Origin: Epilithonimonas zeae
Lineage (GTDB): Bacteria > Bacteroidota > Bacteroidia > Flavobacteriales > Weeksellaceae
Direction of reading: 5' to 3'
Assembly (NCBI RefSeq): GCF_023278365.1
Contig: NZ_CP075338.1
Coordinates: 930,001-994,000 of the forward strand
DNA: 64,000 nt
In this document: piece by piece, positions 1 through 64,000 of the stretch
Layout of the letters: the number at the start of each line of letters is the position of its first letter
How positions within the stretch are numbered: position 1 is the first letter of the stretch
Made by a program: the position numbers and the translations under genes
Notes under the pieces: model-generated
Told to the model about the DNA's origin: nothing
Database searches by the model: none
The model's input: the letters and a program-made list of their open reading frames with translations, nothing else

Positions 1-11
1 CATAAACATAA

Positions 12-134
12 ACTTACACCTCCTTTTTTGTAGAAAATGTCAATAATTTAATACAAAACCTATTTTCTGTCCATTATCCAATTGCATTGACAGAAAAAGT
101 TGCCGCTCATTTTATCGAGAAAGGTTCTTACTAA
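12..134 (+). pseudogene. Possible 3' end of an upstream gene, unrecognised
   Basis: An open frame of 40 codons ends at the TAA at 132-134 and reads like a real protein tail (ending HFIEKGSY). It is followed at once by a strong terminator hairpin, as a true gene end would be. However, an in-frame TAA lies at 9-11 and there is no start codon after it. Adding one T to the T6 run at 24-29 would join this frame to the frame entering from the window edge (HKHKLTPPF...), so a frameshift or a sequence error is possible. No family was recognised. Confidence 0.25.
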
Positions 135-155
135 ATAATCAATTTGATTATAACC

Positions 156-187
156 AAACCAGCCTCATAAATTTATGAGGCTGGTTT
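156..187. terminator. Bidirectional intrinsic terminator
   Basis: A perfect 16-bp-arm palindrome reads AAACCAGCCTCATAAA and then its reverse complement, with A-rich sequence before it and T-rich sequence after it. It lies between the end of the leftmost reading frame and the convergent DUF2971 gene, so it can serve both. Confidence 0.8.
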
Positions 188-220
188 TATTTTAATATTA
201 AAACAACAATATTTGTATCA

Positions 221-922
221 TTATCTGTATGAGGATTTTGACCTTTCAATCTCAATATCACCTAAATTTAGAGTTTCCAAATACACCGAAATTGCAGAAC
301 TCAAAACTAAATTCTTAGGCCCGATAATAACTTTTTTAATAGGGTTAGTTTTAATCTCTTTCTCTTCACTAAATGCAGGATTTTTAAATGCTACTAAATC
401 AAATGCAATATTCGAACAAGCATTAAAAAAATCTTCACCAAATTGTTCCTCTTCTCTAAGGTTTTGTTCCACAGAATATAAAGCCTTTATAACAGAAGTC
501 AATTCTTTAATTTGTTTTTGTTCATTGTATTCTACTTTTAAAGCTTTAATATTTAACTTCAGTAAATCTTTAGAATTAAAACCGATACAATAGCCATTAC
601 CATCATTAGAATATGCTCTCCATTGGCTTAGAACATCTCCATCTAATGAAAAACAAGATGCTAACACTAAACATTTTGAGCCGGAAATATGTATAATCTT
701 ATCTATTGAATCAATGAATTCATAACCAAATTCTGTAATTAGATTGTTCGCTACTTTTTCCCAAATCGAATATCCCCAATGCATCTCCATAAAATCATTC
801 ATAGAAAAAACATCACACAATCTAATATTTTTATTTGTACAAATTGAATGAAAAGTTTCTGCAGAACAGTAATGATAAATTAAATCATTTTTTTTCGGTT
901 TATAACTTCTGCTATATAACAT
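221..922 (-). CDS. DUF2971 family protein
   Basis: This 233-residue protein has the sequence style of DUF2971 proteins: an N-terminal YHYCSAETFHSI stretch (about residues 17-28), then RLCDVFSMNDFMEMHWG, then the characteristic block ASCFSLDGDVLSQWRAYSNDG followed by GYCIGF in the middle. The molecular function of the family is not established, though members are often seen in accessory or defence-like regions. There is no signal peptide or membrane segment, so it is probably cytosolic. It is convergent with whatever ends at 134 and has no obvious operon partner. The C-terminal 80 residues are Lys/Glu-rich and less characteristic. Confidence 0.75.
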   Translation of the reverse strand: MLYSRSYKPKKNDLIYHYCSAETFHSICTNKNIRLCDVFSMNDFMEMHWGYSIWEKVANNLITEFGYEFIDSIDKIIHISGSKCLVLASCFSLDGDVLSQWRAYSNDGNGYCIGFNSKDLLKLNIKALKVEYNEQKQIKELTSVIKALYSVEQNLREEEQFGEDFFNACSNIAFDLVAFKNPAFSEEKEIKTNPIKKVIIGPKNLVLSSAISVYLETLNLGDIEIERSKSSYR

Positions 923-1007
923 TTTATATTATTAGTTTATTGATATGAACGCTATGTGTAACTATAAATCAAATTTAAGAAATTGAATTATCAAAACAAA
1001 CTATGAT

Positions 1008-1030
1008 GGCGCAGATTTGCAATCTGTGCC
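1008..1030. repeat. REP-like hairpin
   Basis: GGCGCAGATT and AATCTGTGCC flank the 3-nt loop TGC, with one G.T wobble. It is a short GC-richer palindrome in AT-rich intergenic DNA, resembling REP-type repeats. It lies about 40 bp before the 21-bp tandem array. Confidence 0.6.
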
Positions 1031-1068
1031 TACTAAAATAGAAAATTACTAAAAATAAAAATAATCTT

Positions 1069-1328
1069 CTTACTGCAATAAGAAAGTTAGCAACTGCAGA
1101 GAGAAAACTCCTTACTGCAAGTAGAAAGTTAGCTACTGCAAAAAGAAATCTAGTATCCGTCAAAAGAAAACTTGCGACCGTAAAAGGAAATCTAACATTC
1201 GTCAAAAGGGAACTCGTGACCGTAAAAGGAAACCTAGCATCCGTCAAAAGAAAACTCGTGACCGTAAAAGGAAACCTAGCACCCGTCAAAAGAAAACTCG
1301 TGACCGTCAGAAGAAATCTCCTGTCCGT
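1069..1328. repeat. Tandem array of about twelve 21-bp units
   Basis: Successive 21-bp units follow the pattern (g/c)nnnCcGTnAAAaGgAAncT without gaps. Examples are GTGACCGTAAAAGGAAACCT (twice, at 1216 and 1258), GCATCCGTCAAAAGAAAACT and GCACCCGTCAAAAGAAAACT. The left units are diverged (ACTGCA in place of CCGT) and the right units nearly identical, with an alternating two-unit register of about 42 bp. Because 21 is a multiple of 3, frames stay open on both strands. The + frame would give a basic heptad (L-A-T-V-K-R-K type), but no start codon precedes it. The stretch 923-1356 holds this array and the hairpin at 1008 and no supportable gene. Confidence 0.9.
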
Positions 1329-1356
1329 AACATATTATTTACTCGAAAAGAAAAAA

Positions 1357-2568
1357 TCAAAACAAACTCAACTGTATCCCATAACTCCCTTTCGGCGGCT
1401 TCGCATCACCAAAAACAGTTTTCCCACCAAATCGCCAGGAGTTTTGTCGCTCCTCTTCTATCACTTTTTCAAGATTAAAATCTGGAGTAAAATTCTCTTC
1501 AGTTCTCACAGCAATCTCGTGTAGTTTTTTAATCGCAAGATTTTTATCCGTGTTTCCAAGTTTAGATTTCTCAATACCGGTTCTTAGAATAGAAATTGTT
1601 TCGTCATAAGTTTGGGTAGGAACAGGAAACGGATGACCGTCTTTTCCCCCGTACGCAAAAGAAAAACGAGCCGGGTCTGTAAATCTGGAAGGCGCCCCGT
1701 GAATCACCTCACTCACCAAAGCCAGAGACTGCATCGTACGCGGGCCAACACCTTTCAGCATCAGCAAATCTTCAAAATTCTCAGGTTCATTTTCTCTCGC
1801 CAGCCAAAGAATATTCCCGAGCTTTTTCATATCCACATCACTCGCCAAAACCTCGTGATGAGCCGGCAAAATTAAACGCTGGAAATCCTGCATCCATTTC
1901 TCGGAATCGGTTTTGGTGATGTCAACGATGCCGTTTCTGTTTTGTTCTGCTTCGGAAGATGTGAGGTTGAGAATATTTCCACGATTAACGCCGGAGATTC
2001 CCGTGTGAGGTTCATTGACAAAAGAAGTTACAATTTCCGACAGCCAATGATAACGCCTCGCTGTTCCGTCAGAATCGTGCATCCCTTGCTGAACAACCGC
2101 CCAATTCCCTTGGTCGGACAAAATAAAATTATGCAGATAAAGCTGGTAACCATCCTGAATCGCAGTGTTATCAACCTTTGCAGACAACTTGCTGCAACGC
2201 ACCAAGTCATTGCCATCAAGACCTGTGGAATCTGCAATTTTTAGTAATTCATTCGGTGCATCTTTGGAGAATTTTCCTTTTCCACCGGCAATGTAAATTC
2301 CGAGAGATTTAGAATTCGGATTAATGGCTCGTTTCAAAGCACCCATCACAGAAGTCGTGATTCCTGAAGAATGCCAGTCCATTCCCATCACTGCTCCAAA
2401 ACTCTGGAACCAAAACGGGTCAGCCAATCGTCTCAACACTTCATCTTTCCCGTAATCTGCAAGAATCACTTCCACAATTGCCAGTCCAAGCCTGGACATA
2501 CGCTCATACAGCCAGGGCGGAACCTGACCGTAATGCAATGGCAAGTCTGCAGTTCCGGAACGTTTCAT
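1357..2568 (-). CDS. DUF763 domain-containing protein
   Basis: This 403-residue protein opens with the signature of DUF763 (KRSGTADLPLHYGQVPPWLYERM, residues 2-24, given only to identify the family). A conserved WHSSGITTSVMGALK block follows near residues 65-79, and a helix-hairpin-helix-like LLMLKGVGPRTMQSLALVSE stretch lies near residue 270. The family is widespread in bacteria and archaea with no established biochemical role; the HhH-like turn hints at nucleic-acid binding, which is inference. There is no export signal. It lies downstream of the ArsC-like gene on the same strand, separated by a 51-bp palindrome. Confidence 0.85.
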   Translation of the reverse strand: MKRSGTADLPLHYGQVPPWLYERMSRLGLAIVEVILADYGKDEVLRRLADPFWFQSFGAVMGMDWHSSGITTSVMGALKRAINPNSKSLGIYIAGGKGKFSKDAPNELLKIADSTGLDGNDLVRCSKLSAKVDNTAIQDGYQLYLHNFILSDQGNWAVVQQGMHDSDGTARRYHWLSEIVTSFVNEPHTGISGVNRGNILNLTSSEAEQNRNGIVDITKTDSEKWMQDFQRLILPAHHEVLASDVDMKKLGNILWLARENEPENFEDLLMLKGVGPRTMQSLALVSEVIHGAPSRFTDPARFSFAYGGKDGHPFPVPTQTYDETISILRTGIEKSKLGNTDKNLAIKKLHEIAVRTEENFTPDFNLEKVIEEERQNSWRFGGKTVFGDAKPPKGSYGIQLSLF

Positions 2569-2596
2569 TTTTTATTTTAATTGATTTAGCAGATTA

Positions 2597-2647
2597 TTTG
2601 TCATTCCGTAGGAATCTAAACAGTTTAGATTCCTACGGAATGACAAA
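2597..2647. repeat. Near-perfect 25-bp-arm palindrome
   Basis: The left arm at 2597-2621 starts TTTGTCATTCCGTAGGAATC. The right arm at 2623-2647 is its exact reverse complement, with a single A between them. The TTTGTCATTC/GAATGACAAA ends are the same words that bound the elements at 8660 and 9069, so this appears to be a collapsed member of the same repeat family. It lies between two genes on the same strand. Confidence 0.85.
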
Positions 2648-2688
2648 ATGGCTTTCTTAGATTTTAACTTATGTATTTTGCGATAAAA

Positions 2689-3039
2689 TTATTTTTCAAA
2701 AAAAGCATTCAGGGTTTCAAGATTTTTTTTATCACTTCCCGCAAAAACTTCATTATCCGTGATAAAGACCGGACGTTTCAAAAAACTGTAATGGTCAAGA
2801 ATCAACTTCTTAAAATCCTTTTCTTTCAAAGAACTCACATCAATTCCTCTTTCCTTGATTTGCGTTGATTTCTTACTGAAAAGCGCTTCATAAGATTTCG
2901 TTTTCTCATACATCTCTTCCAGTTCCGCTTCGGTTACAGGTTGCGATTTGATTTCTCTCAGTTCCCAGTCAGAAAGGTTAAGAGGTGTCATTATTTTCTT
3001 GTTGGTTCCGCAGGTTTTGAGGTAGAATACTTTTTTCAT
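2689..3039 (-). CDS. ArsC/Spx-like thioredoxin-fold protein
   Basis: This 116-residue protein (MKKVFYLKTCGTNKK...) has the ArsC/Spx thioredoxin fold: a start strand, then a CGTN loop at residues 10-13, and a RPVFITDNEVFAG segment near residue 85 matching the cis-Pro/RP region of the family. The usual CX2C of Spx is not present; the single N-terminal Cys is as in arsenate-reductase-type members. An ATG at 3039 was chosen over a TTG five codons upstream. Substrate is unknown, and no ars genes are near. It is divergent from the thioesterase gene. Confidence 0.75.
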   Translation of the reverse strand: MKKVFYLKTCGTNKKIMTPLNLSDWELREIKSQPVTEAELEEMYEKTKSYEALFSKKSTQIKERGIDVSSLKEKDFKKLILDHYSFLKRPVFITDNEVFAGSDKKNLETLNAFFEK

Positions 3040-3081
3040 TTTTATTAAAGTCAAGCGATTTAAAATAGAATTCGGGAATTA

Positions 3082-3089
3082 CAAATTTA
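3082..3089 (-). promoter_or_regulatory. TAnnTTTG -7 box for the ArsC-like gene
   Basis: On the minus strand this reads TAAATTTG, matching the Bacteroidota -7 element. It lies 43 nt before the ATG of the ArsC-like gene. Confidence 0.5.
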
Positions 3090-3148
3090 GTACAAATGTC
3101 AAAGGAATAAAACATAAATAATGAAGATATAATCTGAAATTTCTTCCC

Positions 3149-3156
3149 TATTTTTG
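3149..3156 (+). promoter_or_regulatory. TAnnTTTG -7 box for the thioesterase gene
   Basis: TATTTTTG matches the Bacteroidota -7 consensus and lies 17 nt before the ATG at 3174, giving a short leader. Confidence 0.5.
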
Positions 3157-3173
3157 ATACAAATAAGAATAGA

Positions 3174-3641
3174 ATGGAAAACAAACCGGTCACGTTTCAG
3201 TTTATTTCTGAACCGACAGACGTTAATTTCGGAGGCAATGTTCACGGAGGAAGTGTGATGAAATGGATAGATCAAGTCGGTTACGCCTGCGCAAGCAATT
3301 GGTCAGGAACATATTGTGTAACGGTTTATGTTGGCGGAATCCGATTTTATCAACCTATTAAAATCGGAGAAATTGTCAAATTAGAATCGCACGTCATTTT
3401 CACAGGAAGCACAAGTATGCATATCGCTATTGATGTTTTTTCAAGAAATGTAAAAGAGAAAAAATTCGAGAAGAAAACGCATTGCATTATTGTATTTGTA
3501 GCGGTTGATGAAAACGGAAAAGCAGTACAAGTTCCAAAATGGGAACCAACCACAGAAAAGCAAATTCAGTTGGAACAATATGCAAAAAAACTGATGAACC
3601 TGAGAAAAGACATCGAAGATGAGATGAAACCATTTTTATGA
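3174..3641 (+). CDS. Acyl-CoA thioesterase (hotdog fold)
   Basis: This 155-residue cytosolic protein hydrolyses acyl-CoA thioesters by family. The diagnostic block NFGGNVHGGSVMKWIDQVG (about residues 19-37) is the hotdog helix with the catalytic Asp of the YciA/BFIT-type family. It is followed by a conserved V(T)VYVGGIRFYQPIKIGE strand pair near residues 50-65. Length fits single-domain members. The chain end is rich in Lys/Glu. It stands alone with its own promoter box; a role in fatty-acid or CoA turnover is inferred from the family. Confidence 0.85.
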   Translation: MENKPVTFQFISEPTDVNFGGNVHGGSVMKWIDQVGYACASNWSGTYCVTVYVGGIRFYQPIKIGEIVKLESHVIFTGSTSMHIAIDVFSRNVKEKKFEKKTHCIIVFVAVDENGKAVQVPKWEPTTEKQIQLEQYAKKLMNLRKDIEDEMKPFL

Positions 3642-3743
3642 ATTGATAATTTAAACGATTTATATTTAAGAATCAACAATTCATAATAATTATAAATTAA
3701 ATAAAATTAATGATTTGATTGATTTTATAAACTTAATAACACC

Positions 3744-3751
3744 TAATTTTG
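3744..3751 (+). promoter_or_regulatory. TAnnTTTG -7 box before the T9SS protein
   Basis: TAATTTTG lies 28 nt before the TTG start at 3779, which supports using that non-ATG start. Confidence 0.5.
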
Positions 3752-3778
3752 TTCTGAAAAATTAAAAAAGTATTCAAA

Positions 3779-5329
3779 TTGAACAAAAAAATTATCAGTT
3801 TATTAGCCTTATCATTAGTGGTTAATATCAATGCGCAGGTTTTCAATGCAGGTTTCGAAAATAACAATGGCACACCGCTGTCTCAATTCAAAACAATCAA
3901 TGCAGATGGATTAACAGTTCCGGAATGGGGACAAGTACAGGAATTCAATACAGAAGCCTGGATTCAGTTTTATGACGGTTATGACAACAAAATTGCTTTC
4001 AGTACATCTTATTATTCTCCGGAAGGCCAGGCGAATGATTGGTTGATTACACCAGCAATTACAATTCCTAACACAGGAACGCCAACACTTTATTGGAAAG
4101 GAAAATCCTACGACTTTGAATATACAGACTCCTACGCTGTAAAAGTTTCTGTGACCAATGACAGCCCGGAATCTTTCACAACGTTGACTCAGATTGATGC
4201 CGAGCAACCGTTTGACTACGCATCGCATACTTTAGACTTATCCGATTACAAAGGAAAAACCATCTATTTGGCTTTCGTAAATAACACAAACAGCGGAACA
4301 TATTTAGCTTTAGATGATTTGTATATCAGCCAATCTGCAGATTGCGTGATGCCTTCATTAGATGGATTTTCGGTTTCGAATCTTAAACCAAATTCAGTAA
4401 CAATCAACTGGTCAGCAACCAGCGGAATTACTAATTATGATACAGGATTGACAACTTTTGACACTTCTGTTTCTTCCAAAGGAATCACTTCTACAACAAC
4501 AAAGAGTTTTGATAATTTGCAAGCCGGAAAAAGATATCAGTTCTTTTTGAAAAATGCGGATTGCGGTTCGGGCTGGGCTGGTCCGAAATCCATTTGGACA
4601 CCCACAGAACTTCCCTATTCCTATGATTTCGAAAAAACAGTCGAGAATTATGGCGAATATGATTCTGATGGTTGGGCGTCTACGACTTGGCTGATGGGAG
4701 AAAATCAGTCTGTTGCTCAAAACGGAAGCGGTTACGCTTATAACAATACAAGTACTTCTGCTGCCGGGAAAAATGACTGGTTATTCTCCTATCCAATCTA
4801 TCTTAAAAACGGCGAAACGGTTACAGTAAAATATCACACAGCGATAGGAAGTGAAGAAGCAGAACCTGCTACTTTGAAAGTTGCCGTAGCAAGTGCACCG
4901 GACAAAAATAATATCAGTGCAAATCTAAGCACTCAAACTGTTTCTCAACAAACTTATACAGAACATACAGTTAGTTACACGGCAACAGCTGACCAGGTTT
5001 ACTATATTGGATTTGGAAATACAACTGCTCAGGTTACTACAACAACTGCTCTAAGACTTGATAATATCAGTTTCACAAAAAATAATTTGGCTGTGAATGA
5101 TGTTAATAAAACCAACATCAAAGTTTATCCAAATCCTGTTGTCGACCAGTTGAATATCAAGACAGACGAGACAATCAAATCGGTTCAAGTTTATTCCTTA
5201 GACGGAAAATTGCTTAAAACAATCAATGGAAATACAACCATAGTTGATTTTAAAAATTATCCAAAAGGTTCTTATTTGGTGAAGATTGAAACCAACAAAT
5301 CAACGACTTCTCAAAAAGTTATAAAATAA
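3779..5329 (+). CDS. T9SS-secreted adhesin-like protein (choice-of-anchor J, FnIII)
   Basis: This 516-residue secreted protein uses a TTG start. Residues 1-20 are a signal peptide (MNKKIISLLALSLVVNINAQ). Residues about 22-185 form a cleaved-adhesin/choice-of-anchor-J type beta sandwich (NDWLITPAITIP, LALDDLYIS). Residues 190-275 look like a fibronectin type III domain, and a second sandwich occupies about 280-435 (NDWLFSYPIYL, LRLDNISF). The last 75 residues are a T9SS type A sorting domain (KVYPNPVVDQLNI ... LKTINGN ... GSYLVKIET). It is therefore exported by Sec, then by T9SS to the surface or medium. No catalytic motif was seen, so adhesion or matrix binding is only suggested by the domains. 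Confidence 0.85.
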   Translation: MNKKIISLLALSLVVNINAQVFNAGFENNNGTPLSQFKTINADGLTVPEWGQVQEFNTEAWIQFYDGYDNKIAFSTSYYSPEGQANDWLITPAITIPNTGTPTLYWKGKSYDFEYTDSYAVKVSVTNDSPESFTTLTQIDAEQPFDYASHTLDLSDYKGKTIYLAFVNNTNSGTYLALDDLYISQSADCVMPSLDGFSVSNLKPNSVTINWSATSGITNYDTGLTTFDTSVSSKGITSTTTKSFDNLQAGKRYQFFLKNADCGSGWAGPKSIWTPTELPYSYDFEKTVENYGEYDSDGWASTTWLMGENQSVAQNGSGYAYNNTSTSAAGKNDWLFSYPIYLKNGETVTVKYHTAIGSEEAEPATLKVAVASAPDKNNISANLSTQTVSQQTYTEHTVSYTATADQVYYIGFGNTTAQVTTTTALRLDNISFTKNNLAVNDVNKTNIKVYPNPVVDQLNIKTDETIKSVQVYSLDGKLLKTINGNTTIVDFKNYPKGSYLVKIETNKSTTSQKVIK

Positions 5330-5343
5330 GTTAAAAAAAATAG

Positions 5344-5373
5344 TTGCAGAATTAAAAATCATTTCTAAATTTG
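5344..5373 (+). promoter_or_regulatory. trp operon promoter (TTG-N19-TAnnTTTG)
   Basis: TTG at 5344-5346, exactly 19 nt, then TAAATTTG at 5366-5373, a full match to the Bacteroidota -33/-7 arrangement. It sits just before the Trp-rich leader peptide. Confidence 0.75.
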
Positions 5374-5378
5374 TCCCA

Positions 5379-5456
5379 ATGAAATTAATGAACACAAAAA
5401 ACTGGTGGTGGCTTTCAAACTCTTTGTCGGGTCTGAAAGGATTATCGGTGTTCTAA
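5379..5456 (+). CDS. trpL: trp leader peptide (Trp-Trp-Trp)
   Basis: This 22- or 25-codon ORF can start at ATG 5379 or, in frame, at ATG 5388 (MNTKNWWWLSN...). It ends with TAA at 5454-5456. Three consecutive TGG codons lie at 5403-5411, which is otherwise very unlikely for so short an ORF. It lies between the promoter and the terminator in front of trpE. By the established logic of transcription attenuation, ribosome stalling at these codons when charged tRNA-Trp is scarce would let the operon be read. Start 5388 leaves a better leader length than 5379, which lies almost at the expected transcription start. Confidence 0.88.
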   Translation: MKLMNTKNWWWLSNSLSGLKGLSVF

Positions 5457-5521
5457 AATTCTGAACTAACTATAACTCAATCATAATAAGACTTCGACAT
5501 TTTTGTTGAAGTCTTTTTTTA
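5412..5521 (+). promoter_or_regulatory. Transcription attenuator with alternative hairpins
   Basis: Three mutually exclusive pairings can be read. (1) Protector hairpin: 5412-5422 with 5429-5439, ten pairs and one mismatch, starting directly after the Trp codons. (2) Antiterminator: 5425-5434 with 5489-5499, ten pairs around a bulged base. (3) Terminator: 5488-5499 with 5504-5515, twelve pairs including one G.U, a loop of four T, then a T tract to 5520. A ribosome stalled on the TGG codons would cover the 5' arm of (1), free 5426-5434 and favour (2) over (3). The pairings were derived by eye, without energies. Confidence 0.8.
5488..5521 (+). terminator. trp attenuator terminator
   Basis: The stem AAGACTTCGAC / GTTGAAGTCTT, extended by one A-T pair, is followed by an uninterrupted T tract. 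It is located 45 bp before the trpE start and after the leader peptide stop. Confidence 0.88.
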
Positions 5522-5565
5522 TTAATGACTTCGACAAGCCTTAATAAAAATGAAAATTATTTAAA

Positions 5566-6984
5566 ATGAACTTGGAAAACATCATCAATATAAAAACCTC
5601 TGTTAAATCCCGTCTAGCAGACCTTTACACGCCGATTGGGATTTATCTCCGTCTTCGCGACCAATTTCGTGATACGATTCTCTTGGAAAGCGCAGGAAAT
5701 CAGAATTCTGAAAATTCGTTTTCTTTCATTTGTGTCAACGCAATTGCCGGAATTGAAATTCGAAATTACGATGAAGCAGAACTGAAATTTCCGCTTGAAA
5801 ATCCTCAGAAAATTGATTTGAAAAATGAAAAATTATCTGATTTGATGCAGGAATTTTCCAATTGTTTCAAATGTGAAAAACCCAACCACGAGATTGGAAA
5901 ACAAGCGCAGGGATTTTTCGGCTACACCAGTTATGATGCGATTCCGTTTTTTGAGAATATCAAATTCAAAGAACAATCGGAGGAAAATAAAATTCCGTTG
6001 ATGCGTTATCGTCTTTATCAATATGTGATTGCAATCAATCATCACAACGACGAAATGTTCCTGATTGAAAATAAAATCAATGGAATGAAATCAGAACTAT
6101 CAACGCTTGAAAATATCATTAATCAAAAAAACGCACCGGTTTTTCCCTTCGAATTGACCTCAGAAGAAACTTCAAATCTAACTGACAACGAATATCTTGA
6201 ATCAGTTGAATTTGCCAAAAAACATTGTTTCCGTGGTGATGTTTTTCAGTTAGTTTTAAGCAGAAGATTTGAGCAGAATTTTCAAGGCGATGAGTTCAAT
6301 GTTTATCGTGCTTTGCGAAATATCAATCCTTCTCCTTATTTATTCTTCTTCGATTATGGCGATTATAAATTAATGGGCTCAAGTCCGGAAAGTCAGCTGA
6401 TTATCAAAAATAGAAAAGCTATAATCCATCCAATTGCAGGCACTTTCAAACGAACCGGAAATATCGAAAAAGATTTGGAATCAGCAGAAGAACTCAAAAA
6501 AGACCCCAAAGAAAATGCCGAGCATACGATGTTGGTAGATTTGGCAAGAAATGATTTGAGCATTCACGGTAAAAATACTACAGTTTCAAAACTGAAAGAA
6601 ATCCACTTTTTCTCACACGTGATTCATATGGTTTCCGAAGTTGTGGCTGATGTCAAAGAAGACCAAAATCCTTGTGAAATGATTGCAACCACTTTCCCAC
6701 AAGGCACTTTGAGCGGCGCTCCAAAATACAGAGCAATGCAATTGATTGATGAGCACGAGAAAACGTCCAGAAGTTATTACGCAGGATGTATCGGTTTTGT
6801 TGGCTTCGACGGAAGTTGTAATCAGGCGATTATGATAAGAACTTTCCTAAGCAAAAATAACACTCTATTTTATCAAGCCGGAGCCGGAATTGTTGCAAAA
6901 TCTATTGCAGAAAACGAACTTCAGGAAGTTAATAACAAATTAGGCGCTCTGAAAAAAGCCATTTTAAAAGCAGAAAAATTATGA
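5566..6984 (+). CDS. trpE: Anthranilate synthase component I
   Basis: This 472-residue subunit converts chorismate and ammonia to anthranilate, using ammonia from TrpG. The N-terminal LLES motif (residues 39-42) is the usual tryptophan feedback site. The chorismate-binding domain fills about residues 200-465, with GDVFQLVLSRR, HPIAGTFKRTG, EHTMLVDLARNDL, FPQGTLSGAPK and YYAGCIGFVGFDG blocks. It is the first gene after the attenuator and overlaps trpG by 4 bp (ATGA), which suggests translational coupling of the two subunits. PabB is the main alternative, but the operon context settles it. Confidence 0.97.
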   Translation: MNLENIINIKTSVKSRLADLYTPIGIYLRLRDQFRDTILLESAGNQNSENSFSFICVNAIAGIEIRNYDEAELKFPLENPQKIDLKNEKLSDLMQEFSNCFKCEKPNHEIGKQAQGFFGYTSYDAIPFFENIKFKEQSEENKIPLMRYRLYQYVIAINHHNDEMFLIENKINGMKSELSTLENIINQKNAPVFPFELTSEETSNLTDNEYLESVEFAKKHCFRGDVFQLVLSRRFEQNFQGDEFNVYRALRNINPSPYLFFFDYGDYKLMGSSPESQLIIKNRKAIIHPIAGTFKRTGNIEKDLESAEELKKDPKENAEHTMLVDLARNDLSIHGKNTTVSKLKEIHFFSHVIHMVSEVVADVKEDQNPCEMIATTFPQGTLSGAPKYRAMQLIDEHEKTSRSYYAGCIGFVGFDGSCNQAIMIRTFLSKNNTLFYQAGAGIVAKSIAENELQEVNNKLGALKKAILKAEKL

Positions 6985-7574
6985 AAATATTAGTCTTTGA
7001 TAATTACGATAGTTTCACTTACAATTTGGTCCAAATCATCGAGCAAATTATTGGTTCGGAAGTGGATGTTTATAGAAACGACCAAATTGCATTGGAGGAT
7101 ATCGAAAAATATGACAAAATCATTCTTTCTCCAGGTCCCGGAATTCCCGAAGAAGCTGGAATCTTGTTGGATTTGATTAAGAAATATGCACCAACCAAAT
7201 CTATTTTCGGAGTTTGTCTTGGACAACAAGCAATTGCGGAAGCTTTTGGCGGAAGTCTCATTAATTTATCTGAAATCTATCACGGTGTTGCAACGGAAGC
7301 TGTTCAGATTAACGCTCATAAAATTTTTAACGGTTTACCGGAAACTTTGGAAGTTGGGCGGTATCATTCCTGGGCGGTAAATCCTGACGATTTCCCAACA
7401 GAATTAGAAATCACAAGCGTTGACAAAAACGGAATGATTATGAGTTTGAAACACAAAACTTATGATATTCACGCTGTACAATATCACCCGGAAAGTATTC
7501 TGACGCCTGATGGAAAACAGATTTTAGAAAACTTTTTGAAGTTGGATGCTAGAAGTCAAAAGTCAGAAGAATAA
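6981..7574 (+). CDS. trpG: Anthranilate synthase component II (glutamine amidotransferase)
   Basis: This 197-residue class I glutamine amidotransferase supplies ammonia to TrpE. The catalytic triad is visible: Cys79 in FGVCLGQQAIAEAFGG, and His169 with Glu171 in VQYHPESILTPDG. PGPG lies at 51-54. The start overlaps the trpE stop. The last residues (DARSQKSEE) fall in a repeat-like word (agaagtcaaaagtcagaag), so the natural C-terminus has probably been altered or extended by an intergenic repeat. It may also serve p-aminobenzoate synthesis, as in many bacteria with one TrpG/PabA. Confidence 0.95.
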   Translation: MKILVFDNYDSFTYNLVQIIEQIIGSEVDVYRNDQIALEDIEKYDKIILSPGPGIPEEAGILLDLIKKYAPTKSIFGVCLGQQAIAEAFGGSLINLSEIYHGVATEAVQINAHKIFNGLPETLEVGRYHSWAVNPDDFPTELEITSVDKNGMIMSLKHKTYDIHAVQYHPESILTPDGKQILENFLKLDARSQKSEE

Positions 7575-7599
7575 AAATAACGCACAAATACTTCCGACT
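7561..7599. repeat. Low-complexity hairpin word at the trpG end
   Basis: AGTCAGAAG at 7561-7569 pairs with CTTCCGACT at 7591-7599 (one wobble) within a run of agtc/gact-type words extending about 7549-7618. It straddles the trpG stop and the trpG-trpD gap and resembles short self-complementary spacers elsewhere in the window. Confidence 0.5.
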
Positions 7600-7626
7600 T
7601 CAGACATCTGGCTTCGGACTAATATT

Positions 7627-8616
7627 ATGAAACAAATCCTACAATACCTTTTTAATCATCAGACTTTGACGAAAGCCGAAGCCAAAGCCATTTTGATTGA
7701 AATTTCACAAAATAAATTCAATGAAAGTGAGGTCATTTCGTTCATCACCGTTTTCCTAATGAGGACAATTACTTTGGAAGAACTCGAAGGTTTCCGTGAA
7801 GCACTATTGCAACTGGCAAAACCTGTCGATTTGGGAACCAAAGATTTGGTCGATATCGTTGGAACTGGTGGAGATGGAAAAAACACGTTTAACATCTCAA
7901 CTTTGGCGAGTTTCATCGTTGCAGGAACCGGACAAAAAGTCGCTAAGCAAGGTAATTACGGAGCTTCTTCTATTTCCGGCTCGTCTAATGTTTTTGAAGA
8001 ATTGGGTTACAAATTCAAGGATAATTCTGAAGATTTGAAAGCCGATTTGGAAAAGGGAAACATCTGTTTTCTTCACGCACCGCTATTTCATCCCGCTTTG
8101 AAATCTGTTGCACCCTTTAGAAAACAGCTTGGATTGAAGACTTTTTTCAATCTTTTGGGGCCGTTGGTTAATCCTTCGCGTCCTGATTTCACGATGATTG
8201 GCGTGGCAAATCTGGAAATTGCGAGAGTTTATCAATATCTGTTGCAAAAGCAAAAAAGCGAGTTTATGTTGGTTCACGCTTTGGATGGTTATGACGAAAT
8301 TTCCTTAACTGGTGACACCAAAATCTTTAGCAAAACTGGAGAAAAAATCTATTCTGCAGAAGATTTGAAATTCAAAAATGTTTCTCCTGAAAGTATTTTC
8401 GGAGGCGAAAGCAAAGAAGAAGCTGCAAAATTATTCATCAAGATTTTGGAAGGTAATGGAACTGAAGAACAAAACTCTGTCGTTCTTGCCAATGCTTCAA
8501 TTGCTTTGGTAAACACTGGTAAATATGGGAATTATGATGATTGCTTGGCTTTAACAAAAGAAAGTCTGGAAAGCGGAAAAGCACTGAAATCGCTTCGCTC
8601 AATTATTAATGGTTAA
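7627..8616 (+). CDS. trpD: Anthranilate phosphoribosyltransferase
   Basis: This 329-residue enzyme transfers phosphoribose from PRPP to anthranilate. Family blocks are GTGGDGKNTFNIST (PRPP loop), KQGNYGASSISGSSNVFEELG, HPALKSVAPFRKQLGLKTFF, NLLGPLVNP and VHALDGYDE. The frame is open upstream to a TTG at 7546, but that would overlap trpG with repeat-derived sequence. The ATG at 7627 begins the usual MKQILQYLFN helix and was chosen. It is followed by an insertion-like module rather than directly by trpC. Confidence 0.95.
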   Translation: MKQILQYLFNHQTLTKAEAKAILIEISQNKFNESEVISFITVFLMRTITLEELEGFREALLQLAKPVDLGTKDLVDIVGTGGDGKNTFNISTLASFIVAGTGQKVAKQGNYGASSISGSSNVFEELGYKFKDNSEDLKADLEKGNICFLHAPLFHPALKSVAPFRKQLGLKTFFNLLGPLVNPSRPDFTMIGVANLEIARVYQYLLQKQKSEFMLVHALDGYDEISLTGDTKIFSKTGEKIYSAEDLKFKNVSPESIFGGESKEEAAKLFIKILEGNGTEEQNSVVLANASIALVNTGKYGNYDDCLALTKESLESGKALKSLRSIING

Positions 8617-8659
8617 TTGTTAATGATTAGCTAAAACATATTATCAAATAAATTGAAAG

Positions 8660-8702
8660 TTTGTCATTCAGAACGTAGCATTGCGGAGTGAAGAATCTTT
8701 TT
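8660..8702 (+). repeat. Left inverted copy of the TTTGTCATTC...GAAGAATCTTTT element
   Basis: It starts TTTGTCATTC at 8660 and ends GAAGAATCTTTTT at about 8702. The same boundary words occur in reverse complement at 9069-9112, so the two copies bracket the GIY-YIG gene as inverted repeats. Confidence 0.75.
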
Positions 8703-8712
8703 AAATTAAATT

Positions 8713-9021
8713 ATGAAAACTTTAGGAACACATAATTATTATGTTTATATCTTGACGAATAAGAATAAAACAGTTCTTTATATAGGAGTAACTAATGATT
8801 TGAAAGGTAGATTATTCTGGCATATGAATCCTGAATCTCATACTAACCACTTTACATTTAAATATAGATGCTTCTTTTTAATTTATTATGAATTTTTCCA
8901 AGATATAGACCAAGCAATCGCTAGGGAAAAACAATTAAAAGGTTATTCTAGAATCAAAAAAGAAAATCTTATTAAAAATATCAATCCTAATTGGGATTTT
9001 TGGAATGATAAAATTGAATAA
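8713..9021 (+). CDS. GIY-YIG nuclease family protein
   Basis: This 102-residue single-domain protein (UPF0213/YhbQ-like) has the GIY-YIG core: YVYILTNK (residues 10-17, the GIY strand) and LYIGVTNDLKGRL (22-34, YIG plus the following Arg). The helix with the catalytic-type Glu follows (AIAREKQLKGYSRIKKENLI, residues 69-88). The family cuts or binds DNA with one metal ion; the biological role of these stand-alone versions is not established. It lies inside the trp operon between trpD and trpC, in the operon direction. It is flanked on both sides by inverted copies of a roughly 44-bp repeat, which makes it look like a mobile passenger. Confidence 0.88.
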   Translation: MKTLGTHNYYVYILTNKNKTVLYIGVTNDLKGRLFWHMNPESHTNHFTFKYRCFFLIYYEFFQDIDQAIAREKQLKGYSRIKKENLIKNINPNWDFWNDKIE

Positions 9022-9068
9022 ATTTCTAATAAAAATATTATTTCTTTTTCAAACTAAGTATAAAGTCT

Positions 9069-9112
9069 AAAAAGATTCTTCGCTACACTTCGTTTCGCTC
9101 CGAATGACAAAA
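9069..9112 (-). repeat. Right inverted copy of the TTTGTCATTC...GAAGAATCTTTT element
   Basis: It reads AAAAAGATTCTTC ... GAATGACAAAA on the plus strand, the reverse orientation of 8660-8702. The middle, CGCTACACTTCGTTTCGCTC, differs from the left copy. It ends just before trpC and supplies a spurious upstream in-frame ATG at 9104. Confidence 0.75.
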
Positions 9113-9130
9113 TCCAAAAAAGAAAGGAAA

Positions 9131-9901
9131 ATGAACATCCTAAATAAAATTATTGACCGAAAAAGACAGGAAGTTGCAGATGCAAAATCCAAAATCTCTG
9201 TTTTCCAACTGAAAGACTCTGAGTTTTTTGGAAGACCAACTTTTTCGTTAAAAGAAACCATCAAGACAAAATCCGGCATCATCACCGAATTCAAAAGAAA
9301 ATCGCCGAGCAAAGGCATTATCAATGACAAAGTATCACCTTTGGAAGTTGTTTCCCGATATGCAAATTTCGGAGCAAGTGCGGTTTCTATTTTGACAGAC
9401 AAAGATTTTTTCGGTGGAAGTTTTGACGATATTTTGAATGTCAGAAATCATATTAATATTCCGATTCTGAGAAAAGATTTTATGATTGATGAATACCAGT
9501 TTTACGAAGCAAAATCAATTGGGGCGGACGTCATTTTGTTGATTGCTGCTTGCCTTTCCCCAAATCAGGTTTTGGAATTTACAGAATTGGCGCATTCTCT
9601 CAATCTTGAAGTTTTGTTGGAAATCCATTCCGAAGAAGAATTAAAACACATCAATAAAAATGTTGATTTTGTTGGAATTAACAATCGAAATTTGAAAGAT
9701 TTCAAAGTGGATTTGCAACACTCTGTAAATCTAAAAAATCAGCTTCCAAAAGATGTTTTTTCGGTTGCAGAAAGTGGAATTTATAATGAAGAAGACTTTA
9801 AATTTCTGAAAGAAAAAGGTTTTGATGGATTTCTGATGGGCGAATATTTTATGAAAAATGAAAATCCTGGAAAGAAATTCGGAGAATTTGTTTCAAAATG
9901 A
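9131..9901 (+). CDS. trpC: Indole-3-glycerol-phosphate synthase
   Basis: This 256-residue TIM barrel closes CdRP to indole-3-glycerol phosphate. Diagnostic blocks are ITEFKRKSPSKG (residues 51-62), SILTDKDFFGGSF (87-99), PILRKDFMIDEYQ (111-123), LLEIHSEEEL, GINNRNLKDF and VAESGIYNEED. The ATG at 9131 was chosen because it follows AGAAAGGA and begins the normal MNILNKIIDRK helix. The ATG at 9104 lies in the flanking repeat and adds nine Lys-rich residues. Confidence 0.95.
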   Translation: MNILNKIIDRKRQEVADAKSKISVFQLKDSEFFGRPTFSLKETIKTKSGIITEFKRKSPSKGIINDKVSPLEVVSRYANFGASAVSILTDKDFFGGSFDDILNVRNHINIPILRKDFMIDEYQFYEAKSIGADVILLIAACLSPNQVLEFTELAHSLNLEVLLEIHSEEELKHINKNVDFVGINNRNLKDFKVDLQHSVNLKNQLPKDVFSVAESGIYNEEDFKFLKEKGFDGFLMGEYFMKNENPGKKFGEFVSK

Positions 9902-9925
9902 GAATTTAATTATTCAATAATTGCT

Positions 9926-10426
9926 ATGGAAAATAATAGAAGTGAGAATATTAAAAAGTTGGTGAAGCTAATAACAGAAGGTTATGAAGTAGAAGATTTA
10001 AACGATATCGTATCTAATTTGGATCATGCAATTCATCATCCATATGACTACGCCGAAAAAAATGACCTATTATGGCTTTATGAGGTGGACGAGATCAACC
10101 CACTTTCATTGGACTATATAATTCCGTTAGAAATTAATGAAATAGCAATAATTGGTGATAAAATAGATGAAATACACGACCAAATCGGTGATATTATCGA
10201 AGAATTACCTGAGTTTCCTATTTACAAAAAAATGACTGCCAAAGAATACTTTTTCTGGTTAGATGATGTTTTGTCCGAAAGCAACGAAGAAATTCTTGAA
10301 ATTGGGAAAAGTTTTGGTGATGACCTGACACTATTCTTGGTGTATAAAAAAAATACGGATGAGATTATCAAGATCTGTCAACAGTTCGATTTGAAATGTT
10401 CAAATCCGAAAAATTCTCTTTATTAA
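9926..10426 (+). CDS. Acidic hypothetical protein inside the trp operon
   Basis: This 166-residue protein is not confidently recognised. It is strongly acidic (many Asp/Glu, for example GDKIDEIHDQIGDIIEELPE near 85-105). It is probably alpha-rich at the N-terminus, and ends in a GDDLTLFLVYKKNTDEIIKICQQFDL strand-helix unit. That ending faintly recalls DUF6630-type or immunity-like proteins, but this is a weak impression. There is no signal or membrane segment. It sits 24 bp after trpC and 10 bp before trpF, so it must be co-transcribed with the operon. Confidence 0.6.
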   Translation: MENNRSENIKKLVKLITEGYEVEDLNDIVSNLDHAIHHPYDYAEKNDLLWLYEVDEINPLSLDYIIPLEINEIAIIGDKIDEIHDQIGDIIEELPEFPIYKKMTAKEYFFWLDDVLSESNEEILEIGKSFGDDLTLFLVYKKNTDEIIKICQQFDLKCSNPKNSLY

Positions 10427-10436
10427 TAATGAATTT

Positions 10437-11096
10437 ATGACTCAATTAAAACTAAAAGTTTGCGGATTAACAAAACTTGATCAGATTCAGGAACTGATTA
10501 ATTTGAATGTTGATTTCTTGGGATTTATATTTTATGAAAAATCGCCAAGATATGTTCTGAATCATTTAAGTTTGGAGCAAATCTCAGAAATCAATCATCC
10601 AGGAAAGGTTGGCGTTTTTGTAAATGAAGACTTGGAAAAAATTATTAAATTTTCGGAACAAACAAACTTGAATTTCATACAACTTCACGGCCATGAAACG
10701 GAAGATTTCATTTCAGAATTAAAACTAAAATTGAATCCAAAAATTGGAATTATCAAAGTCATTAGAATAGGAAATCAAACATCAGAAGAATTACAAAAAA
10801 CCATCAAACAACAACCAACAACAATCAACTATCTTCTATTCGACACAGATTCCCAAGCTTTTGGCGGAACAGGAAAATCCTTCGATTGGAACATTTTAAA
10901 TGACATCGAAATTCCAATTCCTTATTTTTTAAGTGGCGGAATCTCATTAGAAAACTTCAATCAACTGAAAACTATCAACCATCAACCAATTGCTCTCGAT
11001 ATCAATTCAAAATTTGAAATCGAAGCTGGAAATAAAAATTTAGAAAAAGTAAAAGAATTTTTATTATTAACAAAAAATGAAACATCATCAATATAA
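10437..11096 (+). CDS. trpF: Phosphoribosylanthranilate isomerase
   Basis: This 219-residue TIM-barrel isomerase converts PRA to CdRP. Catalytic Cys9 is in LKVCGLT and the catalytic Asp is at 136 in LLFDTDSQAFGGTGKSFDW. FLGFIFYEKSPRYV (28-41), VGVFVNE, IQLHGHE and YFLSGGISLEN are family blocks. It overlaps the following OsmC gene by 20 bp. Confidence 0.95.
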   Translation: MTQLKLKVCGLTKLDQIQELINLNVDFLGFIFYEKSPRYVLNHLSLEQISEINHPGKVGVFVNEDLEKIIKFSEQTNLNFIQLHGHETEDFISELKLKLNPKIGIIKVIRIGNQTSEELQKTIKQQPTTINYLLFDTDSQAFGGTGKSFDWNILNDIEIPIPYFLSGGISLENFNQLKTINHQPIALDINSKFEIEAGNKNLEKVKEFLLLTKNETSSI

Positions 11097-11544
11097 AAGT
11101 AAAATAGTCTGGACAGGAAACACCGGCGAATCCACGAAAAACTATAGTTCTTATCAAAGGAATTATACAATTTCTGTCGATGGAAAAGCTGACATTTTAG
11201 GCTCATCTGACCCAGCATTTCTTGGAAATCCAGGACTTCATAATCCTGAAGATTTGCTGTTAGCTTCGGTTTCTTCGTGCCATTTGTTGTGGTATCTTCA
11301 TTTTTGTTCTGTGAACAAAATTCTGGTTTTGGAATATGAAGATTTTGCAGAAGGAACAATGGTTGAGAATGAAAACGGAAGTGGAAAATTCAGTGAAATT
11401 ATTTTGAAACCAAGGATTGTTGTTGCTGAAAAAGAAATGATTGAAAAAGCGGTTGAACTTCATCAGAAGGCGAATGAATATTGTTTCATTGCAAATTCTT
11501 TGAACTTTGAAGTGAAGCATCAACCAGAGATAACAACAAAATAA
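11077..11544 (+). CDS. OsmC/Ohr family protein
   Basis: This 155-residue protein shows the OsmC fold, with NPEDLLLASVSSCHLLWYLHFC at about residues 56-77, carrying the first redox Cys at 68. The second Cys is in NEYCFIANSL near residue 137. The family reduces organic hydroperoxides through two cysteines, in the cytosol. It starts inside trpF (20-bp overlap) and is followed 8 bp later by the acetyltransferase gene, so it travels with the operon. No direct role in Trp synthesis is known. Confidence 0.85.
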   Translation: MKHHQYKSKIVWTGNTGESTKNYSSYQRNYTISVDGKADILGSSDPAFLGNPGLHNPEDLLLASVSSCHLLWYLHFCSVNKILVLEYEDFAEGTMVENENGSGKFSEIILKPRIVVAEKEMIEKAVELHQKANEYCFIANSLNFEVKHQPEITTK

Positions 11545-11552
11545 ATTGAGAA

Positions 11553-12086
11553 ATGCAGTATTCTATTAAAAAATCAGAAGATTTATCTGACCAAGAAATT
11601 GATTTAATTTTGAAATCTTGGAAAATAGAAGATTGGTTGGAGCTGGATTCTTCGAGTTTCAAAATGAAATTTGAAAAATCTGAATTTCATCTTTTAGAAA
11701 TTGATGAAAGAATAGTTTCGCTGGCAAGAATCAATTTTGATTTTAAATTTGAAATACAAAAGAATCTATATTGTTTTGCTGAACTTGTAGGATTGGTTTC
11801 TTTAGAAAAAGCGAAAGGATATGGTAGCTTATTGCTTAATAAAATGGTAACAAATCTAAAAGAGAGAGAAATTGAAACCATAGGATTTTGTAAATTGGAA
11901 TTAAGACCATTTTATGAAAGGAATGACATCCAAATCCTTTATGGAAAGGGAATTTTCATAACAGAATTTGATAATAATAAATGGATAGATTCCGATGACG
12001 ATGATATTTTAATCATCAATACTTCCGAAGAAAACATCAATATATTACGAAGTCTGAATGAACAGAATAAAGCAATTTTAATATAA
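11553..12086 (+). CDS. GNAT-like acetyltransferase
   Basis: This 177-residue protein has a GNAT core: a beta strand pair (EFHLLEIDERIVSLARINF), then CFAELVGLVSLEKAKGYGSLLLNKMVTNLKE. This holds the acetyl-CoA pyrophosphate-loop pattern (KAKGYGS) at about residues 90-96. The C-terminal half is acidic (DSDDDD) and less typical. The substrate is unknown. It lies between osmC-like and trpB in the operon orientation. Confidence 0.65.
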   Translation: MQYSIKKSEDLSDQEIDLILKSWKIEDWLELDSSSFKMKFEKSEFHLLEIDERIVSLARINFDFKFEIQKNLYCFAELVGLVSLEKAKGYGSLLLNKMVTNLKEREIETIGFCKLELRPFYERNDIQILYGKGIFITEFDNNKWIDSDDDDILIINTSEENINILRSLNEQNKAILI

Positions 12087-12110
12087 CGACTTAGAAAAAT
12101 TTAAGAATAA

Positions 12111-13289
12111 ATGAACTTTCAAAACCCAGATAAAAACGGTTATTACGGCGATTTTGGCGGAGCTTTCATCCCCGAAATGCTTTACCCAAACGTTGCCGAA
12201 TTACAGGAAAAATATATCCAAATCATCGAATCGGAAGAGTTCCAAGATGAATTTCAGGATTTGCTGAAGAACTATGTTGGCCGCGCTACTCCACTCTATT
12301 TCGCAAAAAATCTGAGCGAAAAACACCAGACTCAAATCTATCTAAAAAGAGAAGATCTGAATCACACAGGAGCGCACAAAATCAACAATGCGTTGGGACA
12401 AGCTTTATTAGCCAAAAAACTCGGAAAACATAGAATCATTGCAGAAACCGGAGCCGGACAACACGGTGTTGCAACCGCTACAGCTTGTGCTTTACTCGGT
12501 TTGGAATGTATTGTTTATATGGGCGAAGTCGATATCCAAAGACAAGCGCCGAACGTTGCCAGAATGAAAATGTTGGGCGCAACAGTAATTCCTGCAACTT
12601 CGGGCTCCAAAACTTTGAAAGATGCTGTGAATGAAGCTTTGAGAGATTGGATTAATAATCCTTCCACTACACATTACATTATCGGAAGTGTAGTTGGCCC
12701 ACATCCGTTTCCTGATTTGGTAGCGAGATTTCAAAGTATCATTTCAAAAGAAATCAAAGGGCAACTGAATGAAAAAATCGGTAGAGAAAATCCGGATTAT
12801 GTGATTGCCTGCGTTGGAGGCGGGAGTAATGCAGCAGGAACTTTCTATCATTTCGTGAACGAGGAAAATGTGAAAATCATTGCAGCGGAAGCTGGTGGTT
12901 TAGGCGTTGATTCAGGGAAATCAGCTGCGACTACTTTTCTTGGAACATTAGGAATTTTGCACGGAAGTCAAAGCCTTGTGATGCAGACTGAGGACGGACA
13001 GGTTATTGAACCACACTCGATTTCTGCAGGTTTGGATTATCCGGGAATTGGGCCGATGCACGCTAACCTTTTTAATCAAAAAAGAGCAGAATTTTTCAGC
13101 ATTAATGATGATGAAGCTTTGAAATCTGCTTTTGAGCTGACAAAAATCGAAGGTATTATTCCCGCTTTGGAGAGTGCGCACGCTTTGGCTGTTTTGGACA
13201 AAAAGAAATTTGAAAAAGAAGATGTGGTCGTGATTTGTTTGAGTGGGCGTGGCGATAAGGATATGGAAACGTATTTGAAACATCTTTAA
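12111..13289 (+). CDS. trpB: Tryptophan synthase beta chain
   Basis: This 392-residue PLP enzyme joins indole and serine. The PLP lysine is Lys90 in [16 protein letters not shown] and the catalytic Glu is Glu112 in [11 protein letters not shown]. The phosphate loop is [12 protein letters not shown], and the C-terminal CLSGRGDKD is typical. Length and all blocks match canonical TrpB1, which pairs with TrpA. The 86-bp gap to trpA is filled by a hairpin repeat. Confidence 0.97.
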
Positions 13290-13293
13290 ATCT

Positions 13294-13370
13294 GTAAAAT
13301 GTAAAACGTATTAATGTATTTATGAGTCTCAATCGTTAATACATTTTACGTGAATACTTTAATACATTAA
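13294..13370. repeat. Self-complementary spacer between trpB and trpA
   Basis: GTAAAATGTA (13294-13303) pairs perfectly with TACATTTTAC (13340-13349). TTAATGTATT (13311-13320) pairs with AATACATTAA (13361-13370). The spacer is built from taatacattttac-type words. It has no T tract, so it is not an obvious terminator, and trpA presumably remains in the operon. Confidence 0.6.
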
Positions 13371-13375
13371 TCAAA

Positions 13376-14110
13376 ATGAAAAAACTAAACATATACTTTA
13401 CAGCAGGCGTTCCAAAGTTGGAAGACACCGGAAAAATCGCTAAACTGATTCAGGAATCGGGAGCAGATATGATGGAAATCGGGATTCCTTATTCTGATCC
13501 TGTTGCAGACGGACCTGTGATTCAGGAGGCGCATTCTCTGGCTTTGAAAAACGGAATGTCTATCAAAAAACTATTCGAGCAATTAGCCGAAATCAAAGAT
13601 TCGGTTACAATTCCTAAAATATTAATGGGTTATCTTAATCCTGTTCTTCAGTTTGGGTTTGACAACTTTTGTCAGAAATGTGCAGAAGTTGGTGTTTCAG
13701 GATTAATCATCCCGGATTTGCCACCCATTGAATTTGAAAATAAATATGGCGAAATCCTCAAAAAACACAATTTGAATTTCACTTTCCTGGTAACGCCCGA
13801 AACTTCGGAAAAACGCATCAAATATCTGGATTCTTTGAGTTCCGGATTCCTATATGCTGTTTCCAGCTCATCGACAACCGGAAACGACAATGCTGTTCTC
13901 AAGAACGAAAATTACCTTGACAGACTGGCTTCATTAAACTTGACCAATCCAGTTTTCATCGGTTTTGGAATCAAAAATAAATCTGATTTTGAGAATGTAA
14001 CAGAAAAAGCACAAGGCGGCATTATCGGAACAGCTTTTGTGAAAATTCTTCTGGAAAATCAAGATTGGGAATCTAAAGCAGAAAGCTTTATCCAAAGTGT
14101 AAAGAATTAA
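13376..14110 (+). CDS. trpA: Tryptophan synthase alpha chain
   Basis: This 244-residue TIM barrel cleaves indole-3-glycerol phosphate and passes indole to TrpB. The catalytic Glu34 and Asp45 are in MEIGIPYSDPVADGPVIQ. Further blocks are KILMGYLNPV, GLIIPDLPPIE, VSSSSTTG and GFGIKNKSD. It is the last gene of the operon and is followed directly by a strong terminator. Confidence 0.96.
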   Translation: MKKLNIYFTAGVPKLEDTGKIAKLIQESGADMMEIGIPYSDPVADGPVIQEAHSLALKNGMSIKKLFEQLAEIKDSVTIPKILMGYLNPVLQFGFDNFCQKCAEVGVSGLIIPDLPPIEFENKYGEILKKHNLNFTFLVTPETSEKRIKYLDSLSSGFLYAVSSSSTTGNDNAVLKNENYLDRLASLNLTNPVFIGFGIKNKSDFENVTEKAQGGIIGTAFVKILLENQDWESKAESFIQSVKN

Positions 14111-14113
14111 TAA

Positions 14114-14149
14114 AAAAAGCAGTCTTACTAAGAAATAAGACTGCTTTTT
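14114..14149. terminator. Terminator at the end of the trp operon
   Basis: AAAAAGCAGTCTTA (14114-14127) pairs with TAAGACTGCTTTTT (14136-14149), with an 8-nt loop. T-rich sequence follows on the plus strand and an A run precedes it, so it can serve both trpA and the convergent SDR gene. Confidence 0.9.
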
Positions 14150-14153
14150 ATTT

Positions 14154-15047
14154 TTAGAAGAAATATTGATTCAGTTCTTCAACAAAACTTTTTTCAGAAG
14201 GATTCCATCCTAATTTTTCCCGAGTCTGTAAATTTGTTGCCGGACAATTTTCCTGCACAAAGTACGTCATCCAGGTAAAATATTCCGGTGCTTCTTCTAT
14301 AGACAAAGATTTTACAGGAATATTTAGTTTTTCACCTATCAGTTCTGCAAATTCTTTCATTGATAATGGTTTATCATTACTAACGGCATTATATCTCGCT
14401 CCAGTTTCTCCTTTTTCAAGTGCCAAACGAAATAATTTTGCAGCATCAACACGATGAACAGCAGGCCAGACATTATTTCCCTCTCCGATGTAAGCCGCTA
14501 ATCCCTTAGCCTTCGCGAGTTCTGCCAACATCACTCCGAAACCTCCTTTGAAACCCGATTCGGAATTACCGTAAACACTGGGAGAAAGACGAACAATAGA
14601 TGCCCTAACACCGGATTGTGATAAATCTGCGAAAGCTTTTTCAGAGAATCTGATTGATTCTGCCGGTGCCTTACTGTCCTCTGTGATTTTCCCGTCGATA
14701 AGTGGAAGTCCTAAAGTTCCACCTGTCACCACAATGGATTTATCGGTTCCTTTCAATACTTCGCCCATTGCTTCAATGGCTTTCTGGTCTTTGAGCGCAT
14801 TAGTCTGGTAATCAGAAAAATCGTGGATAAAAGCTGTATGAATAACGCCATCTGCCTCTCTTGCTCCTTTTTGTAAAATATCAAGACTTTCCAAATCTCC
14901 CATCAAAACTTCTGCTCCAGCTTCTCTGATGGATTTTGCAGATTCTTCCGAACGCGCCAATCCAACTACCTGATGGCCATTTACTAATAATTCTTTTACT
15001 ACTGCTGAGCCTACAAATCCTGAAGCTCCCGTTACAAATACTTTCAT
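14154..15047 (-). CDS. NAD(P)-dependent SDR/epimerase family protein
   Basis: This 297-residue Rossmann protein begins MKVFVTGASGFVGSAVVKELL, the atypical or extended SDR nucleotide loop (TGASGFVG, residues 6-13). A conserved GDLES turn follows near residue 51, and RLSPSVYGNSESGF near 155 holds the YG of the family active region. No classical YxxxK is obvious. The substrate is unknown, and it is probably a cytosolic reductase. It is divergent from a Crp/Fnr regulator, which may control it (inference from adjacency). Confidence 0.8.
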   Translation of the reverse strand: MKVFVTGASGFVGSAVVKELLVNGHQVVGLARSEESAKSIREAGAEVLMGDLESLDILQKGAREADGVIHTAFIHDFSDYQTNALKDQKAIEAMGEVLKGTDKSIVVTGGTLGLPLIDGKITEDSKAPAESIRFSEKAFADLSQSGVRASIVRLSPSVYGNSESGFKGGFGVMLAELAKAKGLAAYIGEGNNVWPAVHRVDAAKLFRLALEKGETGARYNAVSNDKPLSMKEFAELIGEKLNIPVKSLSIEEAPEYFTWMTYFVQENCPATNLQTREKLGWNPSEKSFVEELNQYFF

Positions 15048-15080
15048 ATTTTTAAATTTGTTTTGTTAAAATTTCTAATA

Positions 15081-15088
15081 CAAATTTA
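15081..15088 (-). promoter_or_regulatory. TAnnTTTG -7 box for the SDR gene
   Basis: TAAATTTG on the minus strand, 33 nt before the SDR ATG, in the shared divergent region 15048-15183. Confidence 0.5.
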
Positions 15089-15183
15089 GCTTGGAATCAA
15101 TAGCAAAAACGAGGTCATTTGACACAATTTTTATATTAATCCAATAAAAAGAATTAATTTTAATCATAATTTCAATTTGGAAA

Positions 15184-15771
15184 ATGTCCGAGATTTTAAA
15201 AAATTACTTTCAGAAAGTACTTCCCGATTTCACAGAAGAAAAGTTCAATTTCATTTTATATAAAAGTCAATTGATAAAGCTCCAGCGTAAAGAAACTGTG
15301 TGCAAACAAGGCGAAGTCTGTAATCTGAAAATCTTTGTTGCCAAAGGGCTTTTGCGTAATTATTCTGTCTCCGAAGATGGCAATGAACATATTCTCCAGT
15401 TCGTGAACGAAATGTCCTGGACGACAGATCCGGAAAGCTTTTATAACAATTCGCCTTCAAAACTGACGATTGAAGCAATGGAATCTTCGGAAATCTTTGC
15501 TTTTAATCTTGAAGATTTTGCTGAACTGAGAGAACAAATCCCTGAACTTAATATTTTTGTAGAAAATATCCTGACAAGAAAATCAATGGAAATCCACAAA
15601 CGGCTTTTGATGAACATTAGTAGTAGTCCGGAAGAGAAATACCTTGATTTTATCAATACTTACCCTGATATTTTCAATAGAGTTCCTTTGCATATGGTGG
15701 CTTCTTATCTGGGACTTTCCAGAGAAACTTTGTCTCGTGTCCGAAGGAATATTTTAAAAACTGTTTTGTAA
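15184..15771 (+). CDS. Crp/Fnr family transcriptional regulator
   Basis: This 195-residue protein has an N-terminal cyclic-nucleotide-binding-like beta roll (residues about 20-120: RKETVCKQGEVCNLKIFVAKGLLRNY) and a C-terminal helix-turn-helix (VPLHMVASYLGLSRETLSRVRR, about 166-187). It belongs to the CRP/FNR superfamily. It lacks an Fnr-type Cys cluster, so the ligand is unknown. It is divergent from the SDR gene, with 136 bp between them. Confidence 0.85.
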   Translation: MSEILKNYFQKVLPDFTEEKFNFILYKSQLIKLQRKETVCKQGEVCNLKIFVAKGLLRNYSVSEDGNEHILQFVNEMSWTTDPESFYNNSPSKLTIEAMESSEIFAFNLEDFAELREQIPELNIFVENILTRKSMEIHKRLLMNISSSPEEKYLDFINTYPDIFNRVPLHMVASYLGLSRETLSRVRRNILKTVL

Positions 15772-15798
15772 TATTAAAGATATACATAAAAAATTATC

Positions 15799-15860
15799 AC
15801 AGATCTGACTATTTGAGCAAATTCTATCATCTGCTTAATTAGTTAAATCTGCGAGAGATA
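15799..15860. repeat. Dispersed AAATCTGCGAGA-type repeat
   Basis: ATTTGAGCAAATTCTA followed about 25 nt later by AAATCTGCGAGAGA. The same two words, in the same order and spacing class, recur at 24846-24912. Confidence 0.5.
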
Positions 15861-15870
15861 AAAACCCAAC

Positions 15871-15903
15871 AAAAAAGAGTTTCAAAACCTGAAACTCTTT
15901 TTT
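15871..15903. terminator. Bidirectional terminator
   Basis: AAAAAAGAGTTTCA / TGAAACTCTTTTTT with a 5-nt loop, lying between the convergent Crp/Fnr and holin-like genes. Confidence 0.85.
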
Positions 15904-15907
15904 TATT

Positions 15908-16252
15908 TTAATCGTTGCTTTCGAAAATTGTTGAGAAAGCTGATGTAACCAATGACAAAAGAATACTGAAGAGCAGCGCCCAAAGGAAACCATCCACCTG
16001 CATACTATCCATAAAATAATCGGTTAAAAGTATCATCAATGCATTGATAACAAAAGAAAACAACCCTAATGTTATAATCGTAATAGGCAATGACAGGATC
16101 GATAGAATCGGTTTAACGAATACATTCAGGATTCCCAAAACAATAGCGAAAATAATAGTAGAACCAAAGGTGTCGAAATGTATACCTGTAAGGATTTTGC
16201 TGAGTAAAAATGCTGAAATGGCGGTTATCAGCAAACGGATAATAAAGTTCAT
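15908..16252 (-). CDS. Phage-holin-family (PF04020-like) membrane protein
   Basis: This 114-residue protein is made of four hydrophobic segments (about 1-22, 29-50, 54-76, 89-110). The pattern is GILNVFVKPILSILSLPITIITLGLFSFVINALMILL. This is the hallmark of the small four-helix 'phage holin family' membrane proteins, which are common chromosomal genes in Bacteroidota. The function is not established, and the holin name is historical. No phage genes are near. Confidence 0.8.
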   Translation of the reverse strand: MNFIIRLLITAISAFLLSKILTGIHFDTFGSTIIFAIVLGILNVFVKPILSILSLPITIITLGLFSFVINALMILLTDYFMDSMQVDGFLWALLFSILLSLVTSAFSTIFESND

Positions 16253-16384
16253 AGTTTAAGGTTTAATAGATTGGAAATTTTCTCTTCAAAAAGCAGACCT
16301 AAGTTAGACTTTTATCCATAAAAATAAAAAACATTACAAGAAAATCTCATAATGCTTTGCAACAACTTATTAAAGATAATAGGC

Positions 16385-17389
16385 CTAATTAATCAAAATC
16401 CAGATTGAACCATTTTTGGTCGTAAGCTTTTCAAGTTTTTTCTGAGAAGACAATTCGTCCAAGATTCTTTCACTTTCTTTTCTGTTTTTGCCCGATAATT
16501 CAGCAAATTCTTTTGCTGTAAGAGAATTATATTTCTTGAATAGCGATTGCCAATCTTTCTCAAACTCAGTTTTTGTTGCTTTTGGGTTGGCGGTAAGAAT
16601 TGCTGTTTCGTAGAAAGGATAGGGTTTGGTTCCGTAAACAGTTTGAGTTTCGCCTTTTGGATTTACGAAGAACAAAGTTGGAAATCCACGAACACCAAGT
16701 TCTCTCGCTAGCTTCAGATCATTATCAAAAAGTGTTTTAGCTTTTCCTTCGTAATCCGACTTCATTTGATTCACATCCAGATTAGCTTTCTTTGCAGCCA
16801 AAGCGATATTTTCCCATTTGGTGATATTTTTCTTTTTCAAAAAGACCAATTCTCTCAATTCTCGCATAAACAGAATCGCTTTTTCATTACTCTGCAATTG
16901 CGCTGCCTTGAAGGCCATCGAAGGTGGATAAGAAGAATCCAATGGGTCTTCTAACCACACATCACCATTAATAGGCATATCGTAATAAACGCTTACTTCA
17001 TCCCAATGATGTGCAACATCAGAAGGTTTGCTGATTCCACCGCTATTGTAGCTCCAATCCGGTAAAAGTCCACCCATATGATATTCTAAATCGATTTCTT
17101 TACCGTATTCCAACTTCATTTTTCTCAACTGCGGTTCTATTCCCCAGCAGGAAGAGCAGATTGGATCTGTAAAATAGATGACTTTAATAGATTTTTCTTT
17201 GTTATCGATAGAGATATTATCATTCTTCTCATTCTCAGGAAGTCCACAAACGCCAGTTTCTGCGTCGCAAAGTAATGGATTGCTTTTTGTTTGTTCGTTC
17301 ATTGTATTACTATTTTTCTGTGTCTGTCCGTTGCCGGAAAAAGACATCATTCCTAAACTAAAAACTAATAAGTTTTTGTAGAATCTCAT
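16385..17389 (-). CDS. DsbA-family thiol oxidoreductase (FrnE/YjbH-like)
   Basis: This 334-residue protein has a thioredoxin-fold active site DPICSSCWG (Cys78-Cys81). A DsbA-type helical insertion follows, and the cis-Pro loop is RGFPTLFF near residue 236. An N-terminal CDAETGVC (Cys41, Cys48) adds a second cysteine pair. The last 70 residues look like a small helical or winged-helix domain. The first 20 residues could be a weak signal peptide; an alternative ATG at codon 30 would give a cytosolic form. FrnE/YjbH relatives act in redox control or as proteolysis adaptors, which fits a regulator-linked gene. It is divergent from the HxlR gene. Confidence 0.75.
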   Translation of the reverse strand: MRFYKNLLVFSLGMMSFSGNGQTQKNSNTMNEQTKSNPLLCDAETGVCGLPENEKNDNISIDNKEKSIKVIYFTDPICSSCWGIEPQLRKMKLEYGKEIDLEYHMGGLLPDWSYNSGGISKPSDVAHHWDEVSVYYDMPINGDVWLEDPLDSSYPPSMAFKAAQLQSNEKAILFMRELRELVFLKKKNITKWENIALAAKKANLDVNQMKSDYEGKAKTLFDNDLKLARELGVRGFPTLFFVNPKGETQTVYGTKPYPFYETAILTANPKATKTEFEKDWQSLFKKYNSLTAKEFAELSGKNRKESERILDELSSQKKLEKLTTKNGSIWILIN

Positions 17390-17421
17390 TCGGATAATTT
17401 CTCGGTTAGTTTTATTTGGAA

Positions 17422-17429
17422 CAAATTTA
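17422..17429 (-). promoter_or_regulatory. TAnnTTTG -7 box for the DsbA-like gene
   Basis: TAAATTTG on the minus strand, 33 nt before the ATG at 17389. The operator candidate at 17457-17492 lies just upstream of it. Confidence 0.5.
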
Positions 17430-17456
17430 AGTCGGTTTCGGTTTACATTAGCTATC

Positions 17457-17492
17457 AGTTTCCTTTTGGAAACTACTTTCCTTTAAGAAACT
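17457..17492. promoter_or_regulatory. Tandem palindromic operator candidate (HxlR)
   Basis: AGTTTCCTTTTGGAAACT (17457-17474), a perfect 7-4-7 palindrome, is followed directly by ACTTTCCTTTAAGAAACT (17475-17492), an imperfect copy 18 bp on. They lie between the divergent -7 boxes of the DsbA-like and hxlR-like genes, where an HxlR-type repressor would bind. Assignment to this regulator is inferred from position. Confidence 0.6.
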
Positions 17493-17506
17493 AAGCAGAG
17501 AAAAAT

Positions 17507-17514
17507 TATATTTG
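17507..17514 (+). promoter_or_regulatory. TAnnTTTG -7 box for the HxlR gene
   Basis: TATATTTG lies 19 nt before the ATG at 17534. The second palindrome of the operator candidate covers its -33 region. Confidence 0.5.
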
Positions 17515-17533
17515 TCATAGAAATAAATTGATA

Positions 17534-17899
17534 ATGAAAAAACAACTTGTAGTCAACAATACCTCGATTTGCAAAAACCGAATCACAGCCATCAAAGACA
17601 CAATGGAACTACTCTCCGGAAAATGGAAATTCCATATCGTAGGAACCTTGCTCCAAAGTGATAAATTAAGATTTATGGACCTTTTGCGGGAAGTTGAAGG
17701 CATCGGAACCAAAATGCTCTCCAAAGAACTGCAAGACCTGGAAATGAACCATCTCATCAGCCGAACCGTAATTAACACAAAACCCGTAACAGTAGAATAT
17801 CAAATCACAGAATTCGGGAAAACACTCTCCCCAATCATAGACGAAATTGCCAATTTTGGGATGAACTACCGTGCTTCTCTGTACGGCAAAACCAAATAG
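17534..17899 (+). CDS. HxlR family transcriptional regulator
   Basis: This 121-residue winged-helix protein has the HxlR pattern: a conserved Cys early in the protein (SICKNRI, Cys13), then DTMELLSGKWKFHIVGTLL, RFMDLLREVEGIGTKMLSKELQDLE and a VEYQITEFGKTL wing. Members often sense electrophiles or oxidants through the N-terminal Cys. It is divergent from a DsbA-like redox protein with a two-copy palindrome between them, which suggests thiol-stress control of that gene. The ATG at 17534 was preferred to the TTG at 17528. Confidence 0.88.
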   Translation: MKKQLVVNNTSICKNRITAIKDTMELLSGKWKFHIVGTLLQSDKLRFMDLLREVEGIGTKMLSKELQDLEMNHLISRTVINTKPVTVEYQITEFGKTLSPIIDEIANFGMNYRASLYGKTK

Positions 17900-17902
17900 A
17901 AT

Positions 17903-18535
17903 CTATCTTGACGTAGAACCGCTTTTCTTGAAAAATTCCAGTTTTTTATAAGATTCATTCTTTTCTTTCTCCAATTTATCCGGAATCAAAATTCCCGAAA
18001 GATGGTCTATCTCGTGCTGGAAAATCACTGCGGTAAAACCTTCTACCATCTCGTCGTGCTTCTTGTTTTCTAGGTCATAATACTCCAGACGGATGATGTA
18101 ACTTCGGTAAAAAGCATCACGAAAATTCTCTATAGAAAGGTCACCTTCTGGTCCTTTATTTAATAGTTCCGAACGCCAAATGATTGTTGGATTGATAAAA
18201 TATTCTACTGGAAGTCCTGTTTTATCAAAACGTTGAACCAAAACCACTCTTCTGTTAATCCCAACCTGAGGCGCAGCAATCCCTACACCACCGCCAGTTC
18301 CAGCCAAAGCCAACCTCATTCTTTCAATCAAGATCGGCAATGTTTTATCTTTTGGAGAAATCTCTTCTGATTGCGCCAGCAGAACCTTATGTTGCTCTTC
18401 GTTATCCGTTTGGTAGATTGGCAGTGCCGTCTTCACATCGCCTGCCAGGATGAGCGCTTTTTCTTCATTAGAAAATTTTTGAGAAAACCCGTGAAAGCCT
18501 ATCAGTAGTAATAAAAAAAAAGTAAAATTCCGCAT
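17903..18535 (-). CDS. Exported peptide-deformylase-like protein
   Basis: This 210-residue protein has the peptide deformylase fold. Motif 1 is GGVGIAAPQ (82-90) and motif 3 is QHEIDH (173-178, with His174, Glu175 and His178). Motif 2, normally EGCLS, is EGDLS (130-134), so the metal-binding Cys is Asp132. Residues 1-18 are a clear signal peptide ending FHGFSQ, so it should be exported, away from ribosomes. A true Def acts on nascent formyl-Met chains in the cytosol. This is therefore probably a repurposed periplasmic homologue and not the housekeeping enzyme. It lies 3 bp from the convergent hxlR-like gene. Confidence 0.85.
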   Translation of the reverse strand: MRNFTFFLLLLIGFHGFSQKFSNEEKALILAGDVKTALPIYQTDNEEQHKVLLAQSEEISPKDKTLPILIERMRLALAGTGGGVGIAAPQVGINRRVVLVQRFDKTGLPVEYFINPTIIWRSELLNKGPEGDLSIENFRDAFYRSYIIRLEYYDLENKKHDEMVEGFTAVIFQHEIDHLSGILIPDKLEKEKNESYKKLEFFKKSGSTSR

Positions 18536-18586
18536 TATATCAATTTATTATCAAAGATAGGAATTTGAGCAATGACTTTTATGGTT

Positions 18587-18680
18587 TGGGCACCTTTATC
18601 CGTCCTCCGTTCCCGCTTTTTTGTTTTTCCAAAGAAAAACAAAAAGAGCTCCTCTCAGGCCGGGGTGCGCTTCGCTCAAC
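18587..18680 (+). repeat. Dispersed CCTCCG...AAAAAGAGCTCC repeat, copy A
   Basis: This copy holds GTCCTCCGTTCCCGCTTTTTT, a GTTTTTC/GAAAAAC hairpin, AAAAAGAGCTCCTCTCAGG, then CGGGGTGCG. It matches copy B (62613) closely and copy D (29876) in reverse complement. The 449-bp gap 18536-18984 holds this, a terminator at 18833 and an inverted repeat at 18911, with no supportable gene. Confidence 0.75.
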
Positions 18681-18832
18681 AGAAACCGACAAATCCGAAT
18701 CAACTTTCAATCAAATTGAGATTAAATCCAAAGTTCAAAAATGACCTTTGCAAAGTCCGATGTACAGGACAATTACAATGGATGTTTAAAAGACACGAGA
18801 GTTTTTCAGAAGTACAATAAAATAAACAAAAA

Positions 18833-18861
18833 CGTTCCTCCGGAAAAATCCTAGAGGAACG
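18833..18861 (-). terminator. Terminator after czcA
   Basis: CGTTCCTC (18833-18840) pairs with GAGGAACG (18854-18861). Read on the minus strand it is followed by TTTTTG. It lies 124 bp downstream of the RND pump gene. Confidence 0.65.
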
Positions 18862-18910
18862 CAAATAATAGAGAGAAAATGTAACAACTATAACTCAATT
18901 TTCTATGTGG

Positions 18911-18982
18911 CTTCGAGAGCCTTGGTCTGACAAATTCTGATTGAACATCTCGCATTTAACTGTCATCCAGAGGCTCTCGAAG
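18911..18982. repeat. Spaced inverted repeat CTTCGAGAGCC
   Basis: CTTCGAGAGCC (18911-18921) and GGCTCTCGAAG (18972-18982) are exact reverse complements 50 nt apart, just downstream of the czcA stop. It resembles a REPIN-like unit of two inverted REP words. Confidence 0.6.
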
Positions 18983-18984
18983 TG

Positions 18985-21900
18985 TTAGCTAATAACTTCA
19001 TTCTTTCTTCTGTTAAAAATCCAGAAAATAATCGGGAAAATAAGAAGGGTCAAAACGGTTGCAGTTATTAATCCGCCAATAATCACAATCGCCAAAGGTT
19101 TCTGAGATTCCGACCCGATTCCCGTAGACAATGCGGCAGGAAGCAAACCAATCGATGCCATCAAAGCAGTCATTACAACCGGTCTGGTTCTTACTTTCAC
19201 ACCTTCCATTATGGATGTGTCGAGCGATAATCCATTCTTCACATTCTGATGAAATTCCGAAATCAAAATCACACCATTCTGGATACAAATCCCAATCAGG
19301 GCAATCATCCCAACTCCGGCTGAAATTCCGAAATTCATATGCGTCAAATGAAGTGCGATAATCGCACCAATCAAAGCAAAAGGAACATTAGCTAAAACCA
19401 AAAGCGAGTCTTTCATATTCCCAAACAAAATGAACAACAGGAAGAAAATCCCTAGAATACTAATCGGAACCACTTGCGCTAATCTCTTCGTAGCACGTTG
19501 CTGATTTTCAAATTGTCCTGTCCATCCAATCGAGTAACCATCCGGCAATTTAATTTTAGCCACTTTCTTCTGAGCATCAGCAATCGTTCCTCCCAAATCT
19601 CTGTCTCGTATAGAAAATTTGACACCGATGTAACGTTTGATATCATCACGATAAATAAAAGCCGCTCCATTCTCTTTCTCAATCGTACTGATTTCCTTTA
19701 ACGGAATCTTGGCGCCGTCCTGCGTCGGAACCATCAGAGAAGCGATGTCTTCTTCATTCTTTCTGTAATCTTCAGCATAACGCAATCTGATTGGAAACTT
19801 TCTTTCGCCATCAAACATTTCAGATGCTGTTTTCCCACCAAAAGCCATTTCCAGAACGGCTTGGGCATCCGCTGGTAAAACGCCATAAGCTGCCATTTTG
19901 TTTCGGTCTAGCACTACACTAATTTCCGGCTGACCAATATTTTTAATAATTCCAGGTTCTTTTACGCCTTCCACATTTTTGATAGAAGCCAAAACTTCTT
20001 CCGCTAATCTGTCGAGTGTATGAAGATTATCACCATAGATTTTGATTCCGTTTTCTGCTTTGAAACCTGCAACAGCTTCTGCCACGTTATCGGAAATCGG
20101 TTGAGAATAGTTGAAGGTGATTCCCTGATAATTCTTCAGCTTTTTATCAATCTCTTCCACCAGTTCATCATAAGTGATTTTTCGTTTCCATTCGTCTCTT
20201 GGTTTCAGACTCACGGCAAACTGCACGAAGCCGAAGCCGTTCGGGTCGGTTCCGTCATTACTTCTACCGGTTTGCGCCAGAACGCCAGTGACTTCTGAGA
20301 AACTCATAATATCTTTTTTGAGAACGTCAGCCGTTTTCAAAGATTCTTTAAGCGATGAACTCATCGGCATTTCTGCGGTAATCCAAAGCGAACCTTCATT
20401 CAATTGAGGAAGGAATTCTGTTCCAAGGAATTTAGCTGAGAATAATGTAATGGCTAGAATTACAGTCGAAACCAGAAGACTTATTTTCTTATTTCTAAAA
20501 GTGAATTTGAAACCTTTCATCACACTTCTATCCCAAAAATTAACGAATGGATTATTCTTTTCTCTTACATTTTTCTTTAATAATAAATGAGACATTACAG
20601 GAACCAAAGTCAGTGTAAAAATCAATGCACCAAGTAATGCAAATCCTAATGTAAATGCTAGTGGAGAGAACATTTTACCTTCTACTTTTTGGAAAGAAAA
20701 GATTGGTAATAGTGACGTAATAATAATCAGCTTTGAGAAGAAAATCGCTTTTCCCAAACCTGTTCCGGTTTGTTTTATCCAACCTGCTTTTGCCATTTTG
20801 TTAAAACGTTCCATTCCATATTTGTGAGCCTTGTGGTCGAGCATTACAAATAACCCTTCGACCATTACGACGGCGCCGTCTATAATAATCCCAAAATCGA
20901 CTGCTCCCAATGATAATAAGTTGGCGCTCATCCCTGCCATTCTCAGACAGAAAAATGCAAATAACAGCGATAATGGAATGATGATGGAAACAATCAAAGT
21001 GGTTCGCCAGTCTGCCATAAAAATCAGAACAATAACCGTTACTAGAATGATTCCTTCCAACAGGTTATGCATTACCGTTTTGGTGGTAAAATCCATTAGA
21101 TTTTGGCGGTCGTAGAAAGTTTTCATCTTCACATCTTTCGGAAGAATTTTGTTGTTCAATTCATCGATTTTGGCTTTTACCGCAAGCAGAACTTCCTGTG
21201 CATTCTCACCTTTTCGCATTACCACGATTCCTTCAACCGTGTCTTTTTCATTATCCAACGAAGCCTGACCAACTCTTGGTAAAGAACCTTCGTGAACATC
21301 GGCTACATTCTTAACCAGAATCGGGTTTCCGCCATCACTGTGAACCGTAATATTTTCTATATCTGAAATCGATTTTACCAAACCTATTCCTCGAACTACA
21401 TAAGCCTGGCCGCTTTTCTCTATAACGTCGCCACCGACATTCAGGTTACTGTTGGTTACGGCATCCAGAACTTCGGAAGGTGTAAGATTGTATTTGTCTA
21501 ATTTTCTTGGGTCGATACTCAGCTCAAAAACTTTATCCTGACCTCCGAAAACGTTGATATCAGCAACGCCTGGAACACTCCGAAGTGCTCTGTCAACTAC
21601 CCAAGTCTGTAATGTTAAAAGGTCTCGTGAATCTCTGTCTTTACTTTCGAGTGTATATCGGAAAATCTCTCCGGTTGGTCCGTAAGGCGGCTGGACTTCG
21701 GGGTCAATGCCTTCCGGTAAACTCACTGTTCTCAGCTGATTGTTAACCATATTTCGGGCGAAGATGTCATCCACACCGTCCTCGAATAAAATTTTGACAA
21801 TGGAAAGTCCAAACATTGTGGTACTTCGGACGCTGGTCTTTTTCTGAACCGGACTCATTGCCAACTCTATTGGTGTGGTAACGAAACGTTCTACTTCTTC

Positions 21901-22083
21901 GGCGCTTCGTCCGTTCCATTGGGTGATGATGACGATTTGGGTATTGGTAACATCAGGAAATGCTTCAATCGGCATATTCTTGAAACTGATGAATCCCGAG
22001 ACCGCCAAAATCGCCACCCAAATGAAGGTGAAAGCTTTGTTCTTGAGTGAGAATGCTATGATATTTTTGATGAATTTGTTCAT
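18985..22083 (-). CDS. czcA: CusA/CzcA-family heavy-metal RND efflux pump
   Basis: This 1032-residue inner-membrane transporter exports metal cations by proton antiport through a CBA complex. The N-terminal helix is NKAFTFIWVAILAVSGFISF. The TM4 proton-relay block is DFGIIIDGAVVMVEG, the HME-RND (CzcA-type) pattern, and it has two large periplasmic loops and twelve predicted membrane helices. The ATG at 22083 was chosen; an upstream in-frame start would fall in a repeat. It is the third gene of the czcC-B-A operon but is separated from czcB by about 300 bp of repeats. Metal specificity (Co/Zn/Cd versus Cu/Ag) cannot be read reliably from sequence. Confidence 0.92.
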   Translation of the reverse strand: MNKFIKNIIAFSLKNKAFTFIWVAILAVSGFISFKNMPIEAFPDVTNTQIVIITQWNGRSAEEVERFVTTPIELAMSPVQKKTSVRSTTMFGLSIVKILFEDGVDDIFARNMVNNQLRTVSLPEGIDPEVQPPYGPTGEIFRYTLESKDRDSRDLLTLQTWVVDRALRSVPGVADINVFGGQDKVFELSIDPRKLDKYNLTPSEVLDAVTNSNLNVGGDVIEKSGQAYVVRGIGLVKSISDIENITVHSDGGNPILVKNVADVHEGSLPRVGQASLDNEKDTVEGIVVMRKGENAQEVLLAVKAKIDELNNKILPKDVKMKTFYDRQNLMDFTTKTVMHNLLEGIILVTVIVLIFMADWRTTLIVSIIIPLSLLFAFFCLRMAGMSANLLSLGAVDFGIIIDGAVVMVEGLFVMLDHKAHKYGMERFNKMAKAGWIKQTGTGLGKAIFFSKLIIITSLLPIFSFQKVEGKMFSPLAFTLGFALLGALIFTLTLVPVMSHLLLKKNVREKNNPFVNFWDRSVMKGFKFTFRNKKISLLVSTVILAITLFSAKFLGTEFLPQLNEGSLWITAEMPMSSSLKESLKTADVLKKDIMSFSEVTGVLAQTGRSNDGTDPNGFGFVQFAVSLKPRDEWKRKITYDELVEEIDKKLKNYQGITFNYSQPISDNVAEAVAGFKAENGIKIYGDNLHTLDRLAEEVLASIKNVEGVKEPGIIKNIGQPEISVVLDRNKMAAYGVLPADAQAVLEMAFGGKTASEMFDGERKFPIRLRYAEDYRKNEEDIASLMVPTQDGAKIPLKEISTIEKENGAAFIYRDDIKRYIGVKFSIRDRDLGGTIADAQKKVAKIKLPDGYSIGWTGQFENQQRATKRLAQVVPISILGIFFLLFILFGNMKDSLLVLANVPFALIGAIIALHLTHMNFGISAGVGMIALIGICIQNGVILISEFHQNVKNGLSLDTSIMEGVKVRTRPVVMTALMASIGLLPAALSTGIGSESQKPLAIVIIGGLITATVLTLLIFPIIFWIFNRRKNEVIS

Positions 22084-22112
22084 ACGTTTTGATTTGATTG
22101 GGTGTTTGTGAA

Positions 22113-22170
22113 TTTGAACACAAAGCACACAAAGATTTTTATTAAACTAAATGTTTTTAAGGCTCACAAA
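22113..22170. repeat. Dispersed TTTGAACACAAAG repeat, copy 1
   Basis: TTTGAACACAAAGCACACAA followed by AGATTTTTATTA and TGTTTTTAAGGCTCACAAAG. A near-identical copy is at 29101-29158. Both lie about 30 nt before the start of a minus-strand gene. Confidence 0.7.
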
Positions 22171-22221
22171 GTCCGCCAAAGGCGGATTATAAAAGTTCTG
22201 TTGTAAGACTTTGTTTCTTAC

Positions 22222-22376
22222 AGAGAATTGTAAATGCGTGAGGGCGGAGGGCATTGTTGGAGCTCCTCGCCGAAGGCGAGAGCGACTGCCCGTAGACCGA
22301 CCCGCTTGTTTTTGCCTTGTTGAAAAGTTCTTTTGATTGACTAAATGTGATTGGCAAAAACAAAGGGGCACGCCCA
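22222..22376 (-). repeat. GC-rich dispersed repeat, copy C
   Basis: This locally GC-rich stretch reads, on the minus strand, TTTGGGCGTGCCCC, TTTGTTTTTGCC, then GGCAAAAACAAGCGGGTCGG and CTACGGGC. It also includes a CTCGCCGAAGGCGAG hairpin. It belongs to the same style of repeat as copies A, B and D but is more diverged. It splits czcB from czcA. An ORF across it has no protein-like features. Confidence 0.6.
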
Positions 22377-22380
22377 AAAT

Positions 22381-23463
22381 TTAGTTATTCAAAGAGCGAT
22401 AAATCAATAATTGATTGTTGGTTACGATACTTTCGCCTTCGGAAAGTCCCTCCGAAACGTAAGTTGTCTCCGAGTTCTGTTTCAAAATCTTAAGTTCTTT
22501 AACCTTGATATCGGTCTGCGATTTGTAAACTACAGCAAAATATCTGTTGTCATCAAAAATCACGGCTTTGGAAGGGATTGCCAAGGCTGTTGCATTTTCG
22601 GATTTGGAAACTTTTATCGTCGCTTTGCTGTCGGGAATCAGCAATCCCTGCGAATTGTCCAACACTACTCTAGCCTGCATCGCGTTGGTGTCCGGGTCTA
22701 TGATTTTGAAAATCTTATCGATTTGTCCATAAAAAACCTTGTCCGGATAAGACAATGTGGAAACCTGAGCTTTCATTCCAAGGGTTATTTTATCAATGTC
22801 CGCCTCGTTGACGTTCATAATGGCCCAAACATTTTTGGTATTCGCAACATCAAAAATATTCTCACTTCTGTCGCTTCTCAGTTCCATATCTTTGTTGATG
22901 TCCTTGTGAACGATATAACCGTTAATAGGCGAAATAACGCTGTAGATATTCCCTTTTTTCACATTATAAACCGTGCTGACGTCATTGGAACGTCGTAATG
23001 CATCTTTTGCTTTTTTGACTTCGCTTTCGGCTTCCAGAACGTCTTTTTCTGTGTTTAGTTTTCCTGCGTACAATTCTTTTGCAACACGAAGATTGTTTTC
23101 TGCAACTATCAAATCGGTTTTGGAATCGCTGACATCTTTCTGAACTTCCGCCAACTCCGTACTTCTAATCGTTGCCAAGACCTGACCTTTGGTCACATAA
23201 TCTCCCAATTCCACATTTACGCTGAGAACGTTACCGCCAACCAACGGAAAAATGTCGATATATTTATTTTTATCAGCGGAGATTTTACCATAAAAGCTGA
23301 ATTCGTCCTCGATAAATTTCTTTTCAACCTTTGCAAAAGTTGTGCTTTTCAGCATAGTATTGCTCAATTCAAAACCTTTTGTTTCTTCCTGTTTTACTTC
23401 TTCTTGCTTGGAACAAGACAGCAAAAGTGCTGAAAGTATAATTGATGTAATAATTTTTCGCAT
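22381..23463 (-). CDS. czcB: RND efflux periplasmic adaptor (membrane fusion lipoprotein)
   Basis: This 360-residue protein starts MRKIITSIILSALLLSCSKQ, a lipoprotein signal with Cys17. It then shows the adaptor layout: a beta barrel, a lipoyl half (PLVGGNVLSVNVELGDYVTKGQ near 75-94), a helical hairpin (about 100-160) and the second lipoyl half (SVISPINGYIVHKDINKDM). It joins the inner pump to the outer-membrane channel. Its ATG overlaps the czcC stop by 1 bp. Confidence 0.9.
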   Translation of the reverse strand: MRKIITSIILSALLLSCSKQEEVKQEETKGFELSNTMLKSTTFAKVEKKFIEDEFSFYGKISADKNKYIDIFPLVGGNVLSVNVELGDYVTKGQVLATIRSTELAEVQKDVSDSKTDLIVAENNLRVAKELYAGKLNTEKDVLEAESEVKKAKDALRRSNDVSTVYNVKKGNIYSVISPINGYIVHKDINKDMELRSDRSENIFDVANTKNVWAIMNVNEADIDKITLGMKAQVSTLSYPDKVFYGQIDKIFKIIDPDTNAMQARVVLDNSQGLLIPDSKATIKVSKSENATALAIPSKAVIFDDNRYFAVVYKSQTDIKVKELKILKQNSETTYVSEGLSEGESIVTNNQLLIYRSLNN

Positions 23464-24710
23464 TAATAAAAGATTTTGGTTTGTACTAATTGGTTCAGGT
23501 TTTCTGCAGAAATCATAATCTGCTTTTTCATCTCATAAATCTGTAAAACAGTCTGTCTGTAACTCTCCATAAAATCGGTGAATTCTATCAAACTTATATT
23601 GCCGTTCCGGAAGTTTTTGAGGATTCCGTTATAAACTGTTTCCAAATTTTCCAAATCGGTTTGTTTCAATTCAAAATATTGGTCGTACTGATTTTTCCAA
23701 GTCTGATAAGCGGATTCTACTTGTGTCTGGAGATTCAGTTTTTGATATTCTGAGTTTTTCTCGTTTTGCTGAATGGCATATTTGGCTTTTTCAACATTTC
23801 CTTTATTCACTTTCCAAAGTGGAATTGGAATTCCGATTTTCAAATTAACTTCATTATTGAAAGTACCGGAAGCCTGGTCATATTCGGCTCCCAGATTAAG
23901 GTCCGGTGTATTCAGTGATTTTTGCCATTGTGCGTAAAGCTTGCTGTTGTCAATCAGTTTTAATTGATAGAGATAATCTGCATTGTTTTGCAACGCTTTT
24001 TCCTGAAGGATTCCCAAATCTCCGAAAGGCTGAGATACTAGAATTTCATTTTCTTCCGGCTTTGATAAATTAGCAATGGTTTTTTCCGAAGTTCCAGTCA
24101 AAACTTTCATCGTTTGCTGGAATCCAAGAATATTGTTATTGATTTCAATCTTATCATTATTCAACTGAATTACAATACTTTGAAGTCTTACAAAATCTTT
24201 AAGCGAAATATTTCCTTTGTCTGTCTGAACCTTGTACGCTGCCAAAAGTTCATTCATATATTTCAGCTGAGCATCAATGCTAATTTGTTTTTTTTGCTCA
24301 TAAATGAGATTGTAATAAGTCTCGCGAAGCTGTGAACGAAGGTCAACCAATAATTGGTTAAACTGCAATTGCGAAAGTTCTTTGTTGGACTTTGCAAATT
24401 GGATTTCGTTTTTTTTCTTTCCGCCCAGATAAATCAATTGCGTGATTTCCACACCTTTTGCTCGCCCTACATCGAAAACTCTTTTGTCCTGTGGATTAAT
24501 TGCATTGACATAACCTTCTACTTGCGGAAGTTCCCAAATCTTTGCCTGAATAATACCGGCATCAGCCATATTGATATTGTATTGTGCGGCGAGAAGCTGG
24601 AGGTTGTTTTTTTGAAATGCCAGTTCGCAATCCTGAAGAGACATCTGCTGCTGCCCGGAAAGACAAACAAATGCCGAAACGGATAACACCAGCGTTGTAA
24701 TTTTGTTCAT
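23463..24710 (-). CDS. czcC: TolC-family outer membrane factor
   Basis: This 415-residue protein has a signal peptide (about 1-21) and two long helical repeats typical of TolC/CzcC proteins (for example FGDLGILQEKALQNNADYLYQLKLIDNSK, starting AEYDQA after it). It ends with LIEFTDFMESYRQTVLQIYEMKKQIMISAENL, given only in part here. It forms the trimeric exit duct of the pump. The ATG at 24710 was chosen; a longer TTG start adds only eight residues. It is the first gene of the efflux operon, with a phased operator upstream. Confidence 0.88.
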   Translation of the reverse strand: MNKITTLVLSVSAFVCLSGQQQMSLQDCELAFQKNNLQLLAAQYNINMADAGIIQAKIWELPQVEGYVNAINPQDKRVFDVGRAKGVEITQLIYLGGKKKNEIQFAKSNKELSQLQFNQLLVDLRSQLRETYYNLIYEQKKQISIDAQLKYMNELLAAYKVQTDKGNISLKDFVRLQSIVIQLNNDKIEINNNILGFQQTMKVLTGTSEKTIANLSKPEENEILVSQPFGDLGILQEKALQNNADYLYQLKLIDNSKLYAQWQKSLNTPDLNLGAEYDQASGTFNNEVNLKIGIPIPLWKVNKGNVEKAKYAIQQNEKNSEYQKLNLQTQVESAYQTWKNQYDQYFELKQTDLENLETVYNGILKNFRNGNISLIEFTDFMESYRQTVLQIYEMKKQIMISAENLNQLVQTKIFY

Positions 24711-24746
24711 TCTTATCTCGTTTTGGTTTTGCAAAAATGGCTTACC

Positions 24747-24788
24747 GAGATTAAAACGGACTTAAATAGGACTTAAAAAAAACTTAAT
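24747..24788 (-). promoter_or_regulatory. Four 11-bp-phased direct repeats (response-regulator operator)
   Basis: On the plus strand, GAGATTAAA (24747), GGACTTAAA (24758), GGACTTAAA (24769) and AAACTTAAT (24780) start exactly 11 bp apart. The middle two are identical and the outer two match at six of nine positions. OmpR/PhoB-family regulators bind 11-bp-phased direct repeats. The site is 37-78 bp upstream of czcC, and the OmpR-type regulator is encoded at 26358-27035. Confidence 0.7.
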
Positions 24789-24845
24789 TGTTGTTTGAGA
24801 TAAGAGATAATAGACGGATAAATGAAAGATTTTGATAGTATAATC

Positions 24846-24912
24846 TCTCGCAGATTGAGCAAATTTTACAGATTTTTTATTGGAACCTGAATAATCAGTA
24901 AAATCTGCGAGA
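24846..24912. repeat. Inverted repeat TCTCGCAGATT
   Basis: TCTCGCAGATT at the left pairs exactly with AATCTGCGAGA at the right. It shares TGAGCAAATTTTA and AAATCTGCGAGA words with 15799-15860. It lies between the histidine kinase stop and the czcC promoter. Confidence 0.6.
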
Positions 24913-24921
24913 AAAAATGTT

Positions 24922-26286
24922 TTACTTGTTGAAAATCACTGTAAAAAGATTCTCTCTATCTGAAAGTGAAGTGTAGGAAATTTCTGCTTTATGATATTCC
25001 AAAATGCGTTTTACAATACGCAAACCTAATCCGGAACCAGTTTTATTGTGTGAATTGCTTCCTCTCATAAAAGCATCGAAAAGTTTTTCTCTTTCCTCGA
25101 CAGGAATTGTGGAACCGATAGAAAAGACCTTGACTATAATTCTAAAATCGGTTTCTTTGATAGAAATATCAACTTCTTGATTATCTGAATATAAAGCTGC
25201 ATTTTTGAACAAATTAATGAACGTTATTTCCAATAAAGATTTGACACCTTTTACTGTCAAAATTGAATCATCGATGCTTTCTTCATCAATCTGGAAATCC
25301 ATTTTGAATTCAGGGAAATTACGATGAACAGTCTCAAATGCATCAAAAACCACTTCATCAATTCTGACTTCTTCATAAACACTGGCAATCCCTTCTTTAT
25401 CGAATTTTGAAAGAAGCAATAGAGATTTTGTAAGGTCGGATAATTGATGGACATCCTGCAACATTTGTTGTAATGTGGTTTTGGTTTTTGGAGAATGATT
25501 TTCGAGTTGAATCAAATTTTCCAACTGGAACGCCATTCTTGTCAAAGGTGTCCGCATCTCGTGCGCCGCACTGGAATTGAAATCTTTCTGTGACTGGAAA
25601 ACATCATCCAATCGGCTTGTCATTAGATTAAATGATTTTGCAAGTACACCAATTTCGTCATTGCTATTTTTCAGAATGATATCGGTAGTGAGCCGATGAA
25701 CGCTGGTGTCGGAAATTTGATTTTTGAGAACCTCCAAAGGCTGAAGAAATTTGGAAACCAGATAATAGCTGAAAAACCAAATTAATAAAACACTGATTAT
25801 ATAAGAAAAAATCAAGGTGTAACCGAGGAATGCCAACTTGGACTCTCCGGTGACGTCCTGAGCACTTGTTAAAATGTAGTAATTTTCCCCTTTGATATTT
25901 CGCAATGCAGCGTAAATTTCAGGTTCGGAATGTTCGTTGTAGATTGTTTTTTCTTTGTCAAGACTCTCGAGCAGATTGTTATCCCAAGTCACTTTTTTGT
26001 CTTTTAAAGTACTGTAAACGAGCTCTTTTTCGGCATTGAGAATAATAATATTTTCATTAAGAAGCACATTATCAGAGTTTTCGTCAAAAAACAAAGGTGC
26101 TTCTCTTTCAAAATCATTGGCTTTCTCAATAAAATTAACGGTAAAAACCAAACGTTTCTGAAATCTAAGCTTAAACTCATCCCGTCTAAAATCATTGAAT
26201 GACACGTAAATCACGAACATCATAATCCCGAAAATCAAGGAAAATGCGATGCTTAAACTGAGTGCGATTTTACGTTTTAATGACAT
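24922..26286 (-). CDS. Sensor histidine kinase (metal-responsive type by context)
   Basis: This 454-residue inner-membrane kinase has TM1 at about 8-29, a periplasmic sensor at 30-150, TM2 at about 153-175 and a HAMP domain. The H box is SSAAHEMRTPLTRM (His242), the N box FINLFKNAALYSDN and the G2 box GSGLGLRIVKRI. The G1 box is SIGSTI, lacking the usual Asp, a variation seen in some Bacteroidota kinases. It follows the response regulator gene by 72 bp and is upstream of czcCBA, so it probably senses metal in the periplasm. Confidence 0.88.
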   Translation of the reverse strand: MSLKRKIALSLSIAFSLIFGIMMFVIYVSFNDFRRDEFKLRFQKRLVFTVNFIEKANDFEREAPLFFDENSDNVLLNENIIILNAEKELVYSTLKDKKVTWDNNLLESLDKEKTIYNEHSEPEIYAALRNIKGENYYILTSAQDVTGESKLAFLGYTLIFSYIISVLLIWFFSYYLVSKFLQPLEVLKNQISDTSVHRLTTDIILKNSNDEIGVLAKSFNLMTSRLDDVFQSQKDFNSSAAHEMRTPLTRMAFQLENLIQLENHSPKTKTTLQQMLQDVHQLSDLTKSLLLLSKFDKEGIASVYEEVRIDEVVFDAFETVHRNFPEFKMDFQIDEESIDDSILTVKGVKSLLEITFINLFKNAALYSDNQEVDISIKETDFRIIVKVFSIGSTIPVEEREKLFDAFMRGSNSHNKTGSGLGLRIVKRILEYHKAEISYTSLSDRENLFTVIFNK

Positions 26287-26357
26287 AAATGAAAAATAAT
26301 GAGTGATAAATTATAATTGATTTCGATGCAATTCTCAACTCTAAAACTCTCTAGCTC

Positions 26358-27035
26358 TTACAGTGGACTTAGGTAATACCCGAAACCTGGTCTCGTGTGG
26401 ATAAGCTTTGTTTTGAAATTTTTATCGATTTTTTTTCTAAGAAAGTTGATATAAACCTCAATAGCATTGTTGGTGGATTGAAATTGATTTTTCCAGACTT
26501 CGTCAGAAATATATTGTTTGGAAAGTGTCCTTCCATTGGCTCTTGCTAATAAAACTAACAACTGAAATTCTTTTACAGTCAAACTAATTTCTTCTCCTGA
26601 ACGAAAAACTTTGCTGTCTTCCGGATAAATAATCAAATCTTCTACAACAATTTTTTCTTTCTCTTCTGTTTTTGGTGTCAGTCTTCTCATTTGAGAATTG
26701 ATTCTCAATAATAATTCTTCCAGCAAAAATGGTTTTACCAAATAATCATCCGCCGCTCTCAAAAACGCTTCTTTCTTCTCCTCGATTCCGTCATAAGCCG
26801 AAATAATGATAATCGGTGTTTCTGAATTGCTTTCTCTGATGGTTTTACAAATATCCAACCCATTGATTTTGGGAACATTGATATCTAAAAGAAAAACATC
26901 ATAAGGTTTCTTAGAAAAAATATTAAGAAACTTTTCGCCATCTTCCGCTTTATCGGTTTTGATGGATTTGGATTCCAGGAAAAGTGCAATTTCTGAAGAC
27001 AAAACCGCATCGTCCTCTAAAAGTAATGCCTGCAT
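26358..27035 (-). CDS. OmpR-family response regulator
   Basis: This 225-residue protein has a receiver domain with EDD (7-9), phospho-acceptor Asp51 in FLLDINVPKING, the switch Ser in IISAYDG and Lys in YLVKPF. A winged-helix DNA-binding domain follows (LTVKEFQLLVLLARANG, NAIEVYINFLRKKID, HTRPGFGYYL). It is partner of the adjacent kinase. The 11-bp-phased repeats before czcC are its likely target (inference). Confidence 0.92.
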   Translation of the reverse strand: MQALLLEDDAVLSSEIALFLESKSIKTDKAEDGEKFLNIFSKKPYDVFLLDINVPKINGLDICKTIRESNSETPIIIISAYDGIEEKKEAFLRAADDYLVKPFLLEELLLRINSQMRRLTPKTEEKEKIVVEDLIIYPEDSKVFRSGEEISLTVKEFQLLVLLARANGRTLSKQYISDEVWKNQFQSTNNAIEVYINFLRKKIDKNFKTKLIHTRPGFGYYLSPL

Positions 27036-27094
27036 TTGGTGATAATTTATTTTTACAAATATGGGAAAAAGTAATTGGACTGAAATAAACTATT

Positions 27095-27967
27095 CTAATA
27101 AGTCTTCGTCATATCACTCGGAATCACCAAATTAAACTCTGTTGGAATAAAATCTTTTTCAGGTAAAGACAAATCTGGTTTATCGGATTCAAAAACTGAA
27201 ATAACTGCAATTTTTAAGTTTGGGTTTTTCTTTTTCAAATACCAGTAGATTCCGCCATATTGTTTGCTGTGATAATCGCCGTTGTAATGGATAAAAGTCT
27301 TTCCAGATTGCAGATTTTGGAAAATAGATTCTGCCATTGTTGCATCTTTTATAGCTTGGGCTGAGATGAAATTCATCAGTTTCATTTCTTCAACGTGATC
27401 TCCCATTAGCGATTTCATTTCTTTGTAGCCCGGCGTTTCCAGAGTCACTTCTATTGGTAATTTGGCAATGAACTTCTTTTCAGCTTCTGGTAATTCATTC
27501 AAACTGTTGATTCCGTTTTTGGAAGTTTGAGAAGCGTATTTTCTTGGAACATTCGTCGCTATGAAATTAAGCTTTTTGTCTTTCGCAAAATCAACCAAAG
27601 GTCTGTAATCGGTTTCGTAATTTTTCCAAAGTCTTACCGAATCTTTCAGATTTTTAGCATCGATTTTTCCTGCGAGATAAGAATTCAAAGCTTGTTGATT
27701 ATCTCGTTCGAACATTTCTGCTCCTAAAGTAATCTGTCCGTTTTTCTTTTCAAAAAGAGCTTCCGTAATTCTTTTTTCCAGCCAATGATTGATAGAATTA
27801 TCGTGATGTTCTCCGATAAAAACAACATCATAATCCGCTAGTTCTTTGATTAAATTTTTGGAAGAAACCTCTTTTGATTTCTTATTGTAGAATTTAAATG
27901 GATCAAAATTTTGTGCATTTATATTACCTAAACTCATTACAGCAATAAACAATAATAACTTCCTCAT
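27095..27967 (-). CDS. ChaN-family heme/iron-linked protein
   Basis: This 290-residue exported protein has a signal peptide at about 1-19 (ending NINAQ). ChaN-type blocks are VVFIGEHHDNSINHWLEKRI (about 47-66), LGAEMFERDNQ and FIHYNGDYHSKQYGG. ChaN proteins bind heme and are iron-regulated in other bacteria. It follows hmuS on the same strand and so belongs to the heme locus. An ATG at 27967 was chosen over a TTG three codons upstream. There is no lipobox Cys, so it is probably periplasmic. Confidence 0.82.
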   Translation of the reverse strand: MRKLLLFIAVMSLGNINAQNFDPFKFYNKKSKEVSSKNLIKELADYDVVFIGEHHDNSINHWLEKRITEALFEKKNGQITLGAEMFERDNQQALNSYLAGKIDAKNLKDSVRLWKNYETDYRPLVDFAKDKKLNFIATNVPRKYASQTSKNGINSLNELPEAEKKFIAKLPIEVTLETPGYKEMKSLMGDHVEEMKLMNFISAQAIKDATMAESIFQNLQSGKTFIHYNGDYHSKQYGGIYWYLKKKNPNLKIAVISVFESDKPDLSLPEKDFIPTEFNLVIPSDMTKTY

Positions 27968-28046
27968 TAACAACAAAATAAAAAAGTCGTTCTAAAGTAA
28001 ATTAAAACTATAAAACGACTTCAGATTAATAATAATTATTTCCCAC

Positions 28047-29069
28047 TTATAAATCGGCAACCAAGTCTTTCCACTCCTGAAGTTCAGGATTTCCCGGTTT
28101 TCTTTTTCCAAAGAATTGAACGATAAATTCACCTTCTTTGTTGAACACTTCCACCGAAGTTACTTCGCCATCTTCTGTTGGTTTCTTCGTAATCCAGGTT
28201 TCACCAATTTTAGTCGTATCAAGATGCAAATTAAAATCAGGGTCCATTACATTAAACCACTGCTGATGCCAAAGCGTCTTTTTAACTTCTCCTGTATGAA
28301 TCTGAATAATTCCTCTGTTTCCAACGAAAACCATAATTGGAATCTGTTTTTCGGAAGCATCTTCCAATACATTTACTACTTTAGAATTATCAATTTTTTG
28401 AGCAAATCCTTCCGGAGCTAATCTCAAAGCCTGTGTTCTACTAACCCCGAATTTTTTAGTCATCATAAAGAAGTCGTGTGTGTCTTTCAAATCTTTCCAA
28501 GCTTGTTGAAAACCAGCAACATCGATTTCAGAATCTGCTTTTTCTGTGGATTTTGGAGCAATTGGTTCTGTTACGATGTCGGAAGACTGTTCGTCAGCTT
28601 TATATTTCTCTGTTAAAGCATCAAATTCTGCTTCGTTGCTTTTGTTGGTTAAGTAGATTTTGTGAAGTGCCAACCCATCTTTTCCAAAGAATTGGAAACT
28701 TTTTCTATCGCCTTCAATCACAGAAAAACCAAATTTCCAAGAGTTGATAAAGATTCTCAAATCGATGTCCTCTCCTACGAAAACCTGTCCGTGAGGATTA
28801 CTGAAATCAGGATTCAAATAAACACCTTTTCTTTCGTGTACACATTCGTCGTTTCTGGTTAAAGCCATTACTTTGTCAAGCTTTACAACTTCCTGTAAAA
28901 GCGATGCGAATTCAGGTTTAAGAACCGTCACGCCATTTCCGATGTTTGTAGTCAAAAGTTCTGCTTCACTAACGCCTAATTGTTCTGCAGCGTTTCTTAT
29001 TCTAAGATGTGGATTTTCTGCTTTCAGAGCTTCCCATTTTGACTTTAAATCGTTTGTTAATGTACTCAT
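28047..29069 (-). CDS. hmuS: Hemin-degrading factor (HemS/HmuS/ChuS family)
   Basis: This 340-residue cytosolic protein is made of two similar halves. Each half begins with a WEALKAENPHLRIRNAAEQLGVSEAEL-type helix unit (second copy WKDLKDTHDFFMMTKKFGVSRTQAL, given only in part here) and includes conserved VFVGNRGIIQIHTG and WFNVMDPDFNLHL blocks. Family members bind and break down or shuttle imported heme. It fits as the cytosolic end of the HmuR-Y-T-U-V system encoded upstream on the same strand. Confidence 0.9.
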   Translation of the reverse strand: MSTLTNDLKSKWEALKAENPHLRIRNAAEQLGVSEAELLTTNIGNGVTVLKPEFASLLQEVVKLDKVMALTRNDECVHERKGVYLNPDFSNPHGQVFVGEDIDLRIFINSWKFGFSVIEGDRKSFQFFGKDGLALHKIYLTNKSNEAEFDALTEKYKADEQSSDIVTEPIAPKSTEKADSEIDVAGFQQAWKDLKDTHDFFMMTKKFGVSRTQALRLAPEGFAQKIDNSKVVNVLEDASEKQIPIMVFVGNRGIIQIHTGEVKKTLWHQQWFNVMDPDFNLHLDTTKIGETWITKKPTEDGEVTSVEVFNKEGEFIVQFFGKRKPGNPELQEWKDLVADL

Positions 29070-29100
29070 ATTGATTTGTTTTTTGATTGTTTATATTTTT

Positions 29101-29158
29101 TTTGAACACAAAGTGCATAAAGATTTTTTATTACTAACTGTTTTTAAGGTTCACAAAG
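29101..29158. repeat. Dispersed TTTGAACACAAAG repeat, copy 2
   Basis: TTTGAACACAAAGTGCATAA, AGATTTTTTATTA and TGTTTTTAAGGTTCACAAAG match copy 1 at 22113-22170. It lies 32 nt before the hmuS start. Confidence 0.7.
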
Positions 29159-29191
29159 GCGCTATCGCTTAGAAAAAGTTGAAAATCTAGC

Positions 29192-29836
29192 CTACTTTTT
29201 GATTGTCAAAACCTTGTATTCTCTTCTTACAGGTTCACCAATTTTGCTAAAGATAAACTCTTCTTTGTCTGAGCAAATCATCCTTTTGAAATTGGTCTGC
29301 GATACTAGTTCTTCCACATCTTCGTAATTGTAAAGCTTGAAATCCGCTGTAAAAGGAAGATTTTTCATAAAGTCTTTCTTCGCAAATGTGAGGACAAAAC
29401 TTCCGTCTTTCGTTAGAACTCTGTAAATTTCATTAAAGAATTCTACAGGATTTTCCCAGAAATAAATCGTGTTGACGGTCATTACTTTATCAAAAGTTTC
29501 ATTTTCAAAAGGAATTTTGTTTCCGTCGTACAAATGAAATTCTGCTTGAGAGAGATATTTTGAATTGATGTTTTCAGCTTCGGATTTCATTGTTTGAGAA
29601 ATTTCTAAGCCTGTGTATTGGATATTGTCTGCAAAATCCAAAAGATAAGACAAATGTCCTGCGTTGCCGTGACCGAGTTCCAAAATCTTTTCGTTGTCCT
29701 TTAAATGTAAAGCTTTGATGCTTTCTTTGGTCATCGAAATATTGGTTTCATTCATCATTTTCGCAACTTCTCTTCCGGTTTCTCCTTCCGGATTAGATAA
29801 TTGCTGTGCTAATATTTTGAGTTCTTGTTCTGTCAT
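29192..29836 (-). CDS. Class I SAM-dependent methyltransferase
   Basis: This 214-residue protein has the methyltransferase-11 layout: motif I ILELGHGNAGHLSYLL (about 51-66), the acidic end of strand 2 (YTGLEIS), the motif II-like FDKVMTVNTIYFW and the post-motif EIYRVLTKDGSFVLTF. The substrate is unknown. It lies between hmuV and hmuS on the same strand, so it may be co-expressed with heme uptake; a role in heme metabolism is not shown. Confidence 0.8.
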   Translation of the reverse strand: MTEQELKILAQQLSNPEGETGREVAKMMNETNISMTKESIKALHLKDNEKILELGHGNAGHLSYLLDFADNIQYTGLEISQTMKSEAENINSKYLSQAEFHLYDGNKIPFENETFDKVMTVNTIYFWENPVEFFNEIYRVLTKDGSFVLTFAKKDFMKNLPFTADFKLYNYEDVEELVSQTNFKRMICSDKEEFIFSKIGEPVRREYKVLTIKK

Positions 29837-29875
29837 TTTTTAGTTTTTTTTTTGAGGCAAATTTTCTAATTGATA

Positions 29876-30074
29876 ACATTTCGGCGCTTGGCACCTTGAT
29901 AATAGTTTTGTTTATTCTCTACCAACATTTTGCTACTTCGTAGCTTCTTAAACAGCGAATTTCTCGCAGCCCGACTTGAGCGGAAATCCTTTTTTGCCAA
30001 CCTTAAAGTTCTATTTAATTTGAAATGGTCTGCAAAAAAGATTGGGAGCGGAAGGCGGAAATAGCTGCCCAAAT
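29876..30074 (-). repeat. Dispersed repeat, copy D
   Basis: On the minus strand this reads GGGCAGCTATTTCCGCCTTC, CGCTCCCAATCTTTTTT, then a long arm to AAAAAGGATTTCCGCTC and AAGTCGGGCTGCG, bounded by a GGTGCCAAGCGCCG hairpin. It shares the GGGCAGC...CCGC and GTCGGGCTGCG words with copy B. It fills the gap between hmuV and the methyltransferase gene. Confidence 0.7.
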
Positions 30075-30096
30075 CATTCTCATTATTCTAAAGTTT

Positions 30097-30873
30097 CTAT
30101 CCAAATAAAATCATTGTGCTGTCGTTGATCGGATGTTTGCAAATGGTACACGGAAAATTGTAAGCACGGCTTATTTTTTCCTCTGTAAAAACCTCTTCCG
30201 GAGCGCCGTAAGCTAAAACTTCTCCTTTTTCCATCAACAAGATTTTGTCCGCGAAACTTGCAGCCAAATTCAAATCGTGCAAAACAACGACTGCGGTGTT
30301 ATTGTTTTGAGTAAATTTTTTAATTAATTCTAATGTATTGTGCTGGTGTTTGATGTCCAGATTATTGAGTGGTTCGTCCAAAAACAAAAGCCTGTGCGCA
30401 ATCTCGTTATCCAGCTGAGCCAGAACTCTCGCCAAATGAACCCTTTGCTTCTCACCTCCGGAAAGCGAGTTATAATCTCTGTCCCGAAAATGAATAATCC
30501 CTGTTTCCACCATAGCAATCTCCGTGGATTTTATATCTTCCAAGGTCGGTTGAGAACCGAAGTATGGATAACGCCCCATCATCACAACATCCTTTACCAA
30601 AAGCGGAATATCCTGAGAATTATGCTGAGAAAATTTAGCTTTATGTTTTGATAATTCTTCCAGTTTCCAGTTATAAATGATTTTGTCTTTGAAATAGATT
30701 TCTTGCTTTTTTTCGGTTTTAATTTCGTTGGCAAGAACATTTAACAGGCTGGATTTTCCTGCTCCATTTGGACCGACAATCGCCAGAAATTCTCCGTAAC
30801 CAACATTGATATCAACACTTTTCAAGATGCTGGTATTCTGACTTTGATAATTGATTTGGTGTCCTTTTATCAT
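30097..30873 (-). CDS. hmuV: Heme ABC transporter ATP-binding protein
   Basis: This 258-residue ATPase has Walker A GPNGAGKSS (34-42), a Q loop near 83, the signature LSGGEKQR, Walker B LLFLDEPLNNLD and the H loop VVLHDLNLAA. This is the FecE/HmuV class of iron-siderophore/heme importers. It starts 4 bp inside the end of hmuU (ATGA overlap). It powers passage of heme across the inner membrane. Confidence 0.92.
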   Translation of the reverse strand: MIKGHQINYQSQNTSILKSVDINVGYGEFLAIVGPNGAGKSSLLNVLANEIKTEKKQEIYFKDKIIYNWKLEELSKHKAKFSQHNSQDIPLLVKDVVMMGRYPYFGSQPTLEDIKSTEIAMVETGIIHFRDRDYNSLSGGEKQRVHLARVLAQLDNEIAHRLLFLDEPLNNLDIKHQHNTLELIKKFTQNNNTAVVVLHDLNLAASFADKILLMEKGEVLAYGAPEEVFTEEKISRAYNFPCTICKHPINDSTMILFG

Positions 30874-31916
30874 CTCAAAGTGTTTTTGTATTTGATAAGA
30901 ATCGCAATGAAAATTGGACCTCCAATCAACGATGTTAAGATTCCTATTGGTAATTCAGAAGGTGCAACGATTGTTCGGCTGATTGTATCCGCAAGCAACA
31001 GCAAAATACTTCCACAAATCGCTGACAACGGCAAAATGAAATGATAATCTGAGCGGAATAACAATCTCAAAATGTATGGAACAATTAATCCGACAAAACC
31101 AATTGTACCGGAAAATGCGACACAAGTTCCTATCATTAATGAAGTTATCAATACGATTTCTTTTTTCAAAGTTTCGACATTGACTCCCAAGTGTTGTGCA
31201 TCTTTTTCACCTAATAACATTGCATTAAGTGATTTTCCTTTTGGCAATATGATTATGTATGAAAACAATAAGACAATTGACAAAATGATATTTCTTGTCC
31301 AGGTTGCTCCTGCTAAGCTTCCGAGATTCCAGAATGTCAAGTCTCTAAGCTGCTCGTCTTTTGAAATGTAAATCAAAAATCCGGTAATAGAAAAGCCAAT
31401 GGATGTGATTGCAACTCCGGAAAGCAGCATCATTACAACATTTGTTTTTCCCGCACTTGTGGAAATCCTGTAAACGATGACCATTGCTAAAAATGCTCCC
31501 ACAAATGCAGAAACGCCCACCAAGGAATTTCTGATGATTTCCGGAAGATATTGTTCAAAAGTATGTCCGAGGACGATTGCAATCGCTGCCAACAAAGTAG
31601 CTCCAGAAGTTAAACCAATCGATTCTCCCGTTGCTAGAGGGTTTTTGAACATCCCTTGCAGCGTAGTTCCGGAAACCGCTAACATACTTCCTATAAGAAC
31701 TGCCATTACGATTCGAGAGGTTCTGACTTCCCAAATCACGTATTTTTCACTTAATGACAAAGAAGAGTCACCGGTTAAAAACTTCCACAATACTTCATAC
31801 GATGAGGAACCACTGAAGTCATAAACCCCGATATTTAAAGCTAAAACCATCATCAGTATTAATAAAATAATACCGATGATGGTGTAAAATGTAAGACTTT
31901 TTGATTTCAAATTCAT
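30870..31916 (-). CDS. hmuU: Heme ABC transporter permease (FecCD family)
   Basis: This 348-residue membrane protein has about ten helices and FecCD hallmarks: VSGTTLQGMFKNPLATGESIGLTSGA split over residues 79-104, SGVAITSIGF and GFVGLIVPYILRLLF. It forms the channel with HmuV and receives substrate from HmuT. It is separated from hmuT by 87 bp without an evident terminator. Confidence 0.92.
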   Translation of the reverse strand: MNLKSKSLTFYTIIGIILLILMMVLALNIGVYDFSGSSSYEVLWKFLTGDSSLSLSEKYVIWEVRTSRIVMAVLIGSMLAVSGTTLQGMFKNPLATGESIGLTSGATLLAAIAIVLGHTFEQYLPEIIRNSLVGVSAFVGAFLAMVIVYRISTSAGKTNVVMMLLSGVAITSIGFSITGFLIYISKDEQLRDLTFWNLGSLAGATWTRNIILSIVLLFSYIIILPKGKSLNAMLLGEKDAQHLGVNVETLKKEIVLITSLMIGTCVAFSGTIGFVGLIVPYILRLLFRSDYHFILPLSAICGSILLLLADTISRTIVAPSELPIGILTSLIGGPIFIAILIKYKNTLR

Positions 31917-32003
31917 AAGACTTAGAGAATCAAGATGGATGAATCAAGACTTAATTCTGTTATTTATTAAACTTCTCTGAGGTTTCCAAAAATGGAAGAA
32001 AAG

Positions 32004-32885
32004 TTATTTCGAAGATTCAATTAGTAATTTATTCAGGCTTAATGCAGCTTCTCCAACTCTCGGTCCAAAAGAAGATAATAATCCTCCGTCAAGAGCAATC
32101 ACCTTTTTGTTTTTACCTGCATTAGTTTGAGGAACGCCAGGCATTTTAAGAGCGCCTTCTATTCCACCAGAACCTTGTAGTCCGCTTGTGAAGAACAGTA
32201 GTACATCAGGATTAGATTGCACAACCGCTTCCGGTGTCAATGGTTTGAAATCTTCGAAATCATTTGCTGCGTTTTGCCCTCCTGCAATTTCTATAATGCT
32301 CGCCATTGGTGTATTTTTTCCGCCAACCATCATCATATTTCCTCTTGCGTAGATGAAAAGGACTTTTGGTTTTTTAGCTATTGGCTGGATTTGTTTTACA
32401 TCCGTATCAATTTTATCTAATAATGCCTGCTGGTTTGTATTACCTAAAGCTTTCGCTACTTGATCAATCAATTTCTTGGTTCCATCGATGGAAAATTCTT
32501 GATTGAATAATTCAGTTTGGATTTTTGACGCTTTAATTTTTTCTAGCAAATCAGGATTGATATCTTTGTCTGAAGCTAAAATCAAAGTCGGATTGAGTTT
32601 CATAATTGGTTCAATCGTCATCGAACGAACGTGTCCCAATTCTTCAGCCGTAGATTTCAAACTTTCCGGATAAGTGCTCGTCACATCAATTCCAACAATT
32701 TCTTTCTCGTGTCCAAGCGCAGCAACAATCTCTGTAACACCGCCGCTGATGCTTACTATTCTTTGATTTGAAACGGGTGCTTCAGTTTTGGATTCTTCTG
32801 ATTTTGCAACTTTAGAATCTTCTTTTTTGCAAGAAAAACCTGATAAAAGAAGTACTGATAAAACAGCTATTTTGATATTTTTCAT
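32004..32885 (-). CDS. hmuT: Hemin ABC transporter substrate-binding lipoprotein
   Basis: This 293-residue protein starts with a lipoprotein signal (VLLLSGFSCKK, Cys19). It then shows a class III binding-protein fold: RIVSISGGVTEIVAALGHEKEIVGID (about 43-68, first lobe), IMKLNPTLILASD, and the C-terminal VIALDGGLLSSFGPRVGEAALSL, each quoted in part. It is tethered in the periplasm and delivers heme to HmuUV. Confidence 0.9.
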   Translation of the reverse strand: MKNIKIAVLSVLLLSGFSCKKEDSKVAKSEESKTEAPVSNQRIVSISGGVTEIVAALGHEKEIVGIDVTSTYPESLKSTAEELGHVRSMTIEPIMKLNPTLILASDKDINPDLLEKIKASKIQTELFNQEFSIDGTKKLIDQVAKALGNTNQQALLDKIDTDVKQIQPIAKKPKVLFIYARGNMMMVGGKNTPMASIIEIAGGQNAANDFEDFKPLTPEAVVQSNPDVLLFFTSGLQGSGGIEGALKMPGVPQTNAGKNKKVIALDGGLLSSFGPRVGEAALSLNKLLIESSK

Positions 32886-32903
32886 AGGTTTATTTTTGTG
32901 TGA

Positions 32904-34010
32904 TTAAAGTGGTTTGTATTCGAATTGTGGAAAGCCTCTTTCACCAGCTTCGCCATATTGGTCTTTTTTTGCTTTTGTCATTCTGGTGAATCTTAACTTA
33001 AAGTAAAAACCTTCAGGATCTTTTACAACGTAAAATCTATCACCATAAACTTCTAATCCATTTGTACCAACAGGATTTCTCCAATTTGCTCCAATTGCTC
33101 TTTGATCGGTATGATCGAATTTCGACATATCAATATCAGCTGCTTTAAAATTGTTGTAAAAATCTGACGCGTTTGTACCCGTAGGAATTGTCACTTGATA
33201 TGAAGCCGATCCGCCTACAATATTATCTGTCACAAAATCTGCATAGATGTAAGTACCGGCACCTTCTATGACATTTGTAAAGACAGTGAAACACAGATCC
33301 CATTTTTGTTTTTGAGGTTGAATAACAACTTCTTTATTATCCGTCATACTAAAATAATTGAAATTGTAATCTGTATTTTTATTTATAATATACTCTTTGT
33401 ACGTCGCCTCTCCAATATTTGCATACCTGATTTTGTAAGCCGAACTTCCATTCCTAACAATCTGTAACTTCATCCATCCTCTATCTGTTCCGCCAGTAGT
33501 AACTGATCCAATTGGAATAGAACCTGTGTAAATATTTTTACCCATATTGACCAGATACACGGCATTGTCTGAATCTACAACCTTAATCTCTTCAATTGCG
33601 GTATAACTAGTTGGAAAATTACCTTTAACATCATCTATATAAGTAACATTATTCGGATCAAAATTAGCTACCTGGACTTTAGTTTTAAGTGTAGCAACAT
33701 CAGATTCTTTTACCTGATTAATATCTGTGACATTTGGTATTTTGCCTGCAGCCATCATAATTGAAGAATTGATAATTACCTTAAACTCATCTCCAGAATA
33801 GAAAGCCAAATCCCAATCTGTTCTTTTATTCAGAGTTTTATCTCCCGAACTTAGATCATACCAGACTTGGTTTGGCTCACTTGCCCCTCCAACATCAGCA
33901 CTATCAATCTTACCCATAATAGGAGAAACGGCAACTGGATCTTCATTATCTCTGAGACATGATTGAAAAATGAAAGATATTGATATTAGTAAGAATAATA
34001 ATTTTTTCAT
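32904..34010 (-). CDS. hmuY: HmuY-family heme-binding lipoprotein
   Basis: This 368-residue lipoprotein (lipobox Cys18, FIFQSCLRD) shows the HmuY all-beta fold with RTDWDLAFYSGDEFKV (about 62-77) and FNYFSMTDNKEVVIQPQKQKWDLCF (about 224-248, quoted in part). It ends with a KDPEGFYFKLRFTRM strand. HmuY proteins take heme at the cell surface and hand it to the TonB receptor. It lies 11 bp after that receptor gene. In Porphyromonas the family uses two His; whether these residues are kept was not determined. Confidence 0.88.
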   Translation of the reverse strand: MKKLLFLLISISFIFQSCLRDNEDPVAVSPIMGKIDSADVGGASEPNQVWYDLSSGDKTLNKRTDWDLAFYSGDEFKVIINSSIMMAAGKIPNVTDINQVKESDVATLKTKVQVANFDPNNVTYIDDVKGNFPTSYTAIEEIKVVDSDNAVYLVNMGKNIYTGSIPIGSVTTGGTDRGWMKLQIVRNGSSAYKIRYANIGEATYKEYIINKNTDYNFNYFSMTDNKEVVIQPQKQKWDLCFTVFTNVIEGAGTYIYADFVTDNIVGGSASYQVTIPTGTNASDFYNNFKAADIDMSKFDHTDQRAIGANWRNPVGTNGLEVYGDRFYVVKDPEGFYFKLRFTRMTKAKKDQYGEAGERGFPQFEYKPL

Positions 34011-34021
34011 TTCTTTAAACT

Positions 34022-36151
34022 TTAAAAATTATAATTAATTCTGGCAAAATAACTTCTGCCATAAAATAAGTTCTGCAAGTCTGTTGCAGCATTATGACCA
34101 TCACCAGATTGCGCAGTATTTCTAATACTGGTGACATCAAAAATATTTTTCACTCCAAGGCTCAATTCAAAATGATTATTGAAAAAGGGTTGACTCACAG
34201 TAAAATTCAGCATATTAAAATCGCCGATATCACCTAATACGTAATGTCCAGTATCAGAAGCACCATCAGATTCTAGTGTATAAAGTTTTCTTTTACCTGT
34301 ATATTTGTAGTACAATGCAAATATGGTATTGGCTTTTGGCAATGTATAATTAGCACTTACGTTAGCTTCCACATAGTAATTAAAATCATCATCGGATGTA
34401 GCATTACCAGTGTTCAAAAGTTGAGAAACGCCTAATGTTGATACACCAGCATTGAATGAGAAATTATCTTTTCTTGCATTTAAACTTGCTCCCAGGATAA
34501 TTGATTTATAATTATCGACATTCAGATAAGTGTATTTTAAAGGAATATTACTAACAATCACACTTTCTATACGATCTTTCACATCCATATATATTCCACT
34601 TAGACCTACGTTCATTCTCCAAGAATTAGAATTAGTAGTTGCAAAGTCCCAAGAAACACCACCAGAATAACCTGTTTCAGGTTTTAAATTTTCGTTACCT
34701 CTAATGTCATGATTATTATCAACAACGTAAGTGTAAAGCTCATCATAAACCGGAAAACGATTTGCAGAACCTAATATTAATCTAATATTTGATTTATCTG
34801 TGGTAGAGAACCTTGTTGTTAATGAATAATTATATTGCCTGTCAAATTTATCACTTACCGTTAACCTTACTCCAGGACGGAAAGAAAGCCATTTTAAAGG
34901 ATTCCATTCTGCGGAAAGGAAATTGGCATAATTGAAAATAGACCGGTTAACACTTTTACCATTATTATTGAATTCAAAAGTTTCAGAATCTGCAAAACCT
35001 TTTGTATTATCTAACTCATATCCAATTTGAAAATTGACTTTATCACTATTTAAAAAATTACTGAACATCCCTCTTGAATATAAAACCTCCGACTTGTAGA
35101 AGGTTCTTTTTGGACTTTCGGATCTAACATACCTATTTGGTACATCATATATTTTTTTAGTGTAATCTCTTTCCTGTATTTGATATGAGAAATCTCCGTT
35201 ATAATTGATTCTGGATCCCAGTTTTGTCAAAATATTTAATTGATGGATCCATCTTGTAGAGTTATACTCTCTATCTTCCGCTGTAAAAGTTCTCTGCCCA
35301 CCGGAAAAAGCCAATACATCTGTTTTAGGATTATAATAATCAATATTTTCATTTAAGAAATTGACTTTATAAAAAATGGAAGTATTTTTTTTAGAATACC
35401 GGAGTGCAGCATTAGCAATTAACAGATCTTTTGGTTGCCATTCATAACCTCGCTGTCCATTAGTTGTTTCATCAAAGAATTTATAGCCCTTTTGAGTTCC
35501 TTCAAAACCTTGAAAATCATTATGGTTAATATCGGCTGTTAATGTGAATGAATCGGAAATTCGGTAACCTAAATTAAGGCTTTGAATATGCCTTCCATAG
35601 CCCTTCTTCTTCCAATCATAATCCTTACCAACAGTTTCTTCTTGAAGAGAAGCATTGATAGTAAGCTTTTTTTGATAATTTTTTTTAGTAATAATATTGA
35701 TAACACCTGCCATTGCATTATTACCATATTCTACGCCCATAGCACCTTTTACAATTTCTATTCGCTCTATATTATTGACATTAATTTTTGTAAGATCTAC
35801 CAAATTCCCCATTCCTTTATCGCTAACTACAGGAATATTATCAATCAATATCTTTGTATATTCCCCGCTGAGTCCCATAATATTCGCATTAGAATCTCCA
35901 GAACTAGAATTGGGGGTAATCAAAATGTTTAGATTTTGGTTTAGGACATCTGCCACATTTGTAGCAGCCATATTTTTGATTTGGATTGCATCTATTATTT
36001 CTACTTTATAAATAGATTTATTGATAGACTGGGGAGTATATTGTCCAGTAATGACGACTTCTTCAATATTTTTTTGATTAAGAGTATCCTTTTGTGCATA
36101 TGCAAAATTCAAAATCGCTAATGATAAAAGGCTCATCGTTCGCTTCTTCAT
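34022..36151 (-). CDS. hmuR: TonB-dependent heme receptor
   Basis: This 709-residue outer-membrane receptor has a signal peptide (MKKRTMSLLSLAILNFAYAQ). A TonB-box-like NIEEVVITGQ follows at about 26-35, then a plug (LIDNIPVVSDKGMG, IERIEIVKGAMGVEYGNNAMAGVINIITKK, quoted in part) and a 22-strand barrel ending RINYNF. Blocks NRFPVYDELY and NENLKPETGYSGG occupy the place of the FRAP/NPNL motifs of heme receptors. The upstream ATGs in frame lie in the promoter region, so the start at 36151 was chosen. It is first in the leftward heme operon. Confidence 0.9.
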   Translation of the reverse strand: MKKRTMSLLSLAILNFAYAQKDTLNQKNIEEVVITGQYTPQSINKSIYKVEIIDAIQIKNMAATNVADVLNQNLNILITPNSSSGDSNANIMGLSGEYTKILIDNIPVVSDKGMGNLVDLTKINVNNIERIEIVKGAMGVEYGNNAMAGVINIITKKNYQKKLTINASLQEETVGKDYDWKKKGYGRHIQSLNLGYRISDSFTLTADINHNDFQGFEGTQKGYKFFDETTNGQRGYEWQPKDLLIANAALRYSKKNTSIFYKVNFLNENIDYYNPKTDVLAFSGGQRTFTAEDREYNSTRWIHQLNILTKLGSRINYNGDFSYQIQERDYTKKIYDVPNRYVRSESPKRTFYKSEVLYSRGMFSNFLNSDKVNFQIGYELDNTKGFADSETFEFNNNGKSVNRSIFNYANFLSAEWNPLKWLSFRPGVRLTVSDKFDRQYNYSLTTRFSTTDKSNIRLILGSANRFPVYDELYTYVVDNNHDIRGNENLKPETGYSGGVSWDFATTNSNSWRMNVGLSGIYMDVKDRIESVIVSNIPLKYTYLNVDNYKSIILGASLNARKDNFSFNAGVSTLGVSQLLNTGNATSDDDFNYYVEANVSANYTLPKANTIFALYYKYTGKRKLYTLESDGASDTGHYVLGDIGDFNMLNFTVSQPFFNNHFELSLGVKNIFDVTSIRNTAQSGDGHNAATDLQNLFYGRSYFARINYNF

Positions 36152-36184
36152 TGAAAAAAATTTTTGCGAAGATAAGATTTTATT

Positions 36185-36197
36185 TAGAATCATTAAA
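36185..36197 (-). promoter_or_regulatory. Degenerate TAGAATnATTCTA operator before hmuR
   Basis: TAGAATCATTAAA matches 11 of 13 positions of the perfect palindromes at 36216 and 37200. It lies 34 nt upstream of the hmuR ATG. Confidence 0.5.
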
Positions 36198-36207
36198 AAC
36201 AATTTTG

Positions 36208-36215
36208 TACTTTTG
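36208..36215 (+). promoter_or_regulatory. TAnnTTTG -7 box for the rightward T9SS gene
   Basis: TACTTTTG directly abuts the palindrome at 36216, 41 nt before the ATG at 36256. Confidence 0.6.
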
Positions 36216-36228
36216 TAGAATAATTCTA
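36216..36228. promoter_or_regulatory. Palindromic operator TAGAATAATTCTA (Fur-family-like)
   Basis: A perfect 6-1-6 palindrome covers the expected transcription start, a repressor-like position. Its form resembles the 7-1-7 boxes of Fur/PerR-family regulators. The same sequence with a different central base is at 37200-37212 in exactly the same place relative to a -7 box. Confidence 0.65.
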
Positions 36229-36255
36229 AATAATAATAAAATCTGAACAAGACTT

Positions 36256-37047
36256 ATGAAAGCAAAACTACTTCTAGCTGCATCACTTTTCGCAGTAGTT
36301 GCACAAGCACAATTATCGACTATTAATGAAAACTTTGACGGATTTACAGCTGGAAATGCAACCTTTCCTCAAAACGGCTGGTCAGCGATTTTACCAACAG
36401 CTCCTTTCCCGCCACAACCTATGATGCTAGTTGTAGCTGCAGATGGAACAAACAAGGTAATCCAAGCTTATCCTGGAAGCAGCTCGAACCAACCATTATA
36501 CTTAATAACACCTCAGATTGTAGCTCCTGCTGGAGATAAAGCCATTTCTTTTGATACAGGATTGGTGGCTTCTTCTCCTGGTACTACAACAATTCAGATT
36601 GGTGTAGCAACCAATCCAGCGGACATGACAACGTTTACAGCTGTTGGAGATCCAATACAAATCACTTCTACAACAATTCAAAATGTAAAGGTTAATGTAC
36701 CTGCATCTGCTGGGACTTATCTTGTTATAAGACATACACCAACCGCAGCTCACACAGCTTTACAAATCGACAATGTAAAGTACGATACTAACTTAGCTGT
36801 TAATGAAAGTTCATTCAATTCAGACAATGTAAAATTGGCTGTTTCTGCAGATAATAACTCTTTGAAGTTTGTTTCTCCAACCACTCTATCTAGCGCAAAA
36901 ATCTATTCTGCTGCCGGACAGATTGCAACTGAAGGTAAAATTTCAAACAACACTTTAAATATTTCTACATTGAAATCTGGTGTTTATTTTATTGTTATTC
37001 AAGATAATGCTGGCCAAACAGTTAGATCTAAGTTTATTAAAAAATAA
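36256..37047 (+). CDS. T9SS-secreted choice-of-anchor-type protein, heme-locus linked
   Basis: This 263-residue secreted protein has a signal peptide at 1-18 (ending VVAQAQ). A single beta-sandwich domain of cleaved-adhesin/choice-of-anchor type spans about 20-175 (NENFDGFTAG, PLYLITPQIVAP, ALQIDNVKYD). A C-terminal T9SS sorting domain follows (KLAVSADNNSLKF ... SAKIYSAAGQ ... LKSGVYFIVIQ). Function is unknown. Its promoter carries the TAGAATnATTCTA palindrome shared with the neighbouring HmuY-like gene, and it diverges from hmuR, so iron or heme control is likely (inference). Confidence 0.8.
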   Translation: MKAKLLLAASLFAVVAQAQLSTINENFDGFTAGNATFPQNGWSAILPTAPFPPQPMMLVVAADGTNKVIQAYPGSSSNQPLYLITPQIVAPAGDKAISFDTGLVASSPGTTTIQIGVATNPADMTTFTAVGDPIQITSTTIQNVKVNVPASAGTYLVIRHTPTAAHTALQIDNVKYDTNLAVNESSFNSDNVKLAVSADNNSLKFVSPTTLSSAKIYSAAGQIATEGKISNNTLNISTLKSGVYFIVIQDNAGQTVRSKFIKK

Positions 37048-37069
37048 ATAAAATCTTATATAAAAACTT

Positions 37070-37102
37070 GAAAGCCTTTCAGAATTCTGAGAGGCTTTTT
37101 TG
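37070..37102 (+). terminator. Intrinsic terminator
   Basis: AAAGCCTTTCAGA / TCTGAGAGGCTTTTTT hairpin directly after the 263-residue T9SS gene. Confidence 0.85.
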
Positions 37103-37162
37103 TTGATTATAAAGACGCTTTATACCAATATGATATTTATCATTTAATCAAATATTTTAATT

Positions 37163-37175
37163 TTTAATAATTCTA
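37163..37175 (+). promoter_or_regulatory. Half-conserved operator copy
   Basis: TTTAATAATTCTA keeps the ATTCTA half of the TAGAATnATTCTA palindrome, 37 bp upstream of the perfect copy at 37200. Confidence 0.4.
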
Positions 37176-37191
37176 AATAAAAACAAATTAA

Positions 37192-37212
37192 TAGTTTTGT
37201 AGAATCATTCTA
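37192..37212 (+). promoter_or_regulatory. -7 box plus palindromic operator for the HmuY-like T9SS gene
   Basis: TAGTTTTG (37192-37199) is followed without gap by TAGAATCATTCTA (37200-37212), the same arrangement as at 36208-36228. The ATG follows at 37237. Confidence 0.65.
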
Positions 37213-37236
37213 AATAAGAAAATCTATTTATAAATT

Positions 37237-38523
37237 ATGAAAACAAAACTATTTTTTGCAAGTATGCTGACACTGGCTGTTAGCCAAACAGTTTTATCGC
37301 AAACAGATGAATTCGGGTATACTTCGATTAATCTAAGTATGGGCGCTCAATATCAGAATCAAGTTTATTTTGATTTCTCTTCTAACAATATTATTTCACA
37401 GCCTGCTACAGGATGGGATATTGCTTTTTACAGAAATTCTAGCATGGCATTCGGAGAGAGAGTAAATGATGCTAATAATGTGAAAGTATATCAGGTTTCT
37501 GCTGATCCTGCTGCGTTTGACACTGTAGTTCCGGGAGATAAAGCTAACTGGGGCGAGCCATTATATAATCCTGATAAAACTGAAGCTTTGGAAGATGGTG
37601 TCTTCGACAATGCAACATTATTACCATCAGGAGGACTTAATTTCAGTTGGGGAACTTATGACATTACCACACACAAAATTACCGGGAAAGTAGTTTTCGT
37701 ACTAGAATATGGTAATGGAGATTACTATAAATTCTTTATCAATGAGTACGCTGCCGGTTATACATTCAAATATGCCAAATGGAACGGAAGCTCTTGGGAT
37801 GCAACCCAAACCAGAACTATTGCCAACGGAACAGATGATGCATTCTTCAACTATTTCTCGTTCGCAACAGGAGCAAAAGTTAATAATATCGAACCTCCAA
37901 AAGCAAATTGGGATCTGATGTTCACGAGATACTGGACCTTCTATAACAATATTATGATGTATCTGATGTCGGGAACAATCCAGTCACCAAATGTGAGTGT
38001 TGCATACGTAAGACCCGAAACTCAGGCTACTTCTACTTACACAGCTCCTGCAAGCGGTTCTTACTCCAAAGAGATTACTACTATTGGTCACTCTTGGAAA
38101 GGAACAACAGGATCATATACAGATGCAGTTTACTACGTAAAAGAAGGAAGCAACTATTACAGAATGTATTTCACTTCCAATGGCGGTGCTTCCACAGGTA
38201 ATATGTATTTCAAATACAAAAATATCACAGGAGAACTTGCTGTAGCAGATTTTGGTAAAAAAGGTACATTCGGAATTTATCCAAACCCAACTAAAGAAGA
38301 CAAAAAAGTTAACATCTTGTTTGATGTGAAAGAAGCAGCTTCTAAGAACGGAAGTATCGAAGTATTTGACTTTTCTGGTAAAAAAGTATATGAAACCGCT
38401 ATCGTAAACCAGTCTGGATTCTCTACACAACAAGTTGATCTTAATAAACTTTCGTCAGGAGTTTATGTCGTAAAAATCGCTTACGGAGGACAGACAGAAA
38501 CAAAAAAGCTTGTTGTAAAATAA
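37237..38523 (+). CDS. HmuY-like protein with T9SS sorting domain
   Basis: This 428-residue protein has a signal peptide (ending VLSQ, about 1-21) and a HmuY-like beta domain over about 25-335. The pattern GWDIAFYRNSS (about 60-70), FFNYFSFATGAK (about 206-217) and ANWDLMFTRYW (about 225-235) parallels RTDWDLAFYS, FNYFSMTDNK and KWDLCFTVF in the lipoprotein HmuY. The last 85 residues are a T9SS type A sorting domain (GIYPNPTKEDKKVNI ... LSSGVYVVKIAYGG). It should be delivered outside the cell by T9SS as a possible soluble or surface hemophore. The heme function is inferred. Confidence 0.8.
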   Translation: MKTKLFFASMLTLAVSQTVLSQTDEFGYTSINLSMGAQYQNQVYFDFSSNNIISQPATGWDIAFYRNSSMAFGERVNDANNVKVYQVSADPAAFDTVVPGDKANWGEPLYNPDKTEALEDGVFDNATLLPSGGLNFSWGTYDITTHKITGKVVFVLEYGNGDYYKFFINEYAAGYTFKYAKWNGSSWDATQTRTIANGTDDAFFNYFSFATGAKVNNIEPPKANWDLMFTRYWTFYNNIMMYLMSGTIQSPNVSVAYVRPETQATSTYTAPASGSYSKEITTIGHSWKGTTGSYTDAVYYVKEGSNYYRMYFTSNGGASTGNMYFKYKNITGELAVADFGKKGTFGIYPNPTKEDKKVNILFDVKEAASKNGSIEVFDFSGKKVYETAIVNQSGFSTQQVDLNKLSSGVYVVKIAYGGQTETKKLVVK

Positions 38524-38642
38524 GCCATATTTCATAGGTAAATATTGATTGATTTTTATAAATCCTATGCAATCGCCATTTCGCCGTTGGTAATTGTCAT
38601 CAAATATTTATCGTGGCGATTTCAGATTTTATTCTTTATAAG

Positions 38643-38663
38643 ACCACCTTCGGGTGGTTTTTT
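38643..38663 (+). terminator. Intrinsic terminator
   Basis: ACCACC-TTCG-GGTGGT with a UUCG-type tetraloop, followed by TTTTTTG, after the HmuY-like T9SS gene. Confidence 0.88.
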
Positions 38664-38691
38664 GTTTGTTGTGATTTGCTTAAATAATGAG

Positions 38692-38699
38692 TAAATTTG
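38692..38699 (+). promoter_or_regulatory. TAnnTTTG -7 box for lipB
   Basis: TAAATTTG lies 19 nt before the GTG start of lipB; TTTG words lie 23-27 bp upstream. Confidence 0.5.
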
Positions 38700-38718
38700 T
38701 AGAAATAATTCAATTACA

Positions 38719-39432
38719 GTGAATTCCATTATCAATAAAAAAGTAGAATTTCAGGATTTGGGAACCAAAGATTACCAGCCATCCTGGGATTATCAGGAAG
38801 AATTACTGAAAAAAAATCTCGAAACTAAAATCTTTAATCGGGAAAATCCAGACCATCAAAAAGCGACCAATAATTATCTTCTTTTCGTAGAACATCCGCA
38901 CGTTTATACACTTGGAAAAAGTGGTCACGAAGAAAATCTTTTGGCGAATGAAAACAAGCTGAGAGAAATCAACGCTACTTATATCAAAGTGAATCGTGGT
39001 GGTGATATTACCTATCACGGATTTGGACAGATTGTTGGCTACCCTATTTTGGATTTGGAGAATTTTTATACAGACATCCACCGTTATATGCGAGATCTGG
39101 AGGAAGTCATTATCCGAACTATTGCAGAATATGGACTGAAAGGAGAACGTTCCAATGGCGAAACGGGCGTTTGGCTGGATGTGGGAAAACCTTATGCCAG
39201 AAAAATCTGCGCAATGGGCGTAAAAGCTTCGCGTTGGGTTACCATCCACGGATTTGCTCTGAATGTGAACACCGATATGCGCTATTTCGAATACATCATC
39301 CCTTGTGGAATTACAGATAAACAAGTCACCTCTTTAAAAAGAGAATTAGAGCGAGAAGTTGATTACGAAGAAGTAAAACAGAAAATCAAAAAACATTTTG
39401 CAGATGTTTTTGGTTGTGAACTTATTTTATAA
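38719..39432 (+). CDS. lipB: Octanoyl-[ACP]:protein N-octanoyltransferase
   Basis: This 237-residue enzyme moves octanoate from ACP to lipoyl domains in the cytosol. The RGGDITYHGFGQ block (93-104), Lys169 in KICAMGVKAS and the acyl-thioester Cys196 in EYIIPCGI are the family's active-site features. The start is GTG, giving MNSIINKKVEF; no ATG fits in this frame. It stands alone between two terminator-like structures. Confidence 0.93.
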   Translation: MNSIINKKVEFQDLGTKDYQPSWDYQEELLKKNLETKIFNRENPDHQKATNNYLLFVEHPHVYTLGKSGHEENLLANENKLREINATYIKVNRGGDITYHGFGQIVGYPILDLENFYTDIHRYMRDLEEVIIRTIAEYGLKGERSNGETGVWLDVGKPYARKICAMGVKASRWVTIHGFALNVNTDMRYFEYIIPCGITDKQVTSLKRELEREVDYEEVKQKIKKHFADVFGCELIL

Positions 39433-39436
39433 ATGA

Positions 39437-39497
39437 GTAATGATAATTGATAGATGAAATTTAAACTTCGATAAATTATTTATCAATTATCGATTAC
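39437..39497. repeat. Self-complementary spacer (GATAATTGATA words)
   Basis: AGTAATGATAATTGATA at the left pairs with TATCAATTATCGATTAC at 39481-39497 with one mismatch. It lies between the convergent lipB and dgt genes and may act as a weak bidirectional terminator. Confidence 0.55.
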
Positions 39498-39498
39498 C

Positions 39499-40854
39499 CT
39501 ACATCGTCATTCCAATATCAATTCCTTTGATTTTTCTGTAAAGATCGGTGGCGAAATTATCCGTCATTCCGGAAACGAAATCAATTACGCCAAGCACTTT
39601 CTGATAATCAGTCCCATCTTCATAAAAGAATTGTTTTGGAAGAAGCTTCAGGGCTTTTTTATCATAAGATTTTCTTTCATCAGCAGATTTCAAAATGGAT
39701 GGAATAAAATGATCTAGCAACTCGTACATTACGTTGTAACCAGCATTTTCTATTTCCACAACGGCTTTGTGATTATAAATTTTTTCAATAGAGAAAGTTT
39801 CAATATCCTGCAGCGTTTTATTTTCCGATTTATAAATATCCAAAAGACCTTTATCCAGATTCCCTTCCAGAATTGTATTGAAATTACCTTTATAAAGCTC
39901 CACGGATTTATTGATCAAAGCGTTAATAACCTTAGCTCTCAGATAAGAAATTTGCTCATTCTCATTACTGATAGAATTCAATTTTTGCTCTACTCTATTG
40001 ATATCATCGGTTTCAGATTTTACCAATTCGAAAAAGAGATTTTTACAATCTGCTGTCGAAACAATTCCCAACCTGTGCGCATCTTCCATATCGATGATAT
40101 TGTAACAAATATCATCTGCCGCTTCTACCAACCAAACAAACGGATGTCTCTTGAAAATATAAGGATCTTCATTTTCCTGGATCATCGCAGTTCCTTTTGC
40201 AATCTCCAAGAAAATGTCTTTCTCATTCTGGAAAAACCCAAATTTTTTACGATGGATAAAGCCTTTCTTTTTGGCAATCGCTTCACAAGGATATTTTGCA
40301 ATACTTGCCAAAGTCGCAAAAGTCAGTTGGATTCCGCCTGCATCTTTTCCTTGTTGCTGCTGTGCTAAAACCCGAATTGCATTCGCGTTTCCTTCAAAAT
40401 TAACCAGATCCGCCCACTCCTTTTCATTGAATTTCGATTTCAAATCGCTTTCATTCCTGTCAAAATAACTGGCAATCGCATCTTCTCCGGAATGTCCAAA
40501 AGCAGGATTCCCAACATCGTGACAAAGACAAGCTGCAGCAATAACATTTCCAAGATTATGAAGATAAAAACTCTTGGATTCTTCGTTAAGATCATTAGTA
40601 TAATTATCTTGAATAAATTCTCCCACAACGCTTCCCAAACTACGACCAACAGACGAAACTTCCAAAGAATGCGTCAAGCGATTATGTACAAAAACACTTC
40701 CTGGGAGTGGAAAAACCTGAGTTTTATTCTGCAATCTTCTGAATGCCGATGAGAAAATGATTCTGTCAAAATCCCTCTGAAAATCGGTTCTGGAAGCTTT
40801 GGTATGCGGATTATTTCCTGTGCGTTGATTGGTAAAAATTGAATTCAAATCCAT
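39499..40854 (-). CDS. dgt: dGTP triphosphohydrolase (HD superfamily)
   Basis: This 451-residue cytosolic enzyme hydrolyses dGTP to deoxyguanosine and triphosphate. The HD metal site is visible: His62 in RLTHSLEVS, His112-Asp113 in CLCHDVGNPAFGHSGE (His121 also), and a later EAADDICYNIID block carrying the last Asp. SRTDFQRDFDRIIFSSAFRRLQNKTQV near the N-terminus, quoted in part, is a nucleotide-site signature. It is divergent from the glycosylase gene. Confidence 0.92.
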   Translation of the reverse strand: MDLNSIFTNQRTGNNPHTKASRTDFQRDFDRIIFSSAFRRLQNKTQVFPLPGSVFVHNRLTHSLEVSSVGRSLGSVVGEFIQDNYTNDLNEESKSFYLHNLGNVIAAACLCHDVGNPAFGHSGEDAIASYFDRNESDLKSKFNEKEWADLVNFEGNANAIRVLAQQQQGKDAGGIQLTFATLASIAKYPCEAIAKKKGFIHRKKFGFFQNEKDIFLEIAKGTAMIQENEDPYIFKRHPFVWLVEAADDICYNIIDMEDAHRLGIVSTADCKNLFFELVKSETDDINRVEQKLNSISNENEQISYLRAKVINALINKSVELYKGNFNTILEGNLDKGLLDIYKSENKTLQDIETFSIEKIYNHKAVVEIENAGYNVMYELLDHFIPSILKSADERKSYDKKALKLLPKQFFYEDGTDYQKVLGVIDFVSGMTDNFATDLYRKIKGIDIGMTM

Positions 40855-40927
40855 AATGGATTCAAAAATAAGGGATATTTTATTTTTAAAGGAATAATAT
40901 TTGATTTTTTCCTAAAAAAAAGTTGTT

Positions 40928-41662
40928 ATGCCAGAGGGTCCATCCATAGTTTTGATGAAAGAAGATCTCGACAAATTTGTTGGAGAAAAAGTGACTGCTG
41001 CTGTCGGAAATGCAAAGATTGACAAAGACATTCTTGTTGGTAAAACTTTGAAAGAAATCAGACTTTATGGTAAACAAACCTATTTGATTTTTGACGAGAT
41101 TAATATCAGAATTCATCTTTTGATGTTTGGATCATATGAAATTGACGAACAAACAAAACCGGACAAAAATCTTCGTCTGGGATTGAGTTTCAAAAACGGA
41201 AAAATGCTTTTCTTTACTTGCTCTGTCAAACTTTTACCCAATGATTTTCTGGAAACAATTGATTGGGAAGCTGATGTAATGAGTGACCAATGGAATCCTG
41301 AAAAAGTCAAATCCAAATTAAAATCTAATCCGGAAATGATGGTTTGTGATGCGCTGATGAATCAGGATATTTTCTCAGGTGTTGGTAATATCATTAAGAA
41401 TGAAGTTCTTTTCAGGATAGCTGTTCAGCCGGAAAGTCTGCTTGGACATCTTCGTGCAAAAAAAATAAATGAGCTAATCAAAGAATCCAGGAATTACAGC
41501 TTCGATTTTCTGAAATGGAAACGTGAATTCACTTTGAAAAAACATTGGAAAGCGCATCACCAAAAGAATTGTCCGAAATGCGGAAATCCTTTGACAAGTA
41601 AAATCACAGGCAAGTCCAAACGGAGAAGTTTCTATTGCGAAACCGACCAAAAATTATTCTAA
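40928..41662 (+). CDS. Fpg/Nei-family DNA glycosylase-like protein
   Basis: This 244-residue protein has the invariant N-terminus MPEGPS (Pro2 nucleophile, Glu3), then a beta sandwich. An H2TH region follows (DALMNQDIFSGVGNIIKNEVLFR, quoted only to show DIFSGVGNIIKNE). The C-terminal zinc finger has Cys215, Cys218 and Cys237, but the fourth ligand position is Asp240 (YCETDQ). The finger Arg that inserts into DNA lies in KRRSFYC. It probably removes oxidised bases; the altered finger leaves some doubt about activity. Confidence 0.85.
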   Translation: MPEGPSIVLMKEDLDKFVGEKVTAAVGNAKIDKDILVGKTLKEIRLYGKQTYLIFDEINIRIHLLMFGSYEIDEQTKPDKNLRLGLSFKNGKMLFFTCSVKLLPNDFLETIDWEADVMSDQWNPEKVKSKLKSNPEMMVCDALMNQDIFSGVGNIIKNEVLFRIAVQPESLLGHLRAKKINELIKESRNYSFDFLKWKREFTLKKHWKAHHQKNCPKCGNPLTSKITGKSKRRSFYCETDQKLF

Positions 41663-41722
41663 ATAAAATTCATTTTAGCGAAAACTTAGAATTAAAAGGC
41701 TTTTATGGATTTGATTTGAATT

Positions 41723-41730
41723 TAATTTTG
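41723..41730 (+). promoter_or_regulatory. TAnnTTTG -7 box
   Basis: TAATTTTG lies 24 nt before the ATG of the next T9SS gene. Confidence 0.5.
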
Positions 41731-41754
41731 CTTATCATTGGCAAAATTTAGTTT

Positions 41755-42672
41755 ATGAAAAATAAATACTTATTAATTCTATCATTAGTTTCATCATTTG
41801 CTTTTGCGCAACAAACCATTTCTTTTGAAGCTTCAGAGGGTTATACTGCTGGAGATATCAATGGACAAAATGGTTGGGAAGTTACACTTAACAATGATGA
41901 TGAGCCAATAAAAAATCAAGTCATAACTACAGAAAAAGCTTCAGAAGGAAGTCAGTCCATAAAAATAGATGTTGACTTGGACGAAAACTTTCTTTTCTTC
42001 CCCATCTTTGGTGCTGCAAAATTGTTTGACAATACGTACGATTACAAGAATACTACTGTAGAAATGGATGTTTTTATTACAGAAAAAGAAGCTTCTAATT
42101 TTGATTTTGGAACTTTTGGAATTGTTGACACAGACGAATACATGCCTGTTGCTATTTTCGCTTTTAATTCTTTAGGTGTTTTGGAAGTTGTGAAAAATGA
42201 AGATTATCAATACGAAAGTACCAACTTCAACTGGGAAGCCAACAGATGGTACAAACTGAAATCTGTCACTTCTGAAAATGAAATCAAATTCTATGTTGAT
42301 GGTGCTTTGGTTCATACAATACCGAACTTCTCCAAAACCAATATTACAGGAATTAATCTATTGCATGACAATTTTTCTGGTGGTGCTTACATAGACAATA
42401 TCAAAATCAATGATGAAGTAATGGCGGTTAATGATGTGAAGAAAGGCAACATAAAATTATACCCAAATCCAGTCAAAGATATTTTAAAAATTAATCTTTC
42501 AAATAACGAAAGCATCAGCGAAATCAACATCTATAATGTTGCCGGACAAAAACTGAAAACAGTTTCTAAGCAAACTGAAATCAATGTGGAAAGTCTATCA
42601 AAAGGTGTTTATTTGATTGATATCAAAACAGATAAAAACAAAACTTACAATTCCAAATTCATCAAACAATAA
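41755..42672 (+). CDS. T9SS-secreted lectin-fold-like protein
   Basis: This 305-residue secreted protein has a signal peptide (MKNKYLLILSLVSSFAFAQQ). A concanavalin/LamG-like beta sandwich covers about 22-215 (ISFEASEGYTAGDINGQNGW, WEANRWYKLKSVTSENEIKFYVDGALVHT in part, GGAYIDNIKI). A T9SS type A sorting domain ends it (IKLYPNPVKDILKI ... LSKGVYLIDIKTD). There is no catalytic motif, so carbohydrate or matrix binding is only suggested by the fold. Confidence 0.8.
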   Translation: MKNKYLLILSLVSSFAFAQQTISFEASEGYTAGDINGQNGWEVTLNNDDEPIKNQVITTEKASEGSQSIKIDVDLDENFLFFPIFGAAKLFDNTYDYKNTTVEMDVFITEKEASNFDFGTFGIVDTDEYMPVAIFAFNSLGVLEVVKNEDYQYESTNFNWEANRWYKLKSVTSENEIKFYVDGALVHTIPNFSKTNITGINLLHDNFSGGAYIDNIKINDEVMAVNDVKKGNIKLYPNPVKDILKINLSNNESISEINIYNVAGQKLKTVSKQTEINVESLSKGVYLIDIKTDKNKTYNSKFIKQ

Positions 42673-42676
42673 ATTG

Positions 42677-42702
42677 AAAATCCTGCCACAGCGCAGGATT
42701 TT
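42677..42702 (+). terminator. Intrinsic terminator
   Basis: AAAATCCTGC / GCAGGATTTT with loop CACAGC, directly after the lectin-like T9SS gene. Confidence 0.88.
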
Positions 42703-42732
42703 TTATTTAATTTTATACAAAATCTTATACTG

Positions 42733-43398
42733 ATGAAAAACCTTATCAATCCGGAAACACTTAACTTCCTTTCCACACTAGAAATCAATAACAACAGAGA
42801 GTGGTTTAATGAGAACAAACAGCTTTATCTGAAGGCCAAAGAGAATGTTGAAAATGTGGTGAATGAAATTATTTCAGGTGTTTCAGAATTCGATAAAAGC
42901 GTGGAAAGACTGGAAGCTAAGAATTGTATTTTCAGAATTTACAAAGACACCAGATTTTCTAAAGATAAAACGCCCTACAAAACCAATATCGGAGCTTCTT
43001 TGGTAGAAAAAGGTCCAAAAACTTTGAATCACGCAGGCTACTATGTTCATTTAGAGCCTGGAAAATCTTTCCTAGCCGGGGGCGTTTATATGACTGAACC
43101 AAAAAATCTGAAAACCATCCGTGAAAAAATAAGTTCTGAAGGCGAAAATTTTCTGAAAATTCTCAACAAAAAATCGTTCAAAGATAATCTGGAGTTACGA
43201 GGCGATAGATTGGTAAAAGTGCCACAAGGTTTTGATAAGGAAAATCCTATGGGCGATTATCTCAAATTCAAACAATTTACGGTATTTCATCCGCTTTCTG
43301 ACGAAGCTATTTTGGATGGAAACTTTGTAAAGAATACTGTCAAAGTTTTTAAAGAAATCTATCCTTTCAATCAGTTTTTGAATGACGCAATTCAATAA
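42733..43398 (+). CDS. DUF2461 domain-containing protein
   Basis: This 221-residue protein carries DUF2461 features: LNFLSTLEINNNREWFNENKQLY (about 10-32, quoted in part), a central FRIYKDTRFSKDKTPYKTN block near residue 75, and GYYVHLEPGKSFLAGGVYMTEP. Its function is unknown. It is cytosolic. A small membrane protein and a nitronate monooxygenase gene follow closely, so they may form an operon. Confidence 0.85.
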   Translation: MKNLINPETLNFLSTLEINNNREWFNENKQLYLKAKENVENVVNEIISGVSEFDKSVERLEAKNCIFRIYKDTRFSKDKTPYKTNIGASLVEKGPKTLNHAGYYVHLEPGKSFLAGGVYMTEPKNLKTIREKISSEGENFLKILNKKSFKDNLELRGDRLVKVPQGFDKENPMGDYLKFKQFTVFHPLSDEAILDGNFVKNTVKVFKEIYPFNQFLNDAIQ

Positions 43399-43402
43399 TC
43401 GG

Positions 43403-43846
43403 ATGGGAAAAATTGTATTTAAATTTTGGATAATTAATGTTCTGATAAGTCTCGTTTTATTTGTGGCTTACCGAATCATTATTTCTGAAACAGAAACAGA
43501 CGATAAAACTTGGTTGGGCTGGCTGTTGGAAATTTTAAAAGTATTGACGAGCTTAGGTTTTTCTTTGATTTATCTGGGCGCAATGGTTATTTGTTCATTA
43601 TCAATTTTTTTGAATCTGAATAAAAACATCAGAAACAATTTCTATTATTCACTATTAACATTTGTGGGACTGGCTTCTCTTTTTACTGCTTATTGGCTGG
43701 TCATCGTAATTGCAGAAAATTTCATTCAAAATGAAAATCCATTGATACTATTCTTAATATTTTGCATCGCATACGTCATCCTTTCAGCAATCGAATTTAA
43801 AATATTCAGAAAGAAAATAAATCAATCCAATGAATTGGGAAAATGA
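43403..43846 (+). CDS. Small four-helix membrane protein, unrecognised
   Basis: This 147-residue protein has four hydrophobic segments (about 5-27, 45-66, 78-100, 110-130) and a Lys/Asn-rich tail. The ATG at 43403, just after the DUF2461 stop, was chosen over one that overlaps that gene. Its end overlaps the next gene by 17 bp, indicating co-transcription. No family was recognised. Confidence 0.65.
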   Translation: MGKIVFKFWIINVLISLVLFVAYRIIISETETDDKTWLGWLLEILKVLTSLGFSLIYLGAMVICSLSIFLNLNKNIRNNFYYSLLTFVGLASLFTAYWLVIVIAENFIQNENPLILFLIFCIAYVILSAIEFKIFRKKINQSNELGK

Positions 43847-44890
43847 ATTAACTCAAAAATTAGGAGTCGGCTACCCTATTATACAAGCACCAATGTTTGG
43901 TGTTACAACTCAGGAAATGGTTGCTGCAGCTTCAAAGGCAGATTGTTTAGGGTCTTTGGCTTTAGCAGATTTGAACACAGAACAATGTTTAGAATTAATT
44001 AAAAAGACAAAGCAATTAACGGACAAAGCTTTTGCTGTTAATATTTTTGTCACGAGATTCCGGAAGTTACAGATGAACTGAGAGAGAAATATTCTAAAAC
44101 CAAAACTTTTTTAGAAGAATTAGCCAAACAAAATCAAATCAAGGTTAATCTTCCAGAAATTGATGAAATCCAGGTTAATTCTTATCACGAACAACTTGAT
44201 GTGATCATTTCTGAAAACTGTAAAATCCTAAGTTTCACATTTGGAAATCTGGATCAGCAAAGCATTGAGAGATTAAAAAACAACGGAACAATTCTTATAG
44301 GAACCTGTACTTCTGTGAATGAAGCTTTGATTTTGGAACAATCAGGAATTGATATTATTTGTGTTCAAGGGATTGAAGCTGGCGGACATAGAGGAAGTTT
44401 TACTAATGAAAATATTCCGCAGATTGGTGGCTTATCTCTTTTATCACAAGTCCGCGATTCTGTAAAAGTCCCAATCATTTTTGCGGGCGGAATTTATAAT
44501 GCGAGAACACTTTTAGCTGTAAAAACTTTGGGCGCAGAAGGATTTCAAATCGGAAGTCTGTTATTAAATTCTGAAGAAAGCGCTTTGAAAGATTTTGAAA
44601 AACTACGATTAAAAAAGCTGAAAGAAGGTGAAATTACTTTGACCAAAAGCTTCTCCGGAAGATATGCCAGAGGAATCAGAAACACATTTGTAGAAGAAGT
44701 AGAAAATACAGATTTTATACTTCCCTATCCTTATCAGAATAAATTGACAGGTGAACTTCGAAAAGCGGCGAGAATTCAAAATAATTCAGAATTTGTAAAT
44801 CTTTGGACAGGACAATCGATTAGTGAACTGAATGAAGGATCTACAACTGAGATTCTGGGGAATCTGATTGAAGAAGTCGAGAAAAATTAA
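43830..44890 (+). pseudogene. Nitronate monooxygenase, frameshifted
   Basis: The gene reads in two frames. 43830-44081 gives the N-terminal FMN barrel (LGVGYPIIQAPMFGVTTQEMVAAAS). The rest, including CVQGIEAGGHRGSF, VPIIFAGGIYNARTLL and LGAEGFQIGSLLL, is open in the next frame to 44890. A single missing base near 44054, where GTCACGAG probably was GTNCACGAG, would restore a continuous protein of about 353 residues through FVHEIPEVTDELREKYSK. The joined product would be a typical FMN-dependent nitroalkane-oxidising 2-nitropropane dioxygenase. It could be a real recent mutation or a sequence error. Confidence 0.8.
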
Positions 44891-44898
44891 AAACAGAA

Positions 44899-45407
44899 AT
44901 GGTCAAGCTGGAATTCAAAGCCTTAACCCGAAGAGAATACAGAATTGCAATTATAATGATTGTATTGGCTATTATAATTCCCGCTTTCCTATTATGTGGT
45001 TTGTTGTTATCAATAACCTCAACATAATTCTTATAAGTATTTTGGGAGTTTTAGGAATCAGCTCGTTTTTCATTTTGGCTTTAATTGTCAGTAAAACGCT
45101 TGCTAAGAAATATGAATTGACTTTTAAAGAAATAGAATTAATCATTAAGTCCGACAAAACCGAAGTAATCAATTATTCTGAAATCAATTTCATAAGAATC
45201 CATAATAATACAGATTATTCCAAAATTATCATCTATAAAAAAAGATGAATCGAACTTTAAGTTATTCGTTGGGATAGCGAACATTTTAACAATAAAAACA
45301 TTCTCGAACCTGCAAATATTTTAGACATTACTTTGGAGAAGAAATTCAGTAAAGAAATAACTAAACGAAAAGATATTGATGTAATTATCTATAAAACTGA
45401 TGTATAA
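44899..45407 (+). pseudogene. Decayed membrane protein gene, at least two frameshifts
   Basis: The ATG at 44899 opens a frame for a membrane helix (RIAIIMIVLAIIIPAFLLCG) that stops at 45027. The next frame continues with a second helix (ISILGVLGISSFFILALIVS) and a beta-like segment to 45248. After an A7 run at 45237-45243 other frames continue (KDESNFKLFVGIANI, then LDITLEKKFSKEITKR) to the TAA at 45405. Together this would be one protein of about 165 residues with two membrane helices and a PH-like C-terminal part. No family name can be given. Confidence 0.55.
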
Positions 45408-45422
45408 TCTGATTCTTACAAC

Positions 45423-46043
45423 ATGAAAGAAAAATTTAACAATCTTATAAATGGAGTCGTAAAACCACTTTTGAGATCCAATGGTTTTTCAAAAAAAGGC
45501 TTGGATTTTCTTAAAAAGAAAGATGATTTGATTTTCATAATTAATTTTCAAAAAAGCCATGGCAATTCTTTTGACGAGATCAAATTCTATATCAATTGCG
45601 GAATCCATTCAACTACAATAGATCAAATTATTGGACGAAAAGAAACTTCAGATCCCAAAGAATATGAATGTCATTTCAGATCCAGAATTTCGTCAATAAT
45701 CCAATCAGGAGCAGACAGATATTCTATTTTGAAAGAAACTGATTTGGAAATTTTAGCTGAAAACATCAGTTCAGACTTAAAAGCAGTTATCAATCTATTT
45801 GACTCGATAAAAAATACCGACGATTTGACAAATCTGATGATTGCTAAAAATGGCTTGAATAATTATGAAGAATTGTTTGAATTCTTACTTTTAACGGATA
45901 ATTGGAAAGAATTAAAACGTTATATACAAAAGCTGTTCTCAACTTTTGGCCAGGAACAGCGTTGGACAATCTTTCAAAATAATTTATCTAATATTTTGCT
46001 GAAACATAACAGAAGAGAAACGATTTCGGATCTGTTAAAATAA
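45423..46043 (+). CDS. DUF4304 domain-containing protein
   Basis: This 206-residue protein has DUF4304 features in its first 130 residues: VVKPLLRSNGFSKKGLDFLKKKDDLIFIINFQKS (quoted in two parts here: VVKPLLRSNGFSKKG and LIFIINFQKS) and the FYINCGIHS strand. The rest is helical (LFEFLLLTDNWKELKRYI). Its function is unknown; the family is often found as single genes in Gram-negatives and Firmicutes. It lies after the decayed gene and is convergent with the antiporter. Confidence 0.75.
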   Translation: MKEKFNNLINGVVKPLLRSNGFSKKGLDFLKKKDDLIFIINFQKSHGNSFDEIKFYINCGIHSTTIDQIIGRKETSDPKEYECHFRSRISSIIQSGADRYSILKETDLEILAENISSDLKAVINLFDSIKNTDDLTNLMIAKNGLNNYEELFEFLLLTDNWKELKRYIQKLFSTFGQEQRWTIFQNNLSNILLKHNRRETISDLLK

Positions 46044-46065
46044 ATTCAAAAAGAATTTCAGTCTT

Positions 46066-48189
46066 TTACCCGAAAATCTTCTTGATAACATTACCAATTT
46101 CCATAAAATCGTCGTGATTTCCAACAGAACGTTTCTCCAAATTGCTGTTATCAAATTCTGAAAACGGAAAGACAAGCAAGTAGTTTTTGTCATTCACATA
46201 TTTATTCAGAAGTTCCGGAATCAACCTCATTTGCGGGATGTAAGATTTCATTCCTCTTTTCGCCATCATTATAATGATTGCTTCATCCTGTTTCAGTTGC
46301 GAAGCTATTGTTTCACCATCTTTCCAGGATTTTGTTGCAATAAACTCCGCTTCGATGGTTGCTTTTTTACTGATACGTTTTAGGATTTCCAGAATTCTCT
46401 CTGGTGCATAAAAAGTCATTGTCGCTCCGGAATTACGAGCAATGTTCCAAACTCTGAGCAAAGCGTGGAAAAACCCAGCTTCTTTTTGCGCATTTTCAGG
46501 AATCATCACTGCATATTTTTTAATTGTTGATAAAGGCTGAGCAGTGTGATAAATGAGTGTATTGACATTATCGTTTTGCAAATAACCGTTATACAGATTG
46601 TAAGCAAAAGAAGGCGTGAATCCTTTATCCTCGTCCAGACTGATAATCAGGTCGGTGATATTTTGTTCCTTTATAACATTCTTGATTCCGTTGATCACAT
46701 CATTATCATAACGTTTTAGAGACTGAAGTTTAACATCAGCCGCCGCTGCCGCAGTTGTAGCGTGATGCAAAAGTTTCTCTGCATTTTTGATAGAAGATTC
46801 ATTTTTATCTTCATTAATAATATTGAGTCCAAATAAATGTTCTGTGTTAGAATGCGCTTTGATCAGAATCCCAAGATTGACCATTCTGTCAACTGTAGCT
46901 TCGTAATTAAGAGCCAGTAATATATTTTCCTGCTCGTGGCTGTTTCCGGAAACAGTTTCTTCGTTGTCTTTATCCGCAATCTGCTGTGCATTGGACATCG
47001 AAATAAAAGACGAAATAGTACACGAAATCAGAATCAAAAGAATACTTCCGTTCAAGACGTGTTCGTTTAAAAGTCTTATGGGTTCTCCGGTTTCGGTTTC
47101 GGAAAGGATGATGTTATAACCTACCATTACAGAAGCTAATGTTGCCGCCGCCGAAGCAGAACTCAATCCGAAAATCAATTTGCCCTCTTCTTTTGAAAGC
47201 CTGAAAGTTTTTTGTGTCGCAATGGCAGAAAGATATTTTCCACCAATAGATGCTACCAGCATAATTCCCGCAACTTCGAGTGTTTCCCAGCTTTTGAAAA
47301 AGACTTTAAAATCGATAAGCATCCCAACACTGATCAGGAAAAACGGAATAAAAATCGCATTTCCTACAAACTCAACTCTATTCATCAAAGAAGAGGTATG
47401 CGGAATCAATCTGTTCAAAGCCAAACCTGCAAAGAAAGCTCCGATAATAGCTTCTACTCCGGCTAGCTCAGCCAACAAGGCCGCAAGATAAATCATCACT
47501 AAGACAAAAATATACTGTGATATCTTATCCTCAACTTTTTTGAAAAACCATCTTCCAATAATCGGAAACACCACCAAAACAATCAATCCAAAAATAATGA
47601 ATGATAAAGACAGCCTAACCCAGAACTCGGTTCCGACATCTCCTTGTGACATCCCGACAATAATCGCTAAAACCAATAATGCGAGAACATCCGTAATCAT
47701 CGTACCACCAACCGTAATGTTCACAGCTAGATTTTTGGCAATTCCCATTTTACTTACCAGCGGATACGCAATAAGGGTATGAGAAGAGAAAAGGCTGGCA
47801 AAAAGTACCGATGTTAATATCGAAAAATCCAGAATATAATAGGCGCCCAGATAGCCCAAAACAAAAGGAACAACAAATGTGTAGATACCAAATGTCAAAC
47901 TCTTCCATTTGTTTCTCTTGAAATCACCCATATCAATTTCCAGTCCTGCCAGAAACATAATATAAAGCAATCCTGTTGTTCCGGTGACTACAATACTGCT
48001 GTCCCTCGCCAGAACATTGAAACCATTCGGACCAATGACCGCACCAGCGATAATAAGACCTAAGAGATGTGGTACTTTGATTTTGTTTAACAAAAGCGGT
48101 GCAGCAAGAATAATAATCAGCACCAACAGGAACTTGAGAACCGGATCTTCGATAGGAAGTTCCAGATTATGAATACTCAGTAAAATCAT
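46066..48189 (-). CDS. CPA2-family cation:proton antiporter with C-terminal cytosolic domain
   Basis: This 707-residue inner-membrane protein has an N-terminal Na+/H+-exchanger domain of about twelve helices (residues 10-410). Diagnostic segments are KVPHLLGLIIAGAVIGPNGFN, MFLAGLEIDM, FSSHTLIAYPLVSKMGI and AFFAGLALNRLIP. The C-terminal 290 residues are soluble and contain universal-stress-like repeats (ALNYEATVDRMVNLGILIKAHSN). It exchanges Na+ or K+ for protons; the ion is not determinable here. It lies 6 bp downstream of a small lipoprotein gene on the same strand. Confidence 0.88.
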   Translation of the reverse strand: MILLSIHNLELPIEDPVLKFLLVLIIILAAPLLLNKIKVPHLLGLIIAGAVIGPNGFNVLARDSSIVVTGTTGLLYIMFLAGLEIDMGDFKRNKWKSLTFGIYTFVVPFVLGYLGAYYILDFSILTSVLFASLFSSHTLIAYPLVSKMGIAKNLAVNITVGGTMITDVLALLVLAIIVGMSQGDVGTEFWVRLSLSFIIFGLIVLVVFPIIGRWFFKKVEDKISQYIFVLVMIYLAALLAELAGVEAIIGAFFAGLALNRLIPHTSSLMNRVEFVGNAIFIPFFLISVGMLIDFKVFFKSWETLEVAGIMLVASIGGKYLSAIATQKTFRLSKEEGKLIFGLSSASAAATLASVMVGYNIILSETETGEPIRLLNEHVLNGSILLILISCTISSFISMSNAQQIADKDNEETVSGNSHEQENILLALNYEATVDRMVNLGILIKAHSNTEHLFGLNIINEDKNESSIKNAEKLLHHATTAAAAADVKLQSLKRYDNDVINGIKNVIKEQNITDLIISLDEDKGFTPSFAYNLYNGYLQNDNVNTLIYHTAQPLSTIKKYAVMIPENAQKEAGFFHALLRVWNIARNSGATMTFYAPERILEILKRISKKATIEAEFIATKSWKDGETIASQLKQDEAIIIMMAKRGMKSYIPQMRLIPELLNKYVNDKNYLLVFPFSEFDNSNLEKRSVGNHDDFMEIGNVIKKIFG

Positions 48190-48195
48190 ATGTGT

Positions 48196-48759
48196 TTATT
48201 TTTTTGAGCGAACAAGCTCTACAGAGAACTTGGCAATACAATTATCAACGGATATTGTTCTGACACCTCTCATTTTATTGGAGGAGAAATCATTCAGCAA
48301 AACATTCATCTCCACTTTCTTTTTGGCGGTTGAGTCTGTTTTGAAATTAAGCTTGACCTCATTGTTTTCAAACTTACCATTATAGAGCCTGACCAAGTTA
48401 TTATTGTTGATAATTTTGGTAAATAATTGAGTAGAATCGCTGTCAAATTCCCAGACATCAGTTCTTTGATCGCCAACCACATAATCACTACAATTGGATT
48501 CTGTACAAACCACTTTTCCGGTCCACGAGCCAATGATCTCATCTGGCCATTGGGCAATAATCTGTATAGAATCTGTAACGGGTTTTGCGAAGATACTGTC
48601 TCTCATTTTCAGAAGAGATTGATATTCGGATTCCTTTAGTGCAAAAGATTTTTCTTTATCCAAAAGCTGCTGCTCTCTTTCTGAGAGTTCCTTTGCCTTA
48701 TCTTTATCATCGCAGCTAAAGCATAGCATAAAACTTAATAATAGTATAAAATATCTCAT
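48196..48759 (-). CDS. Small lipoprotein with coiled coil, unrecognised
   Basis: This 187-residue protein has a lipobox (MLCFSCDD, Cys16), then a charged coiled coil (ELSEREQQLLDKEKSFALKE, about 23-42). A beta-rich domain follows (IIGSWTGKVVCTESNCSDYV, then VWEFDSDSTQLFTKII). The second part resembles small lipocalin-like lipoprotein domains that begin with a GSWTG turn. It is co-directional and nearly contiguous with the antiporter gene. Confidence 0.65.
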   Translation of the reverse strand: MRYFILLLSFMLCFSCDDKDKAKELSEREQQLLDKEKSFALKESEYQSLLKMRDSIFAKPVTDSIQIIAQWPDEIIGSWTGKVVCTESNCSDYVVGDQRTDVWEFDSDSTQLFTKIINNNNLVRLYNGKFENNEVKLNFKTDSTAKKKVEMNVLLNDFSSNKMRGVRTISVDNCIAKFSVELVRSKK

Positions 48760-48808
48760 AAGCGTTTATTAATCTAAAATATAAGGAGAATTGCTTTAAA
48801 ATGGTATT

Positions 48809-49579
48809 TTAAGAAAGAGCACTTTCAGTTTCCTTGAAAAAATAAGGTCGCAGGATATCTTCAAAATTATAAAGACCATTTGATTTATCCCTTATATTCT
48901 TCGCTACAAACAATGCGCCAGTCCCGAAAGCTTCCCGAGAAATAGACTCGTGAACCAAACGCACCGTCTGGAAAGGAAATCCAAAAATAACTTCGTGTTT
49001 ACCTACAATACCTCCTGCTCGCACAGAATTAATATTTTCAGCTTCGATATCAAGCGTCTCAGCAATTTTCATCGCAGTTCCAGAGACACCTTCTTTAGCT
49101 TTAAAATGTTCCTCAATCACTTCTATATCTACATCCGGTGCGAGATCTTTTAAAAGAGATGATGCAAACAGCAGATAATTGACACCCAAAGTAATATTGG
49201 GAGACCAGAAAACCACTGTTTTTTTTGATAATTTTTTCAACAGCGCTTTTTCTTCATCGCTGTAATGTGAAATAGCTGAGATAATTTTAATCCCTCTGCC
49301 AGAAACTGTTTTACCATAATCGTGGATATTTTCTGTTGTCGAAAAATCGATGATGACATCTACAGGATACTGATCCAGCAAATCATCAATACTTGTATTT
49401 TGTTTAGATATAATCAATGCTTTATCGGGAGAAGAAACACCTAAAAAATCTTTGGCAGTCATATGATCCATTGTTTTACTGTTTTTAAAAACCCATTCCA
49501 GTGAAAAATCAGGATGTTGCAAAATAACTTTAGCGACTGATTTTCCGGCTTTACCGAAGCCCATTAAACCTACTTTCAT
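48809..49579 (-). CDS. DapB-like dihydrodipicolinate reductase homologue
   Basis: This 256-residue protein has the DapB layout: nucleotide loop MKVGLMGFGKAGKSVA (1-16), DVIIDFSTTEN (74-84), SPNITLGVNYL (126-136) and VIEEHFKAKEGVSGTAMKIAE (154-174, with His158 and SGTA 166-169). The usual catalytic stretch HHxxKxDAPSGTA is altered (HFKAKEGVSGTA, no Pro and no second His). It may therefore be a specialised paralogue and not the main lysine/DAP-pathway enzyme. It is a single gene next to the mobile scar at 49620. Confidence 0.72.
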   Translation of the reverse strand: MKVGLMGFGKAGKSVAKVILQHPDFSLEWVFKNSKTMDHMTAKDFLGVSSPDKALIISKQNTSIDDLLDQYPVDVIIDFSTTENIHDYGKTVSGRGIKIISAISHYSDEEKALLKKLSKKTVVFWSPNITLGVNYLLFASSLLKDLAPDVDIEVIEEHFKAKEGVSGTAMKIAETLDIEAENINSVRAGGIVGKHEVIFGFPFQTVRLVHESISREAFGTGALFVAKNIRDKSNGLYNFEDILRPYFFKETESALS

Positions 49580-49619
49580 AATATCTTTTTTTAAGTTAAT
49601 TAATTTTCAAATAGTGTAT

Positions 49620-49922
49620 GGATGTACTAATTTAGCTTCCAGTTAAAGTTAAGCATAAAACCTTAATTTTAACCTATGAAAGGAGAGCGAAAAATCTACG
49701 ATCCTGCTTTTAAAACCAAAGCTGTTGAGCTAAGCAAAGAACGAACTAATGTGTCAGAACTCGCAAGGGAGCTGGGAATCGCAGTCACGCTGCTTTACAA
49801 ATGGCGTAAGGAGTACGAAGAATTTGGAGAAAGAAGTTTTCCAGGGAATGGAAAACTGAAACTGACACCCGAACAGGAAAAGATTCATGAGCTGGAAAAA
49901 AAGTTGAAGGATGCAGAATTAG
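49620..49922 (+). mobile_element. Left part of an interrupted IS3-family element
   Basis: It starts with the IS terminal sequence TGGATGTACTAATTTAGC and TTCCAGTTAAAGTTAAGC, the same end as the complete copy carries at 51184. It runs to 49922, where the complete copy begins in the opposite orientation. The matching right part is 51185-51718. About 425 bp of the original element between the two parts is missing. Confidence 0.85.
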
Positions 49923-49951
49923 TGGATATGCAAACAAAATTTCCAGTATAA
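49676..49951 (+). pseudogene. Truncated IS3 OrfA (helix-turn-helix subunit)
   Basis: The first 82 codons match the intact OrfA at 50828-51127 except Ile for Val at residue 36 (ELGIAVTLLY). The reading frame then runs into the end of the inserted IS and adds DMQTKFPV before a stop. It carries the HTH ELARELGIAVTLLYKWRKE. It is not expected to be functional. Confidence 0.88.
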
Positions 49952-49952
49952 G

Positions 49953-50780
49953 TTAAGCTACATTTTGATAAATTTTGTTTTGATTGTTAAACTCTTCAAT
50001 AGTTTGATAATTCAAGGCACTGTGGCGTCTTTTTTTGTTGTACCATATTTCAATATATTCAAATATTTCCAGCTCCATTTTTTCTTTTGTAATAAGCTTG
50101 TTTCCATAAATCAGTTCTGTTTTCAAAGATTTGAAAAAGCTCTCTGCCACAGCGTTATCCCAACAATTTCCTCTCCGGCTCATGCTTCTTGTAACTCCAT
50201 AAAATTCCAGAGTATTTGCAAATTTTCTGCTTGCATATTGAACGCCTCTGTCGCTATGAAAAATTAGACTTTCCCCTATTTTTCTGTTTTTGACAGCCAT
50301 TTTCCAGGCAGAAAGACTTGTCTCTTCGGTGCTCATTCCGTTGCTTAAACTCCATCCAATGATTTTCCGATCATACAAATCAATCACTGTTGTCAAGTAC
50401 AAAAATCCTTCTTTGGTTTGAATGTAGGTAATATCAGAAACCCAAACTTGCGCAGGTTTTTCGGCTATAAAATTCCTGTCCAGCACATTTTCTACCACCA
50501 AATAATTGTGTTTAGAGTTTGTAGTCACTTTAAATTTCTTGCTCAGTTTACTTCGCAGTCCAAGCTCTTTCATATATTTAGCCACTGTGACTCGGGATAT
50601 TTTGTAACCCAAGGAATTTAGCTCAGACGTAATCCTAGGGCTGCCATAGCGCTGTTTTGATGAAAAATATATTGAAGTGATTTGCTGTTTTATTTTTTCC
50701 TTCAAAAGCAATTTCTTGCTGCAAGGCCTGTTTTTCCATTTGTAATAACCACTGGAACATAGTTTTAAAACATTGCACAT
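49953..50780 (-). CDS. IS3-family transposase OrfB (DDE integrase)
   Basis: This 275-residue catalytic subunit has an rve/DDE core with Asp116 (WVSDITYI), Asp177 (FHSDRGVQY) and Glu213 (WDNAVAESFFKSLKTE), giving the DD(35)E spacing. An HTH_21-like region with RYGSPRITSEL lies near 44-54. The frame stays open upstream of the first ATG to the A7 run at 50861-50867, so the true product is probably the OrfAB fusion made by -1 frameshifting. It appears intact. Confidence 0.93.
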   Translation of the reverse strand: MCNVLKLCSSGYYKWKNRPCSKKLLLKEKIKQQITSIYFSSKQRYGSPRITSELNSLGYKISRVTVAKYMKELGLRSKLSKKFKVTTNSKHNYLVVENVLDRNFIAEKPAQVWVSDITYIQTKEGFLYLTTVIDLYDRKIIGWSLSNGMSTEETSLSAWKMAVKNRKIGESLIFHSDRGVQYASRKFANTLEFYGVTRSMSRRGNCWDNAVAESFFKSLKTELIYGNKLITKEKMELEIFEYIEIWYNKKRRHSALNYQTIEEFNNQNKIYQNVA

Positions 50781-50827
50781 CTTTTCAATCGGGAAAATAG
50801 ATTCATTATTTTTTATGAATTTATATT

Positions 50828-51127
50828 TCAGCGACCGCTCTTGGAGAAGATGCCGATTGCTTTTTTTAATATATCTCGTTCTAATTCTGCATCCTTCAAC
50901 TTTTTTTCCAGCTCATGAATCTTTTCCTGTTCGGGTGTCAGTTTCAGTTTTCCATTCCCTGGAAAACTTCTTTCTCCAAATTCTTCGTACTCCTTACGCC
51001 ATTTGTAAAGCAGCGTGACTGCGACTCCCAGCTCCCTTGCGAGTTCTGACACATTAGTTCGTTCTTTGCTTAGCTCAACAGCTTTGGTTTTAAAAGCAGG
51101 ATCGTAGATTTTTCGCTCTCCTTTCAT
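50828..51127 (-). CDS. IS3-family transposase OrfA
   Basis: This 99-residue protein has a helix-turn-helix (NVSELARELGVAVTLLYKW, about 22-40) and a C-terminal leucine-zipper-like helix (EQEKIHELEKKLKDAELERD). It binds the IS ends. The A7 run near its 3' end (50861-50867) allows the ribosome to slip to the OrfB frame. Confidence 0.93.
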   Translation of the reverse strand: MKGERKIYDPAFKTKAVELSKERTNVSELARELGVAVTLLYKWRKEYEEFGERSFPGNGKLKLTPEQEKIHELEKKLKDAELERDILKKAIGIFSKSGR

Positions 51128-51184
51128 AGGTTAAAATTAAGGTTTTATGCTTAACTTTAACTGGAAGCTAAATTAGTACATCCA

Positions 51185-51688
51185 CCTGCGCAAGTTTGGG
51201 TTTCTGATATTACCTACATTCAAACCAAAGAAGGATTTTTGTACTTGACAACAGTGATTGATTTGTATGATCGGAAAATCATTGGATGGAGTTTAAGCAA
51301 CGGAATGAGCACCGAAGAGACAAGTCTTTCTGCCTGGAAAATGGCTGTCAAAAACAGAAAAATAGGGGAAAGTCTAATTTTTCATAGCGACAGAGGCGTT
51401 CAATATGCAAGCAGAAAATTTGCAAATACTCTGGAATTTTATGGAGTTACAAGAAGCATGAGCCGGAGAGGAAATTGTTGGGATAACGCTGTGGCAGAGA
51501 GCTTTTTCAAATCTTTGAAAACAGAACTGATTTATGGAAACAAGCTTATTACAAAAGAAAAAATGGAGCTGGAAATATTTGAATATATTGAAATATGGTA
51601 CAACAAAAAAAGACGCCACAGTGCCTTGAATTATCAAACTATTGAAGAGTTTAACAATCAAAACAAAATTTATCAAAATGTAGCTTAA
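51185..51688 (+). pseudogene. 3' remnant of IS3 OrfB
   Basis: It encodes OrfB residues 109-275, including all three acidic catalytic residues but not the N-terminal DNA-binding part. Over the overlap it is identical to the intact OrfB at 49953-50780, indicating a very recent event. Confidence 0.9.
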
Positions 51689-51718
51689 CTTATACTGGAA
51701 ATTTTGTTTGCATATCCA
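51185..51718 (+). mobile_element. Right part of the interrupted IS3-family element
   Basis: It resumes at CCTGCGCAAGTTTGGG, codon 109 of OrfB, and continues to the other IS end TTTGTTTGCATATCCA at 51718. It is in the same orientation as 49620-49922. The flanks of the composite (gta before 49620, cat after 51718) show no target duplication. Confidence 0.85.
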
Positions 51719-52629
51719 CATTTAATGAGATAGCTAAAGGCACGTACTCCATTAATCAAATAAGACTGAGGATGAATGCTATGGAAGGCGCGAACATTAG
51801 CAGTACATCATTCTACAGGGCAATAAAAAATCCTATGTACTGTGGTAAAATATTTATTAAAGCTTATAAAGATGAATAAGCCTGTCTCGTAGAAGCTACG
51901 CATGAAAGTTTGATTTCGGAGGCATTATTTAATAAAGTACAGAAGGTACTAAGTGGAAAAACTTGGGAAGAAAGGCCAAAAGGAAAAATAATTGCACATG
52001 ACCAATTTCCTTTAAGAGGTTTTTAAAATGTCCAAGATGCGGAGGTCACATTACCGGTAGCGGATCGAAAGGTAAAAAGAATATCTATTTATTATTATCA
52101 CTGCAATTCCAGATGTGGGTACAGATATAGCTCAGATATAGTCAATAATGCATTTACAAGAGAGTTAAAAAAATATGAGTGTCATACTGGGTTTGGTCAA
52201 CTTCTTACAGAAATACTTTTGATCAATTTTAAAAATATTCATCAAGATCTCGACATGAAGAGAAAAGAAATTTCTTCAAAAATTATTACCTTAAATAATC
52301 GTCTAAACAGCGCCAGAGAAAAATATTTAGAGGATAAATTGGATTTTGAAGATTATCAGTGGATTAAAAATGAAAGTAAAAAGAAAATTGATGCATTGGA
52401 AATGGATTTGCAGGGTCAAAAGCTGACTGGTAAAAGTATCCATATCAAAACAAAACTCGATCAGGTTTTAAAAGTATTACCAACTCTCTCTCAACTCTAT
52501 GCTATAGGAGATTCTGATACTAAAAGAACAATAGTGTGTTCGATTTTTACCGAAAAACTCGAATTTGACGAAACAACTTTTCGAACACCCAAGATCAATT
52601 CCGCTCTTTCTTCTATTTTTATTAATTAG
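51719..52629 (+). pseudogene. Decayed large serine recombinase (C-terminal half)
   Basis: Joined frames read FNEIAKGTYSINQIRLRMNA (recombinase domain), FYRAIKNPMYCGKIFIKAYKDE then an in-frame TAA at 51877. They continue with ISEALFNKVQKVLSGKTW, LKCPRCGGHITGSGSKGK, YYHCNSRCGYRYSSD (zinc ribbon) and a coiled-coil tail in the open frame 52219-52629 (LNNRLNSAREKYLEDKLDFEDYQ in part). Two frameshifts lie near 52021 and 52091. The catalytic serine domain is absent, cut off at the IS end. It is a remnant of an integrated mobile element. Confidence 0.82.
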
Positions 52630-52653
52630 CAATCAATTAGAGAATAAAAAAAA

Positions 52654-52683
52654 GGAAAAATCACTGCTAAAAGTGATTTTTCC
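52654..52683 (-). terminator. Terminator after tRNA-Arg
   Basis: GGAAAAATCACT / AGTGATTTTTCC with a 6-nt loop. On the minus strand eight T residues follow directly. Confidence 0.88.
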
Positions 52684-52690
52684 CGTCAAG

Positions 52691-52764
52691 TGACCCCGGA
52701 GGGATTCGAACCCCCAACCGTTGGAGCCGAAATCCAATATTCTATCCAGTTGAACTACGGAGCC
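52691..52764 (-). tRNA. tRNA-Arg (anticodon TCG)
   Basis: The minus strand folds as a cloverleaf. The acceptor is GGCTCCG with CGGGGTC and discriminator A; the D arm contains GTTCAACTGGATAGAAT; the anticodon stem is TTGGA/TCCAA with loop TTTCGGC, so the anticodon is TCG. The T arm is GGGGGTTCGAATCCCTC. CCA is not encoded. It lies next to the decayed recombinase, with only the terminator between. Confidence 0.93.
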
Positions 52765-52778
52765 ATTTTTTTATAAGT

Positions 52779-52832
52779 AATGAGTAATCAATAATAAGTA
52801 ATGCAAATATTGTCCATTACCAATTACTCATT
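52779..52832. repeat. Self-complementary spacer (AATGAGTAAT words)
   Basis: AATGAGTAAT (52779-52788) and ATTACTCATT (52823-52832) are exact reverse complements, with more taagtaat words between. It lies between the tRNA and the barrel gene stop. Confidence 0.55.
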
Positions 52833-52841
52833 ATCAATATT

Positions 52842-54620
52842 TTAGAATGTAATCTTCACACCTCCTACAACCTGTGCACCCAGAACTTTGTATCCTTTGT
52901 ACGTCTGATATTTTGAGCTCAGAAGATTGTTTCCGAGTGCAAAAATACTGAAATTTTTATGAATTTTATACTCTGCAGATAAGTTTAAATCTGCATAACC
53001 TCCAACTTTTTCGTTTTTGTTCTCAATTGTTGTATAATTTGGAATTGCAGCAATATTGCTTATCTCATAAGTATTTGAAGTTCTGTCCGTTACAAAATAC
53101 GCTTTGAAACCAAGATTCAGTTTCTTTTCCAGCATTGTATATTTTGCACCAAGATTAAATTGGAACAATGGCTTGTAATAGACTTCTTCCAGATTATCCA
53201 ATTTGTATTTCATAAAATGCAAACCTGCGTCAACAGTCAGATTTTCTATCGGGAAAGCCTGCAAATCTCCTTTTACTTCCATCAGAGTTCCGTTATCATA
53301 GATTGAACTGAAAGTATTTGCATAATCATAACCTTGTCTGTCTGCGCCGATATTAGTATCAAACAGATTATTATTGTAGAAAAACTGAGCGTTGTTCACT
53401 TTGCTGAATCCTGCATTAACATCATATTTGAAAGTCTGGTCAACATCACCTTTCAAACCGAAATAAAAATGGTATTTGGTTTCAGTTGGCGTTAAAACCA
53501 AATCAGAAATCAAAAAAGGATTTTCGTCCAGAAGATTCCCGTAAGTATTGAGTTTCAAACCGCCATCAATTCCTCCATAAAATTTGAATTCATCCGCAGC
53601 TGCAACCAAAACTTCTGCTTTAGGAAACCAGTAGAATTTATTATTTTTTGATTCTTCGGTTACATTGCTGGAGTTTTTAGAATTAAGGAAACTAAAATCA
53701 GAACCAATTAACAAATAAGAATCACCTTTATAGAAAGTCACTTTTGGCGACAATGTAAAATTGAATTGATTACTAGTATTTTTATTCAGGATATCAAATT
53801 TGGAATTAACCGTTTCCAGATTGATTCCCAAATCTCCATTCGCTGTAATATCCTCGTAAACAGAAAAATCGTGCTTGGACAAATTAACATCCAAATTCGC
53901 ATAGTTTTCACTGGCTCCGAAATGGTCGCTTAAGAAATACGATTTCACACGAACGTTATTCAGAATTTCATTGGAATAATGGTCGTAATAACCATTCACA
54001 CTGAATTTATTCACTTTTTGCTGTAAATCGACATCATTATTTGAAGGCGTCAATGCATAAATCCCGTAATAATTGTAATTGTTGAAAGCATAATTTGCAT
54101 CAATATTAAACTTTCCGCTTTCCGTGTAAATATTGGCAAAACCACCGATTTTTGCTTCATTCTGCTTAGAATCCCAATCGTAAATCTTTTTCAGACCGCT
54201 TGTAGAAAGATAATGTAAATCCGCTCCTACTTCCACATTGTCCTGCACTTTTCCCGAAACATTAGCATCAGCCAAAAATTTCCCATAATTCCCATAACCC
54301 AATCTGAAATAATTGGATTGATAATCATTGGAAAATTTCGGAGAAATATCTTCACCCTGGATTTCGGTGGTTTTGAAATCGGAAACCGGCGGGACATTCA
54401 CGATGTCATATTTCAGATTAAGCGAATCTTCCTTTTTCTTGTTATCCGGCGGATAGTTTTTTTCCTGAACAACAGATGTCTTCTTTTTCTCAATTTTCTT
54501 GACTTCCGGTTCTCTTTTTCTATTAAGAATCAATTGCTCTTCTTTGATTTGAGCGCCCAATTCCGAGATCCCGACTATTCCCAAAAATGCCAAAACGGCG
54601 ATATATTTTAGTTTGTTCAT
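52842..54620 (-). CDS. Outer-membrane beta-barrel protein (TonB-receptor-like, no plug)
   Basis: This 592-residue protein has a signal peptide (about 1-23, ending ELGAQ). A charged linker follows (REPEVKKIEKKKTSVVQEKN), then about 480 residues of alternating beta strands ending in Phe (VVGGVKITF). This is typical of a TonB-dependent-receptor-like barrel. No plug domain or TonB box was seen. It is downstream of a large TPR protein gene on the same strand, an arrangement that suggests a joint envelope function. The substrate is unknown. Confidence 0.75.
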   Translation of the reverse strand: MNKLKYIAVLAFLGIVGISELGAQIKEEQLILNRKREPEVKKIEKKKTSVVQEKNYPPDNKKKEDSLNLKYDIVNVPPVSDFKTTEIQGEDISPKFSNDYQSNYFRLGYGNYGKFLADANVSGKVQDNVEVGADLHYLSTSGLKKIYDWDSKQNEAKIGGFANIYTESGKFNIDANYAFNNYNYYGIYALTPSNNDVDLQQKVNKFSVNGYYDHYSNEILNNVRVKSYFLSDHFGASENYANLDVNLSKHDFSVYEDITANGDLGINLETVNSKFDILNKNTSNQFNFTLSPKVTFYKGDSYLLIGSDFSFLNSKNSSNVTEESKNNKFYWFPKAEVLVAAADEFKFYGGIDGGLKLNTYGNLLDENPFLISDLVLTPTETKYHFYFGLKGDVDQTFKYDVNAGFSKVNNAQFFYNNNLFDTNIGADRQGYDYANTFSSIYDNGTLMEVKGDLQAFPIENLTVDAGLHFMKYKLDNLEEVYYKPLFQFNLGAKYTMLEKKLNLGFKAYFVTDRTSNTYEISNIAAIPNYTTIENKNEKVGGYADLNLSAEYKIHKNFSIFALGNNLLSSKYQTYKGYKVLGAQVVGGVKITF

Positions 54621-54678
54621 TTAAATTTATTTAAAGATTAAAGGATTTAAAAATGAATTCAATCCTTCATCAAAATAT

Positions 54679-55152
54679 TTATTTATTCCGTTCTTGATAT
54701 GAAGCTAACAGCGCTTTTCCTGCTTGTTTTGAAAACCCTTTTGGATAAAACATATTAAATAGCCATAAACTTTGTATTACTTGTAAATTAAATTCGAACT
54801 TTTTATTTTCATCACCAATTTCCTGAAATCCATAATAATATTCATCCGGTAAAGATGATGGTAACAATCCAAAAGTTAGCATACTACCGGCCATTCCATT
54901 CCCGCAAACTAATGTTGTTTTCATGGAATCAAGTTTTATTTTTACTTGATAGCTATCATCCTTTACTAGTTCATAAATCTGTGATTTTTCTAAAATTTTA
55001 TATTCTTTTTTTAATTCTTTATTAATTACAAAAGCTTTTACCTTATTTGTACTTGGTTTTGCTTCTTTATAAATTTTATGAGATATTCTATAAGAAGGTA
55101 CACAACTCACAAATAAAAGCGTAATCAAAATCAGAAAAAATGCTTTGTTCAT
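54679..55152 (-). CDS. Small lipoprotein, unrecognised
   Basis: This 157-residue protein has a lipobox (LLFVSCVPS, Cys17) followed by a Lys-rich region and a hydrophobic GNGMAGSMLTFGLLPSSLPDEYYYGFQ stretch near 84-110 (quoted only in part by its ends). It lies between the TPR gene and the barrel gene on the same strand, 12 bp from the former, so it is probably co-transcribed. No family was recognised. Confidence 0.6.
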   Translation of the reverse strand: MNKAFFLILITLLFVSCVPSYRISHKIYKEAKPSTNKVKAFVINKELKKEYKILEKSQIYELVKDDSYQVKIKLDSMKTTLVCGNGMAGSMLTFGLLPSSLPDEYYYGFQEIGDENKKFEFNLQVIQSLWLFNMFYPKGFSKQAGKALLASYQERNK

Positions 55153-55164
55153 TTTAAAATCAAA

Positions 55165-58134
55165 TTACTTCTTGATCTGCGCTTTCACTTCCTTCGCTTC
55201 AGCCACAATTTCCGGGAAATCGCCATAGTTGTTAATGATTTCATCCACCGTATAACTTGCCTGGTAATTATCTTTCAGCGCCAGATAATTTTTCGCCATC
55301 AGGACTAAAGCCTTTGCGCCCCAATATTCTTCCGAAGCATAATTGTTAGCTAACTTGAAAATGGTTTCATTCGACGATTTGAAAGCTTTTGCTTTGTTCT
55401 GGTAAAATGCTTTGGCGTATAAAGCTTCCGCCGCAACTTCTGTATTGGAAGATTTCTCCAAAGCGGTATAAGCCGTTTGTGCATCCCTGTCTTTGCCTTG
55501 CTGCATCAGGCTCCTTGCTTTGATGACTTTCGCCTGTTCCAGAGTTGCTGCCGAATTTTTCGAATTAGCAATTACAGCGTTTGCATATTTTTCAGCTTCA
55601 GCAAAGTTCTTTTCGTCTGCATAGATTTTCATCAACTCAATTGAAGCAAAGTTTTTAATCGTAACGTTGGTAGAATTAGCATTCTGTTCCAGATATTTTT
55701 TTGCATCAGCCACTTTATCCTGAGACAAATAAATCTGAGCCAGTCTCACCTGCGCTTCCTGTTGATAATCGTTCTGGAAATCGGCCACATTTTGTAATGG
55801 AAGTAATGCTTTATCCGTTTGTTTTAATTGATAATAGCTTTCGCCCAGCTCGTATTGCGCTTTGAAAAGATTGTCGCCGCTAGGACTCTGGTCAAGGTAT
55901 TTTTCGTAGTAAGAAACCGCTTTTCCATAATCTTTTTTCGAGAAACTGTCTTGCGCCAGATTCAGATTAATTTCACTGATTTCTGTTCCGGAAACATTCA
56001 CATTCAGACTTTTTGCAAATTGTTCGTAACCTGCAACATCACCGGTTTTCACAAAAGCCGGTTTTGCAGCGGCTACAATTTTGTCCGCATAAGCAGTGTT
56101 CTTATATTGATTTGCCAATCGTCTGAATTCCGAAATCGCATTTTCATTCTGATTCAGGTCAATCAGATTCTGAGCTCTGTAAATCTGGGAATTCGCTACC
56201 AAATCCTTATCAGGACTGGATTTGATGACTTTATCAAAGTAAGCATTAGATTGAGTGAAATCATCATTCTGAGCATAAGCCGACGCAATTTCATAGTTCG
56301 CATCATCTACATATTCCGAATTAGGATATTTTGAAATCAAAGTTTTCAGTTCAGAAATCTTCGCCACCGTATCGCCTTTGAAACCTAAAGCTAAAGCTTT
56401 CTGATACAACGTATAATCGCTGGCATTTTCGGTTTTATTATAAATCTCCAAAGCTTCATTCAACTGATTGTTTGCGTAATATGTATCAGCCAAACGCAAT
56501 TCTGCATCCGCTTTGAATTCCTGTTTCGGGAATCTCAGATATTCCTTAAAATATTCCTGAGCAGAAGCAAAATCCTTAGACTTGAAATAAGCATAACCTA
56601 AGTCATAGTCCAATTGTTCACGTTCCGGAAACCCTTCTGCAGTTTCGTTTTCAAGTTTAGTATAAGTTGCAATCGCAGATTTATAATCACCTTTCTGGTA
56701 GTAAGTCTGTCCTAACCAATATTGTGCTTTTTTATAAAAATCTTTATTGAGATTGAATTGAAGACTTCTTTTAAAGTACGTTTCGGCGGCATCAAAATTC
56801 CCTTTATTGAATTCCTCAGAACCTAAAAGATAAGAAACCTCCTGCTCTATTTTTTTTGTCTCATTCGTTTTCTGGTCAAGTTTCGAAAGGGCATCCAGAG
56901 TTGCTTTATAATCTCCGGAATACAAATACGATTTAACCAGCAGTGACCTCATTTCCTGAGTTTTAGAATTCGGATATTTATCCAGATATCTCTGAATTAC
57001 TTTTGAGGAGTTCTCAAATGGATTTCCTAATTCATAACTCAATTTTGCATATTGTTCCAAAGCCAGTTGCTGAACTTTCGCATCATAATTCATCTGGGAC
57101 GCATTACGATAAGCAGAAAGCGCTTCTTGTTTTTGATTATTTTGCAGATAAGCATTCCCGAGTTGGTAATAAGCGTTTTGAGCCAGCGGAGAATTGCTGT
57201 TAATTAATTGATTGTAATATCCTACTGCTTCGGCGTTTTTCCCTACTTGAGAAGAAACAAACCCCATTTCGTAAAGGTCGGTTTCTGACGGCGTTTGTTC
57301 TTTATCCAAAAACAATTTCAAGTGTGGATAAGCCGATTGGTAATCGCCTTTCATAAAGTAGCTCTCTCCTACTATTTTGTGGATTTCTGTATCGTAAGCA
57401 GTTGTTTTTCCGTTGTTCAGGATTTCATTCCCTTCAGATATTGCCAGATCATAGTTCTTCTGATTGTAGTACATCTGCACATAATAAGGCTTAACTAAAT
57501 GTGCATAGTCTTCATTATTCTTGATTTGGTCGAAGTAAACAAATGCATTGTCTTTTTGTTTGTCAGCATAATAAAGATGTCCCAACATATAAGAAATCGC
57601 AGGTTTACTATTTTCATCTGCATTTTTAAATGATTCTTCCAAAGCTTCGATTGCTCCAGCAGAATCTCCTGTCATAAACTTGGCGTAACCCAGCTTCATA
57701 ATATGCTGTGTATTTTCCTCTTTACTCAGTTGGTATTGATTGACTTTCTGCAAAGTTTCCAGGGCTTTTTCAAAATCCTTTTTTGCCAGGTAATAATCTG
57801 CCAAAGGTCCGTTGGCTTGAGCAAAATACGCCGACTTTGGATATTCTTTCATAAAAGCATTCAGACCTTCTTCCGCATATTGCTGTTGCAAAATCACACC
57901 AATCACATTGCTGAAAAACAGTGATGCTTCTTTCCTGGATTGACTTAGACTTTTGTTGTAAAAATATTGGTTGGAATATTCGTATTGGGAAGCATTGTAA
58001 ACTTTGGTATTGTAGAGATTCTCTGCCAAACCAAAATGATAGTCTTCTTTTTGAGTAAAATATTGAGATTGTTGCGCCTCAGAAATCCCGTAAAGCGATA
58101 ACATCGAAGCCAGTATTACTTTTTTTGAATTCAT
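55165..58134 (-). CDS. Large exported tetratricopeptide-repeat protein
   Basis: This 989-residue protein has a signal peptide (MNSKKVILASMLSLYGISEAQ) and then about 20-25 TPR-like 34-residue helical pairs along its whole length. Examples are AQYWLGQTYYQKGDYKSAIATY, QLGNAYLQNNQKQEALSAY and ANYEIASAYAQNDDFTQSNAYF (each cited as a pattern fragment). It is periplasmic or surface-attached and probably a protein-binding scaffold. The start at 58134 was chosen because the upstream in-frame extension lacks a signal and covers the promoter. It is co-directional with a lipoprotein and a barrel. Confidence 0.85.
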   Translation of the reverse strand: MNSKKVILASMLSLYGISEAQQSQYFTQKEDYHFGLAENLYNTKVYNASQYEYSNQYFYNKSLSQSRKEASLFFSNVIGVILQQQYAEEGLNAFMKEYPKSAYFAQANGPLADYYLAKKDFEKALETLQKVNQYQLSKEENTQHIMKLGYAKFMTGDSAGAIEALEESFKNADENSKPAISYMLGHLYYADKQKDNAFVYFDQIKNNEDYAHLVKPYYVQMYYNQKNYDLAISEGNEILNNGKTTAYDTEIHKIVGESYFMKGDYQSAYPHLKLFLDKEQTPSETDLYEMGFVSSQVGKNAEAVGYYNQLINSNSPLAQNAYYQLGNAYLQNNQKQEALSAYRNASQMNYDAKVQQLALEQYAKLSYELGNPFENSSKVIQRYLDKYPNSKTQEMRSLLVKSYLYSGDYKATLDALSKLDQKTNETKKIEQEVSYLLGSEEFNKGNFDAAETYFKRSLQFNLNKDFYKKAQYWLGQTYYQKGDYKSAIATYTKLENETAEGFPEREQLDYDLGYAYFKSKDFASAQEYFKEYLRFPKQEFKADAELRLADTYYANNQLNEALEIYNKTENASDYTLYQKALALGFKGDTVAKISELKTLISKYPNSEYVDDANYEIASAYAQNDDFTQSNAYFDKVIKSSPDKDLVANSQIYRAQNLIDLNQNENAISEFRRLANQYKNTAYADKIVAAAKPAFVKTGDVAGYEQFAKSLNVNVSGTEISEINLNLAQDSFSKKDYGKAVSYYEKYLDQSPSGDNLFKAQYELGESYYQLKQTDKALLPLQNVADFQNDYQQEAQVRLAQIYLSQDKVADAKKYLEQNANSTNVTIKNFASIELMKIYADEKNFAEAEKYANAVIANSKNSAATLEQAKVIKARSLMQQGKDRDAQTAYTALEKSSNTEVAAEALYAKAFYQNKAKAFKSSNETIFKLANNYASEEYWGAKALVLMAKNYLALKDNYQASYTVDEIINNYGDFPEIVAEAKEVKAQIKK

Positions 58135-58143
58135 ATAGATTTT

Positions 58144-58172
58144 CAAAATTATTGTCAAAGCCTCAGCTTCAA
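58144..58172 (-). promoter_or_regulatory. Promoter for the TPR gene
   Basis: On the minus strand, TTG (58172-58170), 18 nt, then TAATTTTG (58151-58144), a good -33/-7 match, 10 nt before the ATG at 58134. Confidence 0.55.
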
Positions 58173-58297
58173 CAAAGTTTGTTCCTTTTTCAACGAAAAT
58201 AGGCAAAAGATATTATTTGACGGAATTTTAAAAGCACTTTTTGTTTTCAGAAATAGTTTTATTTATTAATAAAATGTTAAAAACATCAAAATTTTAT

Positions 58298-58305
58298 TAC
58301 ATTTG
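58298..58305 (+). promoter_or_regulatory. TAnnTTTG -7 box for the permease gene
   Basis: TACATTTG lies 26 nt before the ATG at 58332. Confidence 0.5.
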
Positions 58306-58331
58306 TTTCTTTCATAAATTTTTAACCTAAT

Positions 58332-60020
58332 ATGAGTTCACTTTTCAGAAGAAAACACTACGCAGAAAATACAGATAACGGGCAACTGAATCGCGTTTTA
58401 GGCACTTGGGATATTGTATTTTTTGGTATTGCTGCCATTATTGGTGCAGGAAGTTTTAGCAGTTTAGGAGAAGCTATCTTCCGTGGCGGTCCGGGCGTAA
58501 TTGTTTTATATCTGATTTGTGGTTTTGCCTGTGCTTTTACAGCACTTTGTTACGCTGAATTTGCCAGTCGAATTCCAACTGCAGGAAGTGCTTACACCTA
58601 TGCTTATGCCAGTTTCGGAGAATTGATTGCCTGGGTTATTGGCTGGGCTTTGATTATGGAATATTCTTTCGGGAATATTTATGTTGCTTTTTCCTGGTCA
58701 GATTATTTCACCAGTTTTATGGGAAGAATCGGTGTTCATATTCCTGATTATTTTACTTGTAGTTATACAGAAGCTAAAAAGGCTGTTCTCAATAATTCGA
58801 ATAATGCTGAATTGATTAATGCCTGGAAATCGGCTCCTATTATAGGAAATTTAAGAATCATTGTTGATATTCCTGCTTTGGTAATTAATGGATTGATTAC
58901 CTGGCTTTGCTATCAGGGCATCAAAGAAAGTAAAAACTTCAATAACTTTTTTGTGATTCTGAAGTTGTTTGTGATTCTTCTCGTAATCGCAGTCGGTGTT
59001 GCTTATGTTAATACAGGCAATTGGTTTCCTACGAGTTCTGTAACTTCAGAACCGTCTTTTATGCCGAATGGATTTGCAGGTGTCATGTCTGCTGTTTCAG
59101 GTGTTTTCTTTGCCTATATTGGTTTTGATGCGATTTCTGTATTGTCAGAAGAAACCAAAAATCCTCAGAAAGACCTTCCAAAAGGAATGTTGATTTCTTT
59201 AGGACTTTGTACTGTTATTTATATCATTCTGACTTTAACTTTAACAGGATTAGTAGATTACAGAAAATTTGACGGAATCGGCGACCCATTATCTTTTGTA
59301 TTTGATAAATCAAATCTCAATCTTCCCTGGATGGAGTTCATTGTATCATTAATTGCAATTGTTGCAATTACTACGGTACTTTTGGTTTTCCAAATGGGAC
59401 AACCTAGAATATGGATGGCAATGTCGAGAGATGGACTTTTACCAAAAAAGTTTCAGCAAGTGCACAGCAAAAACAAAATTCCTTCTTTTGCAACCATTAT
59501 TACGGGAATTGTTGTAGGTGTTCCAATTTTGTTCACCGATAAAACTTTTATTCTCGATTTTACAAGTATCGGGACTATTTTCGCTTTCGTATTGGTTTGT
59601 GGTGGCGTTTTGATGTTGCCTCCAAAAGATAAAATCAAGGGCAGATTCCACCTGCCATATATTAATGGAAGATTGATTTTTCCATTAATTTTCATTGGCG
59701 GATTGGTATTCTTTTATTTCTACCAACCAGAATTTTTTCACAATTTAATTAATATCAGTGATGCGAATGAAGGAGAATTCCGTTTAGCAATTATCGTTTT
59801 CATTATTGTCAATCTGATTTTGTGTGGATTGGCTTTCATTAAGAATCTTTCATTAATTCCTTTAATTGGTCTTAGTTCTTGTCTTTATTTACTAACCGGG
59901 ATGAGCCACGAAAACTGGTTTTGGTTTGGACTATGGTTTGCTATAGGTTTGATAATTTATTTCCTTTATGGATATAAAAACAGCAAACTAAATCAAACAA
60001 AAAATGCAGCCTCAGAATAG
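58332..60020 (+). CDS. APC-family amino acid permease
   Basis: This 562-residue membrane protein has 12-14 helices and APC hallmarks: the TM1 break IIGAGSFSSLGEA (about 37-49), then GPGVIVLYLICGFACAFTALCYAEFASRIP (about 54-83, given in part) and TAGSAYTYAYASFGELIAWVIGW. FFAYIGFDAISVLSEETKNPQKDLP is the conserved TM6-loop block (quoted in part). It most resembles cationic amino acid transporters (YfnA/CAT type). The substrate is not determinable by sequence alone. Confidence 0.88.
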   Translation: MSSLFRRKHYAENTDNGQLNRVLGTWDIVFFGIAAIIGAGSFSSLGEAIFRGGPGVIVLYLICGFACAFTALCYAEFASRIPTAGSAYTYAYASFGELIAWVIGWALIMEYSFGNIYVAFSWSDYFTSFMGRIGVHIPDYFTCSYTEAKKAVLNNSNNAELINAWKSAPIIGNLRIIVDIPALVINGLITWLCYQGIKESKNFNNFFVILKLFVILLVIAVGVAYVNTGNWFPTSSVTSEPSFMPNGFAGVMSAVSGVFFAYIGFDAISVLSEETKNPQKDLPKGMLISLGLCTVIYIILTLTLTGLVDYRKFDGIGDPLSFVFDKSNLNLPWMEFIVSLIAIVAITTVLLVFQMGQPRIWMAMSRDGLLPKKFQQVHSKNKIPSFATIITGIVVGVPILFTDKTFILDFTSIGTIFAFVLVCGGVLMLPPKDKIKGRFHLPYINGRLIFPLIFIGGLVFFYFYQPEFFHNLINISDANEGEFRLAIIVFIIVNLILCGLAFIKNLSLIPLIGLSSCLYLLTGMSHENWFWFGLWFAIGLIIYFLYGYKNSKLNQTKNAASE

Positions 60021-60055
60021 AATTAAAGCCTATTATCAATTTTATCTTACAAAAT

Positions 60056-60112
60056 ATAACCGCAAGCTAATGCGTTTCATTTCATTGGAATTTTTTTAGT
60101 TTTTGCGGTTAT
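60056..60112 (+). terminator. Long-loop hairpin followed by T tract
   Basis: ATAACCGCAA (60056-60065) pairs with TTGCGGTTAT (60103-60112), followed by TTTTTTATTT. The loop of 37 nt is long for an intrinsic terminator, but position after the permease gene fits. I see nothing else in the 321-bp gap 60021-60341. Confidence 0.55.
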
Positions 60113-60341
60113 TTTTTATTTCGTGCAATCTGGAAAAAAACATTTTCTTTGATATTGCTCAATTTTTGGATATGGATTTGCACAGTGCAGTCAAGCTGTG
60201 TTTAAGAAAAATATATCAGAGAGATTCAAATATCTAATTTGGCCTTTAGCTTCAGATTTCAGACTATTTTTGAAATCTTGGCAGGAAACAAAAATTTTAA
60301 AAATAAAGAAATAATATTGTAAATTTATTTTCTATTTCATA

Positions 60342-62207
60342 ATGAAGAATTTCATCAAATCTAATATTTCTGCAGATTCATTAGCGCTTTTGCTGGTTCA
60401 GGCACCAGTCGCTCTTTCTATGCTGATGGGCGACGACTTTGTCATTCAGGTGGCTAATCCTCAAATGCTTCAGCTATGGGGAAAACGGCCGGAAATAATT
60501 GGTTCAAAACTAATAGATGCGCTGCCTGAATTGGAAGGACAGCCTTTTATTAACATTTTAAATACTGTAAAAGCAACCGGTGATATTTATAAAGGCTACA
60601 AAGAGAAATGTTATCTGTTCCGAAACGGAATCACAGAAGAATGTTATTTCGATTTTATTTATGCACCAATTTATAATGATGACGAAACCGAAATTATCGG
60701 AATCAGTGTAGTGGCTACAGAAGTTACAGACCAAGTCCAGGCTGAAAAGAAACTTACAGAAACGGAGTATAAATTTGAAAACCTGATTAGAAATTCTGAC
60801 TATGCAGTTGCAATCTACAAAGGAGAAGATTTTATCATAGATTTAGCTAATGACAAAATGCTGAAGACTTGGGGAAAAGATGCTTCTATAATAGGTAAAA
60901 GAATAGAAGAAGGAATTCCGGAACTGGTAGGTCAAGCTTTTCTTGGATTATTGAAACAAGTTTATGAGTCTGGAGAAACTTACTCAGCCAAAGAAGATCG
61001 TGCTGATCTAGTCGTGGATGGCAAACTGCAAACTTATTATTACAATTTTTCGTACCAGCCTTTGAAAAATCACAATGGTGAAGTCTATGCTATTGCCAAT
61101 GTCGCTGTAGATGTAACCGAAGCTGTACTTACAAAACAAAGATTGCAGGAAAACCAAGCCAAATACAAAAATCTTGCGGACAGTCTGCCAATTATTATCT
61201 GGACAGCCGACAAAGAAGGAAATATCGACTATTACAACAAAAAATGGTACGATTATACGGGATTCGAAGGTGTTGACAGCAGAGAAGCAGCAACACACAA
61301 AATCTTACATCCAGATGATATAGAAAGAGCAACTCAGGTGTGGCAAAGAAGCAAGGAAAACAAAAGTGCTTACGAGATAGAATATCAATTCAAGGATAGA
61401 CAAACCGAAGGTACTTACAAGTGGTTTCTCGGTCGTGCCGTGCCTATAAAAGATACGAATAACAATATCATCCAATGGATTGGAACCTGTACAGATATCA
61501 ATGAGTTCAAACAATTCCAGCAACAGAAAGATAATTTCTTGGGAATCGCCAGCCACGAACTGAAAACGCCATTGACGAGCCTCAAATTGTATTCTCAATA
61601 CCTAGAAAAAAATCTGAGAAAGCAGGACGACCAGAAAAATGCGGACGTGGCAAAGAAAATGGACGATCAAATTAACAAACTAACTGGTCTTGTAAATGAT
61701 TTGCTGGACGTGACGAAAATCCAGAATGGGAAAATACTTCTTAACAAATCAGAATTTAATTTTGATGAATTGGTTGCAGAAATCATCACAGAACAACAGA
61801 TGAGCACCAGCCACAGAATTTATCTGGAAGCAGAAAATATTGGTGAGATCTACGGCGACAGACATCGCATCTCGCAGGTAATGAGCAATCTAATCAGCAA
61901 TGCCATAAAATATTCTCCGGATTCTGATAAAATTCAAATCACTACAAAACTAACTGAAGAAGGTTGCGTCCTATTCTCTGTCAGAGACTATGGAATCGGG
62001 ATTCCTGAGGATAAGAAAGACAAAGTTTTCGAACAATATTACAGAGTCAGTGGCAGTATGGAACACACCTTTCCGGGACTTGGATTGGGACTTTATATCT
62101 CTTCTGAAATTATAAAACGAAGCGGTGGCAGGATTTTTGTAAACTCAATTGAAGGGAAGGGCTCGGATTTTTGTTTCGAGATTCCCAAAAAACACAAATC
62201 AAATTAA
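60342..62207 (+). CDS. Cytosolic PAS-domain sensor histidine kinase
   Basis: This 621-residue protein lacks membrane segments. Three PAS domains lie at about 12-130, 140-262 and 270-390 (the third with WTADKEGNIDYYNKKWYDYTG and a PAC tail WIGTCTDINE). HisKA follows with His405 in GIASHELKTPLTSL. The HATPase has N box QVMSNLISNAIKYSP, G1 VRDYGIGIP and G2 GLGLGLYIS. It probably senses a cytosolic or redox/light-type ligand. A single-domain response regulator follows 14 bp later. Confidence 0.9.
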   Translation: MKNFIKSNISADSLALLLVQAPVALSMLMGDDFVIQVANPQMLQLWGKRPEIIGSKLIDALPELEGQPFINILNTVKATGDIYKGYKEKCYLFRNGITEECYFDFIYAPIYNDDETEIIGISVVATEVTDQVQAEKKLTETEYKFENLIRNSDYAVAIYKGEDFIIDLANDKMLKTWGKDASIIGKRIEEGIPELVGQAFLGLLKQVYESGETYSAKEDRADLVVDGKLQTYYYNFSYQPLKNHNGEVYAIANVAVDVTEAVLTKQRLQENQAKYKNLADSLPIIIWTADKEGNIDYYNKKWYDYTGFEGVDSREAATHKILHPDDIERATQVWQRSKENKSAYEIEYQFKDRQTEGTYKWFLGRAVPIKDTNNNIIQWIGTCTDINEFKQFQQQKDNFLGIASHELKTPLTSLKLYSQYLEKNLRKQDDQKNADVAKKMDDQINKLTGLVNDLLDVTKIQNGKILLNKSEFNFDELVAEIITEQQMSTSHRIYLEAENIGEIYGDRHRISQVMSNLISNAIKYSPDSDKIQITTKLTEEGCVLFSVRDYGIGIPEDKKDKVFEQYYRVSGSMEHTFPGLGLGLYISSEIIKRSGGRIFVNSIEGKGSDFCFEIPKKHKSN

Positions 62208-62221
62208 TACTTAAAATTACA

Positions 62222-62605
62222 ATGTCAAATTCTAAAAAAGTTATAGTCGTGGACGATAGTCCTGCAATTTTGGATTCAGTGAAACTGATGCTGAATATGG
62301 AAGGATTCGAAGTCTCAAATTATGAAAGAGGAACCGATATGTTCAATTCCCTTTTGGAAACATCCACCAAACCAGACGTTATCCTGATGGATATGTGGCT
62401 CTCCGGAGAAGACGGGAGAGACATCTGCAAAATGATAAAAGCACATCAGGACTTCAAAAACATTCCGGTTGTGATAATGTCTGCCAGCCGGGGATTGGGA
62501 GATTCTGCGATAGAAAGCGGAGCCATAGATTTCATCCCAAAACCTTTTGATTTGGGCGAAATTGTAGAAAAAATCAGATATTATTCCAATAGTTCAGCTG
62601 AGTAA
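62222..62605 (+). CDS. Single-domain response regulator
   Basis: This 127-residue receiver domain has Asp11-Asp12 (VVDDS), phospho-acceptor Asp57 (VILMDMWLSGEDG), the switch Ser in IMSASRG and Lys in IPKPF. No output domain is present. The ATG at 62222 was chosen; the frame is open into the kinase gene, but the extension has no receiver features. It is most likely the partner of the preceding kinase in a CheY/Spo0F-like relay. Confidence 0.9.
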   Translation: MSNSKKVIVVDDSPAILDSVKLMLNMEGFEVSNYERGTDMFNSLLETSTKPDVILMDMWLSGEDGRDICKMIKAHQDFKNIPVVIMSASRGLGDSAIESGAIDFIPKPFDLGEIVEKIRYYSNSSAE

Positions 62606-62612
62606 TTTAATT

Positions 62613-62704
62613 GGGGCAGCTTAATCCGCCCTCCGTTCTCGCTTTTTTCTTTTTAAATAAAAAGAAAAAGAGCTCCACTCAGGTCGGGCTGCGTGCCATT
62701 CAAC
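62613..62704 (+). repeat. Dispersed CCTCCG...AAAAAGAGCTCC repeat, copy B
   Basis: GGGGCAGCTTAATCCGCCCT, CCGTTCTCGCTTTTTT, an imperfect CTTTTT/AAAAAG hairpin, AAAAAGAGCTCCACTCAGG and TCGGGCTGCG. It matches copy A at 18587 over most of its length. Confidence 0.75.
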
Positions 62705-62737
62705 TTTATAAGATTTATGAAAAAATAATACTCAATA

Positions 62738-62769
62738 AAAAAGCAGTTTAAAAATTTAAAATGCTTTTT
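62738..62769. terminator. Bidirectional terminator
   Basis: AAAAAGCA plus TTTAAA pairs with TTTAAA plus TGCTTTTT, with one mismatch. It lies between the convergent response-regulator and aldo/keto reductase genes. Confidence 0.65.
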
Positions 62770-62791
62770 CTTTTCTTTAACTATTCCTAAT

Positions 62792-63625
62792 TTAGAAATC
62801 GACCGTTTCTGGATTCAGGCCGGAAAAGCCTGTTTCTTCCAGAGTTTTTAAAGCCTTCATATCACTCTCTTCAATTTTGAATCGTTCAAAATGCAAGTTG
62901 TTTTTGATGTTTTCCGGATTTTCAGATTTAGGCAAAACAATCACGCCAGACTGCAGACAAAACTGAATACAAAGAATTGCCGGCGAAACATTGTACTTGT
63001 CCGCAATATCTTTCAAATTTCCATCTTTCAATAATCTTCCGGAGCCAATCGGACTCCACGCTTCTATCGCAATTCCCTTTTCTTTACAAAAATCAACAAC
63101 ACTTTGCTGAGTGTAACCCGGATGAAACTCTATCTGGTTAACAGCCGGAATCACATCTGCAGTTTCCAGCAACGCTTCCAGTTGACTTAGCATAAAATTG
63201 CTGACACCAATGGTTTTAACAACACCAGATTTGTACAACTCCTCCATTGCTTTCCACGTTTCCGCATTGATTTCTTTCCAATTCTTAAATTGTTTTTCAT
63301 TCGCAGGCCAGTGAATCAATAACAAATCCAGATAATTGGTCTTCAGTTTTTTAAGAGATTGCTCTACAGAAGTTTTCACACCTTGCGCGCTTCTGTTGCT
63401 ATTCCATATTTTAGTGGTGAGATACAGATCCTTTCTTGCAATTCCGGATTCTTCAATCGCCTCTCCTATTTCTGCCTCGTTTCCGTAGATATCCGCTGTA
63501 TCGATATGCCTGTAACCAGCTTCTAAAGCAGTCTTTACAGTCTTCTGAACACCTTCCGTTGTTTGCCAGGTTCCAAAACCGATTTCCGGAATTTCAGTTC
63601 CGTTATTTAGAATTATATTTTTCAT
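62792..63625 (-). CDS. Aldo/keto reductase
   Basis: This 277-residue cytosolic NADPH-dependent reductase has the AKR5-like signature: GFGTWQT near 17, the catalytic Asp and Tyr in RHIDTADIYGNE (about 39-50), LTTKIWN with the catalytic Lys, LLLIHWP with His, and the nucleotide-binding VLPKSENPENIKNN near 235. The natural substrate is unknown; such enzymes reduce aldehydes and dicarbonyls. Confidence 0.93.
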   Translation of the reverse strand: MKNIILNNGTEIPEIGFGTWQTTEGVQKTVKTALEAGYRHIDTADIYGNEAEIGEAIEESGIARKDLYLTTKIWNSNRSAQGVKTSVEQSLKKLKTNYLDLLLIHWPANEKQFKNWKEINAETWKAMEELYKSGVVKTIGVSNFMLSQLEALLETADVIPAVNQIEFHPGYTQQSVVDFCKEKGIAIEAWSPIGSGRLLKDGNLKDIADKYNVSPAILCIQFCLQSGVIVLPKSENPENIKNNLHFERFKIEESDMKALKTLEETGFSGLNPETVDF

Positions 63626-63651
63626 TTTAAAAAATTTGATTTTTCGAAAGC

Positions 63652-63659
63652 CAAAATTA
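63652..63659 (-). promoter_or_regulatory. TAnnTTTG -7 box for the aldo/keto reductase
   Basis: TAATTTTG on the minus strand, 26 nt before the ATG at 63625. Confidence 0.5.
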
Positions 63660-63751
63660 CGCCATCTAAAAGAGATTTTAAAATAATAAAACTGATAGAA
63701 GAATCTAAAAATTATAATTCAATTTTTGATGATATTTCATAAATTTGAACT

Positions 63752-64000
63752 ATGGAAAAACAGGAATTCGGATTGCTTGGGAAGAATATTTCTTACTCAT
63801 TTTCAAAAAAATATTTTGAGGAAAAATTCAAAAAATTATTTCTAAACAATCATTCATACAACTTCTTTGACATCTCTGAAATTGAAAACGTTTCGCCCTT
63901 TCTGGAAAACCCAAATCTCATCGGGATGAATGTCACAATCCCTTACAAACAAGCGATTATTCCCTTTCTTGATGAACTCAGTGAAGAAGCTTTGCAAATC
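63752..64000 (+). CDS. aroE: Shikimate dehydrogenase, 5' part (runs off the window)
   Basis: The first 83 codons are present, open to the window end. GLLGKNISYSFSKKYFEEKF (residues 7-26) is the shikimate-binding SxS region (the usual GxPIxHSxSP is replaced by GKNISYSFS, as in other Bacteroidota). GMNVTIPYKQAI (about 62-73) has the catalytic Lys of the NVTxPxK motif. The enzyme reduces 3-dehydroshikimate with NADPH in the chorismate pathway. A TAAATTTG box at 63740-63747 ends only 4 nt before the ATG. Confidence 0.88.
   Translation, partial: MEKQEFGLLGKNISYSFSKKYFEEKFKKLFLNNHSYNFFDISEIENVSPFLENPNLIGMNVTIPYKQAIIPFLDELSEEALQI

Follow-up and report, generated by a model that had tools for sequence, protein, structure and literature searches.

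The window (the whole 64,000-nucleotide stretch of Epilithonimonas zeae DNA that was analysed) carries a tryptophan operon on its plus strand with a leader region in front of trpE. The TrpE of this genome shares 99% identity with its counterpart in Epilithonimonas arachidiradicis. The features are collected in Table 1. Behind trpE, the rest of the operon (6981..14110) holds trpG, trpD, trpC and trpF, interspersed with a GIY-YIG gene, an OsmC-like gene and two open reading frames without a Pfam match, and it closes with two reading frames which, from their translations, we take to be trpB and trpA. It is probable that the genes from trpE to trpA are read as one transcript. Elsewhere in the window there is a match to the Flavo-1 RNA (RF01705) at 29961-30066, which with 43.5 bits lies barely above the cut-off of 42.

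Table 1. Features of the trp leader region and the trp operon (window coordinates)
Feature	Position	Strand	Basis or detail
Gene 5' of the leader region	ends 5329		
Promoter	5344-5373	+	TTG 5344-5346, N19, -7 box TAAATTTG 5366-5373
Predicted transcription start	5378-5379	+	4-5 nt past the -7 box; predicted
trpL leader ORF	5379-5456	+	MKLMNTKNWWWLSNSLSGLKGLSVF; 25 codons; stop 5454-5456
Outer extension of protector	5401-5409 with 5441-5449	+	
Three Trp codons	5403-5411	+	TGG TGG TGG, TGGTGGTGG
Protector hairpin 1:2	5412-5439	+	5412-5422 with 5429-5439, MFE fold
Antiterminator segment, region 2	5425-5434	+	pairs with 5489-5499
Intrinsic terminator	5488-5520	+	arms 5488-5499 / 5504-5515, T tract 5516-5520
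trpE	5566-6984	+	PF00425 + PF04715
trpG	6981-7574	+	ORF + Pfam match
trpD	ends 8616	+	ORF + Pfam match
GIY-YIG gene inside the trp operon	8713-9021	+	Pfam match
trpC	ends 9901	+	ORF + Pfam match
ORF inside the trp operon	9926-10426	+	no Pfam match
trpF	10437-11096	+	ORF + Pfam match
OsmC-like gene inside the trp operon	11077-11544	+	Pfam match
Second ORF inside the trp operon	11553-12086	+	no Pfam match
ORF taken to be trpB	12111-13289	+	ORF translation
ORF taken to be trpA	13376-14110	+	ORF translation

The leader region had earlier been read from the letters of the sequence alone, and that sequence-only reading proposed a promoter of the form TTG-N19-box, a reading frame of 22 or 25 codons with three adjacent TGG codons, a protector hairpin, an antiterminator pairing and a terminator with T tract before trpE. 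All of these were found where it had placed them. The leader frame begins MKLMNTKNWWW, a short ORF with repeated Trp codons, and use of a second in-frame ATG at 5388 would give 22 codons instead of 25. A short ORF of the type ATG...WWW...stop occurs once in the window and in 0/60 shuffled windows. The protector is borne out by the MFE fold, and its inner pairs are formed in 94.4% of cells in an alignment of 18 sequences from the genus. The antiterminator (2:3) duplex, with one bulged base at 5493, has an energy of -12.4 kcal/mol. The terminator, whose arms are followed by five T, has -15.1 kcal/mol, and its pairs are formed in 98.1% of cells in the within-genus comparison. The fold of 5376-5530 as a whole is unusually stable (z = -5.4; 0/200 shuffles equally good).

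Taken one by one, several elements are not beyond chance. The 2:3 duplex by itself is just mildly unusual (54/2000 shuffles equally good), a terminator scan of 3000-16000 stayed at chance level (9 found, 8.4 expected), and the motif TANNTTTGNNNNNATG occurs once in the window against 1.8 expected, so that for TANNTTTGNNNNNATG only conservation counts as evidence. The case for the putative attenuator is likewise carried by conservation, not by single-element statistics. It should be noted here that a second copy of GACTTCGACA lies at 5527-5536, directly 3' of the terminator. It was considered as an extra pairing partner and dropped, because the region behind the terminator is variable between relatives and has interspersed repeats. 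One type of interspersed repeat, GTCATCCTGAGC...GTCGAAGGATTTT, was seen between terminator and trpE in L004, L007, L008, L010, L011, L013 and L015.

TrpE was sought in 148 genomes of the Weeksellaceae and matched in 144. There were 118 strong matches (E 6.6e-118 or better), and upstream DNA was taken for 90 of them (L001, L040-L128); these are not a random draw, since the 28 left out were mostly from genera already well covered. Leaders without Trp codons at homologous trpE genes had been named beforehand as evidence that would speak against attenuation. It was found that a leader ORF with adjacent Trp codons is kept 5' of trpE in 86/90 loci. No such leader was scored in L115, L126, L127 and L057, and the miss in L057 comes from a contig read from the wrong start, as its named copy L019 carries the leader. 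A Saprospiraceae contig (L035) also has a Trp leader, MFDNTKYWWLHTYSLTG. A predicted terminator stands behind the leader in 94 distinct leader-to-terminator stretches, one of them from Saprospiraceae; the terminator search was bounded at its start, since the 1:2 hairpin was otherwise picked in a few loci.

In the window the RNA behaves as a switch in silico. The check that had been suggested, folding with and without a constraint on the 5' part, was run with this part free or removed, and its removal raised the 2:3 pairing strongly. In the free leader the pairing of 5425-5434 with the 5' arm of the terminator has a probability of at most 0.02, and the protector outcompetes the antiterminator. 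With the part that a stalled ribosome would cover removed and the 3' arm not yet made, the probability becomes 0.81 at 5425, 0.98-1.0 at 5426-5433 and 0.87 at 5434. In silico, the antiterminator and the terminator of the window exclude each other, and the leader peptide has adjacent Trp codons. When the 3' arm is present, the minimum-energy fold of the complete stalled leader is the terminator. Since the 2:3 duplex is weaker than the terminator and the full stalled leader folds to the terminator, the mechanism needs co-transcriptional timing. The protector effect is not general across the family: with the 5' part removed, the terminator arm gains more than 0.3 in pairing in just 45/94 loci and 8/21 groups, and in genus g20 the free leader already shows this arm paired at 0.81.

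The 2:3 pairing was also examined by a swap test, in which the own terminator arm of a group was compared with foreign arms as partner of region 2. The own arm wins in 19/21 genus-level groups, with a mean of -2.65 kcal/mol and a one-sided Wilcoxon p of 2.4e-6, a p value which is approximate because groups share foreign arms and some group labels were assigned by us. Two control segments from these leaders show nothing (11/19 groups, p 0.26; 3/5, p 0.59). The groups g8 and g9 fail the test, and the 2:3 duplexes of g8, g9, g21, g28 and of a few further loci score no better, or hardly better, than shuffles. Among the 86 loci with a 2:3 duplex at or below -8.5 kcal/mol, pairing of region 2 begins 11-13 nt past the last Trp codon in 70. 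The edge of a ribosome held at that codon would be expected about there. An alignment of relatives had been suggested as a further check: most groups retain the 2:3 pairing, and compensatory changes within the genus are nearly absent (0 pairs for 2:3, 1 for 3:4 and 1 for 1:2). The within-genus covariation score for 2:3 is reached by 500/500 shuffles, the 1:2 counts do not beat shuffles, and 3:4 does so barely, in cells paired (12/500 shuffles reach it). Within-genus covariation was rejected as support because there is too little variation. As the helix hardly varies within the genus, the swap test is the strongest evidence for 2:3.

How completely such an attenuator can be read in a Bacteroidota operon had been called unusual by the sequence-only reading. 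An attenuator of this sort is unsurprising for the phylum, since the Bacteroid-trp motif (RF01692) is listed for Bacteroidetes (PMC2864571, Weinberg et al. 2010). Bacteroid-trp was described 5' of the F. psychrophilum trp operon (PMC6414381), and hints that leader peptides attenuate amino-acid operons have been reported in F. psychrophilum (PMC9723704). With these reports in print, a categorically new system was rejected. RF04312, the 'trpB' motif, was tried as a better home and was also rejected, giving 0/60 family genomes above cut-off and 2 weaker matches. RF01692 itself scores 21.6 bits (E 3.9) against the window, below its cut-off of 49 bits, and under stricter filters the own genome gave nothing for it at E 0.001. 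In genome searches with these stricter filters, by which weak matches are lost, RF01692 is above cut-off in 26/148 family genomes, none of them of the own genus, and in 27/296 phylum genomes. Its matches lie directly 5' of trpE in many Weeksellaceae of other genera. That 26/148 genomes pass, set against the leaders counted at the sampled loci, suggests that RF01692 misses many members.

From the score of 21.6 bits against a cut-off of 49, the attenuator of the window most likely belongs by descent to the Bacteroid-trp kind, as a divergent member. Both lie 5' of Bacteroidota trp genes and have a leader ORF with WWW, a long hairpin over the Trp codons and a terminator arm, which in the model is at the 3' end. 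They are unlike in the terminator arm (AAGACTTCGACA in the window, AAGGCTTGTC in Bacteroid-trp), in the pairing of 2:3, which is direct in the window whereas Flavobacterium members score weakly for it, and in the position of the -7 box, 5 nt from the ATG in the window and 16-20 nt in Flavobacterium. The start geometry does not set the window apart from RF01692, because L130-L133, L140 and L142, all above cut-off, share the 5-nt spacing. In the Flavobacterium-type Bacteroid-trp loci L134-L148 the arm reads AAGGCTTGTC, and in many of them the antiterminator, about 19 nt past the Trp codons, is weak and perhaps in two parts.

E. coli trpL has two Trp codons and the order leader ORF, Trp codons, 1:2, 2:3, 3:4. 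The same order exists in the window, which is unlike the enteric attenuator in having three Trp codons, no Shine-Dalgarno site, a leader that is predicted to be leaderless and a leader ORF that ends past region 2. The prediction of a leaderless leader comes from the promoter. The box TAAATTTG fits TAnnTTTG, the motif that occupies -12 to -5 in the F. psychrophilum sigma-A promoter (PMC9723704), and in the 110 nt 5' of the leader ATG it is the sole box with TA and at least 5/6 matches. It ends 5 nt short of the ATG. Many of the starts predicted for F. johnsoniae are 4 or 5 nt past the -7 element, which the authors use as a mark of probable promoters, and 87% of such transcripts have leaders longer than 10 nt (PMC6847099). 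If the F. johnsoniae spacing from box to start is applied to a box 5 nt from the ATG, the trpL ORF should be leaderless. The sequence-only reading had remarked on the short distance between promoter and leader start; the closeness stands, and the leaderless meaning was not drawn there. Leaderless transcripts make up 5.5% of the mRNAs examined in F. psychrophilum (PMC9723704), and 5' UTRs under 10 nt about 3.7% in B. thetaiotaomicron (PMC7366714). Trp leaders of this type have been reported in Sinorhizobium meliloti, whose trpL is leaderless (PMC7298713), and in Streptomyces lividans, in which the trp leader MFAHSTRNWWWTAHPAAH and 17% of transcripts are leaderless (PMC8079986); a leaderless ilvBNC attenuator leader has been discussed for C. 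glutamicum (PMC11857589). The S. meliloti and S. lividans leaders are like the present one in that the transcript opens with the leader ORF of a trp attenuator, which is a prediction here, and unlike it in belonging to other phyla. Searches confined to the available portions of open-licence PMC papers brought up none that describes a leaderless trp leader for Bacteroidota.

The start geometry is widespread in relatives. The -7 box lies 4-5 nt from the ATG in 64 of 86 Weeksellaceae leaders, 6-12 nt in 6 and more than 12 nt in 16, which leaves 22/86 without the 4-5 nt spacing; this spacing is that of the majority of leaders in 13/19 Weeksellaceae genera. An order-level pattern search of 296 genomes gave 119 with any match, chance matches included, and 49 leader-like rows were chosen by eye among the matches listed, with a pattern limited to boxes 3-24 nt away. 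Among these rows, the distance in Flavobacteriaceae is 5 nt or less in 8/18 genera, 6-9 nt in 4 and 16-20 nt in 6; the last range is that of the Flavobacterium trp leader (group g34, taken to be Flavobacterium). A histidine attenuator leader, MSIQLMHHHHHSHVQAGR with its relatives, was seen before hisG (L186 is the own genome). In the 12 Epilithonimonas genomes with this leader (L179-L190) the -7 box is 17-20 nt before the ATG, and one of the 12 carries a further ATG at a distance of 12 nt. The trp leaders of 8/12 of these genomes have the box at 5 nt. A general leaderless rule for the attenuator leaders of the genus was rejected on the His spacing, and the comparison of 17-20 nt with 5 nt means that the leaderless geometry is a feature of the trp leader which the attenuators of the genus do not all share. 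Of the four remaining hisG loci, which come from other families, three carry a His leader that lacks this box and one has no His leader, and no leader was found at 10 Epilithonimonas ilvD loci in a test for runs of four I/L/V. From these distances we consider it rather likely that in most sampled Weeksellaceae genera and in some of the Flavobacteriaceae translation of the trp leader begins with the AUG at the 5' end of the transcript itself, and that in the same genus this does not hold for the his leader.

Epilithonimonas offers natural variants, in which leaderless leaders exist beside leaders shifted about 48 nt downstream. The Trp leader is 52-54 nt from the box in 6/20 Epilithonimonas loci with a leader, because about 48 extra nt lie between the start-site ATGAAAC and the leader. 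The extra stretch was seen in L005, L007, L012, L041, L043, L045, L049, L058 and L060, where L005/L043, L007/L045 and L012/L049 are one genome each, entered twice. It carries an inverted repeat of the type GACAG...CTGTC, with one base off in L058. In L058 and L060 the start site reads ATTAAAC or ATCAAAAC in place of ATGAAAC. The mini-ORF at the start site overlaps the start of the Trp leader (ATGA) in L005, L041 and L043, is fused in frame with it in L007 and L045, and ends before it in L012 and L049.

Other explanations of the locus have to be weighed. The attenuator could operate with ribosomes that start at the second ATG, 5388, behind a 5' UTR of 9-10 nt, and would then not be leaderless in practice. 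This ATG is in frame in the window, and a further ATG before the Trp codons, a possible start, is present in 35/84 rows with leaderless geometry; in the other 49/84 the first ATG stands alone, and it is the distance of this first ATG from the box that is kept, as the majority spacing, in most genera. A start at 5388 is unlikely. Still less probable, though suggested by analogy with Sinorhizobium peTrpL and its RNA, is that the leader peptide, or else the short RNA left by attenuation, may also act in trans. Terminated transcripts that begin with AUG would amount to small leaderless mRNAs, as has been proposed for S. meliloti (PMC7298713), and the residues past WWW are conserved in most of the 18 leader sequences of the genus, a conservation for which the RNA pairings can account.

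It could also be asked whether the hairpin 5488-5515 is a mere terminator of the upstream gene, with the WWW ORF incidental. Intergenic intrinsic terminators are common, and the terminator scan around the operon did not rise above chance. Against this, promoter and leader intervene between the upstream gene and the hairpin, the leader is accompanied by a terminator in 94 distinct stretches, and shuffled windows gave no WWW ORF, which makes this reading very improbable. Sensing of tryptophan by a protein or a tRNA-binding RNA instead of the ribosome has, in our judgement, the smallest chance of all. TRAP, TrpR and T-box elements control trp genes elsewhere. The TRAP and TrpR families have no match in the own genome, with controls matching in 1 and 2 of 14 genomes, and a T-box is neither among the Rfam matches of the window nor among those of 5300-5570 at E up to 10.

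A ribosome-mediated trp attenuator, as the sequence-only reading had it, remains the best reading in view of the in-silico switch, the Trp codons kept at nearly all sampled loci and the 2:3 pairing kept in most groups, and we have considerable confidence in such an attenuator with a leader peptide whose translation would begin at the very 5' end of the RNA. From the elements, their conservation and the switch in silico we infer the start site, translation, stalling and termination as follows. RNA polymerase would start at 5378/5379, so that the AUG would be nucleotide 1 or 2 of the transcript, and ribosome loading could be possible without a Shine-Dalgarno site or a 5' UTR. With ample Trp-tRNA the ribosome would pass UGG UGG UGG, the protector would occupy 5412-5439, the terminator 5488-5520 would form and transcription would end before trpE. 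When Trp-tRNA is scarce, the ribosome would wait at the Trp codons and cover the 5' arm of the protector. The segment from 5425, just past the expected edge of the ribosome, would then pair with the 5' arm of the terminator, and with the antiterminator formed the polymerase would proceed into the trp genes.

The kind of attenuator is already known, and what was not found in print for Bacteroidota is the predicted leaderless start geometry. If it is true, an AUG at +1 would let the ribosome load once the RNA leaves the polymerase, and the sensor ribosome could be in step with the polymerase. Bacteroidota is, to our knowledge, a phylum without Shine-Dalgarno sites, and a Trp-sensing attenuator in such a phylum would provide a testable claim on how the sensor ribosome is loaded and on whether ribosome and polymerase move together.
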